64,000 bases of DNA. Origin: Streptomyces sp. NBC_01210. Lineage in GTDB: Bacteria > Actinomycetota > Actinomycetes > Streptomycetales > Streptomycetaceae. A program made the translations under genes and the position numbers. Shown here in pieces: positions 1-64,000 of the stretch. The DNA lies in assembly GCF_036010325.1 (NCBI RefSeq), contig NZ_CP108549.1, forward strand, positions 5,642,001 to 5,706,000, read 5' to 3'. The stretch's first letter is position 1, and every line of letters begins with the position of its first letter. The notes below the pieces were generated by a model. The model saw nothing but the letters and a program-made list of their open reading frames with translations. It had not been told where the DNA came from and made no database searches.

Positions 1-1
1 G

Positions 2-829
2 ATCGCGCGCGCCTTCCTGGCCACGGAGCCGACGGTCGCGCAGCGCATCGTCCGGGCGAAACGCGCCCTCGCCAAGGCGGGCATCCCCTTCGAGGTCCCG
101 TACGGCCCCGAGCGCGCCGAGCGCCTTTCGTCGGTCCTGGAAGTCATCTACCTCGTCTTCAACGAGGGCTACTCGGCGACCACGGGCGACGACTGGCAGC
201 GCCCGGCGCTCTGCGAGGACGCGTTGCGGCTGGGCCGAGTGCTGGCCGGCCTCATGCCCCAGGAGCCCGAAGTCCATGGCCTGGTAGCGCTGTTGGAGAT
301 CCAGGCATCCCGCACGGTGGCGCGCACCGGCCCGGACGGCGAGCCGGTGCTGCTCGCCGACCAGAACCGCTCCCGCTGGAACCAGCGGCTGATCCGGCGC
401 GGCTTCGCGGCGCTGGCACGGGCGAACGCGGCTGCGGGCGGTCCCCCCGGCCCGTACGCCCTCCAGGCCGCGATCGCCGCCTGCCACGCACAGGCGGTGC
501 GTTACGAGGAGACGGACTGGTCCACGATCGCCGTCCTGTACGGCCGGCTCGCGGCGCTCGCCCCGTCCCCCGTGGTGGAGCTGAACCGTGCGGTCGCGGT
601 CTCGATGGCGGAAGGACCGGAGGCGGGGCTCGCGATGGTGGACGAACTGGCGGCGGAACCGGCGCTGAAGGAGTACCACCTGCTGCCGAGCGTGCGCGGC
701 GATCTGTTGGCGCGCCTCGGCCGACTGGCGGAGGCCCGGGCGGAGTTCGAGCGGGCGGCGTCGCTGACGCGCAATGAGCGCGAGCGTGAGCTGCTGCGGG
801 CGCGGGCGGAGGAGTGCGGCCGACCGTAG
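2..829 (+). CDS. ECF sigma factor, ECF42/DUF6596 type (5' truncated)
   Basis: The open frame runs in from the window edge, so the start and sigma region 2 are missing. The first residues (ARAFLATEPTVAQRIVRAKR) are the sigma region 4 helix-turn-helix. The rest is the helical C-terminal extension of about 230 residues typical of ECF42 factors, including the conserved stretch VFNEGYSAT and later QAAIAACHAQA. Such sigma factors normally sit next to a YCII/DGPF-domain protein, which would lie outside the window. Transcription regulator acting with RNA polymerase core; the target genes cannot be read from this sequence. Stop TAG at 827-829. Confidence 0.9.
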   Translation: MARAFLATEPTVAQRIVRAKRALAKAGIPFEVPYGPERAERLSSVLEVIYLVFNEGYSATTGDDWQRPALCEDALRLGRVLAGLMPQEPEVHGLVALLEIQASRTVARTGPDGEPVLLADQNRSRWNQRLIRRGFAALARANAAAGGPPGPYALQAAIAACHAQAVRYEETDWSTIAVLYGRLAALAPSPVVELNRAVAVSMAEGPEAGLAMVDELAAEPALKEYHLLPSVRGDLLARLGRLAEARAEFERAASLTRNERERELLRARAEECGRP

Positions 830-891
830 GCGATCAATCCTCCGATACGGTCAGGGCGTCCACCGGCCGACCACACCCGAGAAGGAACCGC

Positions 892-1539
892 ATGCCCAGC
901 CGTACGCTGCCACCGCCTCCGCCGCCCGAGGAGATACGGGCCTGGCCCGACCGCGAGGCCCTGCTGTCCGACCGGGCCGGCGCGATGGGCGAGTTGAGCA
1001 GGCTCAGCATCGGGCTGTCGCGACTGCTGCTGCTGTGGCTGACGGTGGCCGGTTTCGCGGCGGGCTGGGGCCTGGTCGGCGCGGCGCTCCAGACCTTCAC
1101 TGAGCCCTTGGACCCGTTCTACGTCCTGTTCGGCGTGATCTTCCTGGGCGTCGGACTCGCGTTCATGGTGCCGACCGGAATCGTGATCGGGTTCGGCATC
1201 CGCCACGACGGCCAGGTGCGTGAACGCCTGCGCCAGTGGTCGTCGCTCGACCGCGACCCGGCGCGCGACGCCCGCTACCGGTCGCCCGGCGAGAGCCTGT
1301 GCTGGTTCGTGCCGTCGTTCCTGCTGTGCGCGGTGGGTCTGTGGCTGTGCTTCGCGGTCCCGGCCGGCGCGAAGCAGGGGCAGGAGAGGTACGCGGAGGT
1401 CATCCTGCTGATGGGGATGGGCTTCATCCTCTGGCTGACGGGTCTGCTCGGCATCGCGAAGGCGGTGAGCCACTACCGGTGGGCGGTGCGGCTGGTGGCG
1501 GTCGTCCCGGCACGGGTGGGTGGCGGCGCGCACCGCTGA
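892..1539 (+). CDS. Hypothetical four-helix membrane protein
   Basis: About 215 residues. The ATG at 892 is chosen because GAAGGAA precedes it by a few bases; an in-frame start at 814 would overlap the sigma factor gene. The N-terminus is proline-rich and cytoplasmic-looking (RTLPPPPPPEE). Four hydrophobic segments follow at about residues 42-65, 75-103, 137-160 and 169-191. No catalytic motif is visible and I do not recognise a named family. It starts 62 bases after the sigma gene and could be co-transcribed with it, but nothing else links the two. Confidence 0.75.
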   Translation: MPSRTLPPPPPPEEIRAWPDREALLSDRAGAMGELSRLSIGLSRLLLLWLTVAGFAAGWGLVGAALQTFTEPLDPFYVLFGVIFLGVGLAFMVPTGIVIGFGIRHDGQVRERLRQWSSLDRDPARDARYRSPGESLCWFVPSFLLCAVGLWLCFAVPAGAKQGQERYAEVILLMGMGFILWLTGLLGIAKAVSHYRWAVRLVAVVPARVGGGAHR

Positions 1540-1572
1540 GGCGGAACCGTGTGTTGGAACAGCCAGCCGGGT

Positions 1573-2232
1573 TCAGGCACGGTGGTGGCTCCTCATATGG
1601 GCGTGGCCCAACTCCACGATCACTTTCAAGGCGGCAGGCGTCGCGGTCGCATTGTGTGCCTGTAGGGCCTTGCTGAAGTACTCGGACGCGGTGCAGAGGG
1701 CGAGTGCCTCCATGGCCTGGGCGACGATGGGGACAAGGTCCGTGTCGCAGAACGGGTGCTCGTGGTCGATGCGGTCCTGGAAGGCGGCCTCGAACGAGTC
1801 GAACTCGTCGTCGTAGGCCCAGGTATCGAGGCTTCTGAGCATCGGAAACCGCGCCTCCGCCTCCCACCTGGCCAATGGCACCTCTTGGTAGTCCGGAGGC
1901 CATTCGCGGTCGGCGACGCGCAGCAGCATGGCCAGCTCGGTCATGAACTCGGGAACGGTTTTGGGGGCAGCGGCAGTGGCCCATGCCTCACGGGCGTGCT
2001 GCGGGCAGCCGGCGAAGAAGGTGTCAGTGAAAGTCGCTGCCATGTAGTCGAGTTGGGAAGCGAGCGGCTGCATCCACCGACGCCATGGCGCGTCCCAGTG
2101 CTCGGTCCGCAGGACGCGCTTGAGCCGCAGGATCTGCCACTCCAGCGGATCGCTCTCGCGTGCTGCCAGGCTCACGAGCTGGAACAGCGGGCCGCTGGTG
2201 AATATCCCTTCCGGGTGCAACGCCATGCTCAT
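1573..2232 (-). CDS. Hypothetical protein, probable immunity-array member (paralogue of 3353-3997)
   Basis: About 219 residues, soluble, acidic, no signal peptide. The ATG at 2232 (MSMALHPEG) lies 13 bases after the upstream stop; a second ATG two codons in is also possible. The C-terminal half resembles the protein at 3353-3997: both have a (V/L)PL...E...RFP stretch, then (D/S)EHP...D(V/L)(I/V)P, and end in an AHM-containing helix. This paralogy, and the position behind a broken WXG100 gene, suggests an immunity protein retained from a polymorphic toxin system. That role is inference; no family name is recognised. Confidence 0.7.
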   Translation of the reverse strand: MSMALHPEGIFTSGPLFQLVSLAARESDPLEWQILRLKRVLRTEHWDAPWRRWMQPLASQLDYMAATFTDTFFAGCPQHAREAWATAAAPKTVPEFMTELAMLLRVADREWPPDYQEVPLARWEAEARFPMLRSLDTWAYDDEFDSFEAAFQDRIDHEHPFCDTDLVPIVAQAMEALALCTASEYFSKALQAHNATATPAALKVIVELGHAHMRSHHRA

Positions 2233-2245
2233 CCGTCCCGGTTCG

Positions 2246-2818
2246 TCAGATGGGATTGAACGACCAGAAGATCCCGACCTCCGTGTCGGAAACCACGACG
2301 AGACCGTAGTCGGCGGTGTACTGCGTGAGGGCCGACCAGCACGAAACTTTGCAGGAAAGGTCGGCGGCCGGCGTCGTTTCCACATCGTTCGCGTTCGTGT
2401 AGCACTCGAATTGCTGGCCGTAGCGAGCGAGCAAGGCGTGTGCGTCGGCGATCAGACTCTCTGCCTTCTCGGGAAAGCCCGGCGCATTCCGCAGATTGCA
2501 CCAGTCGTCCGTCATCGCAAGGAGAAGCAGCGGTGCGGTGTCGGAGGTGATCTGGGTGAGCGACTCGTTCAGCAACTCAGGGCTGGGCGAGTCGAACGGG
2601 AAAGCAGAGCCGTGCCGCGCGATCTCGTCCGCGTTGTCCCTGTCCCAGTCGAGCACCGACCAGCCCCGAGGATCGACGAAGTCCCGGTTCATCACGGCCA
2701 CGGAGTCGAGCATCCAATCCGAGTGCAGGCGCGGGCCCGTGGCGACGAGTGAGTACTTGTCGTCGAACAGTCGGAGGGCCGCGGCTTCCCACGTGTCACG
2801 TCCCACGTTCACCGTCAT
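2246..2818 (-). CDS. Hypothetical protein in putative immunity array
   Basis: 190 residues from the ATG at 2818. This ATG overlaps the stop of the upstream gene as ATGA, which implies translational coupling and decides the start against an in-frame codon at 2986. The protein is soluble and acidic with many Trp and Asp residues (for example GWSVLDWDRDN) and ends in IFWSFNPI. No family is recognised. The tight spacing with both neighbours makes 3123-1573 one transcription unit. Its size, acidity and location fit an immunity protein, but nothing in the sequence proves that. Confidence 0.72.
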   Translation of the reverse strand: MTVNVGRDTWEAAALRLFDDKYSLVATGPRLHSDWMLDSVAVMNRDFVDPRGWSVLDWDRDNADEIARHGSAFPFDSPSPELLNESLTQITSDTAPLLLLAMTDDWCNLRNAPGFPEKAESLIADAHALLARYGQQFECYTNANDVETTPAADLSCKVSCWSALTQYTADYGLVVVSDTEVGIFWSFNPI

Positions 2819-3123
2819 CGAAGGCGAAGTTGGTTGGCCGGCATCGTGAGCCGGGCGCCGGGTGCGTACGGGGCGGGTGGATCGACCTCCATGCCGAGTT
2901 CGGCGTCGGCGTAGTCCGACTTGTCGAGCGGCAGGGCCAGCAGGTCGTGCAGCTCCCCCGTCAGCTGGGCGAGCTGCTCCAGCCATGCATGGGTCGCGGA
3001 GTCGGGCAGCTCGACATCGGGTACGGGATAGAACTCGCCCAGACGGAGCCGCAGTCGGCCCGGCGGATTGTTGGCGTACTCGCGCAGCTGGTGCTCGTCG
3101 ACGGCGAGCGGCTTCAGGGACAC
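2815..3123 (-). CDS. Small acidic protein in putative immunity array
   Basis: 102 residues from a GTG at 3123, preceded by GAGG a few bases upstream (3128-3138 region); there is no good start further out. The N-terminus reads SLKPLAVDEHQLREYANN and the protein is rich in Leu, Asp and Pro. It begins nine bases after the stop of a toxin-tail fragment (stop at 3132-3134), the usual spacing of an immunity gene directly behind its toxin. That makes it the best candidate for the cognate immunity protein of the lost toxin module. No family is recognised; the assignment is inference from context. Confidence 0.65.
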   Translation of the reverse strand: MSLKPLAVDEHQLREYANNPPGRLRLRLGEFYPVPDVELPDSATHAWLEQLAQLTGELHDLLALPLDKSDYADAELGMEVDPPAPYAPGARLTMPANQLRLR

Positions 3124-3131
3124 GGATGCCT

Positions 3132-3320
3132 CTAGAGGTAGATCGGGAAGGTGGCGTGCACGGTGAAGCCGTGCGGGCTCGCAGAGTCGCGCTTGAGGAT
3201 CACGCGTGCGGCACGTACGCCGATGGCGTTGCGTCCGGTGAGCATCATCGTCTGCCACCTGCTGAGTGCACCACTGGGAGGTCTCCCGGTCGGGGTAGGA
3301 GGAGCTGTGCCTTCGCATGG
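3132..3320 (-). pseudogene. C-terminal fragment of a toxin module (RNase A-like tail), promoterless
   Basis: An open stretch of 62 codons with no credible start: an in-frame TGA lies just upstream, and the first ATG pair is at 3243-3248. The last 35 residues (TGRNAIGVRAARVILKRD, then SPHGFTVHATFPIYL) resemble the end of bacterial RNase A-like CdiA/T7SS toxin domains. Those end in a V-(I/V)-L-K-(R/K)-D ... G-(F/Y) ... T-x-(F/Y)-P pattern. It sits directly before a small acidic gene, as a toxin sits before its immunity gene. I call it a decayed or orphan toxin cassette. Family assignment is from memory of the pattern, not a search. Confidence 0.5.
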
Positions 3321-3352
3321 TCAGCCTATCGAGAGGGGCGATGCGTCAATCG

Positions 3353-3997
3353 TCAGTGCGGCTGGGCCATATGCGCGGCTGCTAGCCGGATGATGTCGTC
3401 AAGGACCGGAAGAGCGACCCAGGAGATCTCACCGCGCACCGCGTGGGTGAGATCTTCGTCGCTCGGGAAAAGCATCAGGAGCTCTTGAACTTCTGCTGCC
3501 AGCAAGGGGATTACGTCGAGGCAGTGGGAAGGGTGTTCGCTCTCCACGCCCGCAGTGATCGCCTCTTCGTCGGCAGTATGCTCTCCGGGCGCGATCCAGT
3601 TCAGTCCAAAATCAATGGTCCTGGGAAACCTGACCCGAATTTCCAGGGACCCCAGCGGGAGTTCGCGAACCGACGGAATGGGTTGCCGGTCGAAGGGCCG
3701 GATCAGCTCGGCCAGCATGCGCAGATACTCAGGGCCTGCCATGTCTCCAGCGGCTCGGTGCAGCTTCTGACCGAAACGCTCCGGGATTGTCCCCGGGGCG
3801 GCGGTGCTCACCTTTTCAGCAGTGAGCTCAAGCAGCGCAGCCACCGCGTTGAGCGGCATGACCCAGTCGGCCTGGGCGGAGTTCCGTACCGTACGGCAGA
3901 GCCGTACGAGGTCGTCCTCCTGCGTAGACCCGTCGGTAAAATCGAGAAGCCGCAGAATGGGGCCATCTTCGAAGAGATCGCCGAAGTCGAATGCCAT
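3353..3997 (-). CDS. Hypothetical protein, probable immunity-array member (paralogue of 1573-2232)
   Basis: 214 residues; ATG at 3997 preceded by AAGGACACGGA. The sequence starts MAFDFGDLFEDGPILRLLDF and is acidic and soluble. Its second half aligns by eye with the protein at 1573-2232: LPLGSLEIRVRFP corresponds to VPLARWEAEARFP, and ESEHPSHCLDVIPLL to DHEHPFCDTDLVPIV; both end in a helix with AHM. It starts nine bases after a toxin-tail fragment fused behind the WXG100 gene, again the toxin-then-immunity order. Proposed immunity protein; unproven. Confidence 0.7.
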   Translation of the reverse strand: MAFDFGDLFEDGPILRLLDFTDGSTQEDDLVRLCRTVRNSAQADWVMPLNAVAALLELTAEKVSTAAPGTIPERFGQKLHRAAGDMAGPEYLRMLAELIRPFDRQPIPSVRELPLGSLEIRVRFPRTIDFGLNWIAPGEHTADEEAITAGVESEHPSHCLDVIPLLAAEVQELLMLFPSDEDLTHAVRGEISWVALPVLDDIIRLAAAHMAQPH

Positions 3998-4006
3998 TCC
4001 GTGTCC

Positions 4007-4087
4007 TTACTGGGGAGGCGCCTGGTCGGTCGGCATGGATGTCAGCACGACGTACGGGGGATGCCCGCCCGGCACCGGCTTCAAAGT
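4007..4087 (-). pseudogene. Toxin C-terminal tail joined to the WXG100 gene
   Basis: Twenty-six codons in a frame different from the WXG100 gene read TLKPVPGGHPPYVVLTSMP followed by TDQAPPQ and a TAA stop at 4007-4009. The V-V-L-T-S-M-P ending matches the V-L-T-x-x-P ending of bacterial RNase A-like toxin domains. The fragment begins exactly where the WXG100 coding sequence loses homology to its family. The simplest reading is a deletion that removed the end of the WXG100 gene and almost all of a large toxin gene, joining the two remnants out of frame. Confidence 0.45.
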
Positions 4088-4284
4088 ACGGCGTCCTCGG
4101 CCGCGCCCCTGTGCAGCGCCCGGTACCCCTTGGCCGCTTCGCCCTTCCAGCCTGCCTCGATACGGTCCACGATCGCGCCCATCCGGCGCACCTGGCTGTC
4201 CAGGTGGCTCTGCATATCGTCGAGGTCCCCGGCGAGCCGGGTCAGGTCGTCCTCCGATACGTCGAGATCGGCGTGATCCACCAT
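4081..4284 (-). CDS. WXG100-family protein, C-terminally truncated
   Basis: 67 residues, against about 100 for the family. ATG at 4284, with AGGGGGAAGC upstream. The first helix, the turn motif W-K-G (in IEAGWKGEAAKGY) and the start of the second helix are present. The protein then stops after GAAEDAVL instead of completing the helix. WXG100 proteins are small helical hairpins that accompany toxins through the type VII (ESX) secretion system. Here the gene heads a minus-strand unit of possible immunity genes, and the truncation coincides with a deletion junction, so it is probably non-functional or vestigial. Confidence 0.75.
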   Translation of the reverse strand: MVDHADLDVSEDDLTRLAGDLDDMQSHLDSQVRRMGAIVDRIEAGWKGEAAKGYRALHRGAAEDAVL

Positions 4285-4385
4285 GCTTCCCCCTTGGTTC
4301 CCGCTGCGTGGCGCCCAACCCGAAACCCTAACAAATCAGGCTGACAGCATAGAGGTTGCATATTCCGGGGCGCCTGTGACCTGAA

Positions 4386-5564
4386 TTACGCGGGTCGTCC
4401 GATCAGCATCGTCGGCGCCCCCGCCACCCTCGTCAGAAACACCGTCGCCGCATTCGGCCCCTTGGGCTTCACCTTGCGGCGCAGTTCCTCCGGCTCGATC
4501 GCCGAGCCGCGCTTCTTCACCGTCAGATTGCCGACTTCGCGTTCCCGCAGCAGCGCCTTCAACTTCTTCAGGCCGAAGGGGAGTTCATCGGTGATCTCGT
4601 AGGCGGTGGCGTACGGGGTCGGCCGCAGCCCGTCCGCCGTGATGTACGCGATCGTCTCGTCGATCAGCCCGCCGTCCAGCTCCTCCGCGACCTCGGCGAC
4701 CAGATGCGCGCGGATCACCGCGCCGTCGGGCTCGTACAGGAAGCGGCCCACCTTGCGGACCTCGGGGTCCGGCAGCCCGCGGCCGGTCAGCGAGCGCGGG
4801 CCCGGCAGCAGCGTCGCAGCGACCGTGCCCGGCCGGGTGCCGAACCAGAGCACGGCCTCCTTCACATCGCCGCCGTCCGAGATCCACTCCGCCTCGGCGT
4901 CGTCCGGGACCGCCTCGTGCGGGACGCCGGGTGCGATCTTGAGGGCAGCGTGCGGGCGGGTGCGGGCCGCGCCGATCGCCCAGGAGAGGGGCGGGGAGTA
5001 CGCCTCCGGGTCGAAGATCCTGCCCCGGCCGCCCCGCCGGGCCGGGTCCACGAACACCGCGTCGTACGCACCCGTGTCGATCTCCGTGACGTCCGCGCAC
5101 CGGACCTCGATCAGCTCGGCCAGGCCCAGCGCCTCCGCGTTCGCACGCGCGACCTCTGCCGTCAGCGGGTCGCGGTCCACCGCCAGGACCGAGATGCCGG
5201 CCCGGGCCAGCGCGATCGCGTCGCCGCCGATCCCGCTGCACAGGTCCGCCACGCTCCGTACGCCCAGCGCCGCGAAGCGCCCGGCCCGGTACGTCGCGAC
5301 CGAGGAGCGGGTCGCCTGCTCGACGCCGTTCGGGGTGAAGAACATCCGCTGTGCGTCCGCCGCGCCGAATTTGGCCACCGCCCGTTGCCGTAGTCGCGCC
5401 TGCGTGAGCGCCGCCGTGACAAGCCCGACCGGGTGCTCGCGGCGCAGCCGGGAGGCGACCGCCAGTTCCTGGGCCGGGTCGTAGTCCCCCAGTGCGGCGA
5501 GCAGTGCCTGGCCCTCGTCGGTCAGCAGTGTCGAGAAGGGAACGAGATCGGTCACCCGGCCCAT
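4386..5564 (-). CDS. Class I SAM-dependent methyltransferase with THUMP-like C-terminal domain
   Basis: 392 residues. The SAM-binding loop DLCSGIGGDAIALA lies at about residues 107-120 and the acidic loop VLAVDRDP at about 126-133; the VDPARR motif near residue 172 is in the position of motif IV. The C-terminal 90 residues, with many Lys and Arg (KKLKALLRERE, VKKRG), match the THUMP-like domain of this actinobacterial family, suggesting an RNA or ribosomal substrate. The substrate is not known to me. The ATG at 5564 has no strong ribosome binding site. It diverges from the deacetylase pair starting at 5675. Confidence 0.88.
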   Translation of the reverse strand: MGRVTDLVPFSTLLTDEGQALLAALGDYDPAQELAVASRLRREHPVGLVTAALTQARLRQRAVAKFGAADAQRMFFTPNGVEQATRSSVATYRAGRFAALGVRSVADLCSGIGGDAIALARAGISVLAVDRDPLTAEVARANAEALGLAELIEVRCADVTEIDTGAYDAVFVDPARRGGRGRIFDPEAYSPPLSWAIGAARTRPHAALKIAPGVPHEAVPDDAEAEWISDGGDVKEAVLWFGTRPGTVAATLLPGPRSLTGRGLPDPEVRKVGRFLYEPDGAVIRAHLVAEVAEELDGGLIDETIAYITADGLRPTPYATAYEITDELPFGLKKLKALLREREVGNLTVKKRGSAIEPEELRRKVKPKGPNAATVFLTRVAGAPTMLIGRPA

Positions 5565-5674
5565 TGTGGGCCAGGTGGGGGATGGTGCGCCCGCGGTGGG
5601 CGGTGTCGGCCCCTTGCCGGGGCTTCGCGCTGACAGGATGCGGCGCCATGCACCCAGTACGACAAAAAGGAAAA

Positions 5675-6601
5675 ATGACAGCCAATCGGGGCCATGCGGT
5701 CCTGGCTGTGCTCCTGGTCGCCGCCCTCGGCTCCGCCTGTGCGGCCGAGTCCTCGGGTGGTTCGCGCGGTTCCGGCGGCCCCGGTGCCTCCGGCGGCGTC
5801 AAAGCCGCCCCCGGCGGGCAGGCGAAGCCGCAGTCCGGCCCCGCCGGCGCGCTCACCGCGTACGTGGAGAAGGTGAAGCGCGCCCAGGCCGCCCGCGCCG
5901 TCGCAGCCAAGAAGTGGGGCCTGGAGAAGCCCCCGCTCGCCGCGCCCCAGCCGCCCGCCGTCAAGCCGGAGATCACCACCCGTGAGGGCTTCGAGGTCGA
6001 GGACGGCGAGTCCCTGCCGCCCGTCTTCACCACCGTGCCCGTCAAGGACAAGGTCGTCTTCCTGACGATCGACGACGGCTGGGAGAAGGACCCCGCCCTG
6101 CTGCGGATGATGTCCGAGCTCAAGATCCCGTACAGCGCCTTCCTCAGCGACTACTTGATCAGCAACAACTACGACTATTTCAAGGAGATGCGGGACCGCG
6201 GGGTCTCGCTGTACAACCACACCCTCAACCACCTCTATCTGCCCGGCCTTTCGTACGCCGAGCAGGAGCGGGAGATCTGCAACCAGCAGACCAAGCTCGA
6301 GGAGCGGTACGGGAAGCGGCCCTCGCTCTTCCGCCCGCCGTACGGCAACTACAACCGGGACACGCTGCGCGTAGCCAAATCGTGCGGCGTCAAGGCCGTT
6401 CCGCTGTGGGCCGCCGAGGCGTTTCCGGACCACATGGAGTGGCGCGAGTGGGACCAGGATCTGCACCCCGGCGACATCATCCTGACGCACTTCCGCGGCC
6501 CCGAGGAGTGGAAGGGCACCATGCCCGACCTGATCCGGCGGGTCATGAAGACGATCACCGACAAGGGCTACGCCGTGGCGAAGCTGGAGGACTACGTATG
6601 A
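5675..6601 (+). CDS. Polysaccharide deacetylase family lipoprotein
   Basis: 308 residues. ATG 5675 is preferred over 5648 because AAGGA lies just before it. A short positively charged start and hydrophobic segment end in GSAC, a probable lipobox (Cys about residue 21), then a Gly/Ser/Pro-rich linker. The NodB-type motifs are present: TIDDGW (metal-binding Asp), NHTLNH (H-T-x-x-H), RPPYGNYN and LTHFR. The enzyme would remove acetyl groups from a cell-surface glycan, outside the membrane. Its stop overlaps the next start as ATGA, so the two genes are translationally coupled. Confidence 0.93.
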   Translation: MTANRGHAVLAVLLVAALGSACAAESSGGSRGSGGPGASGGVKAAPGGQAKPQSGPAGALTAYVEKVKRAQAARAVAAKKWGLEKPPLAAPQPPAVKPEITTREGFEVEDGESLPPVFTTVPVKDKVVFLTIDDGWEKDPALLRMMSELKIPYSAFLSDYLISNNYDYFKEMRDRGVSLYNHTLNHLYLPGLSYAEQEREICNQQTKLEERYGKRPSLFRPPYGNYNRDTLRVAKSCGVKAVPLWAAEAFPDHMEWREWDQDLHPGDIILTHFRGPEEWKGTMPDLIRRVMKTITDKGYAVAKLEDYV

Positions 6602-7236
6602 GACGCGCGCACCGGCTGCTGGCCGGAGTGCTGGCGGCCGGTGCGCTTCTCGCCTCGGGGTGTGCGCAGTCGGTGGACCCGATCGAGCGCCTCGGGCGCA
6701 AGGCCGCGCGGCAGGTCTCCCCGGGCGCGGGTGTACCGGGCTCCGCGCACAAGCGGTGGGGGCTGGCCGCGCCGCTCGCGGCCGCGCCGAAGCCGCCCGC
6801 GCGCAGGCCCAAGGTGCCCTACGTGGTGAACCGGGTGCCGACCCGCGAGAAGGTCGTCTTCCTCACCTTCGACGACGGCGTGGAGCGCGATACGGAGTTC
6901 CTGCGGATGGTCGGCGATCTGAAGCTGCCGATCAGTACGTTCCGCACGGGCGGCAGGACCGATCTGCGCACGCTCTCGTACGAGGACCAGCACGACGAGA
7001 TCTGCCGCCGACGGGAGCGGCTGCTCCGTCCACCGCACGGCGCGTACAACGCCGACACGCTGCGGGCGGCGGCCGACTGCGGGGTCCGTGCGGTGGTGCT
7101 GGGGCGGGCGTATGAGGAGGGTGAACGGCTGCGGCCCGGTGACATCGTGCTCGCGCACACGAGGACGACGGGGCGGATGCTGCGCCGTATCCAGGCGCAG
7201 GGGTACGCGGTGGCGCGTCTGGAGGACTACGTCTGA
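6598..7236 (+). CDS. Degenerate polysaccharide deacetylase-like lipoprotein
   Basis: 212 residues, starting at the ATG that overlaps the previous stop. It has a clean lipobox (LASGC, Cys about residue 22). It keeps the first motif (LTFDDGVERD), the RPPHGAYN motif and a final VLAHTRT, all alignable with the upstream paralogue. About 45 residues around the second motif, which should carry the H-T-x-x-H zinc ligands, are missing: the text jumps from ISTFRTGG... SYEDQHDEICRR to LLRPPHG. It is probably a tandem duplicate that lost catalysis by internal deletion. Confidence 0.88.
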   Translation: MRRAHRLLAGVLAAGALLASGCAQSVDPIERLGRKAARQVSPGAGVPGSAHKRWGLAAPLAAAPKPPARRPKVPYVVNRVPTREKVVFLTFDDGVERDTEFLRMVGDLKLPISTFRTGGRTDLRTLSYEDQHDEICRRRERLLRPPHGAYNADTLRAAADCGVRAVVLGRAYEEGERLRPGDIVLAHTRTTGRMLRRIQAQGYAVARLEDYV

Positions 7237-7389
7237 GGGGCAGGATGTATTGCTGTTGCCGTATTGCTGCCGTGCCGTGATTGCTGTCGCGCCGGGCGGA
7301 ATTGCTGCTGTACCGCGCGGAACCCAGGGCGCCCGCGCCACGTTCTCCGTATCGGACCGGCCATGACAGCCCGACGCCACACCGGCGGA

Positions 7390-7416
7390 TTGGCACTCCG
7401 CTTGACCGAGTGCTAA
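7390..7416 (+). promoter_or_regulatory. CIRCE operator 1 (HrcA site) upstream of groES
   Basis: TTGGCACTC, nine bases, GAGTGCTAA: matches the HrcA operator consensus TTAGCACTC-N9-GAGTGCTAA at all but one position. The candidate -35 box TTGACC (7402-7407) lies partly inside it. HrcA binding here would block groES-groEL1 transcription until heat stress. Confidence 0.93.
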
Positions 7417-7429
7417 TCGCAGTCATAGT
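7402..7429 (+). promoter_or_regulatory. Candidate groES promoter
   Basis: TTGACC at 7402-7407 and CATAGT at 7424-7429, spaced 16 bases, resemble a vegetative HrdB-type promoter. It is flanked by CIRCE sites on both sides, as expected for a HrcA-repressed chaperonin operon. Confidence 0.6.
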
Positions 7430-7436
7430 CTCAGGT

Positions 7437-7463
7437 CTGGCACTCCCCACTGGAGAGTGCCAA
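7437..7463 (+). promoter_or_regulatory. CIRCE operator 2 (HrcA site) upstream of groES
   Basis: CTGGCACTC, nine bases, GAGTGCCAA: a second HrcA site 20 bases downstream of the first, placed just after the predicted transcription start. A tandem pair is typical of actinobacterial groESL1 operons. Confidence 0.9.
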
Positions 7464-7562
7464 CACAGCGACGGGCAGGTCCGGCACCCGCGACGACGGA
7501 TCCACCTGGTCGCCACCTCAGACAGTTAACCCCGTGAGATCTCCGAAGGGGGAGGTCGGATC

Positions 7563-7871
7563 GTGACGACCGCCAGCTCCAAGGTTGCCATCAAGCCGCT
7601 CGAGGACCGCATTGTGGTCCAGCCGCTCGACGCCGAGCAGACCACGGCCTCTGGCCTGGTCATCCCGGACACCGCGAAGGAGAAGCCCCAGGAGGGCGTC
7701 GTCCTCGCCGTGGGCCCGGGTCGCTTCGAGAACGGCGAGCGGCTCCCGCTCGACGTCAAGACCGGCGACGTCGTGCTGTACAGCAAGTACGGCGGCACCG
7801 AGGTGAAGTACAACGGCGAGGAGTACCTCGTCCTCTCGGCTCGCGACGTGCTCGCGATCGTCGAGAAGTAA
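7563..7871 (+). CDS. groES: Co-chaperonin GroES
   Basis: 102 residues, the full family length, from a GTG at 7563 preceded by GGGGGAGG at about 7548-7555. Heptameric lid of the GroEL folding chamber in the cytoplasm. Recognisable segments are [31 protein letters not shown] (the mobile-loop region that contacts GroEL) and [21 protein letters not shown] at the C-terminus. It is the first gene of the CIRCE-controlled operon; groEL1 follows after 96 bases. Confidence 0.98.
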
Positions 7872-7940
7872 TTCACCCGAAGTTTTAGATCTGCGCCCCT
7901 GGCCCCCGCGACATATGTAGCCGGGTGCCCAGGGGCGTAG

Positions 7941-9590
<1,650 letters not shown>

Positions 9591-9608
9591 CGCCGTACGA
9601 CACATGTG

Positions 9609-9651
9609 AAGGCCCCCGTTCCCGCCGCTCGGCGGTGGGAACGGGGGCCTT
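9609..9651 (+). terminator. Rho-independent-type hairpin after groEL1
   Basis: AAGGCCCCCGTTCCCGCCG pairs with CGGCGG-T-GGGAACGGGGGCCTT across a three-base loop, with one bulged base. It lies between convergent genes (groEL1 and the minus-strand gene ending at 9694) and can work in both directions. Confidence 0.88.
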
Positions 9652-9693
9652 CGGCGTCCGGCCGGGTGTGCCGGGGCACCAGTAACGCCGCTG

Positions 9694-10389
9694 CTAGCCC
9701 AGCGCGCCGAGCTGCCTCATCAGGCGCATGACGTCGTAGTGCCACCAGCCTTCCTGGACCTTCCCGTCCTGGAAGCGGAAGATCGTGGTGCCGGTCATGG
9801 TGCACTGTTTGCCGGTGGGGGCGATGCCCAGGAAGTCGCCCTTGTGTGTGCCGGTCCAGGTCCACAGCGTCACGACGTCGTCACCTTCGGTCGCTTGCCT
9901 GTCCAGGTTGAAGGTGAAGTCGAACGCGTCGCGCCAGCCGGTGACATCGCTGCGCATGTTCTCCAACCCGATGACGCTGTCCTCTCCCCTGATGATGTCG
10001 TGGTCCCGGTAGTCGGCCGCGAACAGCTCGTCGATGGCGTCGAGGTTGCCTCCGACGGCGATCTCGTGGAAGAAGCGGCGGGCGGCTGCCGCGTTCAGCT
10101 GTTCGTCGCGGACCACATCGAGGTCGGTGAACGACGGCAACCCGTCGCAGAGCGCCACCATCTCCTGGAAGATCCGGTCGGTCTCGGGCAGATGGGAGTT
10201 TTTCATCGCCTCTTCGTACGAGGGGAATTCGACGATCTCGACGTAGTGCGAGTCGTCGGAGCGGTCCTTGCCGGTGAGGGTGTGGGTGGCGGTCCGCTTG
10301 CCCTTGGTCTGATCGACCCACTTGTCCATGAGCTGGTTCATGGTGTCGAACTGCTCGGTCTTGTAGTCGACTATCTGTACGAATTTCAT
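9694..10389 (-). CDS. Fusion of ABM-like ferredoxin-fold domain and SnoaL-like polyketide-cyclase domain
   Basis: 231 residues; ATG 10389 with GGGAGG upstream. Residues 1-95 (start MKFVQIVDYKTEQFD, then HYVEIVEFPSYEEAMKNS) look like a dimeric alpha-beta barrel of the antibiotic-biosynthesis-monooxygenase type. Residues 105-231 (FFHEIAVGGNLDAIDELFAA, DYRDHD, WTWTGTHKGDFLGIAPTGK) are a SnoaL-like ester-cyclase fold. Proteins of both folds act on aromatic or polyketide-like small molecules; the actual substrate is unknown. It is downstream of a hydroxyacid dehydrogenase on the same strand with a 61-base gap. Confidence 0.82.
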   Translation of the reverse strand: MKFVQIVDYKTEQFDTMNQLMDKWVDQTKGKRTATHTLTGKDRSDDSHYVEIVEFPSYEEAMKNSHLPETDRIFQEMVALCDGLPSFTDLDVVRDEQLNAAAARRFFHEIAVGGNLDAIDELFAADYRDHDIIRGEDSVIGLENMRSDVTGWRDAFDFTFNLDRQATEGDDVVTLWTWTGTHKGDFLGIAPTGKQCTMTGTTIFRFQDGKVQEGWWHYDVMRLMRQLGALG

Positions 10390-10450
10390 GGCGCCTCCCG
10401 GAAATGGGTGGGATACGTCCAGTTTAGTGAGAATTGCGCCCAATGATGAG

Positions 10451-11575
10451 CTAAGCGGAATGTTTAAGTGCCCCGGGACGGACCGGGTCCGCGAAGGGCA
10501 GCCCGGCCGCGAACCGCTCCACCTCGTCCAGCGCCCGGTCGGCCATCCGGTGCAGCTCGCGGCCGAGCGAGCCCGCTATGTGCGGAGTGAGCAGTACGTT
10601 CGGCAGGTCGTACAAGGGCGAGTCGGCGGACGGGACTTCAGGGTCCGTCACATCCAGTACGGCATCGAGGCGTCCGGAGATGAGCTCGGCGAGCAGGGCC
10701 TCCTCGTCGACCAGCGAACCGCGCGCGGTGTTGACCAGCGTCGCGCCGTCGGGCATCAGTGCCAGTTGCCGGGCGCCGATCATATGGTGGGTGGCCGGGA
10801 TCTGCGGGGCATGGACCGTGACGACGTCGCTGCCTGCGCAGAGCACGTCCAGCGGCACGGTCTCGACGCCGAGCCGGTCGGCCTCGGCCGACCCGACGTA
10901 CGGGTCGTACAGCAGAACCCGCAGGTCGAACGGGCGTAGCAGCTCGATCACCCGGCGGCCGATCCGGGACGCGCCGACGATCCCGACCGTACGGCCGTAG
11001 TTGCCCGCGCCGTCGAGTTCCAGGCGCCAGTCGTGGTGGGTGCGCAGCGTGCGGTAGCGGTGCCGGGTGTGCAGAACGCGCTTGTTGGCGAAGAGGATCG
11101 CGGCGAGCGTGTACTCGGCGACGGGCAGGGCGTTGGCCGCGGCGACCGAGGTCACCGCGATGCCGCGCTCCCAGCAGGCTTCGGTGATGTGGTTCTTGAC
11201 GGAGCCGGCGGCGTGGACGACTGCGCGCAGCCGCGGGGCCGCCGCGAGGACCTCCGCGGTGAGCGGGGTCGTGCCCCAGCATGTCAGCAGTACTTCGGCC
11301 GTGGCGAGCGCGTCCGCGACGGGTGGCGAAGGGGCGGTCAGATCGTGGGCGATCAGGTACGGATCGGTGCGGGCGAGGGCGGTGAGACGGTCGCGGTGGC
11401 GGTCGTCGAGCAGGCGCTCGGCGATGCCGGGGCCCATCGCGAGCAGGAGGGACGGGCGGCCGCCGGGGTCTTCTGCGGGGCTCTCGCCGTGGTTCGCGCT
11501 GTGATGCTCTCCGCCGTTCTCGCCGGGGCGACTGTCGGGAAACCGCCGTCCGGACGGTTCCCGCGACACGCTCAC
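10451..11575 (-). CDS. D-isomer-specific 2-hydroxyacid dehydrogenase family protein
   Basis: 374 residues from a GTG at 11575 that overlaps the upstream stop as GTGA, implying coupling; a second GTG at 11569 is also possible. Rossmann motif GIVGASRIGRRVIELL is mid-protein. Catalytic residues appear in order: Arg in TARGSLVD, Glu in DVTDPEVPSADS, and His in TPHIAGSLGRE. NAD(P)H-dependent reduction of a 2-keto acid, or the reverse, in the cytoplasm. The extended N-terminus (about 50 residues of low-complexity sequence before LLLAMGPGIAERLL) is weakly conserved-looking, so the true start may be later. Confidence 0.85.
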   Translation of the reverse strand: MSVSREPSGRRFPDSRPGENGGEHHSANHGESPAEDPGGRPSLLLAMGPGIAERLLDDRHRDRLTALARTDPYLIAHDLTAPSPPVADALATAEVLLTCWGTTPLTAEVLAAAPRLRAVVHAAGSVKNHITEACWERGIAVTSVAAANALPVAEYTLAAILFANKRVLHTRHRYRTLRTHHDWRLELDGAGNYGRTVGIVGASRIGRRVIELLRPFDLRVLLYDPYVGSAEADRLGVETVPLDVLCAGSDVVTVHAPQIPATHHMIGARQLALMPDGATLVNTARGSLVDEEALLAELISGRLDAVLDVTDPEVPSADSPLYDLPNVLLTPHIAGSLGRELHRMADRALDEVERFAAGLPFADPVRPGALKHSA

Positions 11576-12345
11576 TGCGGGCCGTACTTCCGGCCTGTCC
11601 TGGACGTGATCCCGCCGAGCAGCCCGCGCGGCGCCAGCTTCACCGCACCCATCAGCGCCTTGTAGCGCGGGTCGGGGATCGAGAGCGACTTCCCGCGAGC
11701 CAGGTCCGCCAGCGCTGTGGAGACCAGCTTGTCCGCGTCCAGCCACATCCACCCAGGGATGTTGTCCGTCCCCATCCCGGCCCGTTCGTGGAACTCCGTC
11801 CGTACGAATCCGGGGCACAGGGCCATCAGCCGTACGCCCGACCCCGCCAGATCCCGCGCGGCACCCTGCGTGAACTGCACGACCCACGCCTTCGAAGCGC
11901 CGTACGTCCCGCGCGGCACGAAGGCGGCCACCGACGCCACATTCACCACCCCGCCCCGCCTGCGCTCCCGCATCGACTCCGCCGCCGCCGCCGTCAGCCG
12001 CAGCACCGCCTCGCAGTGCACCTTCAGCATCGTCAGTTCGTCGGCCATGGACACCTCGAGGAAGCGTCCCTTGTTGCCGAACCCCGCATTGTTGACCAGC
12101 AGGTCCACCGGGTTCTTCCGGTCGGCGAGCCGCTTCTCGACCGCGCCGATCCCGGCGTCCTGCGACAGATCGGCGGTCAGCACCTCCGCCTCGATGCCGT
12201 GCCGGTCGTGCAACTCGGTGGCCTGCTCGTGCAGTCGCTTGGTGTCGCGGGCCACCAGCACCAGGTTGTGTCCCTCGGCCGCGAGCCGCCGCGCGAACGC
12301 GGCGCCGATACCCGCGGTCGCTCCCGTAATCAGTGCAGTCGTCAT
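11572..12345 (-). CDS. Short-chain dehydrogenase/reductase
   Basis: 257 residues. The ATG at 12345 starts MTTALITGATAGIGAAFAR, which places the glycine-rich NAD(P) motif at residues 8-15 as in classical SDRs. NNAG is at about residue 85 and the catalytic Y-x-x-x-K appears as YGASKAW at about 153-157, with SVAAFVPRG carrying the Ser region before it. The family is usually annotated as ketoacyl-reductase-like or DltE-like oxidoreductase; the substrate is not predictable. Its stop overlaps the start of the hydroxyacid dehydrogenase gene, so both belong to one operon. Confidence 0.92.
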   Translation of the reverse strand: MTTALITGATAGIGAAFARRLAAEGHNLVLVARDTKRLHEQATELHDRHGIEAEVLTADLSQDAGIGAVEKRLADRKNPVDLLVNNAGFGNKGRFLEVSMADELTMLKVHCEAVLRLTAAAAESMRERRRGGVVNVASVAAFVPRGTYGASKAWVVQFTQGAARDLAGSGVRLMALCPGFVRTEFHERAGMGTDNIPGWMWLDADKLVSTALADLARGKSLSIPDPRYKALMGAVKLAPRGLLGGITSRTGRKYGPQ

Positions 12346-12440
12346 AGGCGGCACGTTAGTGCCCTGTGTGGGAGTGCGCTGTACGCCCCTTGCCCGCCCG
12401 AATTCCCCTTGCCCTCCCGGAGGCCTTGTCCGAGGTTTCC

Positions 12441-13109
12441 CTACCCGCCCTGCTTGGCGACGTACTCGCGGGCGTCCTTCAGCAGCTCGGGGTGGAGCGC
12501 CTCGCCTGCCGCGAGCAGACGAGGCAGCAGCTCGCGCTCCGTGGTGTCGGCCCGGAACGAGAGCTCGACCGTCACCTCGTGATCCGGCCGGTGCACGAGC
12601 TCGATCGCGTCGCCCGCGCGGATCTCGCCGGGTTCGACGACCCGCAGATACGCGCCGGGCGCGCCGTGCCGCGTGAAGCGCTTGACCCAGCCCTTCTCGC
12701 CCAGCCAGCTCGCGAACGTACGGCATGGAATGCGGCCGCTGGTCACCTCCAGCACCAGCCCGTCGCCTATCCGCCAGCGCTCGCCGATCTTCGCCCCGCT
12801 CACATCGAGCCCGCTCGTCGTGAGGTTCTCCCCGAAGGAGCCGTTGGCCAGTGGCCGCCCCAACTCCCGCTCCCAGAAGTCCAGATCCTCGCGCGCGAAG
12901 GCGTACACGGCCTGGTGGGTCCCGCCGTGGTGCCGCAGATCGCAGACCGTGTCCCCGACGACCCCGCTGGCCCCTTGCCCTTTGGGGCCCGGCTCCCTCA
13001 CCCGTACGGCCCCATCGGCCGGCTGCTTGTCGATGCCGGTCGTGCCGCCCGCGCCGTCGGTGTAGTCGACGGCCTTCGGCCGTCCCACGTTCACGGTCAG
13101 AACCTTCAT
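12441..13109 (-). CDS. MOSC domain-containing protein
   Basis: 222 residues from ATG 13109 (MKVLTVNVGRPKAV). The MOSC core is clear: DLRHHGGTHQAVYAFARED, LGRPLANGSFGENLTTSGLD, IGERWRIGDGLVLEVT and SGRIPCRTFASWLGE, the last carrying the conserved Cys proposed to bind the sulfur of molybdenum cofactor. MOSC proteins such as YiiM take part in molybdenum-dependent detoxification or sulfur transfer. The gene diverges from a LysR regulator starting 79 bases away, a classic arrangement for LysR control, although no target is proven. Confidence 0.92.
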   Translation of the reverse strand: MKVLTVNVGRPKAVDYTDGAGGTTGIDKQPADGAVRVREPGPKGQGASGVVGDTVCDLRHHGGTHQAVYAFAREDLDFWERELGRPLANGSFGENLTTSGLDVSGAKIGERWRIGDGLVLEVTSGRIPCRTFASWLGEKGWVKRFTRHGAPGAYLRVVEPGEIRAGDAIELVHRPDHEVTVELSFRADTTERELLPRLLAAGEALHPELLKDAREYVAKQGG

Positions 13110-13145
13110 GGACGCCACGCTACCCCCCGCTCTCAAACGAACCAT

Positions 13146-13156
13146 CCAATTATTGG
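13146..13156. promoter_or_regulatory. Palindrome CCAATTATTGG between MOSC and LysR genes
   Basis: A perfect 11-base palindrome in the 79-base divergent intergenic region, AT-rich in a GC-rich genome. Location and symmetry fit a LysR-type binding site for autoregulation or control of the MOSC gene. Function is inferred from position only. Confidence 0.4.
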
Positions 13157-13188
13157 TCTTCCCTCCAAGGGCCCCTTATATTCGAAGA

Positions 13189-14085
13189 GTGATCGAAGCC
13201 CGTCATCTCCGTGTCCTGCGTGCCGTTGCCGCCACCGGCTCGTTCTCGGCGGCCGCGCGCACGCTGGGCTGCACACAGCCCGCCGTCAGCCAGCAGATGA
13301 AGGCGCTCGAGACCTCGGCCGGTACCCCGCTGCTGATTCGCACAGGCCGCGCAATGCGCCTGACCCAGGCGGGTGAGGCGCTCGTGCGGCACGCCTCGGG
13401 CATCCTGGCCGGGCTCACCGCCGCCGAGGAGGAAATCGCCGCCATCGCCGGTCTGCGGGCCGGCCGGGTCCGGCTGGTCTCGTTCCCCAGCGGCAGCTCC
13501 ACCCTCGTACCGACCGCGCTCGCCGCCCTGCGCGCGGCCCACCCGGGCACCCGGGTCTCTCTCGTCGAGGCCGAGCCGCCGCGCTCGGTGGAGATGCTGC
13601 GGGAGGGTGACTGCGATGTGGCGCTCGCCTTCCGTTACGGCGCGACAGACACGGAGTGGGACGACCTGATCGTCCGCCCGCTGCTCACCGACCGCCTCGT
13701 GGGTCTCGTCCCCGAAGGGCACCGCCTCGCCGAATCGGACTCCGTCACCATCGGCGATCTGGCCGGTGAGCCCTGGATCGCGGGCTGCCCGCGCTGCCGC
13801 CGCCAGCTCGTCGAGGTCTGCGAGGAGGCGGGCTTCACCCCGCGTATCGACTTCGCCACCGACGACTACCCGGCGGTGATCGGCCTGGTCGCCGCGGGTC
13901 TGGGGGTGGCCGTGCTGCCCGAGCTGGCCATGGAGTCGGTTCGGCCCAAGGCCGCGCGCACCGTGACCGTGGAGCCGGCGGTCCAGCGCGAGATCGTGGC
14001 GCTCACGCTCCCGGACCTGGCGCAGGTCCCGGCGGTCGCCGCCACTCTCGACCAGCTGACTCTGGCGGCGCCACGACGGCCCTGA
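13189..14085 (+). CDS. LysR-family transcriptional regulator
   Basis: 298 residues from GTG 13189 (IEARHLRVLRAVAATGSFSA), the normal LysR start; an ATG at 13108 would overlap the divergent gene. Winged helix-turn-helix at residues 1-60 (AAARTLGCTQPAVSQQMKALE), then a periplasmic-binding-protein-like effector domain. The effector domain has an unusual CPRCRRQ cysteine pair near residue 200, seen in a subset of actinobacterial LysR proteins. The effector is unknown. The stop codon lies inside a terminator hairpin. Confidence 0.92.
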   Translation: MIEARHLRVLRAVAATGSFSAAARTLGCTQPAVSQQMKALETSAGTPLLIRTGRAMRLTQAGEALVRHASGILAGLTAAEEEIAAIAGLRAGRVRLVSFPSGSSTLVPTALAALRAAHPGTRVSLVEAEPPRSVEMLREGDCDVALAFRYGATDTEWDDLIVRPLLTDRLVGLVPEGHRLAESDSVTIGDLAGEPWIAGCPRCRRQLVEVCEEAGFTPRIDFATDDYPAVIGLVAAGLGVAVLPELAMESVRPKAARTVTVEPAVQREIVALTLPDLAQVPAVAATLDQLTLAAPRRP

Positions 14086-14103
14086 GCGCCCCTCGCTCAG
14101 GGC
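14079..14103. terminator. Bidirectional terminator between LysR and whiD
   Basis: GCCCTGAGCG, five-base loop, CGCTCAGGGC: a perfect 10-bp stem. It includes the LysR stop codon and lies 46 bases past the end of whiD, so it can serve both convergent genes. Confidence 0.75.
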
Positions 14104-14149
14104 AGAGTCGCTGCAGGAACGTTTCTTCGAATCTCCCGCACCGCGGGAG

Positions 14150-14473
14150 TCAGCCCCGCGGTACGCCTCCCACGCTGTTCGCCGGGATCAGTCGATGCCG
14201 TGCACGCCCCATCAGCTCCTCGCGCTCGTCCTCGGTCAGTCCGCCCCACACGCCGTACGGCTCCCGCACCGCCAGTGCGTGTGCCGCGCACTCCGCGCGG
14301 ACCGGGCACCTCATGCAGACCTCTTTTGCCGAGTTCTCGCGCGCACTTCGTGCAGCGCCACGCTCACCCTCGGGGTGGAAGAAGAGAGAGCTGTCCACCC
14401 CACGGCAGGCTGCGAGGAGCTGCCAGTCCCACAGATCGGCGTTGGGTCCGGGAAGGCGGGAGAAATCTGCCAT
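14150..14473 (-). CDS. whiD: WhiB-family [4Fe-4S] developmental regulator WhiD
   Basis: 107 residues; ATG 14473 with AAGGGGAC upstream. Four cysteines at residues 23, 53, 56 and 62 bind an oxygen- and nitric-oxide-sensitive [4Fe-4S] cluster. The turn motif YGVWGG and a basic C-terminus (RARHRL) follow. WhiB-like proteins act by binding region 4 of the principal sigma factor. WhiD is needed for late sporulation in Streptomyces, and the identity is supported by bldM being the next gene upstream, the known whiD-bldM arrangement. Annotation as WhiD is from recognition of sequence and synteny. Confidence 0.9.
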   Translation of the reverse strand: MADFSRLPGPNADLWDWQLLAACRGVDSSLFFHPEGERGAARSARENSAKEVCMRCPVRAECAAHALAVREPYGVWGGLTEDEREELMGRARHRLIPANSVGGVPRG

Positions 14474-14750
14474 AGCGCTTGTCCCCTTGAAACCGTGCTG
14501 AGTGGATACAGGACAGGTCGGATCAGACGCGATACGAGTCGGATCCGGCACTCGTACCGTGACCACGACCGTACATCTACGGTGTTAGTAGATGTAAATA
14601 TGACTCATTGCGAATCTAGCCACAGACACCAGAAAAAGGGAAGAAAAGCCGCTAAATGGGGCATAGCTGACTGATGAAGGACGCATGACCTGCGGTGCTC
14701 TCCTCTGCGCACGACCCCTCACGTAGAGTGCTGAAGGCGGCTGTCCGACC

Positions 14751-14778
14751 CGTAACTCTTTCGAGTGACCGTCGTTGA
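14751..14778 (+). promoter_or_regulatory. Candidate sigma-BldN promoter of bldM (bldMp1)
   Basis: CGTAAC at 14751-14756, 16 bases, then CGTTGA at 14773-14778. This agrees with my recollection of the reported consensus for sigma-BldN, the ECF sigma factor that drives bldM. It lies 126 bases before the bldM start. Confidence 0.75.
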
Positions 14779-14903
14779 GAGTGCGGAGGCGGTTGAAACA
14801 ACAAGCGCTCGGGCACATGTCCGAGAGCGTTCAACCGCACAGGTGACGAAACGTACTCAGCCTGGAGGCTCAAGGTGACGCGCATCAGCTGCGGAGGGCG
14901 GCC

Positions 14904-15515
14904 ATGACATCCGTCCTCGTCTGCGACGACTCCCCGCTTGCCCGAGAGGCGCTCCGCCGCGCGGTTGCGACCGTGCCCGGCGTCGAGCGCGTGACGACCG
15001 CGGCCAACGGCGAGGAAGTCCTCCGCCGCTGGGGCGCCGACCGCTCGGACCTGATTCTGATGGACGTACGCATGCCCGGACTGGGCGGCGTCGAGACGGT
15101 CCGCCGGTTGCTCTCCGCCGATCCCGGCGCCCGGATCATCATGCTGACCGTCGCCGAGGACCTGGACGGCGTCGCGCTCGCGGTCGCCGCCGGTGCCCGC
15201 GGCTATCTGCACAAGGACGCCTCGCGCGCCGAGTTGCGGGCGACGGTCACCCAGGCGCTCGCCGATCCGACCTGGCGGCTGGCACCACGCCGGCTGCGTT
15301 CGGCGGAAATGGGCGCGGCGCCGACGCTCACCGCGCGTGAGATCCAGGTGCTCGAAGGAATGAGTCACGGCCGGTCGAACGCCGAGATCGGCCGCGAGCT
15401 CTTCCTCTCCGAGGACACGGTGAAAACGCACGCCAGGCGGCTTTTCAAGAAGCTGGGCGCTTCGGACCGGGCGCACGCCGTCGCGCTCGGATTCCGCTGG
15501 GGCCTGGTCCGCTAG
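14904..15515 (+). CDS. bldM: Atypical response regulator BldM
   Basis: 203 residues; ATG 14904 with GGAGGG upstream. Receiver domain at residues 1-120 with the phospho-acceptor position Asp54 (ILMDVRMPG) and DD at 8-9. A LuxR-type helix-turn-helix follows at about 140-203 (TAREIQVLEGMSHGRSNAEI, EDTVKTHARRLFKKLG). BldM activates sporulation genes as a homodimer and, with WhiI, as a heterodimer; it is known to work without phosphorylation despite its receiver domain. A matching sigma-BldN promoter lies upstream. The 430-base gap to whiD holds both divergent promoter regions. Confidence 0.95.
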   Translation: MTSVLVCDDSPLAREALRRAVATVPGVERVTTAANGEEVLRRWGADRSDLILMDVRMPGLGGVETVRRLLSADPGARIIMLTVAEDLDGVALAVAAGARGYLHKDASRAELRATVTQALADPTWRLAPRRLRSAEMGAAPTLTAREIQVLEGMSHGRSNAEIGRELFLSEDTVKTHARRLFKKLGASDRAHAVALGFRWGLVR

Positions 15516-15679
15516 GTAATCGCGAGTGGTCACCACGGCGGTACGACGGATCCCGCCCGCCACTCGGCGGGCGGGGTGGCGGACAGCCGTGGGCATCCGT
15601 TTCCCGCGCGATGCCGCATCCTTGAGATGTGGAGTTCCTCGGGGACAAGTCGGTCGAGCGGGAGGGGAGGGCGCAGGAG

Positions 15680-16345
15680 ATGAGTTCCGGCGCACCTGCT
15701 CATAACGCTTCGGTGCACAACATTGGACGCAGTGCCACGGATTCTCAGCCGCCAAGGCACCATGGACCGATGCGCGACGACGAGACCACGGTGATCGGTG
15801 CACTCGTTCACCGTGCCGTCGATGGCGACGAGCAGGCTACGCACGACCTCCTCGCGCATGTCCATCCGCTCGCGCTGCGCTTCTGCCGTGCCCGGCTCAG
15901 CCGGCTGCCGGGCGACGCGCGTCACTTCGTGGAGGACCTTGCGCAGGAGGTCTGTGTCGCGGTGCTGATGGCGCTGCCGCGGTACAAGGACACCGGAAGG
16001 CCCTTCGAGGCTTTCGTCTTCGCCATCGCATCCCACAAGGTCGCCGATCTGCAGCGGGCGGCCATGCGGCATCCGGGATCGACGGCTGTGCCGTCCAACG
16101 AGATGCCGGAGCGTCCTGACGATTCGCTCGGTCCCGAGGAGCGCGCGCTGCTCAGTGACGATGCCGAGTGGGCCAAAAGGCTGCTCGCCAATCTGCCGGA
16201 GAACCAGCGGGAGCTGCTGGTGCTGCGGGTCGCCGTGGGACTGACCGCCGAGGAGACCGGGCAGATGCTGGGAATGTCACCCGGCGCGGTGCGTGTCGCC
16301 CAGCACCGGGCACTCAGCCGGCTGCGCGCCCTGGCCGAGCAGTAG
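15680..16345 (+). CDS. shbA: ECF sigma factor, SigD/ShbA type
   Basis: About 222 residues from ATG 15680, chosen for the GGAGGG eight bases before it. Shorter homologues begin at the equivalent of ATG 15770 (MRDDET), so the first 30 codons may not be translated. Region 2 ([46 protein letters not shown]) and region 4 ([40 protein letters not shown]) are complete. Location between bldM and guaB matches the conserved sigma gene that in S. griseus (ShbA) drives transcription of the principal sigma factor hrdB. The symbol rests on recognition and synteny. No anti-sigma gene is adjacent. Confidence 0.85.
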
Positions 16346-16467
16346 GCCGCGGGCCGAACCGAACGGTTGGCCGAGCACTGAACCGAGCAGCGCGTTTCGT
16401 ACGTATGAAGGTACAAAGCTGCTCGCTGATCTTGATCGTGGAATGAGACCGCTGCTGAGCCCGTTAG

Positions 16468-18012
<1,545 letters not shown>

Positions 18013-18037
18013 CAGCTGTGTGCTGAACGCATGCGGT

Positions 18038-18071
18038 GAGGGGCGGCTCCGGGGTTCCGGGGCCGCCCCTC
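18038..18071 (+). terminator. Hairpin between guaB and guaB3
   Basis: GAGGGGCGGCTCCGGG pairs with CCGGGGCCGCCCCTC with a small internal mismatch and a very short loop. It may end or attenuate guaB transcription before guaB3. Confidence 0.55.
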
Positions 18072-18125
18072 CCGTGTGTGTCGGGGATACTGGAACCGCA
18101 GACGTAGAGGGAAAGGCCACACATC

Positions 18126-19250
18126 GTGACTGAGATCGAGATCGGGCGCGGAAAGCGCGGCCGCCGGGCGTACGCGTTCGATGACATCGCCGTCGTACCG
18201 AGCCGGCGTACGCGGGACCCGAAGGAGGTCTCGATCGCCTGGCAGATCGACGCCTACCGCTTCGAGCTGCCGTTCCTGGCCGCTCCGATGGACTCGGTGG
18301 TCTCTCCGCAGACCGCGATCCGCATCGGTGAGCTGGGCGGACTGGGTGTGCTCAACCTCGAGGGTCTGTGGACCCGGTACGAGGACCCGCAGCCGCTGCT
18401 CGACGAGATTACTGAGCTCGACCAGGACGCCGCGACCCGCCGTCTGCAGGAGATCTACGCAGCCCCGATCAAGGAGGAGCTGATCGGGCAGCGGATCAAG
18501 GAGGTGCGCGACTCGGGTGTGGTGACCGCCGCCGCGCTCTCGCCGGGGCGCACCGCGCAGTTCTCGAAGGCCGTGGTGGACGCGGGCGTCGACATCTTCG
18601 TCATCCGCGGTACGACGGTCTCCGCCGAGCACGTCTCAGGCGCCGCCGAACCGCTGAACCTGAAGCAGTTCATCTACGAGCTCGATGTGCCGGTCATCGT
18701 GGGCGGCTGCGCCACCTACACGGCCGCGCTGCACCTGATGCGTACGGGCGCCGCGGGCGTCCTGGTCGGCTTCGGCGGCGGCGCCGCGCACACCACGCGC
18801 AACGTCCTGGGCATCCAGGTTCCGATGGCGACCGCTGTCGCCGATGTGGCCGCGGCCCGCCGCGACTACATGGACGAGTCCGGCGGCCGGTACGTCCACG
18901 TCATCGCGGACGGCGGCGTGGGCTGGTCCGGCGATCTGCCGAAGGCGATCGCCTGCGGCGCGGACTCGGTGATGATCGGCTCCCCGCTGGTCCGTGCGAC
19001 GGACGCGCCGGGCAAGGGCCACCACTGGGGCATGGAGGCAGTCCACGAGGACGTGCCGCGCGGCAAGCTGGTGGACCTGGGCATCGTGGGCACGACCGAG
19101 GAGGTCCTCACCGGTCCCTCGCACAGCCCCGACGGCTCGATGAACTTCTTCGGCGCGCTGCGCCGGGCGATGGCGACGACGGGCTACAGCGAGCTCAAGG
19201 AGTTCCAGCGCGTCGAGGTGACGGTGGCGGACTCGCAGCACCGCCGTTGA
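18126..19250 (+). CDS. guaB3: GuaB3-family IMP dehydrogenase-related protein
   Basis: 374 residues from a GTG at 18126. It shares the IMPDH/GMP-reductase TIM barrel with guaB (FLAAPMDSVVSPQTAIRIGELGG; VIADGGVGWSGDLPKAIACGAD) but lacks the CBS insertion. Where IMPDH has GPGSICTTR, this protein has FGGGAAHTTR, so the catalytic Cys is absent. GuaB3 proteins are conserved next to guaB in actinobacteria; their reaction was long unclear and is unlikely to be that of IMPDH. A bidirectional terminator follows at 19303-19335. Confidence 0.9.
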   Translation: MTEIEIGRGKRGRRAYAFDDIAVVPSRRTRDPKEVSIAWQIDAYRFELPFLAAPMDSVVSPQTAIRIGELGGLGVLNLEGLWTRYEDPQPLLDEITELDQDAATRRLQEIYAAPIKEELIGQRIKEVRDSGVVTAAALSPGRTAQFSKAVVDAGVDIFVIRGTTVSAEHVSGAAEPLNLKQFIYELDVPVIVGGCATYTAALHLMRTGAAGVLVGFGGGAAHTTRNVLGIQVPMATAVADVAAARRDYMDESGGRYVHVIADGGVGWSGDLPKAIACGADSVMIGSPLVRATDAPGKGHHWGMEAVHEDVPRGKLVDLGIVGTTEEVLTGPSHSPDGSMNFFGALRRAMATTGYSELKEFQRVEVTVADSQHRR

Positions 19251-19302
19251 CGCCGACGCCGACGGTCGTACGGCTGGTACGGCTCGTACGGTCAGTACGC
19301 AG

Positions 19303-19335
19303 AAGGGCCCCGCACCTGGTGGTGCGGGGCCCCTT
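19303..19335. terminator. Bidirectional terminator after guaB3
   Basis: AAGGGCCCCGCACC, loop TGGT, GGTGCGGGGCCCCTT. It lies between the convergent guaB3 and the minus-strand membrane protein gene. Confidence 0.85.
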
Positions 19336-19347
19336 CGCTTGCGTGGA

Positions 19348-19836
19348 TCAGTCGTTGGCCTTCTTGGCGCCGGCGAACGCGGCGGCCGCGCCGACGGCGA
19401 GGAAGACGTAGGACATGAAGTCCGCCGCTTCCTTCCACACCTTGGTCAGGTCACCGAAGTGGCCGAAGAAGTACTCCGTGAAGGAGAGGTCGCCCAACTT
19501 CGTGAAGATGACCGCGATGGCGACCAGCTGCCCCAGGTACACGGCACCGAGCGCGAGCACCGCGCCGATGACGGGCAGGGCCGGGTTGCGGCCGCCGACC
19601 TTGGCGGCGGCGAAGCCGACAAGGAAGCCGACGCCGATGGCCGCGTAGCCGATCTCGCGCTCGATGGCACCGCCGATGGCGCCGTACGCGCCCGCGGCGA
19701 CCAGGGCGGCGACGACGGCAGCCACCAGGCCGAGGCCGATGTTGTCGCGGACCGGGGCCGGCGGCGGAGTCGGGGCGTACGGGGCGCCTTCGCCGGCGAA
19801 CGGGTTACCGGACGGCGGTGGAACAGGCTGGCTCAT
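19348..19836 (-). CDS. Hypothetical integral membrane protein
   Basis: 162 residues; ATG 19836 with GGGGGAA upstream. A Pro-rich cytoplasmic N-terminus of about 35 residues (SQPVPPPSGNPFAGEG, YAPTPPPAPV) precedes four hydrophobic segments at about residues 37-59, 67-87, 93-118 and 140-157. The protein is Ala/Gly-rich with no catalytic motif and ends AGAKKAND. Related Streptomyces proteins have the same proline-rich head and four-helix layout, but no function is known to me. Confidence 0.75.
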   Translation of the reverse strand: MSQPVPPPSGNPFAGEGAPYAPTPPPAPVRDNIGLGLVAAVVAALVAAGAYGAIGGAIEREIGYAAIGVGFLVGFAAAKVGGRNPALPVIGAVLALGAVYLGQLVAIAVIFTKLGDLSFTEYFFGHFGDLTKVWKEAADFMSYVFLAVGAAAAFAGAKKAND

Positions 19837-19948
19837 GTGGAATTTCCCCCAGGGACGAATGCTTCGCACGACCGTGCGAGCGGAGGTCCCGGAGACTAGC
19901 AGCCCGGTCCGACAGAGCGGCATTCAGTTATCGAGCCGTTGTGAGGGC

Positions 19949-21190
19949 TCAGAGGCGGTGCGCTGCGCCGACCGGGGTGGCTCCCCTTGTGTCCAGCAGG
20001 AGTTGGGCCTTGACCGCGAGACCCTGCAGGTCGTACGTGCGGTGGTGCTGGAGAAGCACCGTCAGATCCGCGCTGGCGGCGGCCTCGTAGAGCGAGTCGG
20101 CCCGGGGTACCGGCTGATCGCCGACGCGCCAGTCGGGGACGTACGGGTCGTGGTAGCTGACGGCTGCGCCGAGGTCCAGCAGACGGCGGGCGATCTCGGT
20201 CGCCGGGGAGCTCTCCAGGTCGGCGAGGTCCGGCTTGTAGGTGATGCCCATGAGCAGCACGCGCGCGCCGCGGGCCGATTTGCCGTGTTCGTTGAGGAGG
20301 GTCGCGCAGCGCTGGATGACGTATTGCGGCATCCGGGTGTTGATCTCCTGGGCGAGGCCGACCATGCGCAAGGGGTGGCCGGGGGTACGGCCGGTGTGTG
20401 GGAGGCAGTTGGGGTCGAGGGGGACGCCGTAGCCGCCGACGCCCGGGCCGGGGCGGAAGGCATGGAAGCCGAACGGCTTGGTCTCTGCGCAGCGGATGAC
20501 GTCCCACAGGTCGACGCCGAGGTCGTGGCAGAGCACCGCCATCTCGTTGACCAGGGCGATGTTGACATGTCGGAAGTTCGTCTCGAGGACCTTGACGGTC
20601 TCGGCCTCGCGCGGTCCGCGAGCGCGGACCACTTTGTCGGTGAGCCGGCTGTAGAAGGTGGCTGCCGATTCTGTGCAGGCCGGGGTGAGACCGCCGATGA
20701 CCTTGGGGGTGTTGGCGTAGTCGTGGGTGCGGCTGCCCGGGTCGACGCGGCTGGGGGAGTAGGCGAGATGGAAGTCGCGGCCGGCCCGCAGTCCGGAGCC
20801 TTCCTCGAGGATGGGGCGGAGGAAGTTCTCCGTGGTGCCGGGCTGGACGGCCGATTCCAGCAGCACGGTGGTGTGCGGGCGCAGTCGGGCCGACAGTGCC
20901 CGGGCGGCTTCGGCGACCGCTGTGAGGTCGAGGGTGCCGTCCGCGCCGAGAGGTGTGGGGGCGCAGATGACGGCGGTGCGTACGCGGCCGAGTTCGCCCG
21001 GGTCGGTGACGGTCCGGAAGCCCCCCGAGAGCATCCGGCGGATGTCGGCGGGGGTGCGTCCCGCGGCCGGTTCCGTGAGGTGGCGTGGGTCGGTGTCGTA
21101 GCCGATGGTTTCGATGCCGACGGCTACGGCGGCCTGGGCGAGGGGCAGGCCGAGGTGGCCGAGTCCGATGACGGCGAGATCTGCGGGCAT
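19949..21190 (-). CDS. Nucleotide-sugar dehydrogenase-like protein lacking the catalytic Cys
   Basis: 413 residues from ATG 21190 (MPADLAVIGLGHLGLPLAQA). The fold is that of UDP-ManNAc/UDP-GlcNAc 6-dehydrogenases: N-terminal Rossmann motif GLGHLGLP, the STOP... region PTPLGADGTLD, central helix (K-V-L-E-T-N-F-R-H-V-N-I) and the C-terminal NAD-like domain (MGITYKPDLADLESSP). The active-site loop reads GPGVGGYGVPLDPNCLPH. Functional enzymes have GGxC here, so the thioester-forming Cys is replaced by Gly, and the only nearby Cys is six residues on. Catalysis is therefore doubtful or altered. It is divergent from glpD. Confidence 0.85.
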   Translation of the reverse strand: MPADLAVIGLGHLGLPLAQAAVAVGIETIGYDTDPRHLTEPAAGRTPADIRRMLSGGFRTVTDPGELGRVRTAVICAPTPLGADGTLDLTAVAEAARALSARLRPHTTVLLESAVQPGTTENFLRPILEEGSGLRAGRDFHLAYSPSRVDPGSRTHDYANTPKVIGGLTPACTESAATFYSRLTDKVVRARGPREAETVKVLETNFRHVNIALVNEMAVLCHDLGVDLWDVIRCAETKPFGFHAFRPGPGVGGYGVPLDPNCLPHTGRTPGHPLRMVGLAQEINTRMPQYVIQRCATLLNEHGKSARGARVLLMGITYKPDLADLESSPATEIARRLLDLGAAVSYHDPYVPDWRVGDQPVPRADSLYEAAASADLTVLLQHHRTYDLQGLAVKAQLLLDTRGATPVGAAHRL

Positions 21191-21419
21191 GGCGTTGGCC
21201 GTCCTTCCCTTAGCCGGAGGGGACAGAGAGCGCAAGCCCTGTGGGCAGAACGAGCGTGCGCTATGTCAGACTAGGCGTAAATATGACCGATACGTCGCAT
21301 TGCGAGCTTGTGGCTGTCCGAGTGTTATCCACAGCCGGTGGCTGAAGTCGCCGAGTGCGGACAGAATCGACGTTGTGAGCCCGACCGCAGGGGACACACG
21401 GGGGCGACGGGAGGCAACA

Positions 21420-23126
21420 GTGAGGACAGCGACACTGGGACCCGCGGAGCGCGCCGAGGCGCTCGCCGGGATGGCCGAGCGTGAACTGGACGTGCTGGTA
21501 GTGGGCGCGGGCGTGGTCGGAGCCGGGACCGCGCTGGACGCCGCGACGCGCGGACTCTCGACCGGTCTGGTCGAGGCGCGCGACTGGGCATCGGGCACGT
21601 CGAGCCGGTCGAGCAAGCTGATCCACGGCGGGCTGCGCTATCTGGAGATGCTGGACTTCGCGCTCGTACGGGAGGCGCTGAAGGAGCGTGGGCTGCTGCT
21701 GGAGCGGCTGGCACCGCATCTGGTGAAACCGGTGCCGTTCCTGTATCCGCTGCAGCACAAGGGCTGGGAGCGGCTGTACGCCGGATCGGGCGTCGCGCTG
21801 TACGACGCGATGTCGGTGTCGTCGGGGCACGGGCGCGGACTGCCTGTCCACCGTCATCTCTCCAAACGGCGCGCGCTGCAGGTCGCGCCCTGTCTGAAGA
21901 AGGACGCCCTGGTCGGGGCCTTGCAGTACTACGACGCCCAGATGGACGACGCACGCTATGTGGCGACGCTGGTGCGCACGGCGGCGAGCTATGGCGCCCA
22001 AGTCGCCAGCCGGGCCCGGGTGATCGGCTTCCTGCGGGAGGGCGAGCGGGTCGTCGGGGCGCGGGTGCAGGACGTCGAGGCCGGCGGGGAGTACGAGATC
22101 CGAGCCAAACAGGTCGTCAACGCCACGGGTGTGTGGACGGACGACACCCAGGCGCTGATCGGGGAGCGCGGGCAGTTCCATGTGCGCGCGTCCAAGGGCA
22201 TACATCTGGTGGTGCCCAAGGACCGGATCCACTCGACGAGCGGGCTGATCCTGCGGACCGAGAAGTCGGTGCTGTTCGTCATCCCGTGGGGCCGGCACTG
22301 GATCGTGGGGACGACGGACACCGACTGGGACCTGGACAAGGCCCATCCGGCGGCATCCAGCGCGGACATCGACTATCTGCTGGAGCACGTCAATTCGGTG
22401 CTGGCGGTGCCGCTGACCCGGGACGACGTCGAGGGTGTGTACGCCGGGCTGCGGCCGCTGCTCGCCGGGGAGTCGGACGCGACCAGCAAACTGTCGCGCG
22501 AACACACGGTGGCGCATCCGGTGCCGGGTCTCGTGGTCGTCGCGGGCGGTAAGTACACGACGTACCGCGTGATGGCGAAGGATGCGGTGGACGAGGCGGT
22601 GCACGCGCTCGACCAGCGGGTGGCCGCGTGCGTCACGGAGGACGTGCCACTGGTCGGGGCCGAGGGATACGGCGCGCTGTGGAACGCGCGGGCGAGGATC
22701 GCGGCGCGGACCGGGCTTCATGTGGTGCGCGTGGAGCATCTGTTGAACCGGTACGGCTCGATGATCGAGGAGCTGTTGACCCTGATCGCCGACGATCCGA
22801 CGCTCGGTGAGCCGCTGGGCAGTGCGGACGACTATCTGCGGGCCGAGATCGTCTATGCCGCCTCGCGCGAAGGGGCGCGGCACCTCGACGACGTACTGAC
22901 ACGGCGGACCCGGATCTCGATCGAGACCTTCGACCGGGGGACGCGGAGTGCGCGCGAGTGTGCGGAGCTGATGGCGCCGGTGCTGGGTTGGGACAAGGAG
23001 CACATCGAGAAGGAGGTGGAGCACTACGAGAAGCGGGTCGAGGCGGAGCGTGAATCGCAGCGGCAGCCGGACGACCTGACGGCGGACGCGGCGCGGCTGG
23101 GCGCGCCGGACATCGTGCCGATCTGA
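21420..23126 (+). CDS. glpD: Glycerol-3-phosphate dehydrogenase (FAD-dependent)
   Basis: 568 residues from GTG 21420, preceded by GGGAGG; the frame is open further upstream but has no supported start. FAD motif VVGAGVVGAGTALDAATRG lies at about residues 26-44. Family segments include SSRSSKLIHGGLRYLE, GVWTDDTQ, SKGIHLVVPK, WIVGTTDTDWD and VAGGKYTTYRVMAKDAVD. It oxidises sn-glycerol 3-phosphate to dihydroxyacetone phosphate at the inner face of the membrane, feeding electrons to quinone. No glycerol kinase or transporter gene lies beside it. Confidence 0.95.
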   Translation: MRTATLGPAERAEALAGMAERELDVLVVGAGVVGAGTALDAATRGLSTGLVEARDWASGTSSRSSKLIHGGLRYLEMLDFALVREALKERGLLLERLAPHLVKPVPFLYPLQHKGWERLYAGSGVALYDAMSVSSGHGRGLPVHRHLSKRRALQVAPCLKKDALVGALQYYDAQMDDARYVATLVRTAASYGAQVASRARVIGFLREGERVVGARVQDVEAGGEYEIRAKQVVNATGVWTDDTQALIGERGQFHVRASKGIHLVVPKDRIHSTSGLILRTEKSVLFVIPWGRHWIVGTTDTDWDLDKAHPAASSADIDYLLEHVNSVLAVPLTRDDVEGVYAGLRPLLAGESDATSKLSREHTVAHPVPGLVVVAGGKYTTYRVMAKDAVDEAVHALDQRVAACVTEDVPLVGAEGYGALWNARARIAARTGLHVVRVEHLLNRYGSMIEELLTLIADDPTLGEPLGSADDYLRAEIVYAASREGARHLDDVLTRRTRISIETFDRGTRSARECAELMAPVLGWDKEHIEKEVEHYEKRVEAERESQRQPDDLTADAARLGAPDIVPI

Positions 23127-23452
23127 CCTCTGGAGATCTGTCCGGCTTCCTGCTTCCGGCCCTGAACCGGCGGAAATCGGCCTCTGGAGAGGTCGGTTCG
23201 GGGCGGCGAGTGGAGCGGAGGGGTGCCGTCCGCTTGGCTGGGCAGGGCTACGACCAGCGGAGCGGTGAGCTTCACCGCGAGTAATGGCATTGTGGGTGGT
23301 CCCATGCTTCCGGACCCGTCCTGGCGGACGGCGGACCCGGGAGAAACGCCGGTCCTGGAGTAGGGGACAATGGGGCCTCTGCCAGGGCGGGTTACCGCAT
23401 CGCGCGGGAAGCGGCAGGCGCGGGCGAAGATCAGGGATCGCAGAGGGGACGC
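23127..23452. other. Intergenic region between glpD and the kinase cluster
   Basis: 326 bases without a supported gene. A near-repeat of CCTCTGGAGA occurs at about 23128 and 23193. The 3' end carries the ribosome binding site GAGGGG of the first kinase gene. I see no clear terminator hairpin or consensus promoter. Confidence 0.5.
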
Positions 23453-25819
23453 ATGTCGGAGGCGGAGCAGTCGCGGGAGCCCCAGCGGGACACGGCCAAG
23501 GAGCCCCAGCGGGACGCCGGGCAGGATTCCGGGACGGAGCTCGAGGCGGAGTCCAAGGACTCCAAGAAGGAGCTCGGCAAGGAGCCCGGGCCGGGGCCCA
23601 AGGCGGAGCCCGTGAAGGGGTCCGGGGCGGGGCCTGCGAAGGGTTCCGGGGGGTCTGACAGGGGCTCAGGGCGGGGCGCGGAGAAGGCTTCCGGTCACGG
23701 TGCCGAGGCCGGGTCCGGTGCTGGGTCTGCGGACTCCGCGGCCGGGGCAGGGTCCGCTGAGCGCGGGTCCAAGGCTGGGACTGCGGGGTCCGGGGCAGGG
23801 TCCGCTGAGCGCGGGTCCAAGGCTGGGACTGCGGGGTCCGGGGCAGGGTCCGCTGAGCGCGGGTCCAAGGCTGGGACTGCGGGGTCCGGGGCAGGGTCCG
23901 CTGAGCGCGGGTCCAAGGCCGGGGCCGTCGCGTCCGGAGCCGGGCAGGGCGCTGCCAAGGCTGCCGCGGGCGGAAGGGGGTTCGGGCGGGAGACCGAAGG
24001 GCGGCTTCTCGCCGGGCGTTACCGGCTCGGAGGCGTGCTCGGGCGCGGTGGCATGGGCACGGTCTGGCGAGCCGTCGACGAGACGCTCGGCCGTGCCGTC
24101 GCCGTGAAGGAACTGCGCTTCCCCAACAGCATCGACGAAGAAGAGAAGCGCCGGCTCATCACGCGTACGCTGCGCGAGGCCAAGGCGATCGCCCGGATCC
24201 GCAACAACAGCGCGGTGACCGTCTACGACGTCGTCGACGAGGACGACCGCCCGTGGATCGTCATGGAGCTCGTCGAGGGCAAGTCCCTCGCCGAAGCAGT
24301 ACGTGAGGACGGCACGCTGACTCCGCGGCGGGCCGCCGAGGTCGGGCTGGCGATCCTCGACGTACTGCGTTCCGCGCACCGCGAGGGCATTCTGCATCGC
24401 GATGTGAAGCCGTCCAATGTGCTGATCGGCGCGGACGGGCGTGTGGTGCTCACCGACTTCGGTATCGCGCAGGTCGAGGGCGACCCGTCGATCACCTCGA
24501 CCGGCATGCTCGTCGGCGCCCCTTCGTACATCTCGCCCGAGCGCGCCCGTGGCCACAAGCCCGGGCCGGCCGCCGACCTCTGGTCGCTGGGAGGCCTGCT
24601 GTACGCGAGCGTCGAGGGCTGCCCGCCGTACGACAAGGGCTCCGCGATCGCGACGCTGACCGCCGTGATGACCGAGCCGCTCGACCCGCCGAAGAACGCG
24701 GGCCCGCTGGAGGAGGTCATCTACGGCCTGCTCGCCAAGGACCCCGATCAGCGTCTCGACGACGCGGGCGCACGGGCGTTGCTCATCGATGTATTGCACG
24801 CGCCCGAGGCGCCGGAGCGGGTCGCCGAGCCGGAGCCGTCGCCCGAAGCCACCCGGGCCATCGCGCTGCCGCCGCTCCCCCCGAAGCTGCCGGAGGCGAA
24901 GCCGAAGGACCCCGCGGCCGACCGGGTGCGCGGTGCGCTGCGCTCCGTACGGAACGCGGCGGCGGCCGCGAAGCCGGAACAGAAGCCGAAGCCGCGGCCC
25001 ACGCCGCAGGCACCCGCCGCGCCGCCGGCGCCGGTGCGGGCGCCGCTCACCGATGTGGTGCCGCGCCGCACGCTGGTGATCATCGCGGTCCTCGCCGCGC
25101 TCGCCGTGCTGTCCACCGTGCTCTATCTGACGCAGGGCGGCGACGACAAGGGTGGCAAGGGCAAGCCCAAGGGCGGCAAGTCCGCTTCGGCCGGGGCCAC
25201 GAACGGTGGCACCGACAAGGGCACGTACGCCGGCAAGGACACCGGTAAGGGCAAGGACACGGGCACGGGCGGCGGCAAGGATGACACCGGCGGCAGCGGC
25301 GCCGCGGCCGGGCAGCCGTCGGGCAAGCCCAAGACCGACGACTCCGCGGGCGGGAACGGGCTGCCGGCCGGGTACGCGATGATGTCCAACGACCGGTTCC
25401 ACTTCATCGTGGCGATGCCCAAGGGCTTCAAGCTCACCGGCATCGCGGGTGAGAACTCCGGCGGGATTTTCAGCGCCGACGATGGATTCCCGCGCATCCA
25501 GGTCGACTTCAACCCCAGCCCCAAGGAGGACGCCGCCGCTGCCTGGAATGCGGCGATGCCGGGGACCCGGGACAGCAGCAGTGGCTACAAGCACCTCGGG
25601 ATCCGCGCGGTCGAGTACAACGGCTATCCGACCGTCGCCGACTGGAAGTTCGAGCGCAATCAGGACGGCAAGCGGGTACGGGTCCTCAACAGGGGCTTCA
25701 AGGTGGACGCCACGCACGGCTACTCGATCATGATCACGTGTGTGGCGAGCGAGTGGGGGAGCGCGGAGTGCGAGACGCTGCGCAAGACGGCGTTCGCCAC
25801 ATTCAAGCCCAAGGACTGA
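23453..25819 (+). CDS. Transmembrane Ser/Thr protein kinase 1 of cluster, with 16-residue repeats
   Basis: 788 residues; ATG 23453 with GAGGGG upstream. Residues 1-180 are low-complexity and include four copies of a 16-residue unit. The Hanks kinase domain spans about 184-450: Gly loop GRGGMGTVW, Lys219 (VAVKEL), catalytic Asp317 (HRDVKPSN), Asp335 (DFGIAQ), and ISPERARG in the activation segment. A Pro/Ala linker leads to one membrane segment at about 540-560, a Gly/Lys/Thr linker, then a 165-residue extracellular domain (GYAMMSNDRFHFIVAMPKGF). Predicted receptor kinase; ligand and substrates unknown. First gene of the kinase run. Confidence 0.93.
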   Translation: MSEAEQSREPQRDTAKEPQRDAGQDSGTELEAESKDSKKELGKEPGPGPKAEPVKGSGAGPAKGSGGSDRGSGRGAEKASGHGAEAGSGAGSADSAAGAGSAERGSKAGTAGSGAGSAERGSKAGTAGSGAGSAERGSKAGTAGSGAGSAERGSKAGAVASGAGQGAAKAAAGGRGFGRETEGRLLAGRYRLGGVLGRGGMGTVWRAVDETLGRAVAVKELRFPNSIDEEEKRRLITRTLREAKAIARIRNNSAVTVYDVVDEDDRPWIVMELVEGKSLAEAVREDGTLTPRRAAEVGLAILDVLRSAHREGILHRDVKPSNVLIGADGRVVLTDFGIAQVEGDPSITSTGMLVGAPSYISPERARGHKPGPAADLWSLGGLLYASVEGCPPYDKGSAIATLTAVMTEPLDPPKNAGPLEEVIYGLLAKDPDQRLDDAGARALLIDVLHAPEAPERVAEPEPSPEATRAIALPPLPPKLPEAKPKDPAADRVRGALRSVRNAAAAAKPEQKPKPRPTPQAPAAPPAPVRAPLTDVVPRRTLVIIAVLAALAVLSTVLYLTQGGDDKGGKGKPKGGKSASAGATNGGTDKGTYAGKDTGKGKDTGTGGGKDDTGGSGAAAGQPSGKPKTDDSAGGNGLPAGYAMMSNDRFHFIVAMPKGFKLTGIAGENSGGIFSADDGFPRIQVDFNPSPKEDAAAAWNAAMPGTRDSSSGYKHLGIRAVEYNGYPTVADWKFERNQDGKRVRVLNRGFKVDATHGYSIMITCVASEWGSAECETLRKTAFATFKPKD
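23744..23935 (+). repeat. Four tandem 48-bp coding repeats
   Basis: Units at 23744-23791, 23792-23839, 23840-23887 and 23888-23935. The first three are identical at the DNA level as far as I can read and encode GAGSAERGSKAGTAGS; the fourth diverges at its end (AGAVAS). Being a multiple of three, copy-number change keeps the frame of the kinase N-terminus. Confidence 0.92.
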
Positions 25820-25957
25820 GTAAGGCCACGTATCGTGAGAGCTCGCGGACGGTACGCAGCCGCGAGGGGTCGTAAGAGGCCGTCAAACGACCGGAATTGA
25901 CGGTTTGTGTCGGCCTCCGGGACCAGCCGGGGGACAGCGCGCTCGTGGGGAGGCGTC

Positions 25958-28846
25958 GTGGACGACTATGCGGGACGGGTGCTCGCCGACCGCTACCGCC
26001 TGCCGCTGCCGCCTTCCGACGCGTACGAACTGGTCGAGACCCGCGCGTTCGACACCTACAGCGGACAGGAAGTCCTGGTGCGGCAGGTGCCGTTACCGGA
26101 GGTCGTGGACGCGGAGGTGCTCGACGCGGACGGCATGGCCGGGGCCGCGGTACCAAGGAGAGCCCAGGGGCGTACGACGCGACGGCCCACGGACCCGGCG
26201 GTGCGGCGGGCCATTGACGCGGCGCAGGCCGCGGCACAGATCCCCGACCACCCGCGCCTGGACCAGGTCTTCGACGTCTTCGCGGAGGGCGGCTCGCTCT
26301 GGATAGTGAGCGAACGCGTCGCGGCCCGGCCGCTGGCGGCGCTTCTCGCGGAGAAGCCGCTCAGTCCGTACCGCGCGGCCGAGGTCGCCTCCGATGTGCT
26401 CACCGCGCTCCGTGTGCTGCACGCGCACGGCTGGACCCACCGGAACATCACCGTCCGCACAGTGCTTGTCTGCGACGACGGGCGCGTGGTTCTGACCGGA
26501 CTTGCGTCCGGCGCGGCCGAGGAGGCGCTCTGCGGATACGCCCCGGTGCCGGCGCCGCCGGAGGAGAGCGACCAGCAGGACGAGGTTATTGACGCGGAGT
26601 TGGAGCCGCTGCCGGCGGCGGGAGTTCCCGCATCGCCGGGGCGGGCCGCGCTGGAGACCGCCCGCTCGGAAGATGCGGACGACGCGGCGGATGCGGATGC
26701 CGCGGCGGATGCGGATGCCGCGGAAGATGCGGATGTCGCGGTGGATGCCGAGGATGACGGTCCGTACGAGGCTTCGCCCGCAGCACCGGTCGCGCTGCCG
26801 GGCAGCGGGGCCCGCGGTGGTGTGCCGGATGTCCGCGCCGCCAGGGCGGGGGCGATCGCCGCATATCGCGCGGGCGCCAGGGCCGCTGCACGCGTCAGCG
26901 AGAACCAGCGCCAGGACGAAGGGCCGGGCGTTCCGGTGGACCGCCCGGTGCAGACCGGCTACGACCCGGACTGGTGGGCCCAGCGACCGGGCGACCTGCG
27001 CCCGGCCATCGATGTGGACGGCATCGACGACGACGAGGACGACGGGGAGGACGAGGGCGGCTGGTATCCGGGCGACGGCTCTCGCGGTCCCGGCCACGCC
27101 CGGCTGGCCGGGACGTGGCACGACGGGCCGTTCCCGGGTGGTGAGGGACCCGGACCCGTACCCGCGGGCGGCAGCGGGATGCCCGCCGGTGGCAGGCCCG
27201 TACATGGAGTCTCCACAGGTGCCGGGCCCGTCGATGGTGAACTGCCGTACGGTGTGCGCCGGGCGGCACCGGACAGCGGCCATCGCTCCGACCGAGACCG
27301 CTCCGACCGAGACCGCTCAGACCGCTCAGACCGAGACCGCTCCGGACGCTCCGACCGCGACCGCTTCGGTGGCAGCCCTTACGGCGGTGCCCCTCCCGCG
27401 CTGCCCGCCCCCCGGCCCGCCGCCCCCGCCACAGGCAGCAGCGGGAGTTGGGAGCACGGCGGTGGCGGGGACGCGCTGCGCGCGGACGCGCAGCGGCAGC
27501 CCGTCGTGGCCGGCAGCAGCGCCCCCACCGGGCGTTGGGACGAGATCGTCGCGAGCGGGGGCACCCCTGCGTACCGCGGCCCCGCCACGCCGCTCGCCGC
27601 CGAGCGCGCCCGGCAGGCGCGCATCGCGGTCGTCGGTGCCGTCACCGAGCGATGGGCGCCCGAGCAGGCCGGACCCGTCCACGAGAACTGGCAGTTGGCC
27701 GCCCCGGTCGGCCCCTCGACCGATCTGTGGGCGCTCGGTGCGCTGCTCTACCGGGCCGTGCAGGGCCATGCCCCGTACCCCGAGGAGAGCGCCGTCGAGC
27801 TGGTCCAGCTCGTCTGCGCCGAGCCGCCCGCGTTCGCCGAGGAGTGCGGTCCGCTGCGCCCCGTCGTCGAGTCGCTGCTGCGGCAGGACCCCACCGAGCG
27901 CCCGGACTTCGAGGAACTGCGCGGCTGGCTGCGTTCGCTCGTACGGTCCGCGCCCGAGCCCGAGGCCGGTATGGACGTCGTGCCGCTGCCGGCGAGCGCC
28001 GTCGACGGCACGCGGCTGCCCGTCGTACGCCGCCGGGGCGAGCTGGTGCGCAAGCGCCGCGCCGGCTCGGCCGAGGTGGTCCACGGCCGCCATCGCCACG
28101 CGAAGTCGAAGCGGGAGCGGCGCGGACGCGGCGAGCACGGGCCGAGGGCGCTCGGCCGCACCCTCCTGCTGCTGATCCTGGTCGTCCTGGTGGCCGCCGT
28201 CGCGTACGCGGTGCTGTTCATGCCGAAGTCCGGCCAACAGCAACAGGACCAGCCGCTGCCCAAGACCGGCGCCCGCCCGCCGGCCACCAGCGCGAGCCCG
28301 GACCGCTCCGCCCCGGACACTCCGCCCGCGACCTCAACCGGCAGCCCCGGGAGTGCCCAGCAGCCGCAGACCTCGGCCCCGGCCGGGAAACTCCCGGACG
28401 GCTATGCGCTGCGCAAGGACCCCGAAGGCTTCCAGATCGCCGTCGACAAGACCTGGCAGCGCCGTTCCATCAATGACAGCGGCCAAGTCCGTTACACCGA
28501 CGGAAACTTCACACTGATAGTCGTCCCCGGCCGGGACCCCGTGAAGACCAACGGCAACGACCCGCTGGCATACCAGCGCGACAAGGAGCGCGAGCTCCAG
28601 CCGTTCCGGGACTCCTCCTGGGCCGGGGCGACCGGACTGCGCCGTATCGACGTCGGGCAGCAGGCCATGGCAGAGGGCCAGTTCACTTGGCAGGACGGCA
28701 GCGGCCGTGAGGTGTATGTACGCAACCTCGCCCTGATCGTCGACGGCAGCTATCACGTCATCCAGGTGATCGGCCCTGAGGACCGGCGGGACAAGGTGAC
28801 GGAGGCCTACCAGGAAGCCACGAACGCCTATCGCGTGACCCGTTAG
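25958..28846 (+). CDS. Transmembrane pseudokinase with long disordered insertion
   Basis: 962 residues from GTG 25958, four bases after GGGGAGG. Kinase-like segments are present but degenerate: there is no Gly-rich loop, the HRD motif reads HRN (THRNITVRTVLV, Asn163) and the DFG position reads TGL (180-182). About 375 residues of Asp/Ala- and Arg/Ser/Asp-rich low complexity separate these from the C-lobe part (STDLWALGALLYRAVQGHAPYPEES, then a RPDFEELRGWL end). One membrane segment lies at about 734-755, followed by an extracellular domain (GYALRKDPEGFQIAV) related to those of the neighbouring kinases. Likely non-catalytic, perhaps a scaffold or binding partner. Confidence 0.9.
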   Translation: MDDYAGRVLADRYRLPLPPSDAYELVETRAFDTYSGQEVLVRQVPLPEVVDAEVLDADGMAGAAVPRRAQGRTTRRPTDPAVRRAIDAAQAAAQIPDHPRLDQVFDVFAEGGSLWIVSERVAARPLAALLAEKPLSPYRAAEVASDVLTALRVLHAHGWTHRNITVRTVLVCDDGRVVLTGLASGAAEEALCGYAPVPAPPEESDQQDEVIDAELEPLPAAGVPASPGRAALETARSEDADDAADADAAADADAAEDADVAVDAEDDGPYEASPAAPVALPGSGARGGVPDVRAARAGAIAAYRAGARAAARVSENQRQDEGPGVPVDRPVQTGYDPDWWAQRPGDLRPAIDVDGIDDDEDDGEDEGGWYPGDGSRGPGHARLAGTWHDGPFPGGEGPGPVPAGGSGMPAGGRPVHGVSTGAGPVDGELPYGVRRAAPDSGHRSDRDRSDRDRSDRSDRDRSGRSDRDRFGGSPYGGAPPALPAPRPAAPATGSSGSWEHGGGGDALRADAQRQPVVAGSSAPTGRWDEIVASGGTPAYRGPATPLAAERARQARIAVVGAVTERWAPEQAGPVHENWQLAAPVGPSTDLWALGALLYRAVQGHAPYPEESAVELVQLVCAEPPAFAEECGPLRPVVESLLRQDPTERPDFEELRGWLRSLVRSAPEPEAGMDVVPLPASAVDGTRLPVVRRRGELVRKRRAGSAEVVHGRHRHAKSKRERRGRGEHGPRALGRTLLLLILVVLVAAVAYAVLFMPKSGQQQQDQPLPKTGARPPATSASPDRSAPDTPPATSTGSPGSAQQPQTSAPAGKLPDGYALRKDPEGFQIAVDKTWQRRSINDSGQVRYTDGNFTLIVVPGRDPVKTNGNDPLAYQRDKERELQPFRDSSWAGATGLRRIDVGQQAMAEGQFTWQDGSGREVYVRNLALIVDGSYHVIQVIGPEDRRDKVTEAYQEATNAYRVTR

Positions 28847-29001
28847 ACACCTGGACACCTGCCGTACACCCGTTAGCGGGCGTTTTGGCTGTCGTTGCGC
28901 AGAGTCACAAGCATCACAGTGAGGTCACTTGAGCGATCCGAGGTTCCGCGCCCGTACTTCACCTCCGTAACCTGTGATCCCAAGGAAACGGGGCGGGGGA
29001 C

Positions 29002-30606
29002 GTGGAACACTCTCAGAGCACGGGCGCGGGTCTCTTGCTCGCCGGGCGTTACCGGCTGAGCGAGACGATCGGCACCGGCGGCATGGGCAAGGTCTGGCGC
29101 GCACACGACGAGGTGCTGCACCGGGTCGTCGCGGTCAAGGAGCTGACGGCGGGTCGGTATGCCTCCGAAGCCGACCGGATCGTCCTGCATGCCCGCACTC
29201 AGAAAGAGGCCCGGGCCGCCGCCAGGATCAGCCACCCCGGTGTCGTCACCGTCCATGACGTACTCGAGCACGACTCGCGCCCCTGGATCGTCATGCAGTA
29301 CGTCGACGGGCCTTCGCTCGCCGACGCGGCCAAGGAGTCCGGACGGATCCAGGCGCTCGAGGCCGCCCGCATCGGGCTGCACGTGCTGCGCGCGCTGGGT
29401 GCCGCGCACGCCGCCGGTGTGCTCCACCGGGACGTCAAGCCCGCCAACATACTGCTCAACCGCGACGGCCGGGTCCTGATCACCGACTTCGGTATCGCCG
29501 CGATCGAGGGCGACTCGACGATCACCCGTACCGGGGAAATAGTCGGATCCATCGACTACTTGGCTCCCGAGCGGGTGCGCGGCGCCGATCCGGGGCCCGC
29601 TTCCGACCTCTGGTCACTGGGCGCGACGCTCTATACGGCGGTGGAGGGCGAGTCGCCGTTCCGTCGCTCCTCGCCGCTCTCCACCATGCAGGCGGTGGTG
29701 GCCGAGGAGCCGCGCCACCCCGAGTCGGCCGGTCTGCTCACGCCCGTGATCATGGAGCTGCTGCGCAAGGATCCCGCCGCCCGCCCTTCGGCCGCCGAGG
29801 CCGAACGGATGCTGCTGGCGGCGATGGACGGCCGCGGGCCGGCCGCGAGGCAGCCGCAGGTGCCCACACAGCGGACGGCCCAGCGGAACGTGCGGCCCGA
29901 GACCGCCAGGATGCCCGCGCCGACGCGGCCCGCACCTGTCCCGGCCCCCGCCGACACCAATACCAACGCCAACACCACTGCTTCGGCGTCGGCACCGCGG
30001 CGCGGCGGCCGGCTGCGCATGGCGGCAATCGTCGTCGTACTCGCCGCCGTCGTCGGCGGCGGCGCGGGGCTGGCCGCCATGAAGTACGCGGGCGGCAAGA
30101 ACGGCTCGGAGAGTACGGGCACCCAGTCGACCCCGGACACCTCCCCGTCGGCGTCCGCACCGTCCGGCTGGCGCCGCGTCGTCGACCCGAAAGGCTTCAG
30201 CCTGCTGGTGCCGGACGGCTGGAAGCGCCAGACGGACGGCGACCAGATCGACTACACGCCCGACAACGGCCGTCACCGCATCCGGATCAGCAGCGACACC
30301 TCGCCGGACTTCGAGAATCCGTACATGCACATGCTGGACATGGAGAAGAGCCGCAAGGATCTGCCCGAGTACCAGAAGGTGAAGCTGCGCCCCAATACGT
30401 TCCGCGACCATACGAACTCCGCGCTCTGGGAGTTCTCGTGGACCGAGAAGACGGACTTCCCCGGCGAGCGGCGGGCCATCGACCAGATCTACTACGAGGA
30501 CGACGGCACGGAGTACGCGCTCTATATGGCGGGCCCGGCCAAGGACTGGGCGACGACTCGCGAACAGTTCGACACCATGCTCCGCGGCTGGCGGCCTCCG
30601 GCATGA
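29002..30606 (+). CDS. Transmembrane Ser/Thr protein kinase 3 of cluster
   Basis: 534 residues from GTG 29002. The kinase domain begins almost at once (LLLAGRYRLSETIGTGGMGKVW) and is complete: Lys46, Asp144 (HRDVKPAN) and Asp162 (DFGIAA), with YLAPERVRG in the activation segment. A Pro/Thr/Asn linker precedes one membrane segment at about 341-360. The extracellular domain (GWRRVVDPKGFSLLVPDGWKR, ending FDTMLRGWRPPA) is of the type shared by several kinases in this run. Membrane receptor kinase; the stimulus is unknown. The next kinase gene starts 29 bases on. Confidence 0.95.
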   Translation: MEHSQSTGAGLLLAGRYRLSETIGTGGMGKVWRAHDEVLHRVVAVKELTAGRYASEADRIVLHARTQKEARAAARISHPGVVTVHDVLEHDSRPWIVMQYVDGPSLADAAKESGRIQALEAARIGLHVLRALGAAHAAGVLHRDVKPANILLNRDGRVLITDFGIAAIEGDSTITRTGEIVGSIDYLAPERVRGADPGPASDLWSLGATLYTAVEGESPFRRSSPLSTMQAVVAEEPRHPESAGLLTPVIMELLRKDPAARPSAAEAERMLLAAMDGRGPAARQPQVPTQRTAQRNVRPETARMPAPTRPAPVPAPADTNTNANTTASASAPRRGGRLRMAAIVVVLAAVVGGGAGLAAMKYAGGKNGSESTGTQSTPDTSPSASAPSGWRRVVDPKGFSLLVPDGWKRQTDGDQIDYTPDNGRHRIRISSDTSPDFENPYMHMLDMEKSRKDLPEYQKVKLRPNTFRDHTNSALWEFSWTEKTDFPGERRAIDQIYYEDDGTEYALYMAGPAKDWATTREQFDTMLRGWRPPA

Positions 30607-30635
30607 TGGACGCAGGCTGATCGAGAGGGAGTTGC

Positions 30636-32249
30636 GTGTCCGAGGAATCGCGGCTGATCGCGGGCCGCTACCGGCTCCTGGACCGGCTTGGGCGCGGGGG
30701 CATGGGCACCGTGTGGCGTGCGGACGACGAGCTGCTGGGCCGTCGTGTCGCTGTCAAGGAGCTCCATCCGGACGACGGGAACTCCGGTCGTCCGGCGTCT
30801 CCGTACACGTCGTCGGCCGCACCCCTGCGCGAGGCCCGCGCCGTCGCCCGGGTCAAGCACCCGCATGTCATCGTCGTCCATGACGTGGTGGTGGACGACG
30901 GACTCGCGTACATCGTCATGGAATTGGTCGACGGCGGCTCACTCGCCGAACGGATCTCGCGCCGGGGTCCCCTCGATGCGGCGGAGGCGGCGCGGATGGG
31001 GCTCGCGCTGCTCGGCGCGCTACGTGCCGCGCACGGGCTCGGGGTGCTGCACCGGGATCTGAAGCCCGCCAACGTGCTGCTGGAGGAGTCCACCGGGCGG
31101 GTCGTCCTCACCGACTTCGGCATCGCGCACTTCGCCGGGGCCACCACGATCACCGAGTCGGGGTCGTTCGTCGGATCGCCCGAGTACACCGCGCCGGAGC
31201 GGATGTCGGGCGACACAGCCGGTCCCGAGTCCGATCTGTGGTCGCTCGGTGTGCTGCTGTGCGCGGCGCTGAGCGGTGAATCGCCGTTCCGCCGCGACTC
31301 CCTGGGCGGCATTCTGCACGCGGTCGTCGAGGACGAGATCCGTCCGCCCGCGCAGGCGGCCCCGCTGCTGCCCGTCGTCATGGGGCTCCTCGAGCGGGAC
31401 CCGGAGCGCCGGCTCGGTGCGACGGAGGCGGAGGATCTGTTGCGTACGTACATCACGACGGGCTCGCTGCCGGTGGTCGCGGCGCAGTACACACCCACCC
31501 GCCAGGACATGCCGCCCGCGTCCTCGCTCCGGCAGCCGGTCGCCGCGCCGGCGTCCGCGCCCCGCCGCCGTGCGCCGCTCCTGGTCGCCGCCGCCCTGGT
31601 CGCCGCGCTGGCCGGAGCGGGAGGGGCGGCCGCGGTGCTGCTGCAGGACGACAGGCCGGGCGGCGCACAGTCCGGAAGAACGCCGAGCCCTACGGCCGTG
31701 AGCAGTACGCCGCCGGTACGCACCGCACAGTCACCCGCCCCTGGCGCGAAGCCGACCCCCACGGTGACCGTCACCACCTCTGCCGCCGCCGCCAACAGGC
31801 CGGTGGCTCCGGACGGTTATCTCACCGTGGCCGACCCGGACGGCTTCGCGCTCGCCGTCCCCGAGGGCTTTGTCCGCTCCGAGGACGACAAACGGGTCTA
31901 CTTCATGGCGCCGGACAAGAGCGTCAGGATCGGCGTCCGGGTGCAGAACCCCGCCTCCGACGGGCCGCTCGGTTCGATGCGACGCTCGGACGCCGACGGC
32001 CCGAACACCAACCCCGGCTACCGCGACGGCAAGGTCACCCCGACCACGCACAACGGACTGTCCGCCGCGCTCTGGGAGTTCACCTGGAACGGCTACTCCC
32101 AGGCCGAGGGACCCCGGCACACGTACGACATCTGCTGGGACGAGGACGGCACGATGTACGACGTCTGGGTCTCGGCGCCGGTCGGCCGACTCGACGAGGC
32201 GCGACGGCACTTCGACACCGCGCTCGACTCCTTCACGACGCACAGATGA
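30636..32249 (+). CDS. Transmembrane Ser/Thr protein kinase 4 of cluster
   Basis: 537 residues from GTG 30636, with GAGAGGGAG upstream. Complete kinase domain starting at residue 5: Gly loop GRGGMGTVW, Lys41, Asp141 (HRDLKPAN), Asp160 (DFGIAH), YTAPERMSG. Membrane segment at about 313-333, then a Pro/Thr linker and an extracellular domain (GYLTVADPDGFALAVPEGFVR, later LWEFTWNGY) closely parallel to that of the preceding kinase. The 29-base gap to the preceding gene suggests co-transcription. Confidence 0.95.
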   Translation: MSEESRLIAGRYRLLDRLGRGGMGTVWRADDELLGRRVAVKELHPDDGNSGRPASPYTSSAAPLREARAVARVKHPHVIVVHDVVVDDGLAYIVMELVDGGSLAERISRRGPLDAAEAARMGLALLGALRAAHGLGVLHRDLKPANVLLEESTGRVVLTDFGIAHFAGATTITESGSFVGSPEYTAPERMSGDTAGPESDLWSLGVLLCAALSGESPFRRDSLGGILHAVVEDEIRPPAQAAPLLPVVMGLLERDPERRLGATEAEDLLRTYITTGSLPVVAAQYTPTRQDMPPASSLRQPVAAPASAPRRRAPLLVAAALVAALAGAGGAAAVLLQDDRPGGAQSGRTPSPTAVSSTPPVRTAQSPAPGAKPTPTVTVTTSAAAANRPVAPDGYLTVADPDGFALAVPEGFVRSEDDKRVYFMAPDKSVRIGVRVQNPASDGPLGSMRRSDADGPNTNPGYRDGKVTPTTHNGLSAALWEFTWNGYSQAEGPRHTYDICWDEDGTMYDVWVSAPVGRLDEARRHFDTALDSFTTHR

Positions 32250-32328
32250 CGCGCGGACACGGTCACGGGTCTGCATCCGCTCCGCTGGGCCGGTGGTATC
32301 CACATCCACCTATGGCCAGGATGTGAGC

Positions 32329-34046
32329 ATGACCAACGATGGGGGACGGGCGAACGAGCCCACCAGCTATGGACTCCGGCCGCCGAACGCCGCGCAGGTG
32401 CCATCGCAGGGCGGCGCGTACCGGCCCACGCAGGCATCCGAGCTGCCCGGTTCCGGCTCTGGAGATGCCTCCGATTCCGGCGCCGGTTCCGGTTCGGGCG
32501 TCGGCGTCGGTTCGGGCGCCGGGACCGATCCCGAGGTGGGCCGTCTGATCGGCGGTCGCTACCGCCTCGTCTCGCGCCTCGGACACGGCGGAATGGGCAC
32601 GGTCTGGCGGGCCCGCGACGAGATCGTGGACCGCGACGTCGCGGTCAAGGAGCCACGCCTGCCGGACCATGTGAACGAGCGCGAGCGGGACAAGGTCCAT
32701 CTGCGGATGCAGCGTGAGGCGCGCGCCGCCGCCCGGATCGAGCACCCTTCCGTCGTCACCATGCACGACGTGGTGATCGAGGACGCCAAACCGTGGATCG
32801 TCATGGAGCTGGTGCACGGCCAGTCGCTCGCCGACCGGCTGCAGGACGGGACGCTCGACGTTCGTGAGGCGGCCAGGATCGGTCTCGCCGTACTCGGCGC
32901 GCTCTCCGCGGCCCACGAGGCCGGCGTGCTGCATCGCGATGTCAAACCGGACAACGTCCTGCTGGGGCGCGGCGACCGGGTCGTACTGACCGACTTCGGT
33001 ATCGCGCAGATCGAGGGCGAGCAGGGGCTGACGGAGACCGGGGCCTTCGTCGGGTCGCCGGAGTTCATCGCGCCGGAGCGGGTGCTGGGTCAGCAGCCGG
33101 GTCCCGAGTCGGATCTGTGGTCGCTGGGTGTGGTGCTGTACGCGGCGGTCGAGGGCATGTCCCCGTACCGCCGCTCCAACAGCCCCGCGACGCTGCAGGC
33201 GGTGCTCTCCGCCGAGCCGCAGACGCCCGCTCGCGGTTCCGGGGCCTTCGGCACGCTGGTGATGCAACTGCTGCGCAAGGACCCGGCGATGCGGCCGGAC
33301 GCCGCGGAGATCCGGCAGACGCTGGAGACGGTGGCGCGGCCACCGCAGGTTCCGCTCGATGCGACGAGGCTTCTGGCGGGCGCACCCGGCCAGGGCGCCG
33401 GCAGTCCGGCCGGGCGTGGCAGCCGGTGGGTGCCGCCGGTGCTGCAGGGCAACCGGCCGGCGCAGTTCGGTCTCGGCGGCGGGGTGCTCGCGGTGGCTGT
33501 CGCCCTGGTCCTGATCTTCGCCGATCCCTTCGGCGGCGACGGGATCCCGGAGGGCTGGGAGGTGCGCCCGGACCGTGAGGTCGTCTCGGCGAGCATCGCC
33601 GTTCCGGCGGAGTACGAGCGGGTCGAGGGCGACGGCGGCAACAGCGTCACGTACTGGGATCCGAGCGGTGTCTTCCAGGTCTACATGGAGCGCATCGAGA
33701 CCAAGACCGTGGAGGGCGAGCTCAAGCCGGAGGCCGACGTGTGGCGGCAGTACTACGAGAAGGGCGGCAAGGACGGCACCGAGATCAAGGACCAGGAGGT
33801 GAGGTCCTCGTCCACGACGCAGCAGGGCAGGAAGGCGTTCGACACGCTTGTCGACTATGTGCAGTTCAGCGACTCGAACGACGACCCGATCCGGTACCGC
33901 TGGCACGAACGCGTCGTCGGCACGGGCAAGGGCGCGGACGAGGTCTACTGGCGGCTGCGGGTGGCCGGGCCCGCGGAGGGCTGGGCGGCGAGGGAGGGCA
34001 CCAAGCTCTTCGACGGGGTCGTCAAGCATCTGAAGATCCAGGATCT

Positions 34047-34050
<4 letters not shown>
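32329..34050 (+). CDS. Transmembrane Ser/Thr protein kinase 5 of cluster
   Basis: 573 residues from ATG 32329 (alternative GTG two codons earlier). A 70-residue Ser/Gly-rich head precedes the kinase domain: Gly loop GHGGMGTVW, Lys107, Asp204 (HRDVKPDN), Asp222 (DFGIAQ), FIAPERVLG. Membrane segment at about 382-402 (LAVAVALVLIFA), then an extracellular domain (GWEVRPDREVVSASIAVPAEY, ending LFDGVVKHLKIQDL). The activation segment GEQGLTETGAFVGSPEF contains several Thr/Ser candidates for autophosphorylation. Its stop overlaps the next start (GTGA). Confidence 0.94.
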
Positions 34051-35687
<1,637 letters not shown>

Positions 35688-36083
35688 AGTGGCTGACGGA
35701 CGGCGGCCCGCGCGCGGGTGGGTTCACCGCGTCCGAGGCGAAGGGCACCGTCGTGCCGGCCAACCACCACGGCGTCGACGCGGCCCTGCTCGACGTGACG
35801 TACTTCGCGCAGGAGGGCGACACTGCGCGTCCCGTCCACCGCCTGGCGTTCTACGTCGTCACCGAGGCCGGCGAGCGCTGCACGGTGCTCGTCGAGATGC
35901 CCAAGGGCGGCAAGGAAGAGGCTGCCGGGCAAGATCTGTTCCGCGGCGTACGGAAGCGGTTGAAACTCGGAAAAGCCGAGACAAGCCCCTGATCAGGCCT
36001 TATCTGCCAGTGATCGCTGGCGCGATGGTGAGGGCCTGGTGAAAAGCCGTTACCGACGGGTACCCAAAGTTCCGGATGCGGCA

Positions 36084-36089
36084 TACTCT
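36084..36089 (+). promoter_or_regulatory. Candidate -10 box of a leaderless promoter
   Basis: TACTCT ends seven bases before the ATG at 36097, and no ribosome binding site is present. This suggests that transcription begins at or next to the start codon. Confidence 0.45.
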
Positions 36090-36096
36090 CGCCCCC

Positions 36097-37713
36097 ATGA
36101 CGGACTCGCAGGCCCCCGCCGCCGCCCCCGGCACCAACCCGACAGCCGCCGCGCCGGCCGGTGCGCGCACCGCAGCCGATGTGGTCACCCCCGAGGTGGT
36201 CGCCCAGCTCACCCGTGGTGTGGTCGGCTCCGGCCGTACCGCCAACCACACCCCGTTCACCGGGGAGAAGCTGGCGGACCTGCCCGAGTCCACCCCCCAG
36301 GACGTGGCGGAGGCCTTCGAACGCGCCCGCGCCGCCCAGCCCGCCTGGGCCGCGACGCCGGCCCGCGCCCGCGCCGCCGTCCTGCTGCGCTTCCACGACC
36401 TGGTCCTGGAGCGCCAGGCCGAAGTCCTCGACCTCATCCAGCTGGAGACCGGCAAGGCCCGGCTGCACGCGCACGAAGAGGTCCTGGCCGTCGCCGTCGC
36501 CGCCCGCCACTACGGCCGCAAGGCGCCCGCCTATCTGAAGCCCAAGCGCCATACCGGTGTCGTTCCCGTCCTCACCAAGACCACCGAACTGCGTCAGCCG
36601 CGCGGCGTCATCGGCCAGATCGCGCCCTGGAACTATCCGTTGGAGCTCTCCGTCGGCGATGCGCTGCCCGCGTTCGTCTCCGGCAACGCCGTCGTGATGA
36701 AGCCCGACACCGAGACCGCGCTCACCGCGCTGTGGGCCCGCGATCTGCTCATCGAGGCGGGTCTGCCCGCCGGTGTCTTCCAGGTCGTCCTCGGCGAAGG
36801 GCCGGTCGTCGGCCCCGAGGTCGTCAAGCACGCCGACTATGTCTCCTTCACCGGCTCCACCCGCACCGGCCGCGAGGTCGCCCAGGGCGCCGCGGCCCGC
36901 CTGGTCGGTGTCTCCCTCGAACTCGGCGGCAAGAACGCCATGCTGGTGCTGAAGGACGCGGACATCGAGAAGGCCGCGGCCGGAGCGGTACGCGCCTGCT
37001 TCTCCTCCGCCGGCCAGCTGTGCATCTCCATCGAGCGGTTGTACGTGCACGAGTCGATCGCCGACGCGTTCGTGGAGCGCTTCGCCACCCGTACGAAGGC
37101 GATGCGCCTCGGCAAGTCCCTCGCGTACGGCGCCGACATGGGCTCGCTCGTCGGCGAGCGCCAGCTGGAGACCGTCACCCGCCATGTCGAGGAGGCCGTC
37201 GCCAAGGGCGCGACGCTCGTCGCGGGCGGCGTCGCCCGCCCCGACATCGGCCCGCTGTTCTACGAGCCGACCATCCTCGACGGCGTCGAGGCGCCGATGG
37301 CAGTCTGCACCGAGGAGACCTTCGGCCCGGTCGTCTCCATCTACCGCTTCACGGACGAGGACAAGGTCGTCGAGCAGGCGAACGCCACTCCGTACGGGCT
37401 GAATTCGAGCGTCTGGACCAAGGACGGCAAGCGCGGCCACGCGGTCGCGGCGAAGCTGCGCACCGGCACGGTCAACATCAATGAGGGCTACGCCCCGGCG
37501 TACGGCAGCGTGCAGTCCCCGATGGGCGGCATGAAGGACTCCGGCCTCAGTCGGCGGCACGGCTCCGAGGGCATCCTCAAGTACACCGAGGCACAGACCG
37601 TCGCCCAGCAGCGACTGATGCCGCTGGGGCCGTCGTTCGGTATGGACGACGAGAAGTACGCCGCGTTCATGAGCCTCAGCCTGAAGGCGATGAAGGCCCT
37701 GCGCCTGCGCTAG
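36097..37713 (+). CDS. Succinate-semialdehyde dehydrogenase-type aldehyde dehydrogenase
   Basis: 538 residues; ATG 36097. NAD(P)-dependent aldehyde dehydrogenase with the standard motifs in order: IAPWNYPLELS, the Asn-containing substrate region; FTGSTRTGREVA, the cofactor region; catalytic Glu in VSLELGGKNAM; catalytic Cys in SSAGQLCISIERL; and TEETFGPVVSIYRF. The sequence matches the actinobacterial succinate-semialdehyde dehydrogenase group, which feeds GABA-derived carbon into the TCA cycle; other aldehydes remain possible. A GMC oxidoreductase gene follows 28 bases later and could be co-transcribed. Confidence 0.92.
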   Translation: MTDSQAPAAAPGTNPTAAAPAGARTAADVVTPEVVAQLTRGVVGSGRTANHTPFTGEKLADLPESTPQDVAEAFERARAAQPAWAATPARARAAVLLRFHDLVLERQAEVLDLIQLETGKARLHAHEEVLAVAVAARHYGRKAPAYLKPKRHTGVVPVLTKTTELRQPRGVIGQIAPWNYPLELSVGDALPAFVSGNAVVMKPDTETALTALWARDLLIEAGLPAGVFQVVLGEGPVVGPEVVKHADYVSFTGSTRTGREVAQGAAARLVGVSLELGGKNAMLVLKDADIEKAAAGAVRACFSSAGQLCISIERLYVHESIADAFVERFATRTKAMRLGKSLAYGADMGSLVGERQLETVTRHVEEAVAKGATLVAGGVARPDIGPLFYEPTILDGVEAPMAVCTEETFGPVVSIYRFTDEDKVVEQANATPYGLNSSVWTKDGKRGHAVAAKLRTGTVNINEGYAPAYGSVQSPMGGMKDSGLSRRHGSEGILKYTEAQTVAQQRLMPLGPSFGMDDEKYAAFMSLSLKAMKALRLR

Positions 37714-37741
37714 TTTCCGCTGTATTCGTACGAGGAGAGCC

Positions 37742-39595
37742 ATGTCCCAGGTACCCCCTGCCCAGAATCAGGCCGCCGAGAGTGACGAACAACTGCTCTC
37801 CGAAGCGGTCTCCGACCAGGCCTTCGACCCGGCGTACGACTACGACGTCATCGTCGTCGGCTCGGGCTTCGGCGGTTCGGTCACCGCGCTGCGGCTGACC
37901 GAGAAGGGCTACCGGGTCGGGGTCCTGGAGGCGGGCCGCCGCTTCACCCGCGAGACCCTGCCCAAGAACTCCTGGGACATCAAGAACTATCTGTGGGCGC
38001 CCCCGCTCGGCCTGTACGGGATCCAGCGCGTGCATCTGCTCGGCAAGGTGATGGTGCTGGCGGGCGCGGGTGTCGGCGGCGGCTCGCTCAACTACGCCAA
38101 CACGCTGTACGTACCGCCCGCTCCCTTCTTCGAGGACCCGCAGTGGAAGGACATCACTGACTGGCAGGACGAGCTGTCGCCGTATTACGACCAGGCCAAG
38201 CGGATGCTGGGCGTACGGCTCAACCCGACGATGACCCCCTCCGACGTGCATCTCAAGGCGACGGCGCAGGCGATGGGCGTCGGCGACAGTTTCCACATGG
38301 CCCCGGTCGGCGTCTTCTTCGGCGACGGCGAGGACGCCGACGGTACGTCGAAGGCCGGTCCGGGCTCGACGGTCGAGGACCCGTACTTCGGGGGCGCGGG
38401 CCCGTCGCGCAAGGCGTGCACCGAGTGCGGCGAGTGCATGACGGGCTGCCGGCACGGCGCGAAGAACACCCTCAACGAGAACTACCTCTACCTGGCCGAG
38501 AAGGCCGGGGCCGTCATCCACCCGATGACGACGGTCGCCTCGATCAGCGAGGACCCGGAGGGCGGCTTCCACGTCACGACGGTCCCGACGGACGCCCGCA
38601 AGAAGGCCGAGCCGAAGCTGCTGAGGGCCGGGCGGGTGGTCGTGGCGGCGGGCACGTACGGCACCCAGACCCTGCTGCACACCATGAAGGACCAGGGCCT
38701 GCTGCCGCATATCTCGGCCCGGCTCGGCGAGCTGACCCGTACCAACTCCGAGGCGATCGTCGGCGCCCAGACCGACAACCGCCGCTACCGCAAGCGGCAT
38801 GGCGTGGACAAGGTCGACTTCACACGCGGAGTGGCGATCACGTCCTCGGTCCACCCCGACGAGAACACCCATATCGAGCCTGTCCGCTACGGCAGGGGCT
38901 CGAACGCGATGGGTGGGATGACGATCCTCCAGGTTCCGTACAGTGCGCGGGCGCGGGTCGCCGGCTGGTTCGGGAATATGGCCAGGCACCCCTGGCTCGC
39001 GGTCCGCGCGCTCTCCAACCGCCGCTGGTCGGAGCGGACCATCATCGGGCTGGTCATGCAGTCGCTGGACAACTCGCTGACCACGTACCGCAAGCCGGGC
39101 GGCATCGGAAAGGGCCTGCTCACCGCGCGCCAGGGCCATGGGGCACCGAACCCGAACCAGATTCCCGAGGCGACGCGCGCGGCCTCGCTGCTCGCCGAGG
39201 AGATCAACGGCTTCGCGGGGTCCAACATCGGCGAGCTGATGGGCACCCCGCTGACGGCCCACTTCCTGGGCGGCTGCCCGATCGGCGCCTCGGCAGAGGA
39301 AGGCGTCATCGATCCGTACCACCGGCTCTACGGCCACCCGGGCATCTCGGTCGTCGACGGCGCGGCGGTCTCGGCGAACCTCGGTGTCAACCCGTCCCTG
39401 ACCATTACGGCGCAGGCCGAGCGGGCGATGTCGTTCTGGCCCAACAAGGGCGAGGAGGACCCGCGTCCGGAACAGGGCGCGGCATACGAACGGCTGGCGG
39501 CGGTCGCGCCGAAGTCGCCGACGGTCCCGGAGGAGGCGTTCGGCGCGCTGAAGCTGCCGTTCCTGGGCATCCCGGCGGTCCCGCCGAAGAAGTGA
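37742..39595 (+). CDS. GMC-family FAD oxidoreductase with Cys cluster
   Basis: 617 residues; ATG 37742 with GAGGAGAG upstream. FAD motif VVGSGFGGSVTALRLTEKGY at about residues 38-57, a second FAD-contact segment AGAGVGGGSLNYANTL, and a C-terminal GMC signature (LGGCPIG, DGAAVSANLGVNPSLTITA). Mid-protein there is a C-x2-C-x2-C-x3-C motif (CTECGECMTGC), the spacing of a 4Fe-4S site, as seen in some cholesterol-oxidase-like members. Probably oxidises an alcohol or steroid-like substrate; unproven. A strong terminator follows. Confidence 0.9.
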   Translation: MSQVPPAQNQAAESDEQLLSEAVSDQAFDPAYDYDVIVVGSGFGGSVTALRLTEKGYRVGVLEAGRRFTRETLPKNSWDIKNYLWAPPLGLYGIQRVHLLGKVMVLAGAGVGGGSLNYANTLYVPPAPFFEDPQWKDITDWQDELSPYYDQAKRMLGVRLNPTMTPSDVHLKATAQAMGVGDSFHMAPVGVFFGDGEDADGTSKAGPGSTVEDPYFGGAGPSRKACTECGECMTGCRHGAKNTLNENYLYLAEKAGAVIHPMTTVASISEDPEGGFHVTTVPTDARKKAEPKLLRAGRVVVAAGTYGTQTLLHTMKDQGLLPHISARLGELTRTNSEAIVGAQTDNRRYRKRHGVDKVDFTRGVAITSSVHPDENTHIEPVRYGRGSNAMGGMTILQVPYSARARVAGWFGNMARHPWLAVRALSNRRWSERTIIGLVMQSLDNSLTTYRKPGGIGKGLLTARQGHGAPNPNQIPEATRAASLLAEEINGFAGSNIGELMGTPLTAHFLGGCPIGASAEEGVIDPYHRLYGHPGISVVDGAAVSANLGVNPSLTITAQAERAMSFWPNKGEEDPRPEQGAAYERLAAVAPKSPTVPEEAFGALKLPFLGIPAVPPKK

Positions 39596-39647
39596 CCCGG
39601 CCTCCGGACGTCGTACGAAGGCCGGAGGTACGAAGGCTGGAACGCGC

Positions 39648-39685
39648 GAAGGCCGCTGCACCCCCCTCCGAGTGCAGCGGCCTTC
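39648..39685. terminator. Bidirectional terminator after the GMC oxidoreductase gene
   Basis: GAAGGCCGCTGCA, 12-base loop, TGCAGCGGCCTTC: a perfect 13-bp stem between convergent genes. Confidence 0.88.
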
Positions 39686-39703
39686 TGGCGTGTGGGCCCG
39701 GTG

Positions 39704-40690
39704 TTACGCGGTGGCGTCGCCGCTGCGGCGGCGCTTCATCGCGAAGACGACACCGGCACCGGCGACGATGGCGATGCCACCGGCGATACCGACGGTCGGC
39801 AGCATGGAGCTGGAACCGGTCTCGGCGAGTTTGCCGGTGACCGGGATCTCCTTGGAGCCACCCTGCGGCTTGACGTCCTTCGGCTTCTCACCGCTCGGCT
39901 TGGCGTCGTCGACGTCGCCCGCGCTGCTGCCGGCCTTGAGAACGTCGAACTCGTAGAACTCGCTGTCCTCGAAGCAGTCCTCGCCCTTGTCGTAACCGCC
40001 GGCGGCGAGGGCGATGCCCTTGCCCGCAGGGGCCGCCTTGTCGATGCGAACGCGCAGCTTGATCGAGCGCTTCTCGGCCTTCTTGAGGTCGATCACGTCG
40101 AAGTAGAAGCCGTTGTTCATTCCGGAGAGGTTGCCGCCCGCCTTCCACTCACCGGACGACTTGTCGAAGTACTCGAAGTGCGCGTACTTCTCGATCAGGC
40201 GGTCCTGCTCGCCGCCGATCAGGTCGTCCTCGTACGAGGCGAAGGTGAAGAGACCGAAGTTCTCGATCTTCTCCGTGCTGTTGTTCTTGACGTCCAGGCT
40301 GAACTTCTTCCAGCCACCGCCCGCGACGATCTTGTTCGGGAAGCCGGAGAGCTTCACGTCGACCGCGGACGCCTTGCACTCGAAGTCCGGGTCCTCGTCG
40401 CCCTCGCCCGGCTCGCCGGCGGTGGCGCTCGGCGTCGCGGCGGCCGAGCTCGCGGGGGTGCTCGGCGTCGCGGCGGGCGAGCTCGGGGTGTTGGCCGGCG
40501 CGCTCGGCGTCGTGGCCGGGGTGCTGCTCGGCGCCTCCGACGGGGCGCTCGGCGACTGGGACGGGGTGGTGCTCGCCGTCTCGGTCGGCGTCGGCGACGG
40601 GTCCGCGAACGCGGCCGGAGCCGACAGGAGCGCGGCGGGTGCTATGACAGCGGTCGCTGCAGCGACGGCCATAGCGCGGCGAAGCTTCAT
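39704..40690 (-). CDS. Sortase-anchored surface protein (LAETG)
   Basis: 328 residues; ATG 40690 with TGAGG upstream. Signal peptide with basic start (MKLRRAM) and cleavage near AAFADPS. A Ser/Thr/Pro/Ala-rich stalk of about 85 residues follows, then a globular domain of about 150 residues with two Cys (FECKASAV and GEDCFEDSE). The C-terminus carries LAETG, a hydrophobic helix and MKRRRSG: a complete sortase sorting signal of the LAxTG type used by actinobacterial class E sortases. The protein would be linked to peptidoglycan. No sortase gene is in the window; the domain's function is unknown. Confidence 0.9.
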   Translation of the reverse strand: MKLRRAMAVAAATAVIAPAALLSAPAAFADPSPTPTETASTTPSQSPSAPSEAPSSTPATTPSAPANTPSSPAATPSTPASSAAATPSATAGEPGEGDEDPDFECKASAVDVKLSGFPNKIVAGGGWKKFSLDVKNNSTEKIENFGLFTFASYEDDLIGGEQDRLIEKYAHFEYFDKSSGEWKAGGNLSGMNNGFYFDVIDLKKAEKRSIKLRVRIDKAAPAGKGIALAAGGYDKGEDCFEDSEFYEFDVLKAGSSAGDVDDAKPSGEKPKDVKPQGGSKEIPVTGKLAETGSSSMLPTVGIAGGIAIVAGAGVVFAMKRRRSGDATA

Positions 40691-40938
40691 TAAGACCTCA
40701 GTGAAGTCCGGCGTACCGCATGACGCGGCACGGAGTCTGGAGGGCCTACCGAGGTGGGGGTACACGGGTGAGGCCGTTGTTTCGCATGCATGACCTGTGA
40801 CCAGCATGAATAGTTGCCCTGAGACTCACAGAATCTTTATGTGACAGCCGTCACACGCAACCTTCTCCTCCTGGCCCGGGTCGAACTCGTCGTGCCTTCC
40901 GGTCCCTTGCCGTCCCCCGGCAACTTCAACACCCACTG

Positions 40939-41382
40939 ATGAGAGTGCCGATGAGACGTTTCGGCTTCGCTGCCTTCGCCGCGGTCTGCCTTGTGACGCC
41001 GGCCCTGGGCGCAGCCGCGTGTTCGGGCGCCGGCGGCGATGGCGCAGGGAGCGCCGCACCCACGCCGTCTTCGTCATCACCGTCGACAACGCCGTCGACA
41101 ACGCCGACGACCGTGCTCCCGACGCCGTCCGTGAGTCTTTCGCCCAGCAGCGATACGACCGCTACACCCAAGACCAAGGCCGCGCCCAGCCTGACGGCGA
41201 AGCCGCGCAGGACGAAGGTGCCGGGCGGTCGGAGCAGCAGCGGCGGGCAGTCGTCGGCGTCGGCTGTGCCGCAGAATCCCAACCGCGGCTCCAACCCACC
41301 GCCCGCGCCGCCGGCCCCCGAGCCGACGGCGGAGTGGAGCGACGCCAACTGGAAGCCGGGAGACCCGAACGCGACGAGGTAG
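40939..41382 (+). CDS. Small Ser/Pro/Thr-rich lipoprotein
   Basis: 147 residues from ATG 40939; the ATG at 40951 (MRRFGFAAFAAVC) is an equally likely start. The hydrophobic leader ends in GAAACSG, a probable lipobox. The mature part is nearly all Ser, Thr, Pro and Ala (PTPSSSSPSTTPSTTP), then Lys/Arg-rich (KPRRTKVPGG), and ends EWSDANWKPGDPNATR. No folded domain is evident. It diverges from the sortase substrate gene; both are predicted surface proteins. A strong terminator follows at once. Confidence 0.7.
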   Translation: MRVPMRRFGFAAFAAVCLVTPALGAAACSGAGGDGAGSAAPTPSSSSPSTTPSTTPTTVLPTPSVSLSPSSDTTATPKTKAAPSLTAKPRRTKVPGGRSSSGGQSSASAVPQNPNRGSNPPPAPPAPEPTAEWSDANWKPGDPNATR

Positions 41383-41393
41383 CCCCGCGCGGG

Positions 41394-41440
41394 ACCACCA
41401 GGGGCCCCGCGGATGCATGATCCGCGGGGCCCCTGGTGGT
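41394..41440 (+). terminator. 20-bp perfect terminator stem after the lipoprotein gene
   Basis: ACCACCAGGGGCCCCGCGGA, seven-base loop, then its exact complement. It begins 12 bases after the lipoprotein stop. Confidence 0.9.
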
Positions 41441-41920
41441 CAGCACCGACGTCAGGGCAGCGCCGGTGCCGAGGTGCGGCGCCGGGGGGTAGCGCCGCGT
41501 GGGGAGGGTCGCCGACCCGGCGCACTTGGGGCGCACGAGTGGTATCGACCTTTGGCAATATGGCTGCGCAGAGTGGGGACGCGCTTGTCCTGCATCGTGC
41601 TGGATGGGCTGCGGCCTGCGCAACCGTTTCGACCGGATGCGGTCGGCCCCGGGCGTCCCCGGAGCCGACCGCCCTTGGGGTGACCGGGCTGCTGTCCCCT
41701 GCCGACCGGTCACGCGCGCTGGGGCGAGGTCCCACGACGTACTTGCAGTACGTCACACGCCCCAGCGGAGCCACGCGTGGTTTCCTTCATGACCCGCCCC
41801 TGGCTGGCACGGATATCGGTACCAACGAAGCCCCGGCGCGTGCAGTCACGCGCCGTACGGGTGAGAGTGCGCCCGAACTCAGGTCCGTGAGCGGAAGTCT
41901 GCGCAGGCTCGGACACGACC
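41441..41920. other. 480-base gap with nested inverted repeats
   Basis: No supported gene. One nested stem at 41718-41766: outer GCTGGGGCG with CGCCCCAGC, inner GACGTACT-TGC-AGTACGTC. A second perfect stem at 41835-41854: GGCGCGTG-CAGT-CACGCGCC. Since chorismate mutase ends at 41921 on the minus strand, either could terminate its transcript. The amount of sequence left over suggests an untranslated RNA or decayed gene, but I see no specific evidence for either. Confidence 0.5.
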
Positions 41921-42202
41921 TCAGATCCGGCCCCGGCAGAGCTCGAGCAGCGTCATCGCGAGCGCCGTTCCCGGCTTTCCGAGCGCGTCGCGGAAATGGC
42001 TGAGAACCTCCATTTCGCGCGACAGACTCACCCGGCGGCCGCCGGAGGAGATCCGCGCTTCCTGGATGACGGCCGAGACGGCCATCCGCTCCTGGATCAG
42101 CCCGATGATCCGGTCGTCGAGCGTGTCGATGCGGCTGCGGGCGTCGCCGATGAGGGAGGCGGCCTCGTCGGTACGGGCTCCGGTGTCGGTCGTGACGGTC
42201 AT
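41921..42202 (-). CDS. Chorismate mutase (AroQ type, monofunctional)
   Basis: 93 residues; ATG 42202 with AAGGAG seven bases upstream. Helical AroQ fold: an Arg/Asp-rich first helix (IGDARSRIDTLDDRIIGLIQERMAVS), the ARISSGG loop, and RVSLSREMEVLSHFRDALGKPG. It ends LLELCRGRI. It converts chorismate to prephenate, the branch point to Phe and Tyr. The 5' region holds a Phe/Tyr leader ORF and a terminator hairpin, suggesting control by aromatic amino acid supply. Diverges from guaA. Confidence 0.93.
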   Translation of the reverse strand: MTVTTDTGARTDEAASLIGDARSRIDTLDDRIIGLIQERMAVSAVIQEARISSGGRRVSLSREMEVLSHFRDALGKPGTALAMTLLELCRGRI

Positions 42203-42259
42203 GCGGGGCTCCTTGCCGGGGTCGGTGCCCCGGAGCGGCAAGGCCCGGAAATGACAGAA

Positions 42260-42286
42260 CGCCCCGGGCCTTGTCGGCCCGGGGCG
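42260..42286 (-). terminator. Attenuator terminator in the chorismate mutase leader
   Basis: An 11-bp perfect stem, CGCCCCGGGCC with GGCCCGGGGCG, around a five-base loop. In the minus-strand direction it is followed by the T-rich TTCTGTCATTT. It lies after the leader ORF and before the chorismate mutase ribosome binding site. The upstream arm contains CGGGCC, which can instead pair with GGCCCG inside the leader ORF (42338-42343), giving a possible antiterminator. Confidence 0.75.
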
Positions 42287-42310
42287 CCTGGGAAGTTGCT
42301 TGTCAGTGGC

Positions 42311-42382
42311 TCAAGCAGCACGACCATGGCAGCCGGACGGGCCGGTGCCATAGGTAAAGACGAAGGTCAGCTGCTTGTGCAT
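42311..42382 (-). CDS. Predicted 23-residue leader peptide with Phe-Val-Phe-Thr-Tyr
   Basis: ATG 42382 to TGA 42311-42313, reading MHKQLTFVFTYGTG then PSGCHGRAA. GGGAGG lies 12 bases upstream. Two Phe and one Tyr codon within five codons, directly upstream of a terminator and a chorismate mutase gene, is the layout of an amino-acid attenuator (compare E. coli pheL). Within the leader, CAAGCAGC (42370-42377 on the minus strand) can pair with GCTGCTTG (42312-42319), and the latter can also pair with CAAGCA after the stop (42297-42302): mutually exclusive stems. Function is inferred. Confidence 0.65.
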   Translation of the reverse strand: MHKQLTFVFTYGTGPSGCHGRAA

Positions 42383-42462
42383 GGGTGGAGTATGGACCTC
42401 CCGCCGTCCGCGGCCAAAACCGGGTTCGGATGGTGAGACGAAAAGCGGGTCCGCCACGCCGG

Positions 42463-42468
42463 TAGAAT
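42463..42468 (+). promoter_or_regulatory. Candidate guaA -10 box
   Basis: TAGAAT lies 43 bases before the guaA GTG and matches a vegetative -10 well. No convincing -35 is seen at the right distance. Confidence 0.45.
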
Positions 42469-42511
42469 CGACAAATACCGACCCCCTCCCACCGCCGGAA
42501 GGCCGCCACCC

Positions 42512-44107
42512 GTGCCAGCAGCACCCTCCGCCGCCCCCGACAGCAACGCTCCGGACGTCGTCCTCGTTGTTGACTTCGGCGCGCAGTACGCACAGCTCAT
42601 CGCCCGCCGCGTCCGTGAGGCCCGGGTCTACAGCGAGATTGTCCCGTCCACGATGCCCGTGGCCGAGATGCTGGCCAAGAACCCGAAGGCGATCATCCTC
42701 TCCGGCGGCCCGTCCTCCGTGTACGCGGAAGGCGCCCCGCGCCTCGACCGCGCGATCTTCGAGGCCGGGGTCCCCGTCTTCGGCATGTGCTACGGCTTCC
42801 AGCTGATGGCCACGACGCTCGGCGGGACCGTCGACAACACGGGAGCGCGTGAGTACGGCCGTACGCCGCTGCACGTCTCCAAGACCGGCTCGACGCTCTT
42901 CGAGGGCACCCCGGCCGAGCAGTCGGTGTGGATGTCGCACGGCGACGCCTGCTCCGCCGCCCCGGAGGGCTTCACGGTCACCGCGTCCACGGACGTGGTG
43001 CCGGTCGCGGCCTTCGAGAACGACGAGAAGAAGCTGTACGGCGTCCAGCACCACCCCGAGGTGATGCACTCCACGTACGGCCAGCAGGTCCTGGAGCACT
43101 TCCTCTACCGCGGCGCCGGCATCGAGCCGAACTGGACCACCGGCAATGTCATCGAGGAGCAGGTCTCGGCGATCCGCGAGCAGGTCGGCACCAAGCGCGC
43201 CATCTGCGGTCTGTCCGGCGGCGTGGACTCCGCGGTCGCCGCTGCACTCGTGCAGAAGGCCATCGGCTCCCAGCTGACCTGCGTGTACGTCGACCACGGC
43301 CTGATGCGCAAGGGCGAGACGGAGCAGGTCGAGAAGGACTTCGTCGCGGCTACCGGCGTGCAGCTGAAGGTCGTCGACGCGCAGGAGCGGTTCCTGAAGG
43401 CGCTGGCCGGGGTGTCCGACCCCGAGGAGAAGCGCAAGATCATCGGGCGCGAGTTCATCCGGGTCTTCGAGCAGGCGCAGGCCGAGATCATCGCCGAGGC
43501 CGCGCATGGCGAGGACGTCGCCTTCCTCGTGCAGGGCACGCTCTACCCGGACGTGGTCGAGTCCGGCGGCGGCACCGGCACCGCCAACATCAAGTCCCAC
43601 CACAACGTCGGCGGCCTGCCCGAGGACCTCGAGTTCGAGCTCGTCGAGCCGCTGCGCCAGCTGTTCAAGGACGAGGTCCGCATGGTCGGCCAGGAGCTCG
43701 GCCTGCCGGACGAGATCGTCCAGCGCCAGCCCTTCCCGGGTCCGGGCCTCGGCATCCGTATCGTCGGCGAGGTCACCAAGGACCGCCTCGATCTGCTGCG
43801 CGAGGCGGACGCGATCGCCCGCGAGGAGCTCACGGCGGCCGGTCTGGACCGTGACATCTGGCAGTGCCCGGTGGTGCTGCTCGCCGATGTCCGCTCCGTG
43901 GGCGTACAGGGCGACGGCCGCACCTACGGCCACCCGATCGTGCTCCGTCCCGTCTCGTCCGAGGACGCGATGACGGCGGACTGGACGCGGATGCCGTACG
44001 ACGTGCTGGCGAAGATCTCGACCCGTATCACCAACGAGGTGGCGGACGTGAACCGCGTGGTGCTGGATGTGACCTCCAAGCCGCCGGGCACCATCGAGTG
44101 GGAGTAA
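42512..44107 (+). CDS. guaA: GMP synthase (glutamine-hydrolysing)
   Basis: 531 residues from GTG 42512. The N-terminal class I glutaminase has its catalytic Cys in GMCYGFQ, with His and Glu in HHPEVMHS. The ATP-pyrophosphatase domain carries the P-loop [16 protein letters not shown]. The C-terminal dimerisation domain is complete ([15 protein letters not shown] at the end). It converts XMP to GMP using glutamine and ATP, the step after guaB in the same window. Diverges from the chorismate mutase leader across about 130 bases. Confidence 0.98.
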
Positions 44108-44131
44108 CCCTCTCTGCAGGGTCAACGCCGA

Positions 44132-44161
44132 CGCCGTCGCTCATTCGTTTGAGCGGCGGCG
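44132..44161 (+). terminator. Terminator after guaA
   Basis: CGCCGTCGCTC, eight-base loop, GAGCGGCGGCG: an 11-bp stem with one G-T pair, 25 bases after the guaA stop. Confidence 0.75.
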
Positions 44162-44221
44162 TTGTCGTATGGGCTGGGTACGCTGAGCGTACGGCCCAGA
44201 ATCCCGTCCATGGGAGGAACC

Positions 44222-44797
44222 ATGACCGCTGAGATCGCGCACCCCTGGCCGGTGCCGCCGCAGGACGGTTACACCGTGGACGACCTGCTGACGCTGCCCG
44301 ACCTCCCGCCGCACACGGAGTTGATCGACGGGAGCCTGGTTTTCGTGAGTCCGCAGAGGAGTTTTCACAGTCTGGTGAACGACCTGCTGATGCATGGACT
44401 GCGCAGGACGGTGCCCGATGATCTGCGGGTGCGGCGGGAGATGACTGTGGTGATCGACAAGCGCCAGGGGCCGGAGCCGGATGTCTCGGTGATCCGGGCG
44501 GAGGCTGTGATCAGTTCGAACGAGACGCATTACAACGCGAAGGATGTCGTACTCGTCGTCGAGACGGTGTCACCGGACTCGGAGGAGCGCAAGCGCAAGC
44601 CGCAGCTGTACGCGGAGGCGGGCATCCCGCATTTTTGGCGGGTGGAGCCCGGCGAGGGCGGCCGCCCGGTCGTGTACGTCTACGAATTGGACCCGGCGAC
44701 GAAGGCGTATGCCCCCTCCGGCATCCACCACGACCGGCTCAAGCTCTCCGTTCCCTTCACCATCGACATCGATCTGGCGGAGATCGACAACCTGTAG
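44222..44797 (+). CDS. Uma2-family (DUF820) putative endonuclease
   Basis: 191 residues; ATG 44222 with GGGAGG upstream. The restriction-endonuclease-like fold is recognisable: ELIDGSLVFVSP near residue 33, the PD motif in GPEPDVSVIR, and VVLVVETVSPDS followed by RKRKPQLYAEAGIPHFW, supplying the E-x-K part of the PD-(D/E)xK site. Uma2 genes are highly multiplied in streptomycetes, and their cellular role is poorly known. It stands alone between guaA and a convergent cupin gene. Confidence 0.92.
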   Translation: MTAEIAHPWPVPPQDGYTVDDLLTLPDLPPHTELIDGSLVFVSPQRSFHSLVNDLLMHGLRRTVPDDLRVRREMTVVIDKRQGPEPDVSVIRAEAVISSNETHYNAKDVVLVVETVSPDSEERKRKPQLYAEAGIPHFWRVEPGEGGRPVVYVYELDPATKAYAPSGIHHDRLKLSVPFTIDIDLAEIDNL

Positions 44798-44802
44798 CCT
44801 CT

Positions 44803-45252
44803 TCAGCTCTCTTCGGGCTTCTCCAGCTCGAAGTCGTCGAAGTGGAACCCCGGCGCCACGATGCAGGTGACCAGGACCGGCTCGGCACCTGCCGGGTCCG
44901 CCGACTGCCAGGTGCCCGCCGGGACCAGGAGCTGAGGCTGTTCGCCGGATTCGACCAAGGGCCCCAAGGTCAGGGTCGTGGCTTCGCCCGGCTCGTTGCC
45001 CGTGCCGCCGAGGTGCAGATTCAGCGGGCCGCCCCGGTGCCAGAGCCAGAGTTCGTCGGAGCGTACGCGGTGCCAGCGCGAGCTCTCGCCGGGGTGGAGC
45101 AGGAAGTAGATACCGGTCGCGTACGCGCGCGGGCCGGGGTAGCCCGGCGGGGTCGTCGAGCCCGCCGTCTTCCAGGTCTCCTTGAACCAGCCGCCCTCGA
45201 TGTGCTTCTCGAGGCCGAGGAGAGAGACCAGTGGGGATGTCGGTTCGGTCAT
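44803..45252 (-). CDS. Cupin domain protein (DUF985)
   Basis: 149 residues; ATG 45252. Core signatures are LEKHIEGGWFKETW, the strand YFLLHPGESSRWHRVRSDELW, which carries the metal or ligand His/Glu positions, and PAGTWQSADP. This is the DUF985 cupin group; related structures are small beta-barrels of unknown function, sometimes compared with sugar epimerases. The gene is convergent with Uma2 and ends five bases from its stop. Divergent from the class II aldolase gene (78 bases). Confidence 0.9.
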   Translation of the reverse strand: MTEPTSPLVSLLGLEKHIEGGWFKETWKTAGSTTPPGYPGPRAYATGIYFLLHPGESSRWHRVRSDELWLWHRGGPLNLHLGGTGNEPGEATTLTLGPLVESGEQPQLLVPAGTWQSADPAGAEPVLVTCIVAPGFHFDDFELEKPEES

Positions 45253-45330
45253 GGGCGCATTCTCGTGGAAGCCGTGCGAGGCGCGTGAAGTCTCTGGTCA
45301 GTTGCGGTACCCGAAGGTAGCTTCCCAGCC

Positions 45331-46119
45331 ATGACTGAGACGCCCGCTCCGATCCCCGTCGAGCAGCTGCGATTCGCCATGCCGCCCGTGCATGAGTCCG
45401 TCGTGGACGAGCGGGCGTACCGGAAGGAGCGGCTCGCCGGGGCGCTGCGGCTGTTCGGGCGTTTCGGGTACGAGGACGGGGTGTCCGGCCATATCACCGC
45501 ACGGGACCCGGAGTTCACCGACTGCTTCTGGGTGAATCCCTTCGGCGTGCCGTTCGCGCATGTCGCCGCCGGTGATCTGATCCTCGTGAACGGGGAGGGG
45601 CAGGTCGTCGTGGGGCGGTACCACGTCAACCAGGCCGCGTTCGCCGTACACGCCCAGGTGCACCGCGCGCGGCCCGAGATCGTCGCCGTCGCGCACACCC
45701 ACTCCGTGCACGGGCGGGCACTGTCCGCGCTCGGCGAGCTGATCGAGCCGATCACCCAGGAAGCCTGCGGCTTCTACGAGGACCACGCCCTGGTCGACAG
45801 GTACACCGGAGTGGTCGTCGACGAGGAGGAGGGGCGGCGGATCGCCGGTGCCCTCGGTGCGTACAAGGCCGTGATCCTGCGCAACCACGGGCTGCTGACC
45901 GTAGGCGACTCGGTGGACGCGGCAGCCTGGTGGTTCATCTCCATGGAGCGCTGCGCGCAGGTTCAGCTCGCGGCGCGGGCGGCGGGCAAGCCCGTGCTGA
46001 TCGAGCACCGGGACGCGGTCGCCACGCGCGAGCAGCTCGGCACCGATCTGGTCGCATGGATCAACTACCAGCCCCTGTGGCGGCAGATCAGCCGGGCCGA
46101 GCCCGACCTCATGCAATAG
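45331..46119 (+). CDS. Class II aldolase/adducin family protein
   Basis: 262 residues; ATG 45331. Segments: GRFGYEDGVSGHITARDPE, FWVNPFGVPFAHV, the zinc-binding pair in VAVAHTHSVHGRALSA, a central Glu-rich stretch, and VILRNHGLLTVG with the third His. Family members split or isomerise sugar phosphates or related compounds using zinc. This subfamily, without a fuculose-phosphate context, is usually left without a substrate. No sugar kinase or transporter lies nearby. Confidence 0.92.
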   Translation: MTETPAPIPVEQLRFAMPPVHESVVDERAYRKERLAGALRLFGRFGYEDGVSGHITARDPEFTDCFWVNPFGVPFAHVAAGDLILVNGEGQVVVGRYHVNQAAFAVHAQVHRARPEIVAVAHTHSVHGRALSALGELIEPITQEACGFYEDHALVDRYTGVVVDEEEGRRIAGALGAYKAVILRNHGLLTVGDSVDAAAWWFISMERCAQVQLAARAAGKPVLIEHRDAVATREQLGTDLVAWINYQPLWRQISRAEPDLMQ

Positions 46120-46256
46120 GGAGTGGTCAACCCGGCAATGGCGGATTCACCCGCTGTGGCCTCGGGCGCCGCGGCAGGCGCCCCTTCCGTACGGCACAAT
46201 TCCCAGCAATCAAAGGGAAGTTCAGTCGGTGCGGGGCGGGGAAGGCGGCGTCGGTC

Positions 46257-47498
46257 GTGGCGGTGCAAGAAGCGGGACAGTGCGACGAATGTACGCACGG
46301 GGCGCGCGAAGGGCATCGGCGGGCAGTGGCAGCCTTCCTCGCCAAGCGGGACGAGCTGGCCACCGGGCAGGGATTACCGGTCGCTCTCTCGCACTCGCCG
46401 GTCGCCTCGCGCCAGTGGGTGTCGGACGAGCTGACGCAGTCGGCGCGCACCGTCGCCGATCGCAGCCGTGAGGCGGGCGAGGTCTGGCTCCACCTGATCT
46501 GGTGCCGCACGCTGTTGGTCGTGTGGGCCGGCCTCGCGGTCCTGGCGCTGGGGCAGACGGTGACCGCGATCGGCGCGGGCTGGACGGGTGCGCGTACGGC
46601 AGGGTTGCTCGCCGCGCTCACCGTCGGTGGGCTGCTGACCGGCGCGGCACGGCTGCACCGGTCGCGCGGCGGGCTCCTCGCGCCGCTGATCGGCGAGGAC
46701 AACCGCCTCTCGACCTCGCGCGCGGTCGCCACGGCATGGGTGCTGCTCGCCGTCTTCGCCGTCCTTGTGCTGGCCCTCCAGCTGGCGTTGGCCTCGTCCG
46801 CCGCCCACCGGGACGCGCTGATCGAAGGGCTCGACCTGGCCCGCGGCGCAGGCATGCTCTCCGTCCTCGCGCTCGTGTGCGCGATCGCCGTCGTCGTACG
46901 CCGCGTGGTCGCCGTACGCGTCCTCGGCAAGCGGCTGCAGAAGGTGCGTGCCGACCGCCCGAGGCCGGCCGATCTGCTCTGCGACGACGCCGGCCGCGGC
47001 AGCTTCGCGGATGTGCAGTACGTGCTGGTGAGCGCCGCGGCGGTGATCTTCGCGCTGGTTCGGCTCGCCCGCCGGCCCGAGCAGCTGCCCGACCTGCCGT
47101 GGGGGCTCGCGCTGCTGGTCGCGGTCTCGGCGATGACGTACTTCGCCGGGAAGCACGCGGAGGGAGGCCGGCCCGTCGTGTTCGCGGTCGTCCGGGCCCG
47201 CGAGGCCGGGGACCTGGACGCCCCGATCCGTACCGGCGACGACATCGAGATCCGCGGCGCCGGCTTCGTACCGCCGGGCGCCGGGGCCCCCGACCGGCTC
47301 GCCCGTATGGTCGTACGCATCGGTGCCGTCCATGTCCATGTCCCGCTGATCCCGGTCACCGGCGGATTCGCCAACCCGACCGACACGGTGCTCACCGTGC
47401 CGGTCCCGGCGGAGGTCGAGCCCGGGCGGGTGGATGTGCAGGTGGTGACGGCATCGGGAGCGGAGAGCAACCGCTGCGCCATCGAGGTGACGGACTGA
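46257..47498 (+). CDS. Membrane protein with C-terminal IPT/TIG-like domain
   Basis: About 413 residues from GTG 46257, with GGGAAGG about 12 bases before; a GTG two codons later is also possible, so the start is uncertain. A soluble N-terminus has two Cys (AGQCDECTHG). There are five or six membrane segments between residues 85 and 300 (LLVVWAGLAVLALGQTV; WVLLAVFAVLVLALQLALA; MLSVLALVCAIAVVV; WGLALLVAVSAMTYF). A beta-rich tail of about 100 residues follows (DDIEIRGAGFVPPG, VTASGAESNRCAIEV), the shape of an IPT/TIG domain. Function unknown. Confidence 0.75.
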   Translation: MAVQEAGQCDECTHGAREGHRRAVAAFLAKRDELATGQGLPVALSHSPVASRQWVSDELTQSARTVADRSREAGEVWLHLIWCRTLLVVWAGLAVLALGQTVTAIGAGWTGARTAGLLAALTVGGLLTGAARLHRSRGGLLAPLIGEDNRLSTSRAVATAWVLLAVFAVLVLALQLALASSAAHRDALIEGLDLARGAGMLSVLALVCAIAVVVRRVVAVRVLGKRLQKVRADRPRPADLLCDDAGRGSFADVQYVLVSAAAVIFALVRLARRPEQLPDLPWGLALLVAVSAMTYFAGKHAEGGRPVVFAVVRAREAGDLDAPIRTGDDIEIRGAGFVPPGAGAPDRLARMVVRIGAVHVHVPLIPVTGGFANPTDTVLTVPVPAEVEPGRVDVQVVTASGAESNRCAIEVTD

Positions 47499-47603
47499 CC
47501 GGCGGGCAGGCTGTTGTCACAGAGTGAGCCGCACGTCTGGTGAGCCGCGCGGCTTCGTCGTACGTATGGTCAGTTGACGGGTCAACCGAAGGTGGGACCA
47601 GCG

Positions 47604-48131
47604 ATGACACACACATATCGGACGACAGCGACCTACGGCACGGTCGACGGAGGCGGCGGACGCGGCGGCTTGAGGGAGCGGGCGGGGCACTACGCCCTCC
47701 TGCCGCTGCGGATCTTCCTCGGCGTGACCTTCATCTATGCGGGCATCGACAAGCTCATGGACAGTCAGTTCATGGCGGCGAGCGGAGCCGGTTCCGTCGG
47801 CGACCTCATGCGCAGCGTGCGCGACACCTCCGCCGTGCCCGCCCTTGTCGATCTGGCGCTCAAGAACCCCGAGGGTTTCGGCTACGCCATCGCCTTCGGC
47901 GAGCTCGCCGTCGGCATCGGCACCCTCGTCGGACTGCTGGCCCGGCTGGCCGCGCTCGGCGGGGCGCTCATCTCGCTGAGCCTGTGGCTGACCGTGAGCT
48001 GGCAGACCGAGCCGTACTACTACGGCAACGACCTTGCCTATCTGATGGCCTGGCTGCCACTGGTACTCGCCGGGGCTTCGTTGCTCTCGCTCGACGCGCT
48101 GTTGGCCAAAAGGCGGCGCCGGATGCCGTAG
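47604..48131 (+). CDS. DoxX-family membrane protein
   Basis: 175 residues; ATG 47604 after GAAGGTGGG. Four membrane segments: LLPLRIFLGVTFIYAGIDKL (the DoxX signature), a second around VPALVDLALKNPEG... AIAFGELAVG, a third IGTLVGLLARLAALGGALISL and a fourth LAYLMAWLPLVLAGASLL. DoxX proteins are linked to thiosulfate:quinone oxidoreductase or membrane redox complexes in some bacteria; the role here is unassigned. The 3' end overlaps a convergent gene by 94 bases. Confidence 0.9.
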   Translation: MTHTYRTTATYGTVDGGGGRGGLRERAGHYALLPLRIFLGVTFIYAGIDKLMDSQFMAASGAGSVGDLMRSVRDTSAVPALVDLALKNPEGFGYAIAFGELAVGIGTLVGLLARLAALGGALISLSLWLTVSWQTEPYYYGNDLAYLMAWLPLVLAGASLLSLDALLAKRRRRMP

Positions 48132-48313
48132 TACGTCAGGCTCACCGCCCCGGCCAGGAACAGACCGCCGAATACGACCGGGAACACCACATAGAACGGT
48201 GTCTGCCAGGAGCCGGCCGCATCGCCCGCGTACAGCAGCGCTGCGGCCAGCACGGCGAGACCCGCGACCAGCTTGCCCGGCCGGAAATCATGCCGGAGTT
48301 CACGACGCGGCAC
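48038..48313 (-). CDS. Small two-helix membrane protein
   Basis: 91 residues from GTG 48313, overlapping the end of the upstream PspC/LiaF-like gene by 14 bases. Two hydrophobic segments: LVAGLAVLAAALLYAGDA and FYVVFPVVFGGLFLAGAVSL. The last 30 codons run antisense through the 3' end of the DoxX gene, so the C-terminus (SASSESNEAPASTSGS) is of doubtful conservation. The helical part and the operon position support a real gene. Function unknown. Confidence 0.65.
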   Translation of the reverse strand: MPRRELRHDFRPGKLVAGLAVLAAALLYAGDAAGSWQTPFYVVFPVVFGGLFLAGAVSLTYYGIRRRLLANSASSESNEAPASTSGSQAIR

Positions 48314-49619
48314 GGGTCACCTCCACCTGTCCGATGCCCACTTCGAGATCCAGATCCAGTGTGCCGGTCGGCTTCGCGCCGGCGGGCGCGGGGAGCGTCT
48401 GCCGCCGTTCCTGATCGGGTGAGACGTCGATGTCGTCCGCCGCGTCGTCGGGCAGACGGATATCGCCGAGACCCGCCTGGGCCCGCAGCTTCACCGTCGC
48501 GTTCTTCGGTACGACCACCTTGAGCTGACCCGCCGCGACCTCGGCCCTCGTCGACACCGTCCGACCCGCGGGGACGGCGAGGGAGGACAGGTCGAGCGTC
48601 GCGACTCCCGAGCCGAGCTCGTAGCTCGGCCGGACGGCGGCGACCGAGGCCGGCTTCCACTGCGTACGTGTCCACTCGGTGGTGATGTCCTTGGGCAGCG
48701 CAGCGGCTCCGGCCAGCAGTGCCGCCGTGATCACCGTCAGCATGATCGTGCCGAAGCCGGTTCGGCCGAGCAGCGAGCTGACCAGCAGACCCATCCCGAA
48801 TACCGCCAGCGCGCAGACGAGCCCGATCTGCACGCTCGTGCCCAGCGGTTGGCTGTCCCAGCTGGTCCCGGTGCCGAGCCCGCCCGCGAGGAGCGCGAGA
48901 AGGAAGACGGTGCCGCCGATTCCGCGGGGCCCGCGCACATACGCGGGAGCCGCGTTCGGCCGGCGCCGGCGCGGCGCCCCGGTCTCCGCCACCGCACTCT
49001 CCGGACCCCACAGATAGCCGGTCGGCACCAGCCCTGTCGTGCCGTCCTTGACGATCGGGTCGCGCCACCACGAGGGCCTGTCGGGCACGGGCGGCGCCTT
49101 CGTCTCGGGCGGCGCCTCGGCGACCGCATGCGCCGTCGCCGCATCCAGCGGTACACCGTCGGGCGCGGTGAGACGGCGGCGCTGCGACCACACGGCGGCG
49201 CCCGCGACCGCGAGGGAAAGCAGCGCGGCGAAAGCGAGCGTCCCGCCGTTGCTCAGCATGGAGAGGAACACTCCGCAGCCGATGAGAGCGAGGAGTACGG
49301 CGGTGAGGGAAGCGCCGTCGACCCGGCCGGACAGCAGCCGGCGCGCCTCGTTCTCCTCCTCGTCCTCGAACGGGATCAGCAGCCAGGCGAAGCCGTAGAA
49401 GATCAGGCCGATGCCGCCGGTCACGGAGAGCACACCGATGACGATCCGGAATATCACCGGGTCGATGTCGCAGTACCGGCCGAGCCCGCCGCAGACACCG
49501 GCCACGACTTTCTGGCGGGGTGTGCGGCGCAACTGCTGCACCTCGGGCGGCGCCGGAGCGGGCTGCGCCTCCGGCTGCGCGTCGTGCGGCGCCGCCGGTG
49601 GCGGGGTCGGCTGAGTCAT
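48300..49619 (-). CDS. PspC-domain membrane protein with LiaF-like C-terminal domain
   Basis: 439 residues from ATG 49619. Pro/Ala-rich head, then a PspC domain at about residues 28-95 (RTPRQKVVAGVCGGLGRYCDI, GLIFYGFAWLLIPFED). Several membrane segments follow between 100 and 300. The C-terminal 110 residues (LDLSSLAVPAGRTVSTRAEV, VVPKNATVKLRAQAGLGDIRL, VGIGQVEVTRAAS) have the repeated beta pattern of the LiaF/DUF2154 cell-envelope stress domain. It is divergent from a PspC-type histidine kinase, suggesting a LiaFSR-like module in which this protein would restrain the kinase. The role is inferred. Confidence 0.85.
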   Translation of the reverse strand: MTQPTPPPAAPHDAQPEAQPAPAPPEVQQLRRTPRQKVVAGVCGGLGRYCDIDPVIFRIVIGVLSVTGGIGLIFYGFAWLLIPFEDEEENEARRLLSGRVDGASLTAVLLALIGCGVFLSMLSNGGTLAFAALLSLAVAGAAVWSQRRRLTAPDGVPLDAATAHAVAEAPPETKAPPVPDRPSWWRDPIVKDGTTGLVPTGYLWGPESAVAETGAPRRRRPNAAPAYVRGPRGIGGTVFLLALLAGGLGTGTSWDSQPLGTSVQIGLVCALAVFGMGLLVSSLLGRTGFGTIMLTVITAALLAGAAALPKDITTEWTRTQWKPASVAAVRPSYELGSGVATLDLSSLAVPAGRTVSTRAEVAAGQLKVVVPKNATVKLRAQAGLGDIRLPDDAADDIDVSPDQERRQTLPAPAGAKPTGTLDLDLEVGIGQVEVTRAAS

Positions 49620-49759
49620 ACGTACATGGTGACGGGCGCCGCGCTGTGATGGCACCCGCGCCGACCCTGGCCCTTCCCTGATATCGCACCCGGCTTTCAG
49701 GGTCGGTTTAAGGGACGACCCTGATACCGCGGCCTGTCCTTGCATGTGACGATCGGGGC

Positions 49760-51061
49760 ATGCCAGTCGCCACGCCCCGACCCGCCGGTCCCTCCCGCGC
49801 CCCCGCGCCGGAGGAGCAGCCGATGCGCAAGCTGTACCGCAGCGCCGACGGCCGGATGCTGGGCGGCGTGGCGCGCGGGCTGGCCGGTCATCTGGGACTG
49901 CCGGTCATCTGGGTACGACTCGTCTTCCTCGGCCTCTTCATGGCCGACGGCCTCGGTGTGCTGCTGTACGCCGTCTTCTGGATCGTCGTACCCCTCGGCG
50001 TCGGCGGCAGGACCGCAGAGCCGCGCTCCGTCTTCGAGACCACGCCCGACGGCCGGCGGCGGCTGCGCAAGCCCGACAAGGGCCAGCTCTTCGCGATGGT
50101 CGCGCTGCTGATCGGCGCCGCGGTCTTCGCCGGCAATGTCGAGATGGGCAGCAGCGCCAACCGCTATGTCTGGCCGATACTGCTGATCGGCGCTGGTGTG
50201 GTGCTGGTGTGGCGCCAGGCGGACAACGCCCGCCGCGCCCGCTGGGCCACACTGTCGACGGACAGCCGGCGCCGTCGGCTGCTGCAGCTGGGCCGGGCGC
50301 TCGCCGGTGTGGCGCTGGTCGGCATGGGCCTGACCGTCTTTATGGTGGTCCGCGGCTCGGCGGCCCAGCTCGGCAACGTACTGACCGCCGCGATCGCCGT
50401 CATCGCCGGTGTCGCTCTGCTCGCGGGGCCGTGGCTGGTACGGATGACGCAGGACCTCTCGGAGGAACGGACCATGCGCATCCGGGCCCAGGAGCGTGCC
50501 GAAGTCGCAGCCCACGTCCATGACTCCGTACTGCACACCCTCACCCTGATACAGCGGAACGCCGACGACGGCGGCGAAGTGCGCCGCCTCGCCCGTGCTC
50601 AGGAGCGCGAGCTGCGGAACTGGCTCTACAAGCCGGAGGGGACGGGCAAGGACGAGGACGAGGAGCCGGACACGCTCGCCGAGGCGGTGAAGAAGGCCGC
50701 CGCCGAGGTGGAGGACAAGCACGGGGTCCCGCTGGAGGTCGTGGTCGTCGGCGACTGCCCGCTCGACGAGAAACTGTCCGCACAGATGCAGGCCGCGCGT
50801 GAGGCGATGGTCAATGCGGCCAAGTACGGTGGCGAGGGGGGCGCGGTCCAGGTCTACGCGGAGGTCGAGGGCCGTACGGTCTTCGTGTCCGTACGGGACA
50901 GGGGACCGGGATTCGATCCGGATTCGGTGCCCCAGGACCGGATGGGCGTAAGAGAATCGATCATCGGCCGGATGCAGCGCCACGGCGGAACGGCGCGACT
51001 GCGCTCGGTTCCCGACGGGGGCACCGAGGTCGAGCTGGAGATGGAGAGGGCGGGCGAATGA
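49760..51061 (+). CDS. PspC-domain sensor histidine kinase (LiaS/NarX-like)
   Basis: 433 residues; ATG 49760. An N-terminal PspC domain (MRKLYRSADGRMLGGVARGLA, PVIWVRLVFLGLF) is followed by further membrane helices to about residue 230. HisKA_3 dimerisation segment with the probable phospho-His at residue 254 (VAAHVHDSVLHTL), then a HATPase domain with the N box NAAKYGG and G box DRGPGFDPDS. It phosphorylates the response regulator encoded by the next gene, whose start overlaps its stop (ATGA). Predicted to sense cell-envelope state together with the divergent LiaF-like protein. Confidence 0.93.
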   Translation: MPVATPRPAGPSRAPAPEEQPMRKLYRSADGRMLGGVARGLAGHLGLPVIWVRLVFLGLFMADGLGVLLYAVFWIVVPLGVGGRTAEPRSVFETTPDGRRRLRKPDKGQLFAMVALLIGAAVFAGNVEMGSSANRYVWPILLIGAGVVLVWRQADNARRARWATLSTDSRRRRLLQLGRALAGVALVGMGLTVFMVVRGSAAQLGNVLTAAIAVIAGVALLAGPWLVRMTQDLSEERTMRIRAQERAEVAAHVHDSVLHTLTLIQRNADDGGEVRRLARAQERELRNWLYKPEGTGKDEDEEPDTLAEAVKKAAAEVEDKHGVPLEVVVVGDCPLDEKLSAQMQAAREAMVNAAKYGGEGGAVQVYAEVEGRTVFVSVRDRGPGFDPDSVPQDRMGVRESIIGRMQRHGGTARLRSVPDGGTEVELEMERAGE

Positions 51062-51753
51062 CCGAGACCGAGGCTGCTGGAGAGAGCACCGAGCGGCGTG
51101 TACGGGTCGTGCTCGTCGACGACCACCGGATGTTCCGTACCGGAGTGCAGGCCGAGATCGGCCAGACCGACCGCACCGGTGTCGAGGTGGTCGGCGAGGC
51201 CGCCGACGTCGACCAGGCACTCACCGTGATCACGGCGACCCGTCCCGAGGTCGTCCTGCTGGATGTGCATCTGCCGGGCGGCGGCGGGGTGGAGGTGCTG
51301 CGCCGCTGCGCCTCGCTGATGGCGGCCGCGGAGCATCCCGTACGGTTCCTGGCGCTGTCCGTGTCCGACGCGGCCGAGGATGTGATCGGGGTGATCCGGG
51401 GCGGAGCCCGCGGCTATGTCACCAAGACGATCACCGGTACGGATCTGGTCGACTCGATCTTCCGGGTGCAGGAGGGCGACGCGGTCTTCTCGCCGCGGCT
51501 CGCGGGCTTCGTGCTGGACGCGTTCGCCTCGACGGACGCACCGCCGGTGGACGAGGACCTCGATCGGCTCACTCAGCGGGAACGGGAAGTCCTGCGGCTG
51601 ATCGCGCGGGGTTACGCGTACAAGGAAATCGCGAAGCAGCTGTTCATCTCGGTGAAGACGGTGGAGTCGCATGTGTCGGCGGTCCTGAGGAAGCTTCAGC
51701 TCTCGAATCGGCACGAACTGACCCGATGGGCGACCGCCCGACGTCTCGTCTAG
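51058..51753 (+). CDS. LuxR/NarL-type response regulator
   Basis: 231 residues; ATG 51058 inside the ATGA overlap with the kinase gene. Receiver domain with acidic pair at about 21-22 (VLVDDHRMF), phospho-acceptor Asp69 (VVLLDVHLPG) and conserved Lys in GYVTKTITG. C-terminal GerE-type helix-turn-helix (LTQREREVLRLIARGYAYKEI, FISVKTVESHVSAVLRKL). Cognate regulator of the PspC histidine kinase; targets probably include the divergent LiaF-like operon, by analogy with LiaR autoregulation. Confidence 0.94.
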   Translation: MTETEAAGESTERRVRVVLVDDHRMFRTGVQAEIGQTDRTGVEVVGEAADVDQALTVITATRPEVVLLDVHLPGGGGVEVLRRCASLMAAAEHPVRFLALSVSDAAEDVIGVIRGGARGYVTKTITGTDLVDSIFRVQEGDAVFSPRLAGFVLDAFASTDAPPVDEDLDRLTQREREVLRLIARGYAYKEIAKQLFISVKTVESHVSAVLRKLQLSNRHELTRWATARRLV

Positions 51754-51823
51754 TCTCCGTTGTGAGGTAACTGGTACATAGGCGGGCAACCAGTTGCGCC
51801 GAGTTCACCTCTTGTTTTGCGTG

Positions 51824-53089
51824 ATGAATTTGACGGGGCACACCTTCTTCTTGATCACGATCGTCCTGGTCGTGATCGCCGTCCTGCTGCCGCTGCTGCT
51901 GTGGAGCCGGCTGCGCGGTCCCGCTGTGGTGCGGGGCGCCGGGCGGTTGTTCATGGTGCTCTTCGCACAGGCCACCGCCGTGCTCGCGGTCTTCGTGGCA
52001 GTGAACAACGCCAACGGTCTCTACGACAGCTGGGACGATCTGCTCGGCACGACCGACCATGTCGACACGGCGATCGACCTCGGACCGAGCGGCACCGGCG
52101 GCAGGCAGATCTCCTCGCTGCCCAAGGTTCCGCTGAAGTTCGAGAAGGTCGACGACCCTCAGCTCGGCAGCGGCTTGCTGCGCACCTCGCTCAAGGGCTC
52201 CATATCGGGAGTGTCGGGCGAGGTGTATGTCTGGCTGCCGCCGCAGTACAACGATCCCGCGTACCGCAACAAGAAGTTCCCGGCCGTCGAGGTGCTCTCC
52301 GGCTTCCCCGGTACGTCGAAGAGCTGGTTCAAGGCACTGAAGTTCCAGGACAAGGTCCAGCCGCTGATCGAGTCGGGCAAGGTCGCGCCCTTCATCCTGG
52401 TCTCGCCGCGGACCATGCTGCTCGGCAAGTCCGACGCCGGGTACGCGAACATACCGGGCGAGGTCAACGCGGACAGCTGGCTGACCGTCGACGTACGCAA
52501 GGTGGTCACCGACAACTTCCGGGTCTCCCCGAACCCGGAGAACTGGGCCATCGCCGGCTACTCGGCAGGCGGGCACGGCGCCGCCAAACTGGCCCTGGCC
52601 CACCCCGACCGCTTCAGCGCCGCCGTCAGCTTCTCCGGGTACAACGACCCGGCCGTCGAGCGCGGCTCGCTGACGGGCGCGGACCCGAAGCTGCGGCACG
52701 AGAACGACGTTCTGAACATCCTGAAGTCGGCGAAGAAGCCGCCGCGTGTGTCGCTGCTGGCGATGGGCGAGGGCGCGGACGGCTATGAGCCGGGGCTCGC
52801 GCTGAGGCGCGTGGCCAAGCCGCCGACGCAGGTGGATGTACGGCAGACGTGGGGCGGGCATCTGCCGGTGGTGTGGAGCAGGGAGCTGCCTTACGCGTTC
52901 GAGTGGCTGACGCGGCAGATGCAGCTGCAGCACCGGGGCGGCGTGGACGCCGGGGCGCCTCGGGGCGGCGGAGGGCCCAGCGTTGGCGGGGTGTCCCATG
53001 AAGCCCAGGACGGTCAGGCGCCCGACAACGGCCAGGGCGGCTGCCGGTGGCGGCCTGCTGGAGTGACAGCGGTGGCCTGTGGGGAATGA
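51824..53089 (+). CDS. Membrane-anchored esterase (alpha/beta hydrolase, esterase D family)
   Basis: 421 residues from ATG 51824; no clear ribosome binding site. Two N-terminal membrane segments (TFFLITIVLVVIAVLLPLLL and LFMVLFAQATAVLAVFVAV) precede an extracellular esterase domain: VYVWLPPQYN, VLSGFPGTSKSW, nucleophile elbow GYSAGGHGA, and a late His in WGGHLPVVW. Similar to the mycolyltransferase-like esterase D group. The last 40 residues are Gly/Gln-rich, and the final codons are made from a tandem repeat shared with the convergent GNAT gene. Confidence 0.88.
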   Translation: MNLTGHTFFLITIVLVVIAVLLPLLLWSRLRGPAVVRGAGRLFMVLFAQATAVLAVFVAVNNANGLYDSWDDLLGTTDHVDTAIDLGPSGTGGRQISSLPKVPLKFEKVDDPQLGSGLLRTSLKGSISGVSGEVYVWLPPQYNDPAYRNKKFPAVEVLSGFPGTSKSWFKALKFQDKVQPLIESGKVAPFILVSPRTMLLGKSDAGYANIPGEVNADSWLTVDVRKVVTDNFRVSPNPENWAIAGYSAGGHGAAKLALAHPDRFSAAVSFSGYNDPAVERGSLTGADPKLRHENDVLNILKSAKKPPRVSLLAMGEGADGYEPGLALRRVAKPPTQVDVRQTWGGHLPVVWSRELPYAFEWLTRQMQLQHRGGVDAGAPRGGGGPSVGGVSHEAQDGQAPDNGQGGCRWRPAGVTAVACGE

Positions 53090-53180
53090 CAGCGGTGGCC
53101 TGCTGACGTGACAGCGGTGACCGCGCCGGAGTGACAGCGGTGGCCTGCTGACGTGACAGCGATGGCCTACTGGAGTGACA
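53053..53180. repeat. Six tandem 22-23 bp repeats at the convergent esterase/GNAT gene ends
   Basis: Copies of roughly CTGCTGGAGTGACAGCGGTG, with the core TGACA at 53064, 53087, 53109, 53132, 53154 and 53176 (spacings 23, 22, 23, 22, 22). The stop codons of both convergent genes lie in the array. Confidence 0.88.
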
Positions 53181-53922
53181 TATCGGTCTTGTCGCCGACC
53201 CGCCGGTAGCCGATCCCCGCGTAGATCCGCTCGATGTCCGGGTCGCCCGGCTCCAGCCAGACGATGCGGCAGCCCCGGTCGAAGGCGGTGGCCGTCAGAT
53301 ACGCGGACAGGGCCGCGCCGATGCCGCGGCGGCGGTGCGAGGAGGCGACCGCCAGGCCGCACAGCTCGCTCAGTCCGTCGGCCGGGACGGAGCAGCCGCC
53401 CGCGGCGACCGGTGTGCCGTCCTTGTCGTCCGTGGCGAGGCCTGCGACTCCGCCGCCCTCGTTGGCCCCGCGCAGCCAGGCGATTTCGCCGTCGGTCGGG
53501 TCCCCCGACTCGCCGTACGCGAGATGCTGCACGCCCGCAGCGGCGGTGTACCCGGCCTCGTCGGAGGGCTCGGTGAGGCTGACTCCGTCGACCGGCGCCG
53601 GGGTTATGAGGGATTCGGGCGTGCAGGCCAGCAGTGGTGCGCGGCGCTCGACCGTGAAGCCGGCCGCGAGCAGAGCGGGCTCGACCTCGGGCGCGCACGA
53701 CGGCAGGAACTCCAGGCGTGGCTGCCGGTCGCGCTCGCGGAAGACGGCGATCAGAGCGTTGACCTCTTCGGTGGTCGGCTCCGCGCCATGGTCGGGGATG
53801 GCGTAGTTGGCCGGTGGGATCGCCCAGTTGGGGTTGTAGCGCACGGTGAAGGGGCCGACGCGGACGTGATCGGGCGAGCGGAGCGTGAGCGTGCGTACGT
53901 AGTTCTGGACGTCGACGTCCAC
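53167..53922 (-). CDS. GNAT-family N-acetyltransferase
   Basis: 251 residues from GTG 53922 with GGAG upstream. The acetyl-CoA-binding signature is clear in the C-terminal half: LCGLAVASSHRRRGIGAALSAYL (the Q/R-x-x-G-x-G/A loop), then AFDRGCRIVWLEPGD and ERIYAGIGYRRVG. The N-terminal 110 residues (VGPFTVRYNPNWAIPPANYA) are a family-specific extension. Substrate unknown. The final residues MSLQ are encoded by the last unit of the tandem repeat. Confidence 0.9.
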   Translation of the reverse strand: MDVDVQNYVRTLTLRSPDHVRVGPFTVRYNPNWAIPPANYAIPDHGAEPTTEEVNALIAVFRERDRQPRLEFLPSCAPEVEPALLAAGFTVERRAPLLACTPESLITPAPVDGVSLTEPSDEAGYTAAAGVQHLAYGESGDPTDGEIAWLRGANEGGGVAGLATDDKDGTPVAAGGCSVPADGLSELCGLAVASSHRRRGIGAALSAYLTATAFDRGCRIVWLEPGDPDIERIYAGIGYRRVGDKTDMSLQ

Positions 53923-54041
53923 GGGGGCTCCTGCCGCGATCGGGATCTTGGGACGCCGGGGATGGTGTCACTTCCGTGCGCGGCCGGGCAACCGGTTTGC
54001 GAGCGGTTCGCGGTCCCTCCGGTGGCGCGGCTCTGCGGCGG

Positions 54042-55100
54042 TTACACGGGTCGGGCCGCACCCGCGAAGGGCATCTGGTCGATGGGCGCAATGCGGACGG
54101 GTGCGCCGGGACGGGGTGCGTGAATCATCTGGCCGCCGCCGATGTAGAGGCCGACATGGGAGATGCCTGAGTAGAAGAACACCAGGTCGCCAGGGGCGAG
54201 TTGAGAGCTGGACACGCGTTCGCCGGTGTTGATCTGGGTGTAGGTGGTGCGGGGCAGCGAGACGCCGGCGGAGCGCCAGGCGGCCTGTGTGAGACCGGAG
54301 CAGTCGTACGAGCCCGGGCCCGTCGCACCCCATACGTAGGGCTTGCCGAGTGCTCCGTACGCGTACGCGACGGCTTGTGCGGCACGGGAATTGGGGGCCC
54401 GGAGCGAACCGCGCGGGACGGCGGAGCGGTCGGCGCGGGCATCAGTCGCTCCGCCCGTACCGCCGTACGCGGAGTTGTACGCCGCGCGCTGCTCGGCGGT
54501 CATCCGGGTCAGCAGACGCTCGGCGGCGGCGAGCTTCTCCCGGACGGTGGACCTGTGCTTCGCCAACTCGGTCTGCCGGGCCTCGAGAGCTCTCATCCGC
54601 TCGTCGGCCCGCGCCTTCAACCGTGCGATCTCCACCAGCTGTTGGTGTACGCCGGTGATCGCGTCCGCGTGCCGCTCGCCGACCCGCTCGGCGAGCGCGG
54701 CGCGCTCCAGATACTGGTCGGGGTCGGAAGTGAGCGCGAGCTGCAGGCCGGGGTCGATACCGCCGGCGCGGTACTGGGCGGTGGCGATCGAACCGAGCGC
54801 GTTCCGTGAGGTGTTGAGCCGCTCGGTCCTGCGCCCGGCCTCGTCGCGCAGCGCGTCCAGTGACTCGCGCGCCCTGGCGGTCTGCTCCTTGGTCTCGTTG
54901 TACTTCTCGGTGGCGGCCTCCGCCTCCTGGTACAGCTTGTCGACCTTGGCCTTGATCTGTGCGGGGCTGAGGCGGGGCTCGGCGTGCCCGGCGCCTTCGA
55001 ATGCGGTGGCGGTCGCTGCGCCGGCGAGCGCGAGAGTGGCGGCGGTACGGGCGGCGGGCCCGGTGAGCGGATGCTGCTTGGGTTTCCGGTGCGCTGCCAC
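54042..55100 (-). CDS. NlpC/P60 (C40) cell-wall peptidase, paralogue A
   Basis: 352 residues from GTG 55100 (AAHRKPKQ, matching the start of its paralogue); GTG 55112 is the alternative and sits closer to GGAAGGA. Signal peptide region (TAATLALAGAATATAFEG), then a long coiled coil at about residues 45-205 (AKVDKLYQEAEAATEKYNET onwards). The C-terminal NlpC/P60 domain has catalytic Cys in YDCSGLTQAAW and His in SHVGLYIGGGQMIHAP. It cleaves D-Glu to diamino acid bonds in peptidoglycan peptides. Unlike paralogue B, no riboswitch is visible upstream. Confidence 0.92.
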   Translation of the reverse strand: MAAHRKPKQHPLTGPAARTAATLALAGAATATAFEGAGHAEPRLSPAQIKAKVDKLYQEAEAATEKYNETKEQTARARESLDALRDEAGRRTERLNTSRNALGSIATAQYRAGGIDPGLQLALTSDPDQYLERAALAERVGERHADAITGVHQQLVEIARLKARADERMRALEARQTELAKHRSTVREKLAAAERLLTRMTAEQRAAYNSAYGGTGGATDARADRSAVPRGSLRAPNSRAAQAVAYAYGALGKPYVWGATGPGSYDCSGLTQAAWRSAGVSLPRTTYTQINTGERVSSSQLAPGDLVFFYSGISHVGLYIGGGQMIHAPRPGAPVRIAPIDQMPFAGAARPV

Positions 55101-55445
55101 GAGGGCGTCCACGTCCTTCCGTTCCCTGCCGGTCCGAGTCGGAGTCCGACGGCGGACCGCACAGGGGGAGCGGCCCGCCGCCGGATTTCTCGGCGGTGGT
55201 GACTGACGGCCGCCCGGGAACTCGGCGGCGGTGGGGAGTCGGTCACCTGAGGGAGGACGCTAAACCTGGGGGTCACGGGAAAGAGGCGTAAGGACCGATG
55301 TTGGCCAAAGGTGGACATGAGGGTGCGCCTTGTGAGAGCCCTGCCCATGGTGCCGGACCGCATTTCCGTACCGGAGTGACCGATGAGGCGAACGAGGCCC
55401 ACCTGCCCGGAGAGCGGTGGTATGGGGGCGGTTAGGCTCCGCCTC

Positions 55446-55799
55446 ATGGACGTACTCATCAATGTCTTCGTCGCCCTGCACATCATCGGCATCGCGTCGC
55501 TGCTCGGCGGCTTCCTCACTCAGATGAAGGCGATAGGCGCGGGAGAGGCACGCTTCACTCCGGCGATGCTGCACGGCGCGCTGACGATGCTGGTCACGGG
55601 CGTGGTGCTGGTGGGCCTCAACCAGGCGGACGATCAGGCGGTGAACAACCTCAAGATCGGCATCAAGCTGGCGGTGCTGATCGTGATCCTGGGCCTTGTG
55701 TATGTGAAGCGGGACGAGGAGAAGGTGGAGAAGGCGCTGTTCGGGGCGGTGGGCGGACTGACGGTCGCGAACATCTTCATCGCCACGCTCTGGACGTGA
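55446..55799 (+). CDS. Small four-helix membrane protein
   Basis: 117 residues from ATG 55446. TAGGCT lies about eight bases before the start and no ribosome binding site is seen, so the message may be leaderless. Four hydrophobic segments: FVALHIIGIASLLGGFL, HGALTMLVTGVVLVGL, IGIKLAVLIVILGLVYV and AVGGLTVANIFIATLW. No motif is recognised. It lies between the two NlpC/P60 paralogues but on the opposite strand. Confidence 0.8.
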   Translation: MDVLINVFVALHIIGIASLLGGFLTQMKAIGAGEARFTPAMLHGALTMLVTGVVLVGLNQADDQAVNNLKIGIKLAVLIVILGLVYVKRDEEKVEKALFGAVGGLTVANIFIATLWT

Positions 55800-55802
55800 G
55801 AA

Positions 55803-55827
55803 CGCCGCTCCCGATGTGAGAGCGGCG
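55803..55827 (+). terminator. Hairpin after the small membrane protein gene
   Basis: CGCCGCTC, nine-base loop, GAGCGGCG, four bases after the stop codon. Confidence 0.6.
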
Positions 55828-55828
55828 C

Positions 55829-55914
55829 TCTCCGTACGTGGCACATCCTCATGTACGTGGCACGTCTTCCGTACGTGGCCTTCCGTACGTGGCACGTCTT
55901 CCGTACGTGGCCTT
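55829..55914. repeat. Five near-direct copies of CCGTACGTGGC(ACGTCTT)
   Basis: TACGTGGC starts at 55835, 55854, 55872, 55886 and 55904, most preceded by CG and followed by ACGTCTT or CTT. The core GTAC/ACGT is itself palindromic. The array lies between convergent genes and is not coding on either strand. Confidence 0.85.
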
Positions 55915-55922
55915 TCGTGCTG

Positions 55923-55956
55923 GGAACGCCCGGGCGCGGTCGGCTCCGGGCGTTCC
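55923..55956. terminator. Terminator hairpin after NlpC/P60 paralogue B
   Basis: GGAACGCCCGG, 12-base loop, CCGGGCGTTCC: an 11-bp perfect stem just past the minus-strand stop at 55984. Confidence 0.75.
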
Positions 55957-55983
55957 ACTTGTTCCGCTGTGCCGGTTGTTCCG

Positions 55984-57180
55984 CTATGCCGGACGCACGC
56001 TGCCGTAGATCGGCATGTAGTAGATCGACTCCTCTCGGACGTTCGCGCCGGGCTTGGGCGCGTGGATCATCTTGCCGTCGCCGATGTAGATGCCGACGTG
56101 GCTGATGTCGTCGTAGAAGAAGACCAGGTCGCCCGGGAGCAGATCCTTTGTCGCGAGCCGCTTGCCGACCTTCACCTGGTCCCAGGTGGTGCGCGGCAGA
56201 TCCACGCCGGCCGCCTTCCATGCGGCCTGGGTCAGTCCCGAGCAGTCGTACGAGCTCGGGCCCGTGGCGCCCCAGACGTACGGCTTGCCTATCTGCGAGC
56301 GGGCGAACGAGAGGACCTTGTCGGCCTTGGCCGCGTACGCACCGTCGCTGGAGCCGGTGCCTGTACCTGTACCTGTGCCCGTACCCGTGCCGGTGTCGCC
56401 GCCCGGCTGCTGCGCCTGCTCCCGGCGCTTGCGCTCCGCCTCCGCGTCGGCGCGGGCCTTCGCCTCCTCCTTGGCCTTGGCCTCGGCCTTGCGGCGCGCC
56501 ACTTCCTCCTTCTCGCGCTCGATCGCCGCGAGCCGCGCCTTCTCCTCTGCGGTCAGCTTCGACAGCAGCGAACGCGCCTCGCTCAGCTTCGCCTGGACTT
56601 CCTGCTTGCTGGTGCGCAGCGCCTTCTGGGAGTCCGTGAGCGACTCGAGGCTCTTCGTCGCCTCCGCGCGCTGCTTGGCTGCTGCGGCCCGCTGGGTCTC
56701 ATAGTCGTCGATGACGGTGCGCTGACGGTCGGTCATCCGGTCCATCAGCTGTGTCTGGTCGAAGTACGCCTGCGGGCTGTCCGCGAGCAGCAGGGCGGCG
56801 GTCGGGGTGACCGCGCCCGTGCGGTACTGCGCGGCCGCGTAGTTGCCGAGCGTGCGCCGGGACTCGTTCAGCTTGTCCGTGCGCTTCGCGGCATCGTCGA
56901 GCAGCTGGTCGACCTCACGCCGCTTCTCGTCGGTGGATTCCTTGGCCTTGTTGTACTTCTCGGTCGCGGTGCCGGCCTGCCGGTACAGGTCGTCGACCTT
57001 CTTCTGCACCTCCTCGACGGAGGGCTTCGGCTCGGTGGGCGCGGCGTTGGCGCTCTGCGTGGACAGCAGGGTGACGGAGGCGAGGGCAGCCGTCGTGAAC
57101 CCGACGGCGGGGGAGTTGGTGCGTAGTCCTGCCATTCCGGCAATTCCGGTACGGGTACGCGGTTTGCGATGCGACGCCAA
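55984..57180 (-). CDS. NlpC/P60 (C40) cell-wall peptidase, paralogue B, under a c-di-AMP riboswitch
   Basis: 398 residues from TTG 57180 (ASHRKPRTR), nine bases after AAGGAG; the ATG at 57189 is the alternative but abuts AAGGAG. Signal peptide ending near SANAAP, then a coiled coil at about residues 50-250 with a charged KAEAKAKEEAKARADAEAE stretch. A Thr-Gly linker leads to the NlpC/P60 domain: Cys in YDCSGLTQAAW, His in SHVGIYIGDGKMIHAP. Peptidoglycan hydrolase acting during growth or spore germination. A ydaO-type riboswitch lies immediately upstream, so expression should fall when c-di-AMP rises. Confidence 0.93.
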   Translation of the reverse strand: MASHRKPRTRTGIAGMAGLRTNSPAVGFTTAALASVTLLSTQSANAAPTEPKPSVEEVQKKVDDLYRQAGTATEKYNKAKESTDEKRREVDQLLDDAAKRTDKLNESRRTLGNYAAAQYRTGAVTPTAALLLADSPQAYFDQTQLMDRMTDRQRTVIDDYETQRAAAAKQRAEATKSLESLTDSQKALRTSKQEVQAKLSEARSLLSKLTAEEKARLAAIEREKEEVARRKAEAKAKEEAKARADAEAERKRREQAQQPGGDTGTGTGTGTGTGTGSSDGAYAAKADKVLSFARSQIGKPYVWGATGPSSYDCSGLTQAAWKAAGVDLPRTTWDQVKVGKRLATKDLLPGDLVFFYDDISHVGIYIGDGKMIHAPKPGANVREESIYYMPIYGSVRPA

Positions 57181-57203
57181 GGCCGGCATCTCCTTCTTCC
57201 GTG

Positions 57204-57348
57204 GACCGCCTACCGGGTTAGCTGTCGGGTTCGGGCGGAACGGAAGGTCGCCCTACGGACCGAGGGGGGACGGTCCGATTCACCCCAGGTTGTGCATGGT
57301 GGGTCCCCGGTTCCGAACTCCCGTGAAGAGAGCTCGAATTCGGCGCAG
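57204..57348 (-). ncRNA. ydaO/yuaA-type c-di-AMP riboswitch
   Basis: On the minus strand the region contains the hallmark conserved blocks in order: CGCCGAAT, GGGGACCCACC, GGGGTGAATC, TAGGGCGACC, GAACCCGACAGCTAACC and CGGTAGGCGG. The first and last pair to form P1. It ends about 15-25 bases before the start of a cell-wall hydrolase gene, the classic target of this riboswitch in streptomycetes. Recognised from conserved sequence; not folded computationally. Confidence 0.93.
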
Positions 57349-57650
57349 GCCGCCCGATTCGGCGCGAGTCGCCAGGGGGGTACGGGCTGCCTGATCGAGC
57401 ACGCTAGCCAACTCGTGCGGTTGCTGTGAAGGTTGATGTTCGATATGTCCGATACATTTTCGTGACCTTCGCGGCTGAGTGAGGAGTCGCTCACGGGCCG
57501 GCGCCGCGCGACAGCGCAGCGGAGCGGCCTGATCGCGCAGCGTCGTCGGGCTCCTCGTCGGTCTCGTCGCCCGAGTCGCTGCCCGAGTCGTGCCGGAGCC
57601 GCTCTCGGAGTCGTATCGCAATGCGGCCGCGAGCTGTCAGTGCGGCGGCC

Positions 57651-57656
57651 TAGACT
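57651..57656 (+). promoter_or_regulatory. Candidate pcrA -10 box
   Basis: TAGACT ends nine bases before the pcrA ATG and no ribosome binding site is visible, suggesting a leaderless or nearly leaderless transcript. The 230 bases upstream hold the divergent riboswitch promoter; I see no other feature there. Confidence 0.45.
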
Positions 57657-57665
57657 CGTAGAGCG

Positions 57666-60107
57666 ATGAGCAGCCTCTTTGACGACAGCTTCCTGGCGGA
57701 CCTCCAGCCCAGCGCGGAGCAGCACCCGCCACCGCCCGAGGACTCGGCCCCGGAGGAGATCCCGGACGATCTCTTCCAGGGCGCATTTGACGTGCCTCCG
57801 GCCCGGGACCCGTACTACCGCGACGGCGCCCCGCGCACCGTCGTGGACCCCGCCGCCCTGCTCGAGGGGCTGAACGAGCAGCAGCGTGCCGCTGTTGTGC
57901 ACACCGGGTCGCCGCTGCTCATCGTGGCCGGCGCCGGGTCCGGCAAGACCCGGGTGCTGACCCACCGGATCGCGCATCTGCTGGGCACCCGCAGCGTGCA
58001 CCCCGGCCAGATACTGGCGATCACCTTCACCAACAAGGCCGCCGGCGAGATGAAGGAGCGCGTCGAGCAGCTCGTCGGGCCGCGCGCCAACGCCATGTGG
58101 GTCATGACCTTCCACAGCGCGTGCGTCCGCATCCTGCGCCGGGAGTCCAAGAAGCTCGGCTTCACCTCGTCGTTCTCGATCTACGACGCCGCCGACTCCA
58201 AGCGACTGATGGCACTGGTCTGCCGCGATCTGGACCTCGACCCCAAGAAGTTCCCGCCGAAGTCCTTCAGCGCGAAGATCTCGAATCTGAAGAACGAGCT
58301 GATCGACGAGGAGACCTTCGCCGACCAGGCCGTCGACGGTTTCGAGAAGACGCTCGCCGAGGCCTACCGCATGTACCAGGCGAGGCTGCGCGAGGCCAAT
58401 GCCCTGGACTTCGACGACATCATCATGACCACCGTCCACCTCCTCCAGGCCTTCCCGGACGTCGCCGAGCACTACCAGCGGCGCTTCCGGCACGTCCTGG
58501 TGGACGAGTACCAGGACACCAACCACGCTCAGTACACGCTCGTACGCGAGCTGGTGGGGACGGGCTACGAGGACCTGCCGCCGGCCGAGCTCTGCGTGGT
58601 CGGCGACGCCGACCAGTCGATCTACGCCTTCCGCGGCGCGACCATCCGTAACATCCTCCAGTTCGAGGAGGACTACCCGGACGCGACGACGATCCTGCTT
58701 GAGCAGAACTACCGCTCGACGCAGACGATCCTCTCCGCCGCCAACGCCGTCATCGAGCGGAACGAAAGCCGCCGGCCCAAGAACCTCTGGACCAACGCCG
58801 GCGCCGGCGCGCAGATCACGGGCTATGTCGCGGACACCGAGCACGACGAGGCGCAGTTCGTTGCCGACGAGATCGACCGGCTGACGGACGCGGGCGACGC
58901 GAAGGCCGGCGACGTCGCCGTCTTCTACCGTACGAACGCCCAGTCCCGTGTCTTCGAAGAGATCTTCATCCGGGTCGGGCTGCCGTACAAGGTCGTCGGA
59001 GGAGTGCGCTTCTACGAGCGCAAGGAGGTCCGGGACGTCCTCGCGTATCTGCGTGTCCTCGCCAACCCCGAGGACAATGTCCCGCTGCGCCGGATCCTCA
59101 ATGTCCCCAAGCGGGGTATCGGCGACCGCGCGGAGGCGATGATCGACGCGCTCGCGCTGCGCGAGAAGATCACTTTCCCGCAGGCGCTGCGCCGCGTGGA
59201 CGAGGCGTACGGCATGGCGGCCCGCTCCGCCAACGCCGTGAAGCGCTTCAACGTGCTCATGGAGGAGCTGCGTACGGTCGTCGACTCGGGCGCGGGTCCG
59301 GCGGTGGTGCTGGAGGCCGTCCTCGAGCGGACCGGATATCTCGCCGAGCTACAGGCGTCCACCGACCCGCAGGACGAGACCCGTATCGAGAACCTTCAGG
59401 AACTGGCCGCCGTGGCGCTCGAGTTCGAGCAGGAGCGTGGCGAGGAGGACGGTGCGGGCACGCTCGCCGAGTTCTTGGAGAAGGTGGCGCTCGTCGCCGA
59501 CTCCGACCAGATCCCGGACGAGGACGCGGACGGATCCGGTGTCATCACGCTGATGACGCTGCACACCGCCAAGGGCCTGGAATTCCCTGTGGTGTTCCTG
59601 ACCGGCATGGAGGACGGTGTCTTCCCGCATATGCGTGCCCTCGGCCAGGCGAAGGAGCTGGAGGAGGAGCGGCGGCTGGCGTACGTCGGCATCACACGCG
59701 CCCGCGAGCGCCTCTATCTGACGCGGTCGTCGATGCGCAGCGCGTGGGGTCAGCCCTCGTACAACCCGCCGTCGCGGTTCCTGGAGGAGATCCCGGGCCG
59801 CCACCTGGAGTGGAAGCGGACGGGCCCGATGGCTGCGCCCGCCGGTCCGACGTCCGGCATCGCCTCGTCGCTGTCGTCGTCGCGCTCACGGTCGGGCGGT
59901 GGCGCTTCGGGATTCGCCACGCGGCGTACGAGCGACAAGCCGGTGATCGCGCTGGTCGTCGGCGACAGGGTCACGCACGACCAGTTCGGTCTGGGGACCG
60001 TGGTGGAGGTGACGGGGTCGGGGGCGGACGCACAGGCGACGATCGATTTCGGGGACACCAAGCCGAAGCGGCTGCTGCTGCGGTACGCGCCGGTCGAGAA
60101 GCTGTAG
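57666..60107 (+). CDS. pcrA: ATP-dependent DNA helicase PcrA/UvrD
   Basis: 813 residues; ATG 57666. After an acidic N-terminal extension of 60 residues come the SF1 helicase motifs: Walker A VAGAGSGKTRVLTHR (about residue 90), ITFTNKAAGEMKER, the DEYQDTN box, VGDADQSIYAFRGA, EQNYRSTQTIL, TLHTAKGLEFPVVFLTGME and AYVGITRARERLYL. The C-terminus ends in a Tudor-like RNA-polymerase-binding module (VGDRVTHDQFGLGTVVEV). It unwinds DNA in nucleotide-excision repair and replication-fork clearance. Confidence 0.97.
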   Translation: MSSLFDDSFLADLQPSAEQHPPPPEDSAPEEIPDDLFQGAFDVPPARDPYYRDGAPRTVVDPAALLEGLNEQQRAAVVHTGSPLLIVAGAGSGKTRVLTHRIAHLLGTRSVHPGQILAITFTNKAAGEMKERVEQLVGPRANAMWVMTFHSACVRILRRESKKLGFTSSFSIYDAADSKRLMALVCRDLDLDPKKFPPKSFSAKISNLKNELIDEETFADQAVDGFEKTLAEAYRMYQARLREANALDFDDIIMTTVHLLQAFPDVAEHYQRRFRHVLVDEYQDTNHAQYTLVRELVGTGYEDLPPAELCVVGDADQSIYAFRGATIRNILQFEEDYPDATTILLEQNYRSTQTILSAANAVIERNESRRPKNLWTNAGAGAQITGYVADTEHDEAQFVADEIDRLTDAGDAKAGDVAVFYRTNAQSRVFEEIFIRVGLPYKVVGGVRFYERKEVRDVLAYLRVLANPEDNVPLRRILNVPKRGIGDRAEAMIDALALREKITFPQALRRVDEAYGMAARSANAVKRFNVLMEELRTVVDSGAGPAVVLEAVLERTGYLAELQASTDPQDETRIENLQELAAVALEFEQERGEEDGAGTLAEFLEKVALVADSDQIPDEDADGSGVITLMTLHTAKGLEFPVVFLTGMEDGVFPHMRALGQAKELEEERRLAYVGITRARERLYLTRSSMRSAWGQPSYNPPSRFLEEIPGRHLEWKRTGPMAAPAGPTSGIASSLSSSRSRSGGGASGFATRRTSDKPVIALVVGDRVTHDQFGLGTVVEVTGSGADAQATIDFGDTKPKRLLLRYAPVEKL

Positions 60108-60123
60108 CGGGCTTCGTCGCTTC

Positions 60124-60175
60124 GTCGTTACGTCGCTTCGGCGGGTTGTCGTTACGTCGCTCGGTCGTTACGTCG
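60124..60175. repeat. Three copies of GTCGTTACGTCG between pcrA and the M23 gene
   Basis: Exact copies at 60124-60135, 60148-60159 and 60164-60175, in the short convergent gap; the last runs into the 3' codons of the peptidase gene. Confidence 0.8.
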
Positions 60176-61802
60176 GGTCGAGGCCGTGGCTGCGAAGCCA
60201 CGGCAGCGGGTCGATCGCCGAGCCGCCGCCTGGCCGGACCTCGAAGTGAAGGTGCGGTCCGGTGGAGTTGCCGGAGTTGCCCGAGTACGCGATGACGTCA
60301 CCGGCCTTGATCGAACCGGAGCGGATCTTGGTGCTGCTGAGGTGGCAGTACCAGGTCTCGGTGCCGTCGGACGCGGTCACGATGGCCATGTTGCCGTAGG
60401 CGCTGTTCCACTGCGTACGGACGGTCCCGTCGGTCGCGGCCATCACCTCGGTGCCGTACGACACCGGGAAGTCGATGCCGGTGTGCACGGACATCCAGTT
60501 GACGCCGGCCTGGCCGTAGTACGCGCTCAGGCCCTGCTGTTTCACCGGCAGTACGAACTTGGGGCGCATGGCCTCGCGGCGCTTGGCCTCTTCCTCGCGC
60601 TTTTTCTTCTCCGCCTCCTGGCGCGCCTTGAGATCGAGGCGTTCCTGGGTGCGCGACGCACGGTCGCCGAAGTCGCGGGCGTCGGCGCTGAGAGCGGCGA
60701 GCTGCGTGTCCATCTTGTTGTTGGCGGCGACGGGTTTGACGGAGGCCGGATCGGCGGCCGCCAGGTTCGTCGTGTCGTCCTTGGTGCTGCTGCTGTCGGC
60801 GAGGCCACCGACGGAGGCGGCGGCGATACCGGCGACGCCCATCACGCAGGCGGAGGGTACAGCGACGGTGAGGAGCGCCGAGCGCTTGGCGGGGGTACGG
60901 CGGCGGCCTCGGCTTCCGCCGGAACGGCGGACGGGGCGGGGTGTGACGGGGGTGACGGGGGTGAGGGCTGACGGCTCGAACTCGGCCTCGGCCTCGGGGT
61001 CGAGGTCGGAGTCGTGGTCGAGTTCGGCTGCGGGCTCGGCTTCGGTGTCGAACTCCGCCTCGAACTCGGCCTCAAACTCCGTCTCGAACCCGGTGTCGGT
61101 GTCGGTGTCGAAGTCGGGCTGAGGCTCCGACTGGAAGTGGGCCTCGGTCTGGAAGTCCGGCTGGTGCTCGGTCGTGTACTCGGCCGGGTTCTCGTAGCCG
61201 GTCTCGTACCCGGTGTCGACCGTGAACTCGGGCGCGGGGCTGAACTCCTGCTCCGGCGTGAACTGTCGCGGTACGAAGGCCTCCGCGCCCGTGTTCCAGG
61301 CGGTGGCGTCGTAGGTGCCGGTGTCGAAGGCGGGCGCCGCCCACTGGCCGGTCGCGTCGTAAGCAAAGGTGGCCGCGGCGGTCTCGTACTGACCGGTCTG
61401 CGCGGTCTGGTTCCAGGCGCTGGCGTCCCACTGGCCTGTGGTGTCGTACTGACCCGTCCCGTCGTACTGACCCGTGTTGTTGTACTGGCCGACGGTGTCG
61501 TACTGACCGGTCGTGTCCCATTGGCCCGTGTTGTCCCACTGGCCTGTGGTGTCGTACTGACCCGTCCCGTCGTACTGCGGGAATTGCTGCGTCTGCTGAG
61601 GCTGTTGGGCCTGCTGTGTGGCGTAGACGTCGTAACCGGGGGTCTGGTGAGACCCGGTGTCCCATTGGCTGCTGTCGTACTGACCGCTGTGGTTCGCCTC
61701 GTGGCTGCCCGGAAGGGCGCCGAAGAGGGGGTCGGCGTCGTAGCCGCCAGTGGAGTACCCGTCGTGTCCGACGTACCCGGCGTGGGCGTGCTGGTCGTTC
61801 AC
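60168..61802 (-). CDS. M23-family peptidoglycan peptidase with Gln/Tyr/Asp-rich repeat domain
   Basis: 544 residues from GTG 61802, with GAGAGAGAAG upstream. The first 140 residues are Gln/Tyr/Gly-rich with about nine TGQ(Y/W)D(T/N) repeats. An acidic Glu/Asp/Phe-rich stretch follows to about 280, then a basic patch (GGSRGRRRTPAKR) and a membrane segment (LLTVAVPSACVMGVAGIAAA). The outer part has a coiled coil (RTQERLDLKARQEAEKKK) and an M23 domain with zinc ligands in HTGIDF and HLHFEV. Likely a membrane-anchored LytM-type endopeptidase or activator with a large cytoplasmic disordered tail. Confidence 0.93.
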   Translation of the reverse strand: MNDQHAHAGYVGHDGYSTGGYDADPLFGALPGSHEANHSGQYDSSQWDTGSHQTPGYDVYATQQAQQPQQTQQFPQYDGTGQYDTTGQWDNTGQWDTTGQYDTVGQYNNTGQYDGTGQYDTTGQWDASAWNQTAQTGQYETAAATFAYDATGQWAAPAFDTGTYDATAWNTGAEAFVPRQFTPEQEFSPAPEFTVDTGYETGYENPAEYTTEHQPDFQTEAHFQSEPQPDFDTDTDTGFETEFEAEFEAEFDTEAEPAAELDHDSDLDPEAEAEFEPSALTPVTPVTPRPVRRSGGSRGRRRTPAKRSALLTVAVPSACVMGVAGIAAASVGGLADSSSTKDDTTNLAAADPASVKPVAANNKMDTQLAALSADARDFGDRASRTQERLDLKARQEAEKKKREEEAKRREAMRPKFVLPVKQQGLSAYYGQAGVNWMSVHTGIDFPVSYGTEVMAATDGTVRTQWNSAYGNMAIVTASDGTETWYCHLSSTKIRSGSIKAGDVIAYSGNSGNSTGPHLHFEVRPGGGSAIDPLPWLRSHGLDPT

Positions 61803-62050
61803 CAACTTCTCTCTCGCCTCGGCAGCAGGACCTGGGTTCCGGGGCCCGGGAGAGCGGGGAGCCCCAGAGGGAAAGCAGTGGCGCGACTGTACCCGGCGGT
61901 ATGCGACGGCGACAATCTTCCGCAGGTTTTAGGCAATCAGGAAACGGGCATTCGGCCGTGTTTCGGGGAACTGTGGGCACAGCTTTGGCCCTACGTTCGA
62001 AATGTGTTCGACGTGCGGTTACCTGGTCGGACGCTGAATCGGGCGCCGAA

Positions 62051-62911
62051 TCAGGCGACCGAGACGGCTCCCGAGGTGCCTGCCTCCGACTCGCTCGATT
62101 CGAGCGCCTGGCGGATGCCGGTCGCGACGGCGGAGTGGACCGGCAGGGCGAGATGTCCGATTCCGCTTACGCGCACGTTCTGCGCGATGAGGTCCGGATG
62201 GTCGATGCAGGCCGTCTCGACCGGGACCATTATCTGGTCGAGGTCACTCCAGAAGCTGACAAAACGGGTACGGCATCCGGGTGCGGGCTCGCGCAACTCC
62301 TCGATCACGGCGGATCCCGGACGCATCTGGCGAACTATGGGATGTGCGCTCGCGAGCGGGGCGACGGCGGTACCCGAGTGCGGGGTGCCGAGCGTGACCA
62401 GGGTGCGTACCCGCTGGTCGCCGCCGAGGCGCTGTACGTAGTAGCGGGCGATCAGGCCGCCGAGGCTGTGCCCGACGATGTCGACCTCGCGATGCCCCGT
62501 ACGTGCGCAGATCTCCTCTATATGCCGGCCGAGCAGATCGGCGGCGGCGCGGATGTCGCATGTCAGGGGGGAGTAGTTGAGGCACTCGAGATGGTGCCAG
62601 CCGTGCCGGGCGAGGGAGCGGCGGAGCAGGACGAAGACGGAGCGGTTGTCGACGAAACCGTGGAGCAGGACGGCGGGCGGGTGTGAGGGGCCGGCGGTGG
62701 TCGGCAGGGCCGCGGCCTGGGACGGCAGCTCGGCGTTCCTCGGTCCGGGGTGGTCGGGGGTGCGGCGCTCCGGGGTGAGGCCGGAAGGGTAGAGGAGCAG
62801 ATGCCCGGCGAGGATCGCCAGCTCGAGGGCGGTGGCCCGCAGTAGCGTGGCCGAGATTCGTAGGTGTCGCACGGGGCGCAGACACAGCGGAAAGAAGGGC
62901 AAGACCTTCAT
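62051..62911 (-). CDS. Lipase-like alpha/beta hydrolase
   Basis: 286 residues from ATG 62911, six bases after GGGAGG. A hydrophobic N-terminal segment (ALELAILAGHLLLYPSGL) may anchor it. Lipase motifs: PAVLLHGFVDNRSVF (oxyanion loop), nucleophile elbow VDIVGHSLGGLIARYY (Ser at about residue 150), TLGTPHSGTAVAPL, an acid residue near FWSDLDQIMVP, and late His in VSGIGHLALP. Similar to triacylglycerol lipase/esterase EstA-like enzymes. The substrate is unknown. Divergent from icmB across 381 bases. Confidence 0.9.
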   Translation of the reverse strand: MKVLPFFPLCLRPVRHLRISATLLRATALELAILAGHLLLYPSGLTPERRTPDHPGPRNAELPSQAAALPTTAGPSHPPAVLLHGFVDNRSVFVLLRRSLARHGWHHLECLNYSPLTCDIRAAADLLGRHIEEICARTGHREVDIVGHSLGGLIARYYVQRLGGDQRVRTLVTLGTPHSGTAVAPLASAHPIVRQMRPGSAVIEELREPAPGCRTRFVSFWSDLDQIMVPVETACIDHPDLIAQNVRVSGIGHLALPVHSAVATGIRQALESSESEAGTSGAVSVA

Positions 62912-63292
62912 GGCCGACCTCCCGAATGGCACGCCGGAGACGGCTCTGTCCCCCGTTGTGCCCTCATGGGGCGCCGCTCAGGCTCTTGTACGGCTCTGTG
63001 CCCGTGCCGGGCCGGTGTCGGAGGGGTCGCAGCACCGCGCCGTGCGGCTGACGGCGCGGTGCTGCGACGACCCTGTAGCGGCTCCCCGTGCGACCGTTCC
63101 CGCTGCGGCTTGTGTGCCGCGTGATGCGGGTACGACGCATAGCGAACATGTCCCACGTGTGATTTCCCCCTCCCTATCCACCGTGAAACGGCGGGTTGCG
63201 GGATGCTGGAGATAACGTTCGTTCACTTTCCCGGACCTTGGTCGGTGCGGGACCCGTGCCCGTGGCGGCGCAGTCGGTATGTGGAGGCAGTG
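62912..63292. other. Divergent intergenic region with an 18-bp perfect inverted repeat
   Basis: 381 bases between the divergent starts of the hydrolase and icmB. It contains an 18-bp perfect inverted repeat with a seven-base loop (63026-63043 and 63051-63068). No gene on either strand has a convincing start and codon pattern. Promoters for both genes must lie here, but I cannot place them with confidence. Confidence 0.6.
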
Positions 63293-63706
63293 ATGGGTGT
63301 GACTGGTCCGATCCGCGTGGTGGTGGCCAAGCCGGGTCTCGACGGCCACGATCGCGGGGCCAAGGTGATCGCGCGGGCGCTTCGCGACGCGGGTATGGAG
63401 GTCATCTACACCGGGCTCCACCAGACCCCTGAGCAGATCGTGGACACGGCGATCCAGGAGGACGCCGACGCGATCGGCCTGTCCATCCTGTCCGGGGCGC
63501 ACAACACGCTGTTCGCGAAGGTGATCGAGCTGTTGAAGGAGCGCGAGGCGGAGGACATCAAGGTGTTCGGCGGCGGCATCATCCCGGAGGCGGACATTGC
63601 TCCGCTGAAGGAGAAGGGCGTCGCGGAGATCTTCACGCCGGGAGCGACGACGGCGTCGATCGTCGACTGGGTCAACGCAAACGTCCGCCAGCCTGCGGGG
63701 GCGTGA
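63293..63706 (+). CDS. icmB: Isobutyryl-CoA mutase small (B12-binding) subunit
   Basis: 137 residues; ATG 63293 with GGAGG seven bases upstream. A stand-alone cobalamin-binding domain: the D-x-H-x-x-G motif is LDGHDRGAK near residue 17, with the Ser-x-Leu region [10 protein letters not shown] and the GG segment [11 protein letters not shown]. Length and sequence match IcmB of Streptomyces, which pairs with IcmA (encoded elsewhere) to interconvert isobutyryl-CoA and n-butyryl-CoA, linking valine breakdown to polyketide building blocks. Monocistronic in this window. Confidence 0.93.
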
Positions 63707-63984
63707 CGCCTCCGGCGGGGTTTTGTGGCCCGGGCCCGGTGTCGTCCGGTCTTGTCGGGTGCGGGCTCCGGTGCCCCTCCGGGCTCGACTCCTCGGGGTC
63801 GGCGGCGTACAGGCTCTTGGTGCGTGACCCCGGTTTTGCCGCCAATCCCCTGCGGGGACGACCCTGCACGGCCCCTCCCCACCCGAACGACACGAGTGCG
63901 GCCCGCCGCGGGGGTACAGCGGTCCGCCGGTGGAAACCACCCACCGAAGAGCAACCACGAACGCCCCCGGCCCACGCTCACCAC
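63707..63984. other. Region downstream of icmB, no supported gene
   Basis: About 280 bases. Just after the icmB stop, CGCCTCCGGCGGGGTTTTG resembles a weak terminator ending in a T run. I see nothing else that can be supported. Confidence 0.4.
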
Positions 63985-64000
63985 ATGACCGAGCAACTGA
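63985..64000 (+). CDS. Possible start of the next gene (cut by window end)
   Basis: ATG at 63985 reads MTEQL and runs off the window. There is no ribosome binding site, so this is only a possibility. Confidence 0.25.

Follow-up and report, generated by a model that had tools for sequence, protein, structure and literature searches.

Upstream of a chorismate mutase (CM) gene in Streptomyces sp. NBC_01210 lies a short open reading frame (ORF) with closely spaced phenylalanine and tyrosine codons, followed by a terminator hairpin. Does this region act as a ribosome-mediated attenuator and, if so, which of its codons would set the switch? The original prediction, made from a 64,000-nucleotide stretch of this genome (hereafter, the window), had proposed a Phe/Tyr attenuator here, in which stalling at the aromatic codons favours readthrough into the gene.

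Leader ORF, terminator and chorismate mutase gene

The 23-codon ORF with its F-V-F-T-Y run, the 11-bp terminator and the CM gene are all present on the minus strand in the order that had been claimed, and are preceded by a CATACT hexamer. The features, with the evidence for each, are as follows.

42389..42394, minus strand: -10-like hexamer CATACT, 6 nt 5' of the leader ATG
42311..42382, minus strand: leader ORF of 23 codons, MHKQLTFVFTYGTGPSGCHGRAA and stop; read from the sequence, conserved in Streptomyces
42365..42377, minus strand: segment 1, the 5' strand of the predicted protector helix, with its partner at 42325-42312; folding, partner-permutation test
42350..42364, minus strand: control codons F7 V8 F9 T10 Y11 (TTC GTC TTT ACC TAT); folding-model switch point, codon constancy
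42326..42351, minus strand: predicted hairpin H1, ATGGCACCGG/CCGGCTGCCAT, within the leader ORF; folding, pair counts at the third Tyr base
42312..42344, minus strand: predicted antiterminator 5' strand, the leader 3' half; folding, partner-permutation average
42275..42302, minus strand: predicted antiterminator 3' strand, overlapping the terminator 5' arm; folding, partner permutation
42260..42286, minus strand: terminator hairpin of 11 contiguous bp; terminator scan, folding, both arms recognisable in a 57-row alignment
42259-42249, minus strand: T-rich tail TTCTGTCATTT of the terminator; mediocre, the window's U tract being poor
41921..42202, minus strand: chorismate mutase gene, 93 aa, ATG at 42202; Pfam CM_2 and NCBIfam NF005894
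42512-44107, plus strand: divergent gene with GMP synthase domains; domain match

The encoded protein matches Pfam CM_2 (E 1.6e-7) and the NCBIfam chorismate mutase family NF005894 (E 1.3e-34). As for the terminator, the claimed stem holds with 11 contiguous base pairs, and the T-rich tail attributed to it is present but mediocre. The terminator scan is weak on its own, since the single site found in 1.4 kb compares with 0.5 expected from shuffles; the fold of the 183-nt leader has a z-score of -4.42, and 0 of 200 shuffles were equally good. At the level of sequence, conservation is the decisive argument against chance. A chance terminator was rejected, as was an antisense feature of guaA, because the conserved order ties the element to the CM gene.

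Elsewhere in the same genome there are two CM_2 places. A rough scan for ORFs with at least two F, W or Y residues 5' of the Pfam match gave no convincing F/Y leader before the class II DAHP synthase, the prephenate dehydratase or these two further CM genes of Streptomyces sp. NBC_01210; four such ORFs with GTG starts were found, and none carried an F/Y run.

Two side observations concern the neighbourhood. Between the terminator and the CM start (42203-42259, minus strand) there is a strong predicted hairpin that pairs the likely Shine-Dalgarno sequence, with AAGGA paired at 0.78 in one locus (L004) and at an uncontrolled mean of 0.70 over 59 scorable loci. Further along the minus strand, 39704-40807 encodes a secreted-looking protein that ends in LAETGSS, a hydrophobic stretch and a basic tail; it has no Pfam match at E <= 0.001, and its end resembles the motif of sortase-anchored proteins.

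Conservation of the leader and its control codons

Within the genus, 195 of 199 genomes contain the CM protein. Of 90 Streptomyces loci examined (30 taken along with the CM search, 60 chosen down the match list), 89 have a leader ORF with an F/Y run before the gene; in the last, L063, the contig ends too near the gene. Core and in-frame start were likewise found in 79 of 80 named loci, a set that probably overlaps with the 90 and comprises 78 Streptomyces, one [Kitasatospora] papulosa and one Actinobacteria bacterium; the other locus, L225, is cut by a contig end. A covariance model built from 24 leaders (R1) gave hits at E <= 0.01 in 166 of 200 family genomes, spread over 17 of 17 genera; weak matches among these may be bare terminators, which are worth about 28 bits alone. 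In the same sample, the genome under study and 60 others of its genus all matched at E <= 5.6e-20, and at least two genomes of the genus had no match among those listed. R1 matches were weak or absent in one genus (g14, around G343). A search there with the CM of a sister genus (L149) gave a match, of 32-42% identity, in 3 of 25 genomes, which suggests that the orthologous CM gene is missing; going by these searches, the leader is absent as well where the gene seems to be lost. Outside the family, CM leaders occur in three genomes of three families (L163, L169, L170), with Pfam CM_2 in all three.

Where would transcription begin? In 84 of 89 Streptomyces loci, a CATACT-like hexamer stands 6 nt (54 loci) or 7 nt (30 loci) 5' of the leader's start codon. 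Spacing of this kind is what is usually seen when transcription begins at the start codon, and the position of the hexamer thus suggests that transcription starts at or near the leader ATG, that is, that the leader ORF is leaderless. A start downstream of 42311, which had been named as evidence that would count against the attenuator, is not indicated by this putative promoter. The conserved form of the hexamer is CATACT-like; a TANNNT reading was tried and failed in 64 of the 89 loci. Passages of a study of S. lividans attenuators report leaderless leader peptides there (PMC8079986).

Within the leader peptide, the first residues vary but the core TTTACCTATGGC hardly does. From the start codon to the control TTT of the core the distance is 18, 21, 24, 27 or 33 nt (111 leaders), a multiple-of-three spacing that is partly built in because the leaders were selected as in-frame ORFs; what this adds is that every length has its in-frame start, placed after a CATACT-like hexamer. 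Three leaders (L040, L065, L142) change frame past F-T-Y-G and retain the downstream nucleotides, and L227 has the same peptide change. It follows that the tail is conserved as RNA and the aromatic codons as codons.

The codons themselves are strikingly uniform. Two codons before Tyr, all 111 CM leaders (110 distinct sequences) have the Phe codon TTT, against 14 of 325 Phe codons in background ORFs, and the Tyr codon itself is TAT in 110, against 30 of 281; for the background, 27 long ORFs with high GC3 were selected mechanically from the window. The constancy of TAT is explained by the pairing of its third base in hairpin H1, where U-A was counted in 107 of 114 CM leaders, U-G in 1 and C-G in 3. 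The control TTT (42358-42356, minus strand) lies outside the predicted pairs, and pairing does not account for its constancy; slow wobble decoding as the cause is our guess.

Alternative pairings and the position of the ribosome

In the ribosome-free fold of the window, segment 1 pairs with the 3' end of the leader around H1. The folding thereby recovers the pairing claimed between the leader start, CAAGCAGC, and the leader end, GCTGCTTG, and it equally returns the claimed alternatives, in which GCTGCTTG pairs with a downstream CAAGCA and a GGCCCG in the leader pairs with the CGGGCC of the terminator. With a ribosome placed on the Phe codons, the leader 3' half is predicted to pair with the downstream stretch and the terminator 5' arm in a long interrupted helix. 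The model would thus refine the original picture, in that the antiterminator may be one long interrupted helix that uses the leader 3' half. Protector, antiterminator and terminator are predicted to be mutually exclusive, as had been proposed, and the partners co-vary on average.

Column counting on an alignment of the leaders (A1) gave little covariation, because most pairs are invariant. We therefore turn to a partner-permutation test, in which strands were swapped among 57 leaders in 2000 permutations and relatedness was ignored. Cognate strands paired better than permuted ones for the duplex of segments 1 and 2 (-19.51 vs -16.62 kcal/mol), the whole antiterminator (-25.71 vs -23.89 kcal/mol) and the upper antiterminator (-10.51 vs -9.40 kcal/mol), with 0 of 2000 permutations as good in each case. 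Leader by leader, the own partner was better than the average other in 31 of 57 leaders for the upper stem and in 33 of 57 for the whole antiterminator, a split that is expected if most leaders share one sequence type. For Streptomyces alone (38 leaders) the upper stem gave 32 of 2000, and the segment 1:2 duplex and the whole antiterminator 0 of 2000; for the 19 non-Streptomyces leaders, all three pairings gave 0 of 2000. Compensatory examples include GCTTG/CAAGC in the window, GTTTG/CAAAC in L011, GTCTG/CAGAC in L146, L148 and L155, and GTGTG/CACAC in L153. The comparison with relatives that had been suggested as a check thus finds the Phe/Tyr codons and the stems retained, compensatory changes included.

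Two measures place the switch on the aromatic codons in the folding model. Over 84 of 87 leaders (three were not parsed), the mean occlusion of the terminator 5' arm is 0.88 with the A site at TTT, 0.86 at the first Phe codon, 0.69 at Tyr, 0.69 with the ribosome at the stop codon and 0.45 with no ribosome; in L009, L042 and L055 the antiterminator wins even in the ribosome-free state. The equality of the Tyr and stop-codon values makes derepression by Tyr alone doubtful, and speaks against a simple picture. A further refinement of the original prediction is that stalling at the second Phe codon (TTT) is predicted to be most effective, and stalling at Tyr less so.

The other measure is the free-energy gap between the antiterminated and the terminated form at each ribosome position. 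Its minimum falls within F-x-F-T-Y in 87 of 87 Streptomyces leaders (at codon -2 relative to Tyr in 69, -1 in 17 and -3 in 1), and in 22 further leaders, of which nearly all belong to other genera, it lies at -2 (7), -1 (12) or 0 (3). For 19 DAHP-synthase leaders, described below, the positions are -3 (6), -2 (10), -1 (2) and +6 (1), and of two CM leaders from other families (L163, L170) one has its minimum at -1 and the other at +9. The folding model thus performed less well outside the family, judging from this pair and from 1 of the 19 DAHP-synthase leaders. Varying the footprint edge from 9 to 17 nt left the minimum at -3 to +1 (24 leaders). In the window, the gap at Phe9 is 9.7 kcal/mol, and 0 of 200 leader shuffles reach either the value there or the contrast; the minimum is reached somewhere by 2 of 200. 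This 9.7 kcal/mol is the best gap in the window, where the terminator is the more stable form in every modelled ribosome state, so the readthrough decision must be kinetic.

We consider it highly probable that the element works by classical ribosome-mediated transcription attenuation and responds chiefly to charged tRNA-Phe, with tRNA-Tyr in second place. The attenuator reading with Phe/Tyr stalling thereby gains support, from conservation and from the switch point of the model. We infer the start site, termination, stalling and amino-acid response from what was computed, namely the anatomy, the conservation, the co-varying partners and the model switch point. Transcription would start at or beside the leader ATG. 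With Phe and Tyr ample, the ribosome would reach the leader stop codon and cover the leader 3' half; with no ribosome near, segment 1 and H1 would hold that half. Covered or held, it would leave the terminator to form, and chorismate mutase would not be made. Under shortage of Phe (or Tyr), the ribosome would stall on F-V-F-T-Y, covering segment 1 and the 5' arm of H1; the freed leader 3' half would then pair with the stretch just downstream, including the terminator 5' arm, and polymerase would read through into the CM gene.

Sister leaders, rival explanations and known systems

A search of 394 genomes of the class with R1 gave matches at E <= 0.1 in 159 of them, many being bare terminators, and the full-length matches came mostly from another family, f17. 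The f17 leaders read, for example, MQRNFWRFYGYRP or MRTAFWFWYGDGP, and the gene downstream is a DAHP synthase (Pfam DAHP_synth_1, E 6.6e-78 in L158 and 7.8e-77 in L314, the latter from family f8). Such leaders were found at 28 loci, 27 of them distinct (L158-L162, L164-L168, L172-L177, L192-L194, L314, L324-L328 and L331-L333), which belong to f17 plus one f8 genome. An RNA model of the DAHP-synthase leaders (R2) has a sole match at E <= 0.001 in the present genome, which is the window's CM leader (52.4 bits, E 2.9e-10). The further loci with R1 or R2 matches (L138-L197 and L314-L333, 80 with L193 = L332, second-copy and weak matches being included deliberately) comprise 79 distinct ones, with CM downstream in 25, DAHP synthase in 27 and neither in 27. 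Of those with neither, the ones inspected were mostly hairpins after unrelated sequence, along with a tRNA-like locus (L318) and a Thr-rich leader (L317).

The Thr-rich leader is a side observation in its own right. In L317 (genome G590), from 801 on the reversed locus, the leader MQRAFVTTTPESPPAR contains several Thr codons in a row and is accompanied by a terminator; the gene that follows codes for a class II tRNA synthetase (Pfam tRNA-synt_2b, E 4.2e-33), by eye the threonyl-tRNA synthetase. In S. lividans, thrL lies before thrS, according to passages of PMC8079986.

The two sets of leaders share a core with TTT, TATGGC and ACCGG, an H1-like hairpin, a GC-rich terminator, a -10-like hexamer 5' of the start and the cross-match of R1 and R2. 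Unlike the CM leaders, those before DAHP synthase combine all three aromatic residues: codons 4-12 include W, F and Y together in 26 of 27 distinct DAHP-synthase leaders, whereas 3 of 111 CM leaders have a Trp codon in the control window. This distribution fits the pathway, because CM leads to Phe and Tyr only and DAHP synthase to all three; the comparison is essentially one of two lineages and therefore not of many independent events. We tentatively entertain, as a real possibility that we would not yet call probable, that a single ancestral attenuator has been put to use at two steps of aromatic biosynthesis in actinobacteria. At the CM step it would carry Phe and Tyr codons (Streptomyces family, a few other genomes) and at the DAHP synthase step Phe, Trp and Tyr codons (another large family), the codons being rewritten per node; the decisive Phe codon, a wobble-read TTT in all CM leaders, would look as if tuned to slow decoding.

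Other explanations must account for the same observations. The leader peptide itself, rather than an empty tRNA, might stall the ribosome, possibly once free Phe or Tyr has bound as a ligand, much as TnaC arrests with free Trp, and the RNA switch would then be the same. The very constant F-x-F-T-Y-G and the common peptide end GCHGRA are what such nascent-peptide arrest would lead one to expect; however, the residues preceding F7 vary in kind and number, the frameshifted leaders lose the peptide tail while keeping its nucleotides, H1 accounts for the glycine and much of the tail, and the DAHP-synthase leaders have different residues, Trp among them, all of which leaves peptide arrest very unlikely. 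Alternatively, the hairpin may only damp readthrough or yield a small RNA, with no sensing of amino acids. Such a constitutive leader or terminator agrees with the modelled thermodynamics, which favour the terminator in all states, but it sits badly with the conserved alternative pairing, the co-varying partners, the switch point on aromatic codons and a codon content that matches the controlled gene, and we give it very little credence.

A riboswitch that binds Phe, Tyr, chorismate or prephenate, with translation not needed, could draw on the strong nucleotide conservation, which includes the unpaired TTT. Against it, an in-frame start follows the -10-like hexamer at near-fixed spacing whatever length precedes the core, and Rfam covariance models gave 0 matches at gathering score in six loci (L004, L141, L158, L163, L169, L170) and sub-threshold hits only in the window; we regard a metabolite riboswitch as exceedingly improbable. 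A T-box or known riboswitch was rejected, given no Rfam match at gathering score.

Ribosome-mediated attenuation, the reading we prefer, is a well-known type of switch. E. coli pheL-pheA, according to passages of PMC11802643, likewise attenuates via Phe-charged tRNA at the chorismate mutase step, but pheA encodes a fused chorismate mutase-prephenate dehydratase, and Rfam gives no gathering-score match to the CM leaders. The Streptomyces trpE, trpS, leuS and ilvB leaders, in the parts of the literature that describe them, also have leader peptides, several of them leaderless, with terminators after; they differ in carrying Trp, Leu or branched-chain codons, and trpL1 before trpE belongs to the other branch from chorismate.

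The original prediction had held that attenuators are rarely documented in actinobacteria at this step, and the papers searched agree: the nearest documented case is C. glutamicum aroR, before aroF rather than CM. That system is likewise an actinobacterial aromatic attenuator, with Phe-Tyr-Phe in its peptide, but it controls a DAHP synthase gene and is compared here by description, not by sequence. Passages of PMC11802643, on Neshat 2014, state that it is induced by limitation of Phe, not of Tyr, and a passage of a small-RNA paper mentions Phe-Tyr-Phe before C. glutamicum aroF (PMC4046766). Excerpts of a 2005 survey report that phenylalanine and tyrosine operons of Actinobacteria showed no conserved RNA structures; the eight S. 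lividans leader peptides from RNA-seq, as passages of PMC8079986 present them, include none for Phe or this CM gene; and in a study of S. clavuligerus with 150 premature transcription units, "chorismate" is absent from the main text (PMC8269248). No description of this CM attenuator was found in the titles, beginnings of abstracts and main-text passages searched.

The CM leader would thus be a further case of classical ribosome-mediated attenuation, marked by an unusually uniform control codon and by related leaders upstream of DAHP synthase genes. If the proposed mechanism is true, the Phe/Tyr branch from chorismate in Streptomyces would be controlled like the trpE branch, each outlet responding to the amino acids it supplies. 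Many natural products draw on chorismate and the aromatic amino acids, and removing or resetting the leader would therefore be a concrete engineering handle. As a family without an Rfam match, these leaders may also show cleanly how sensing codons are exchanged between attenuators, and could serve to examine why a rarely used synonymous codon stays invariant.
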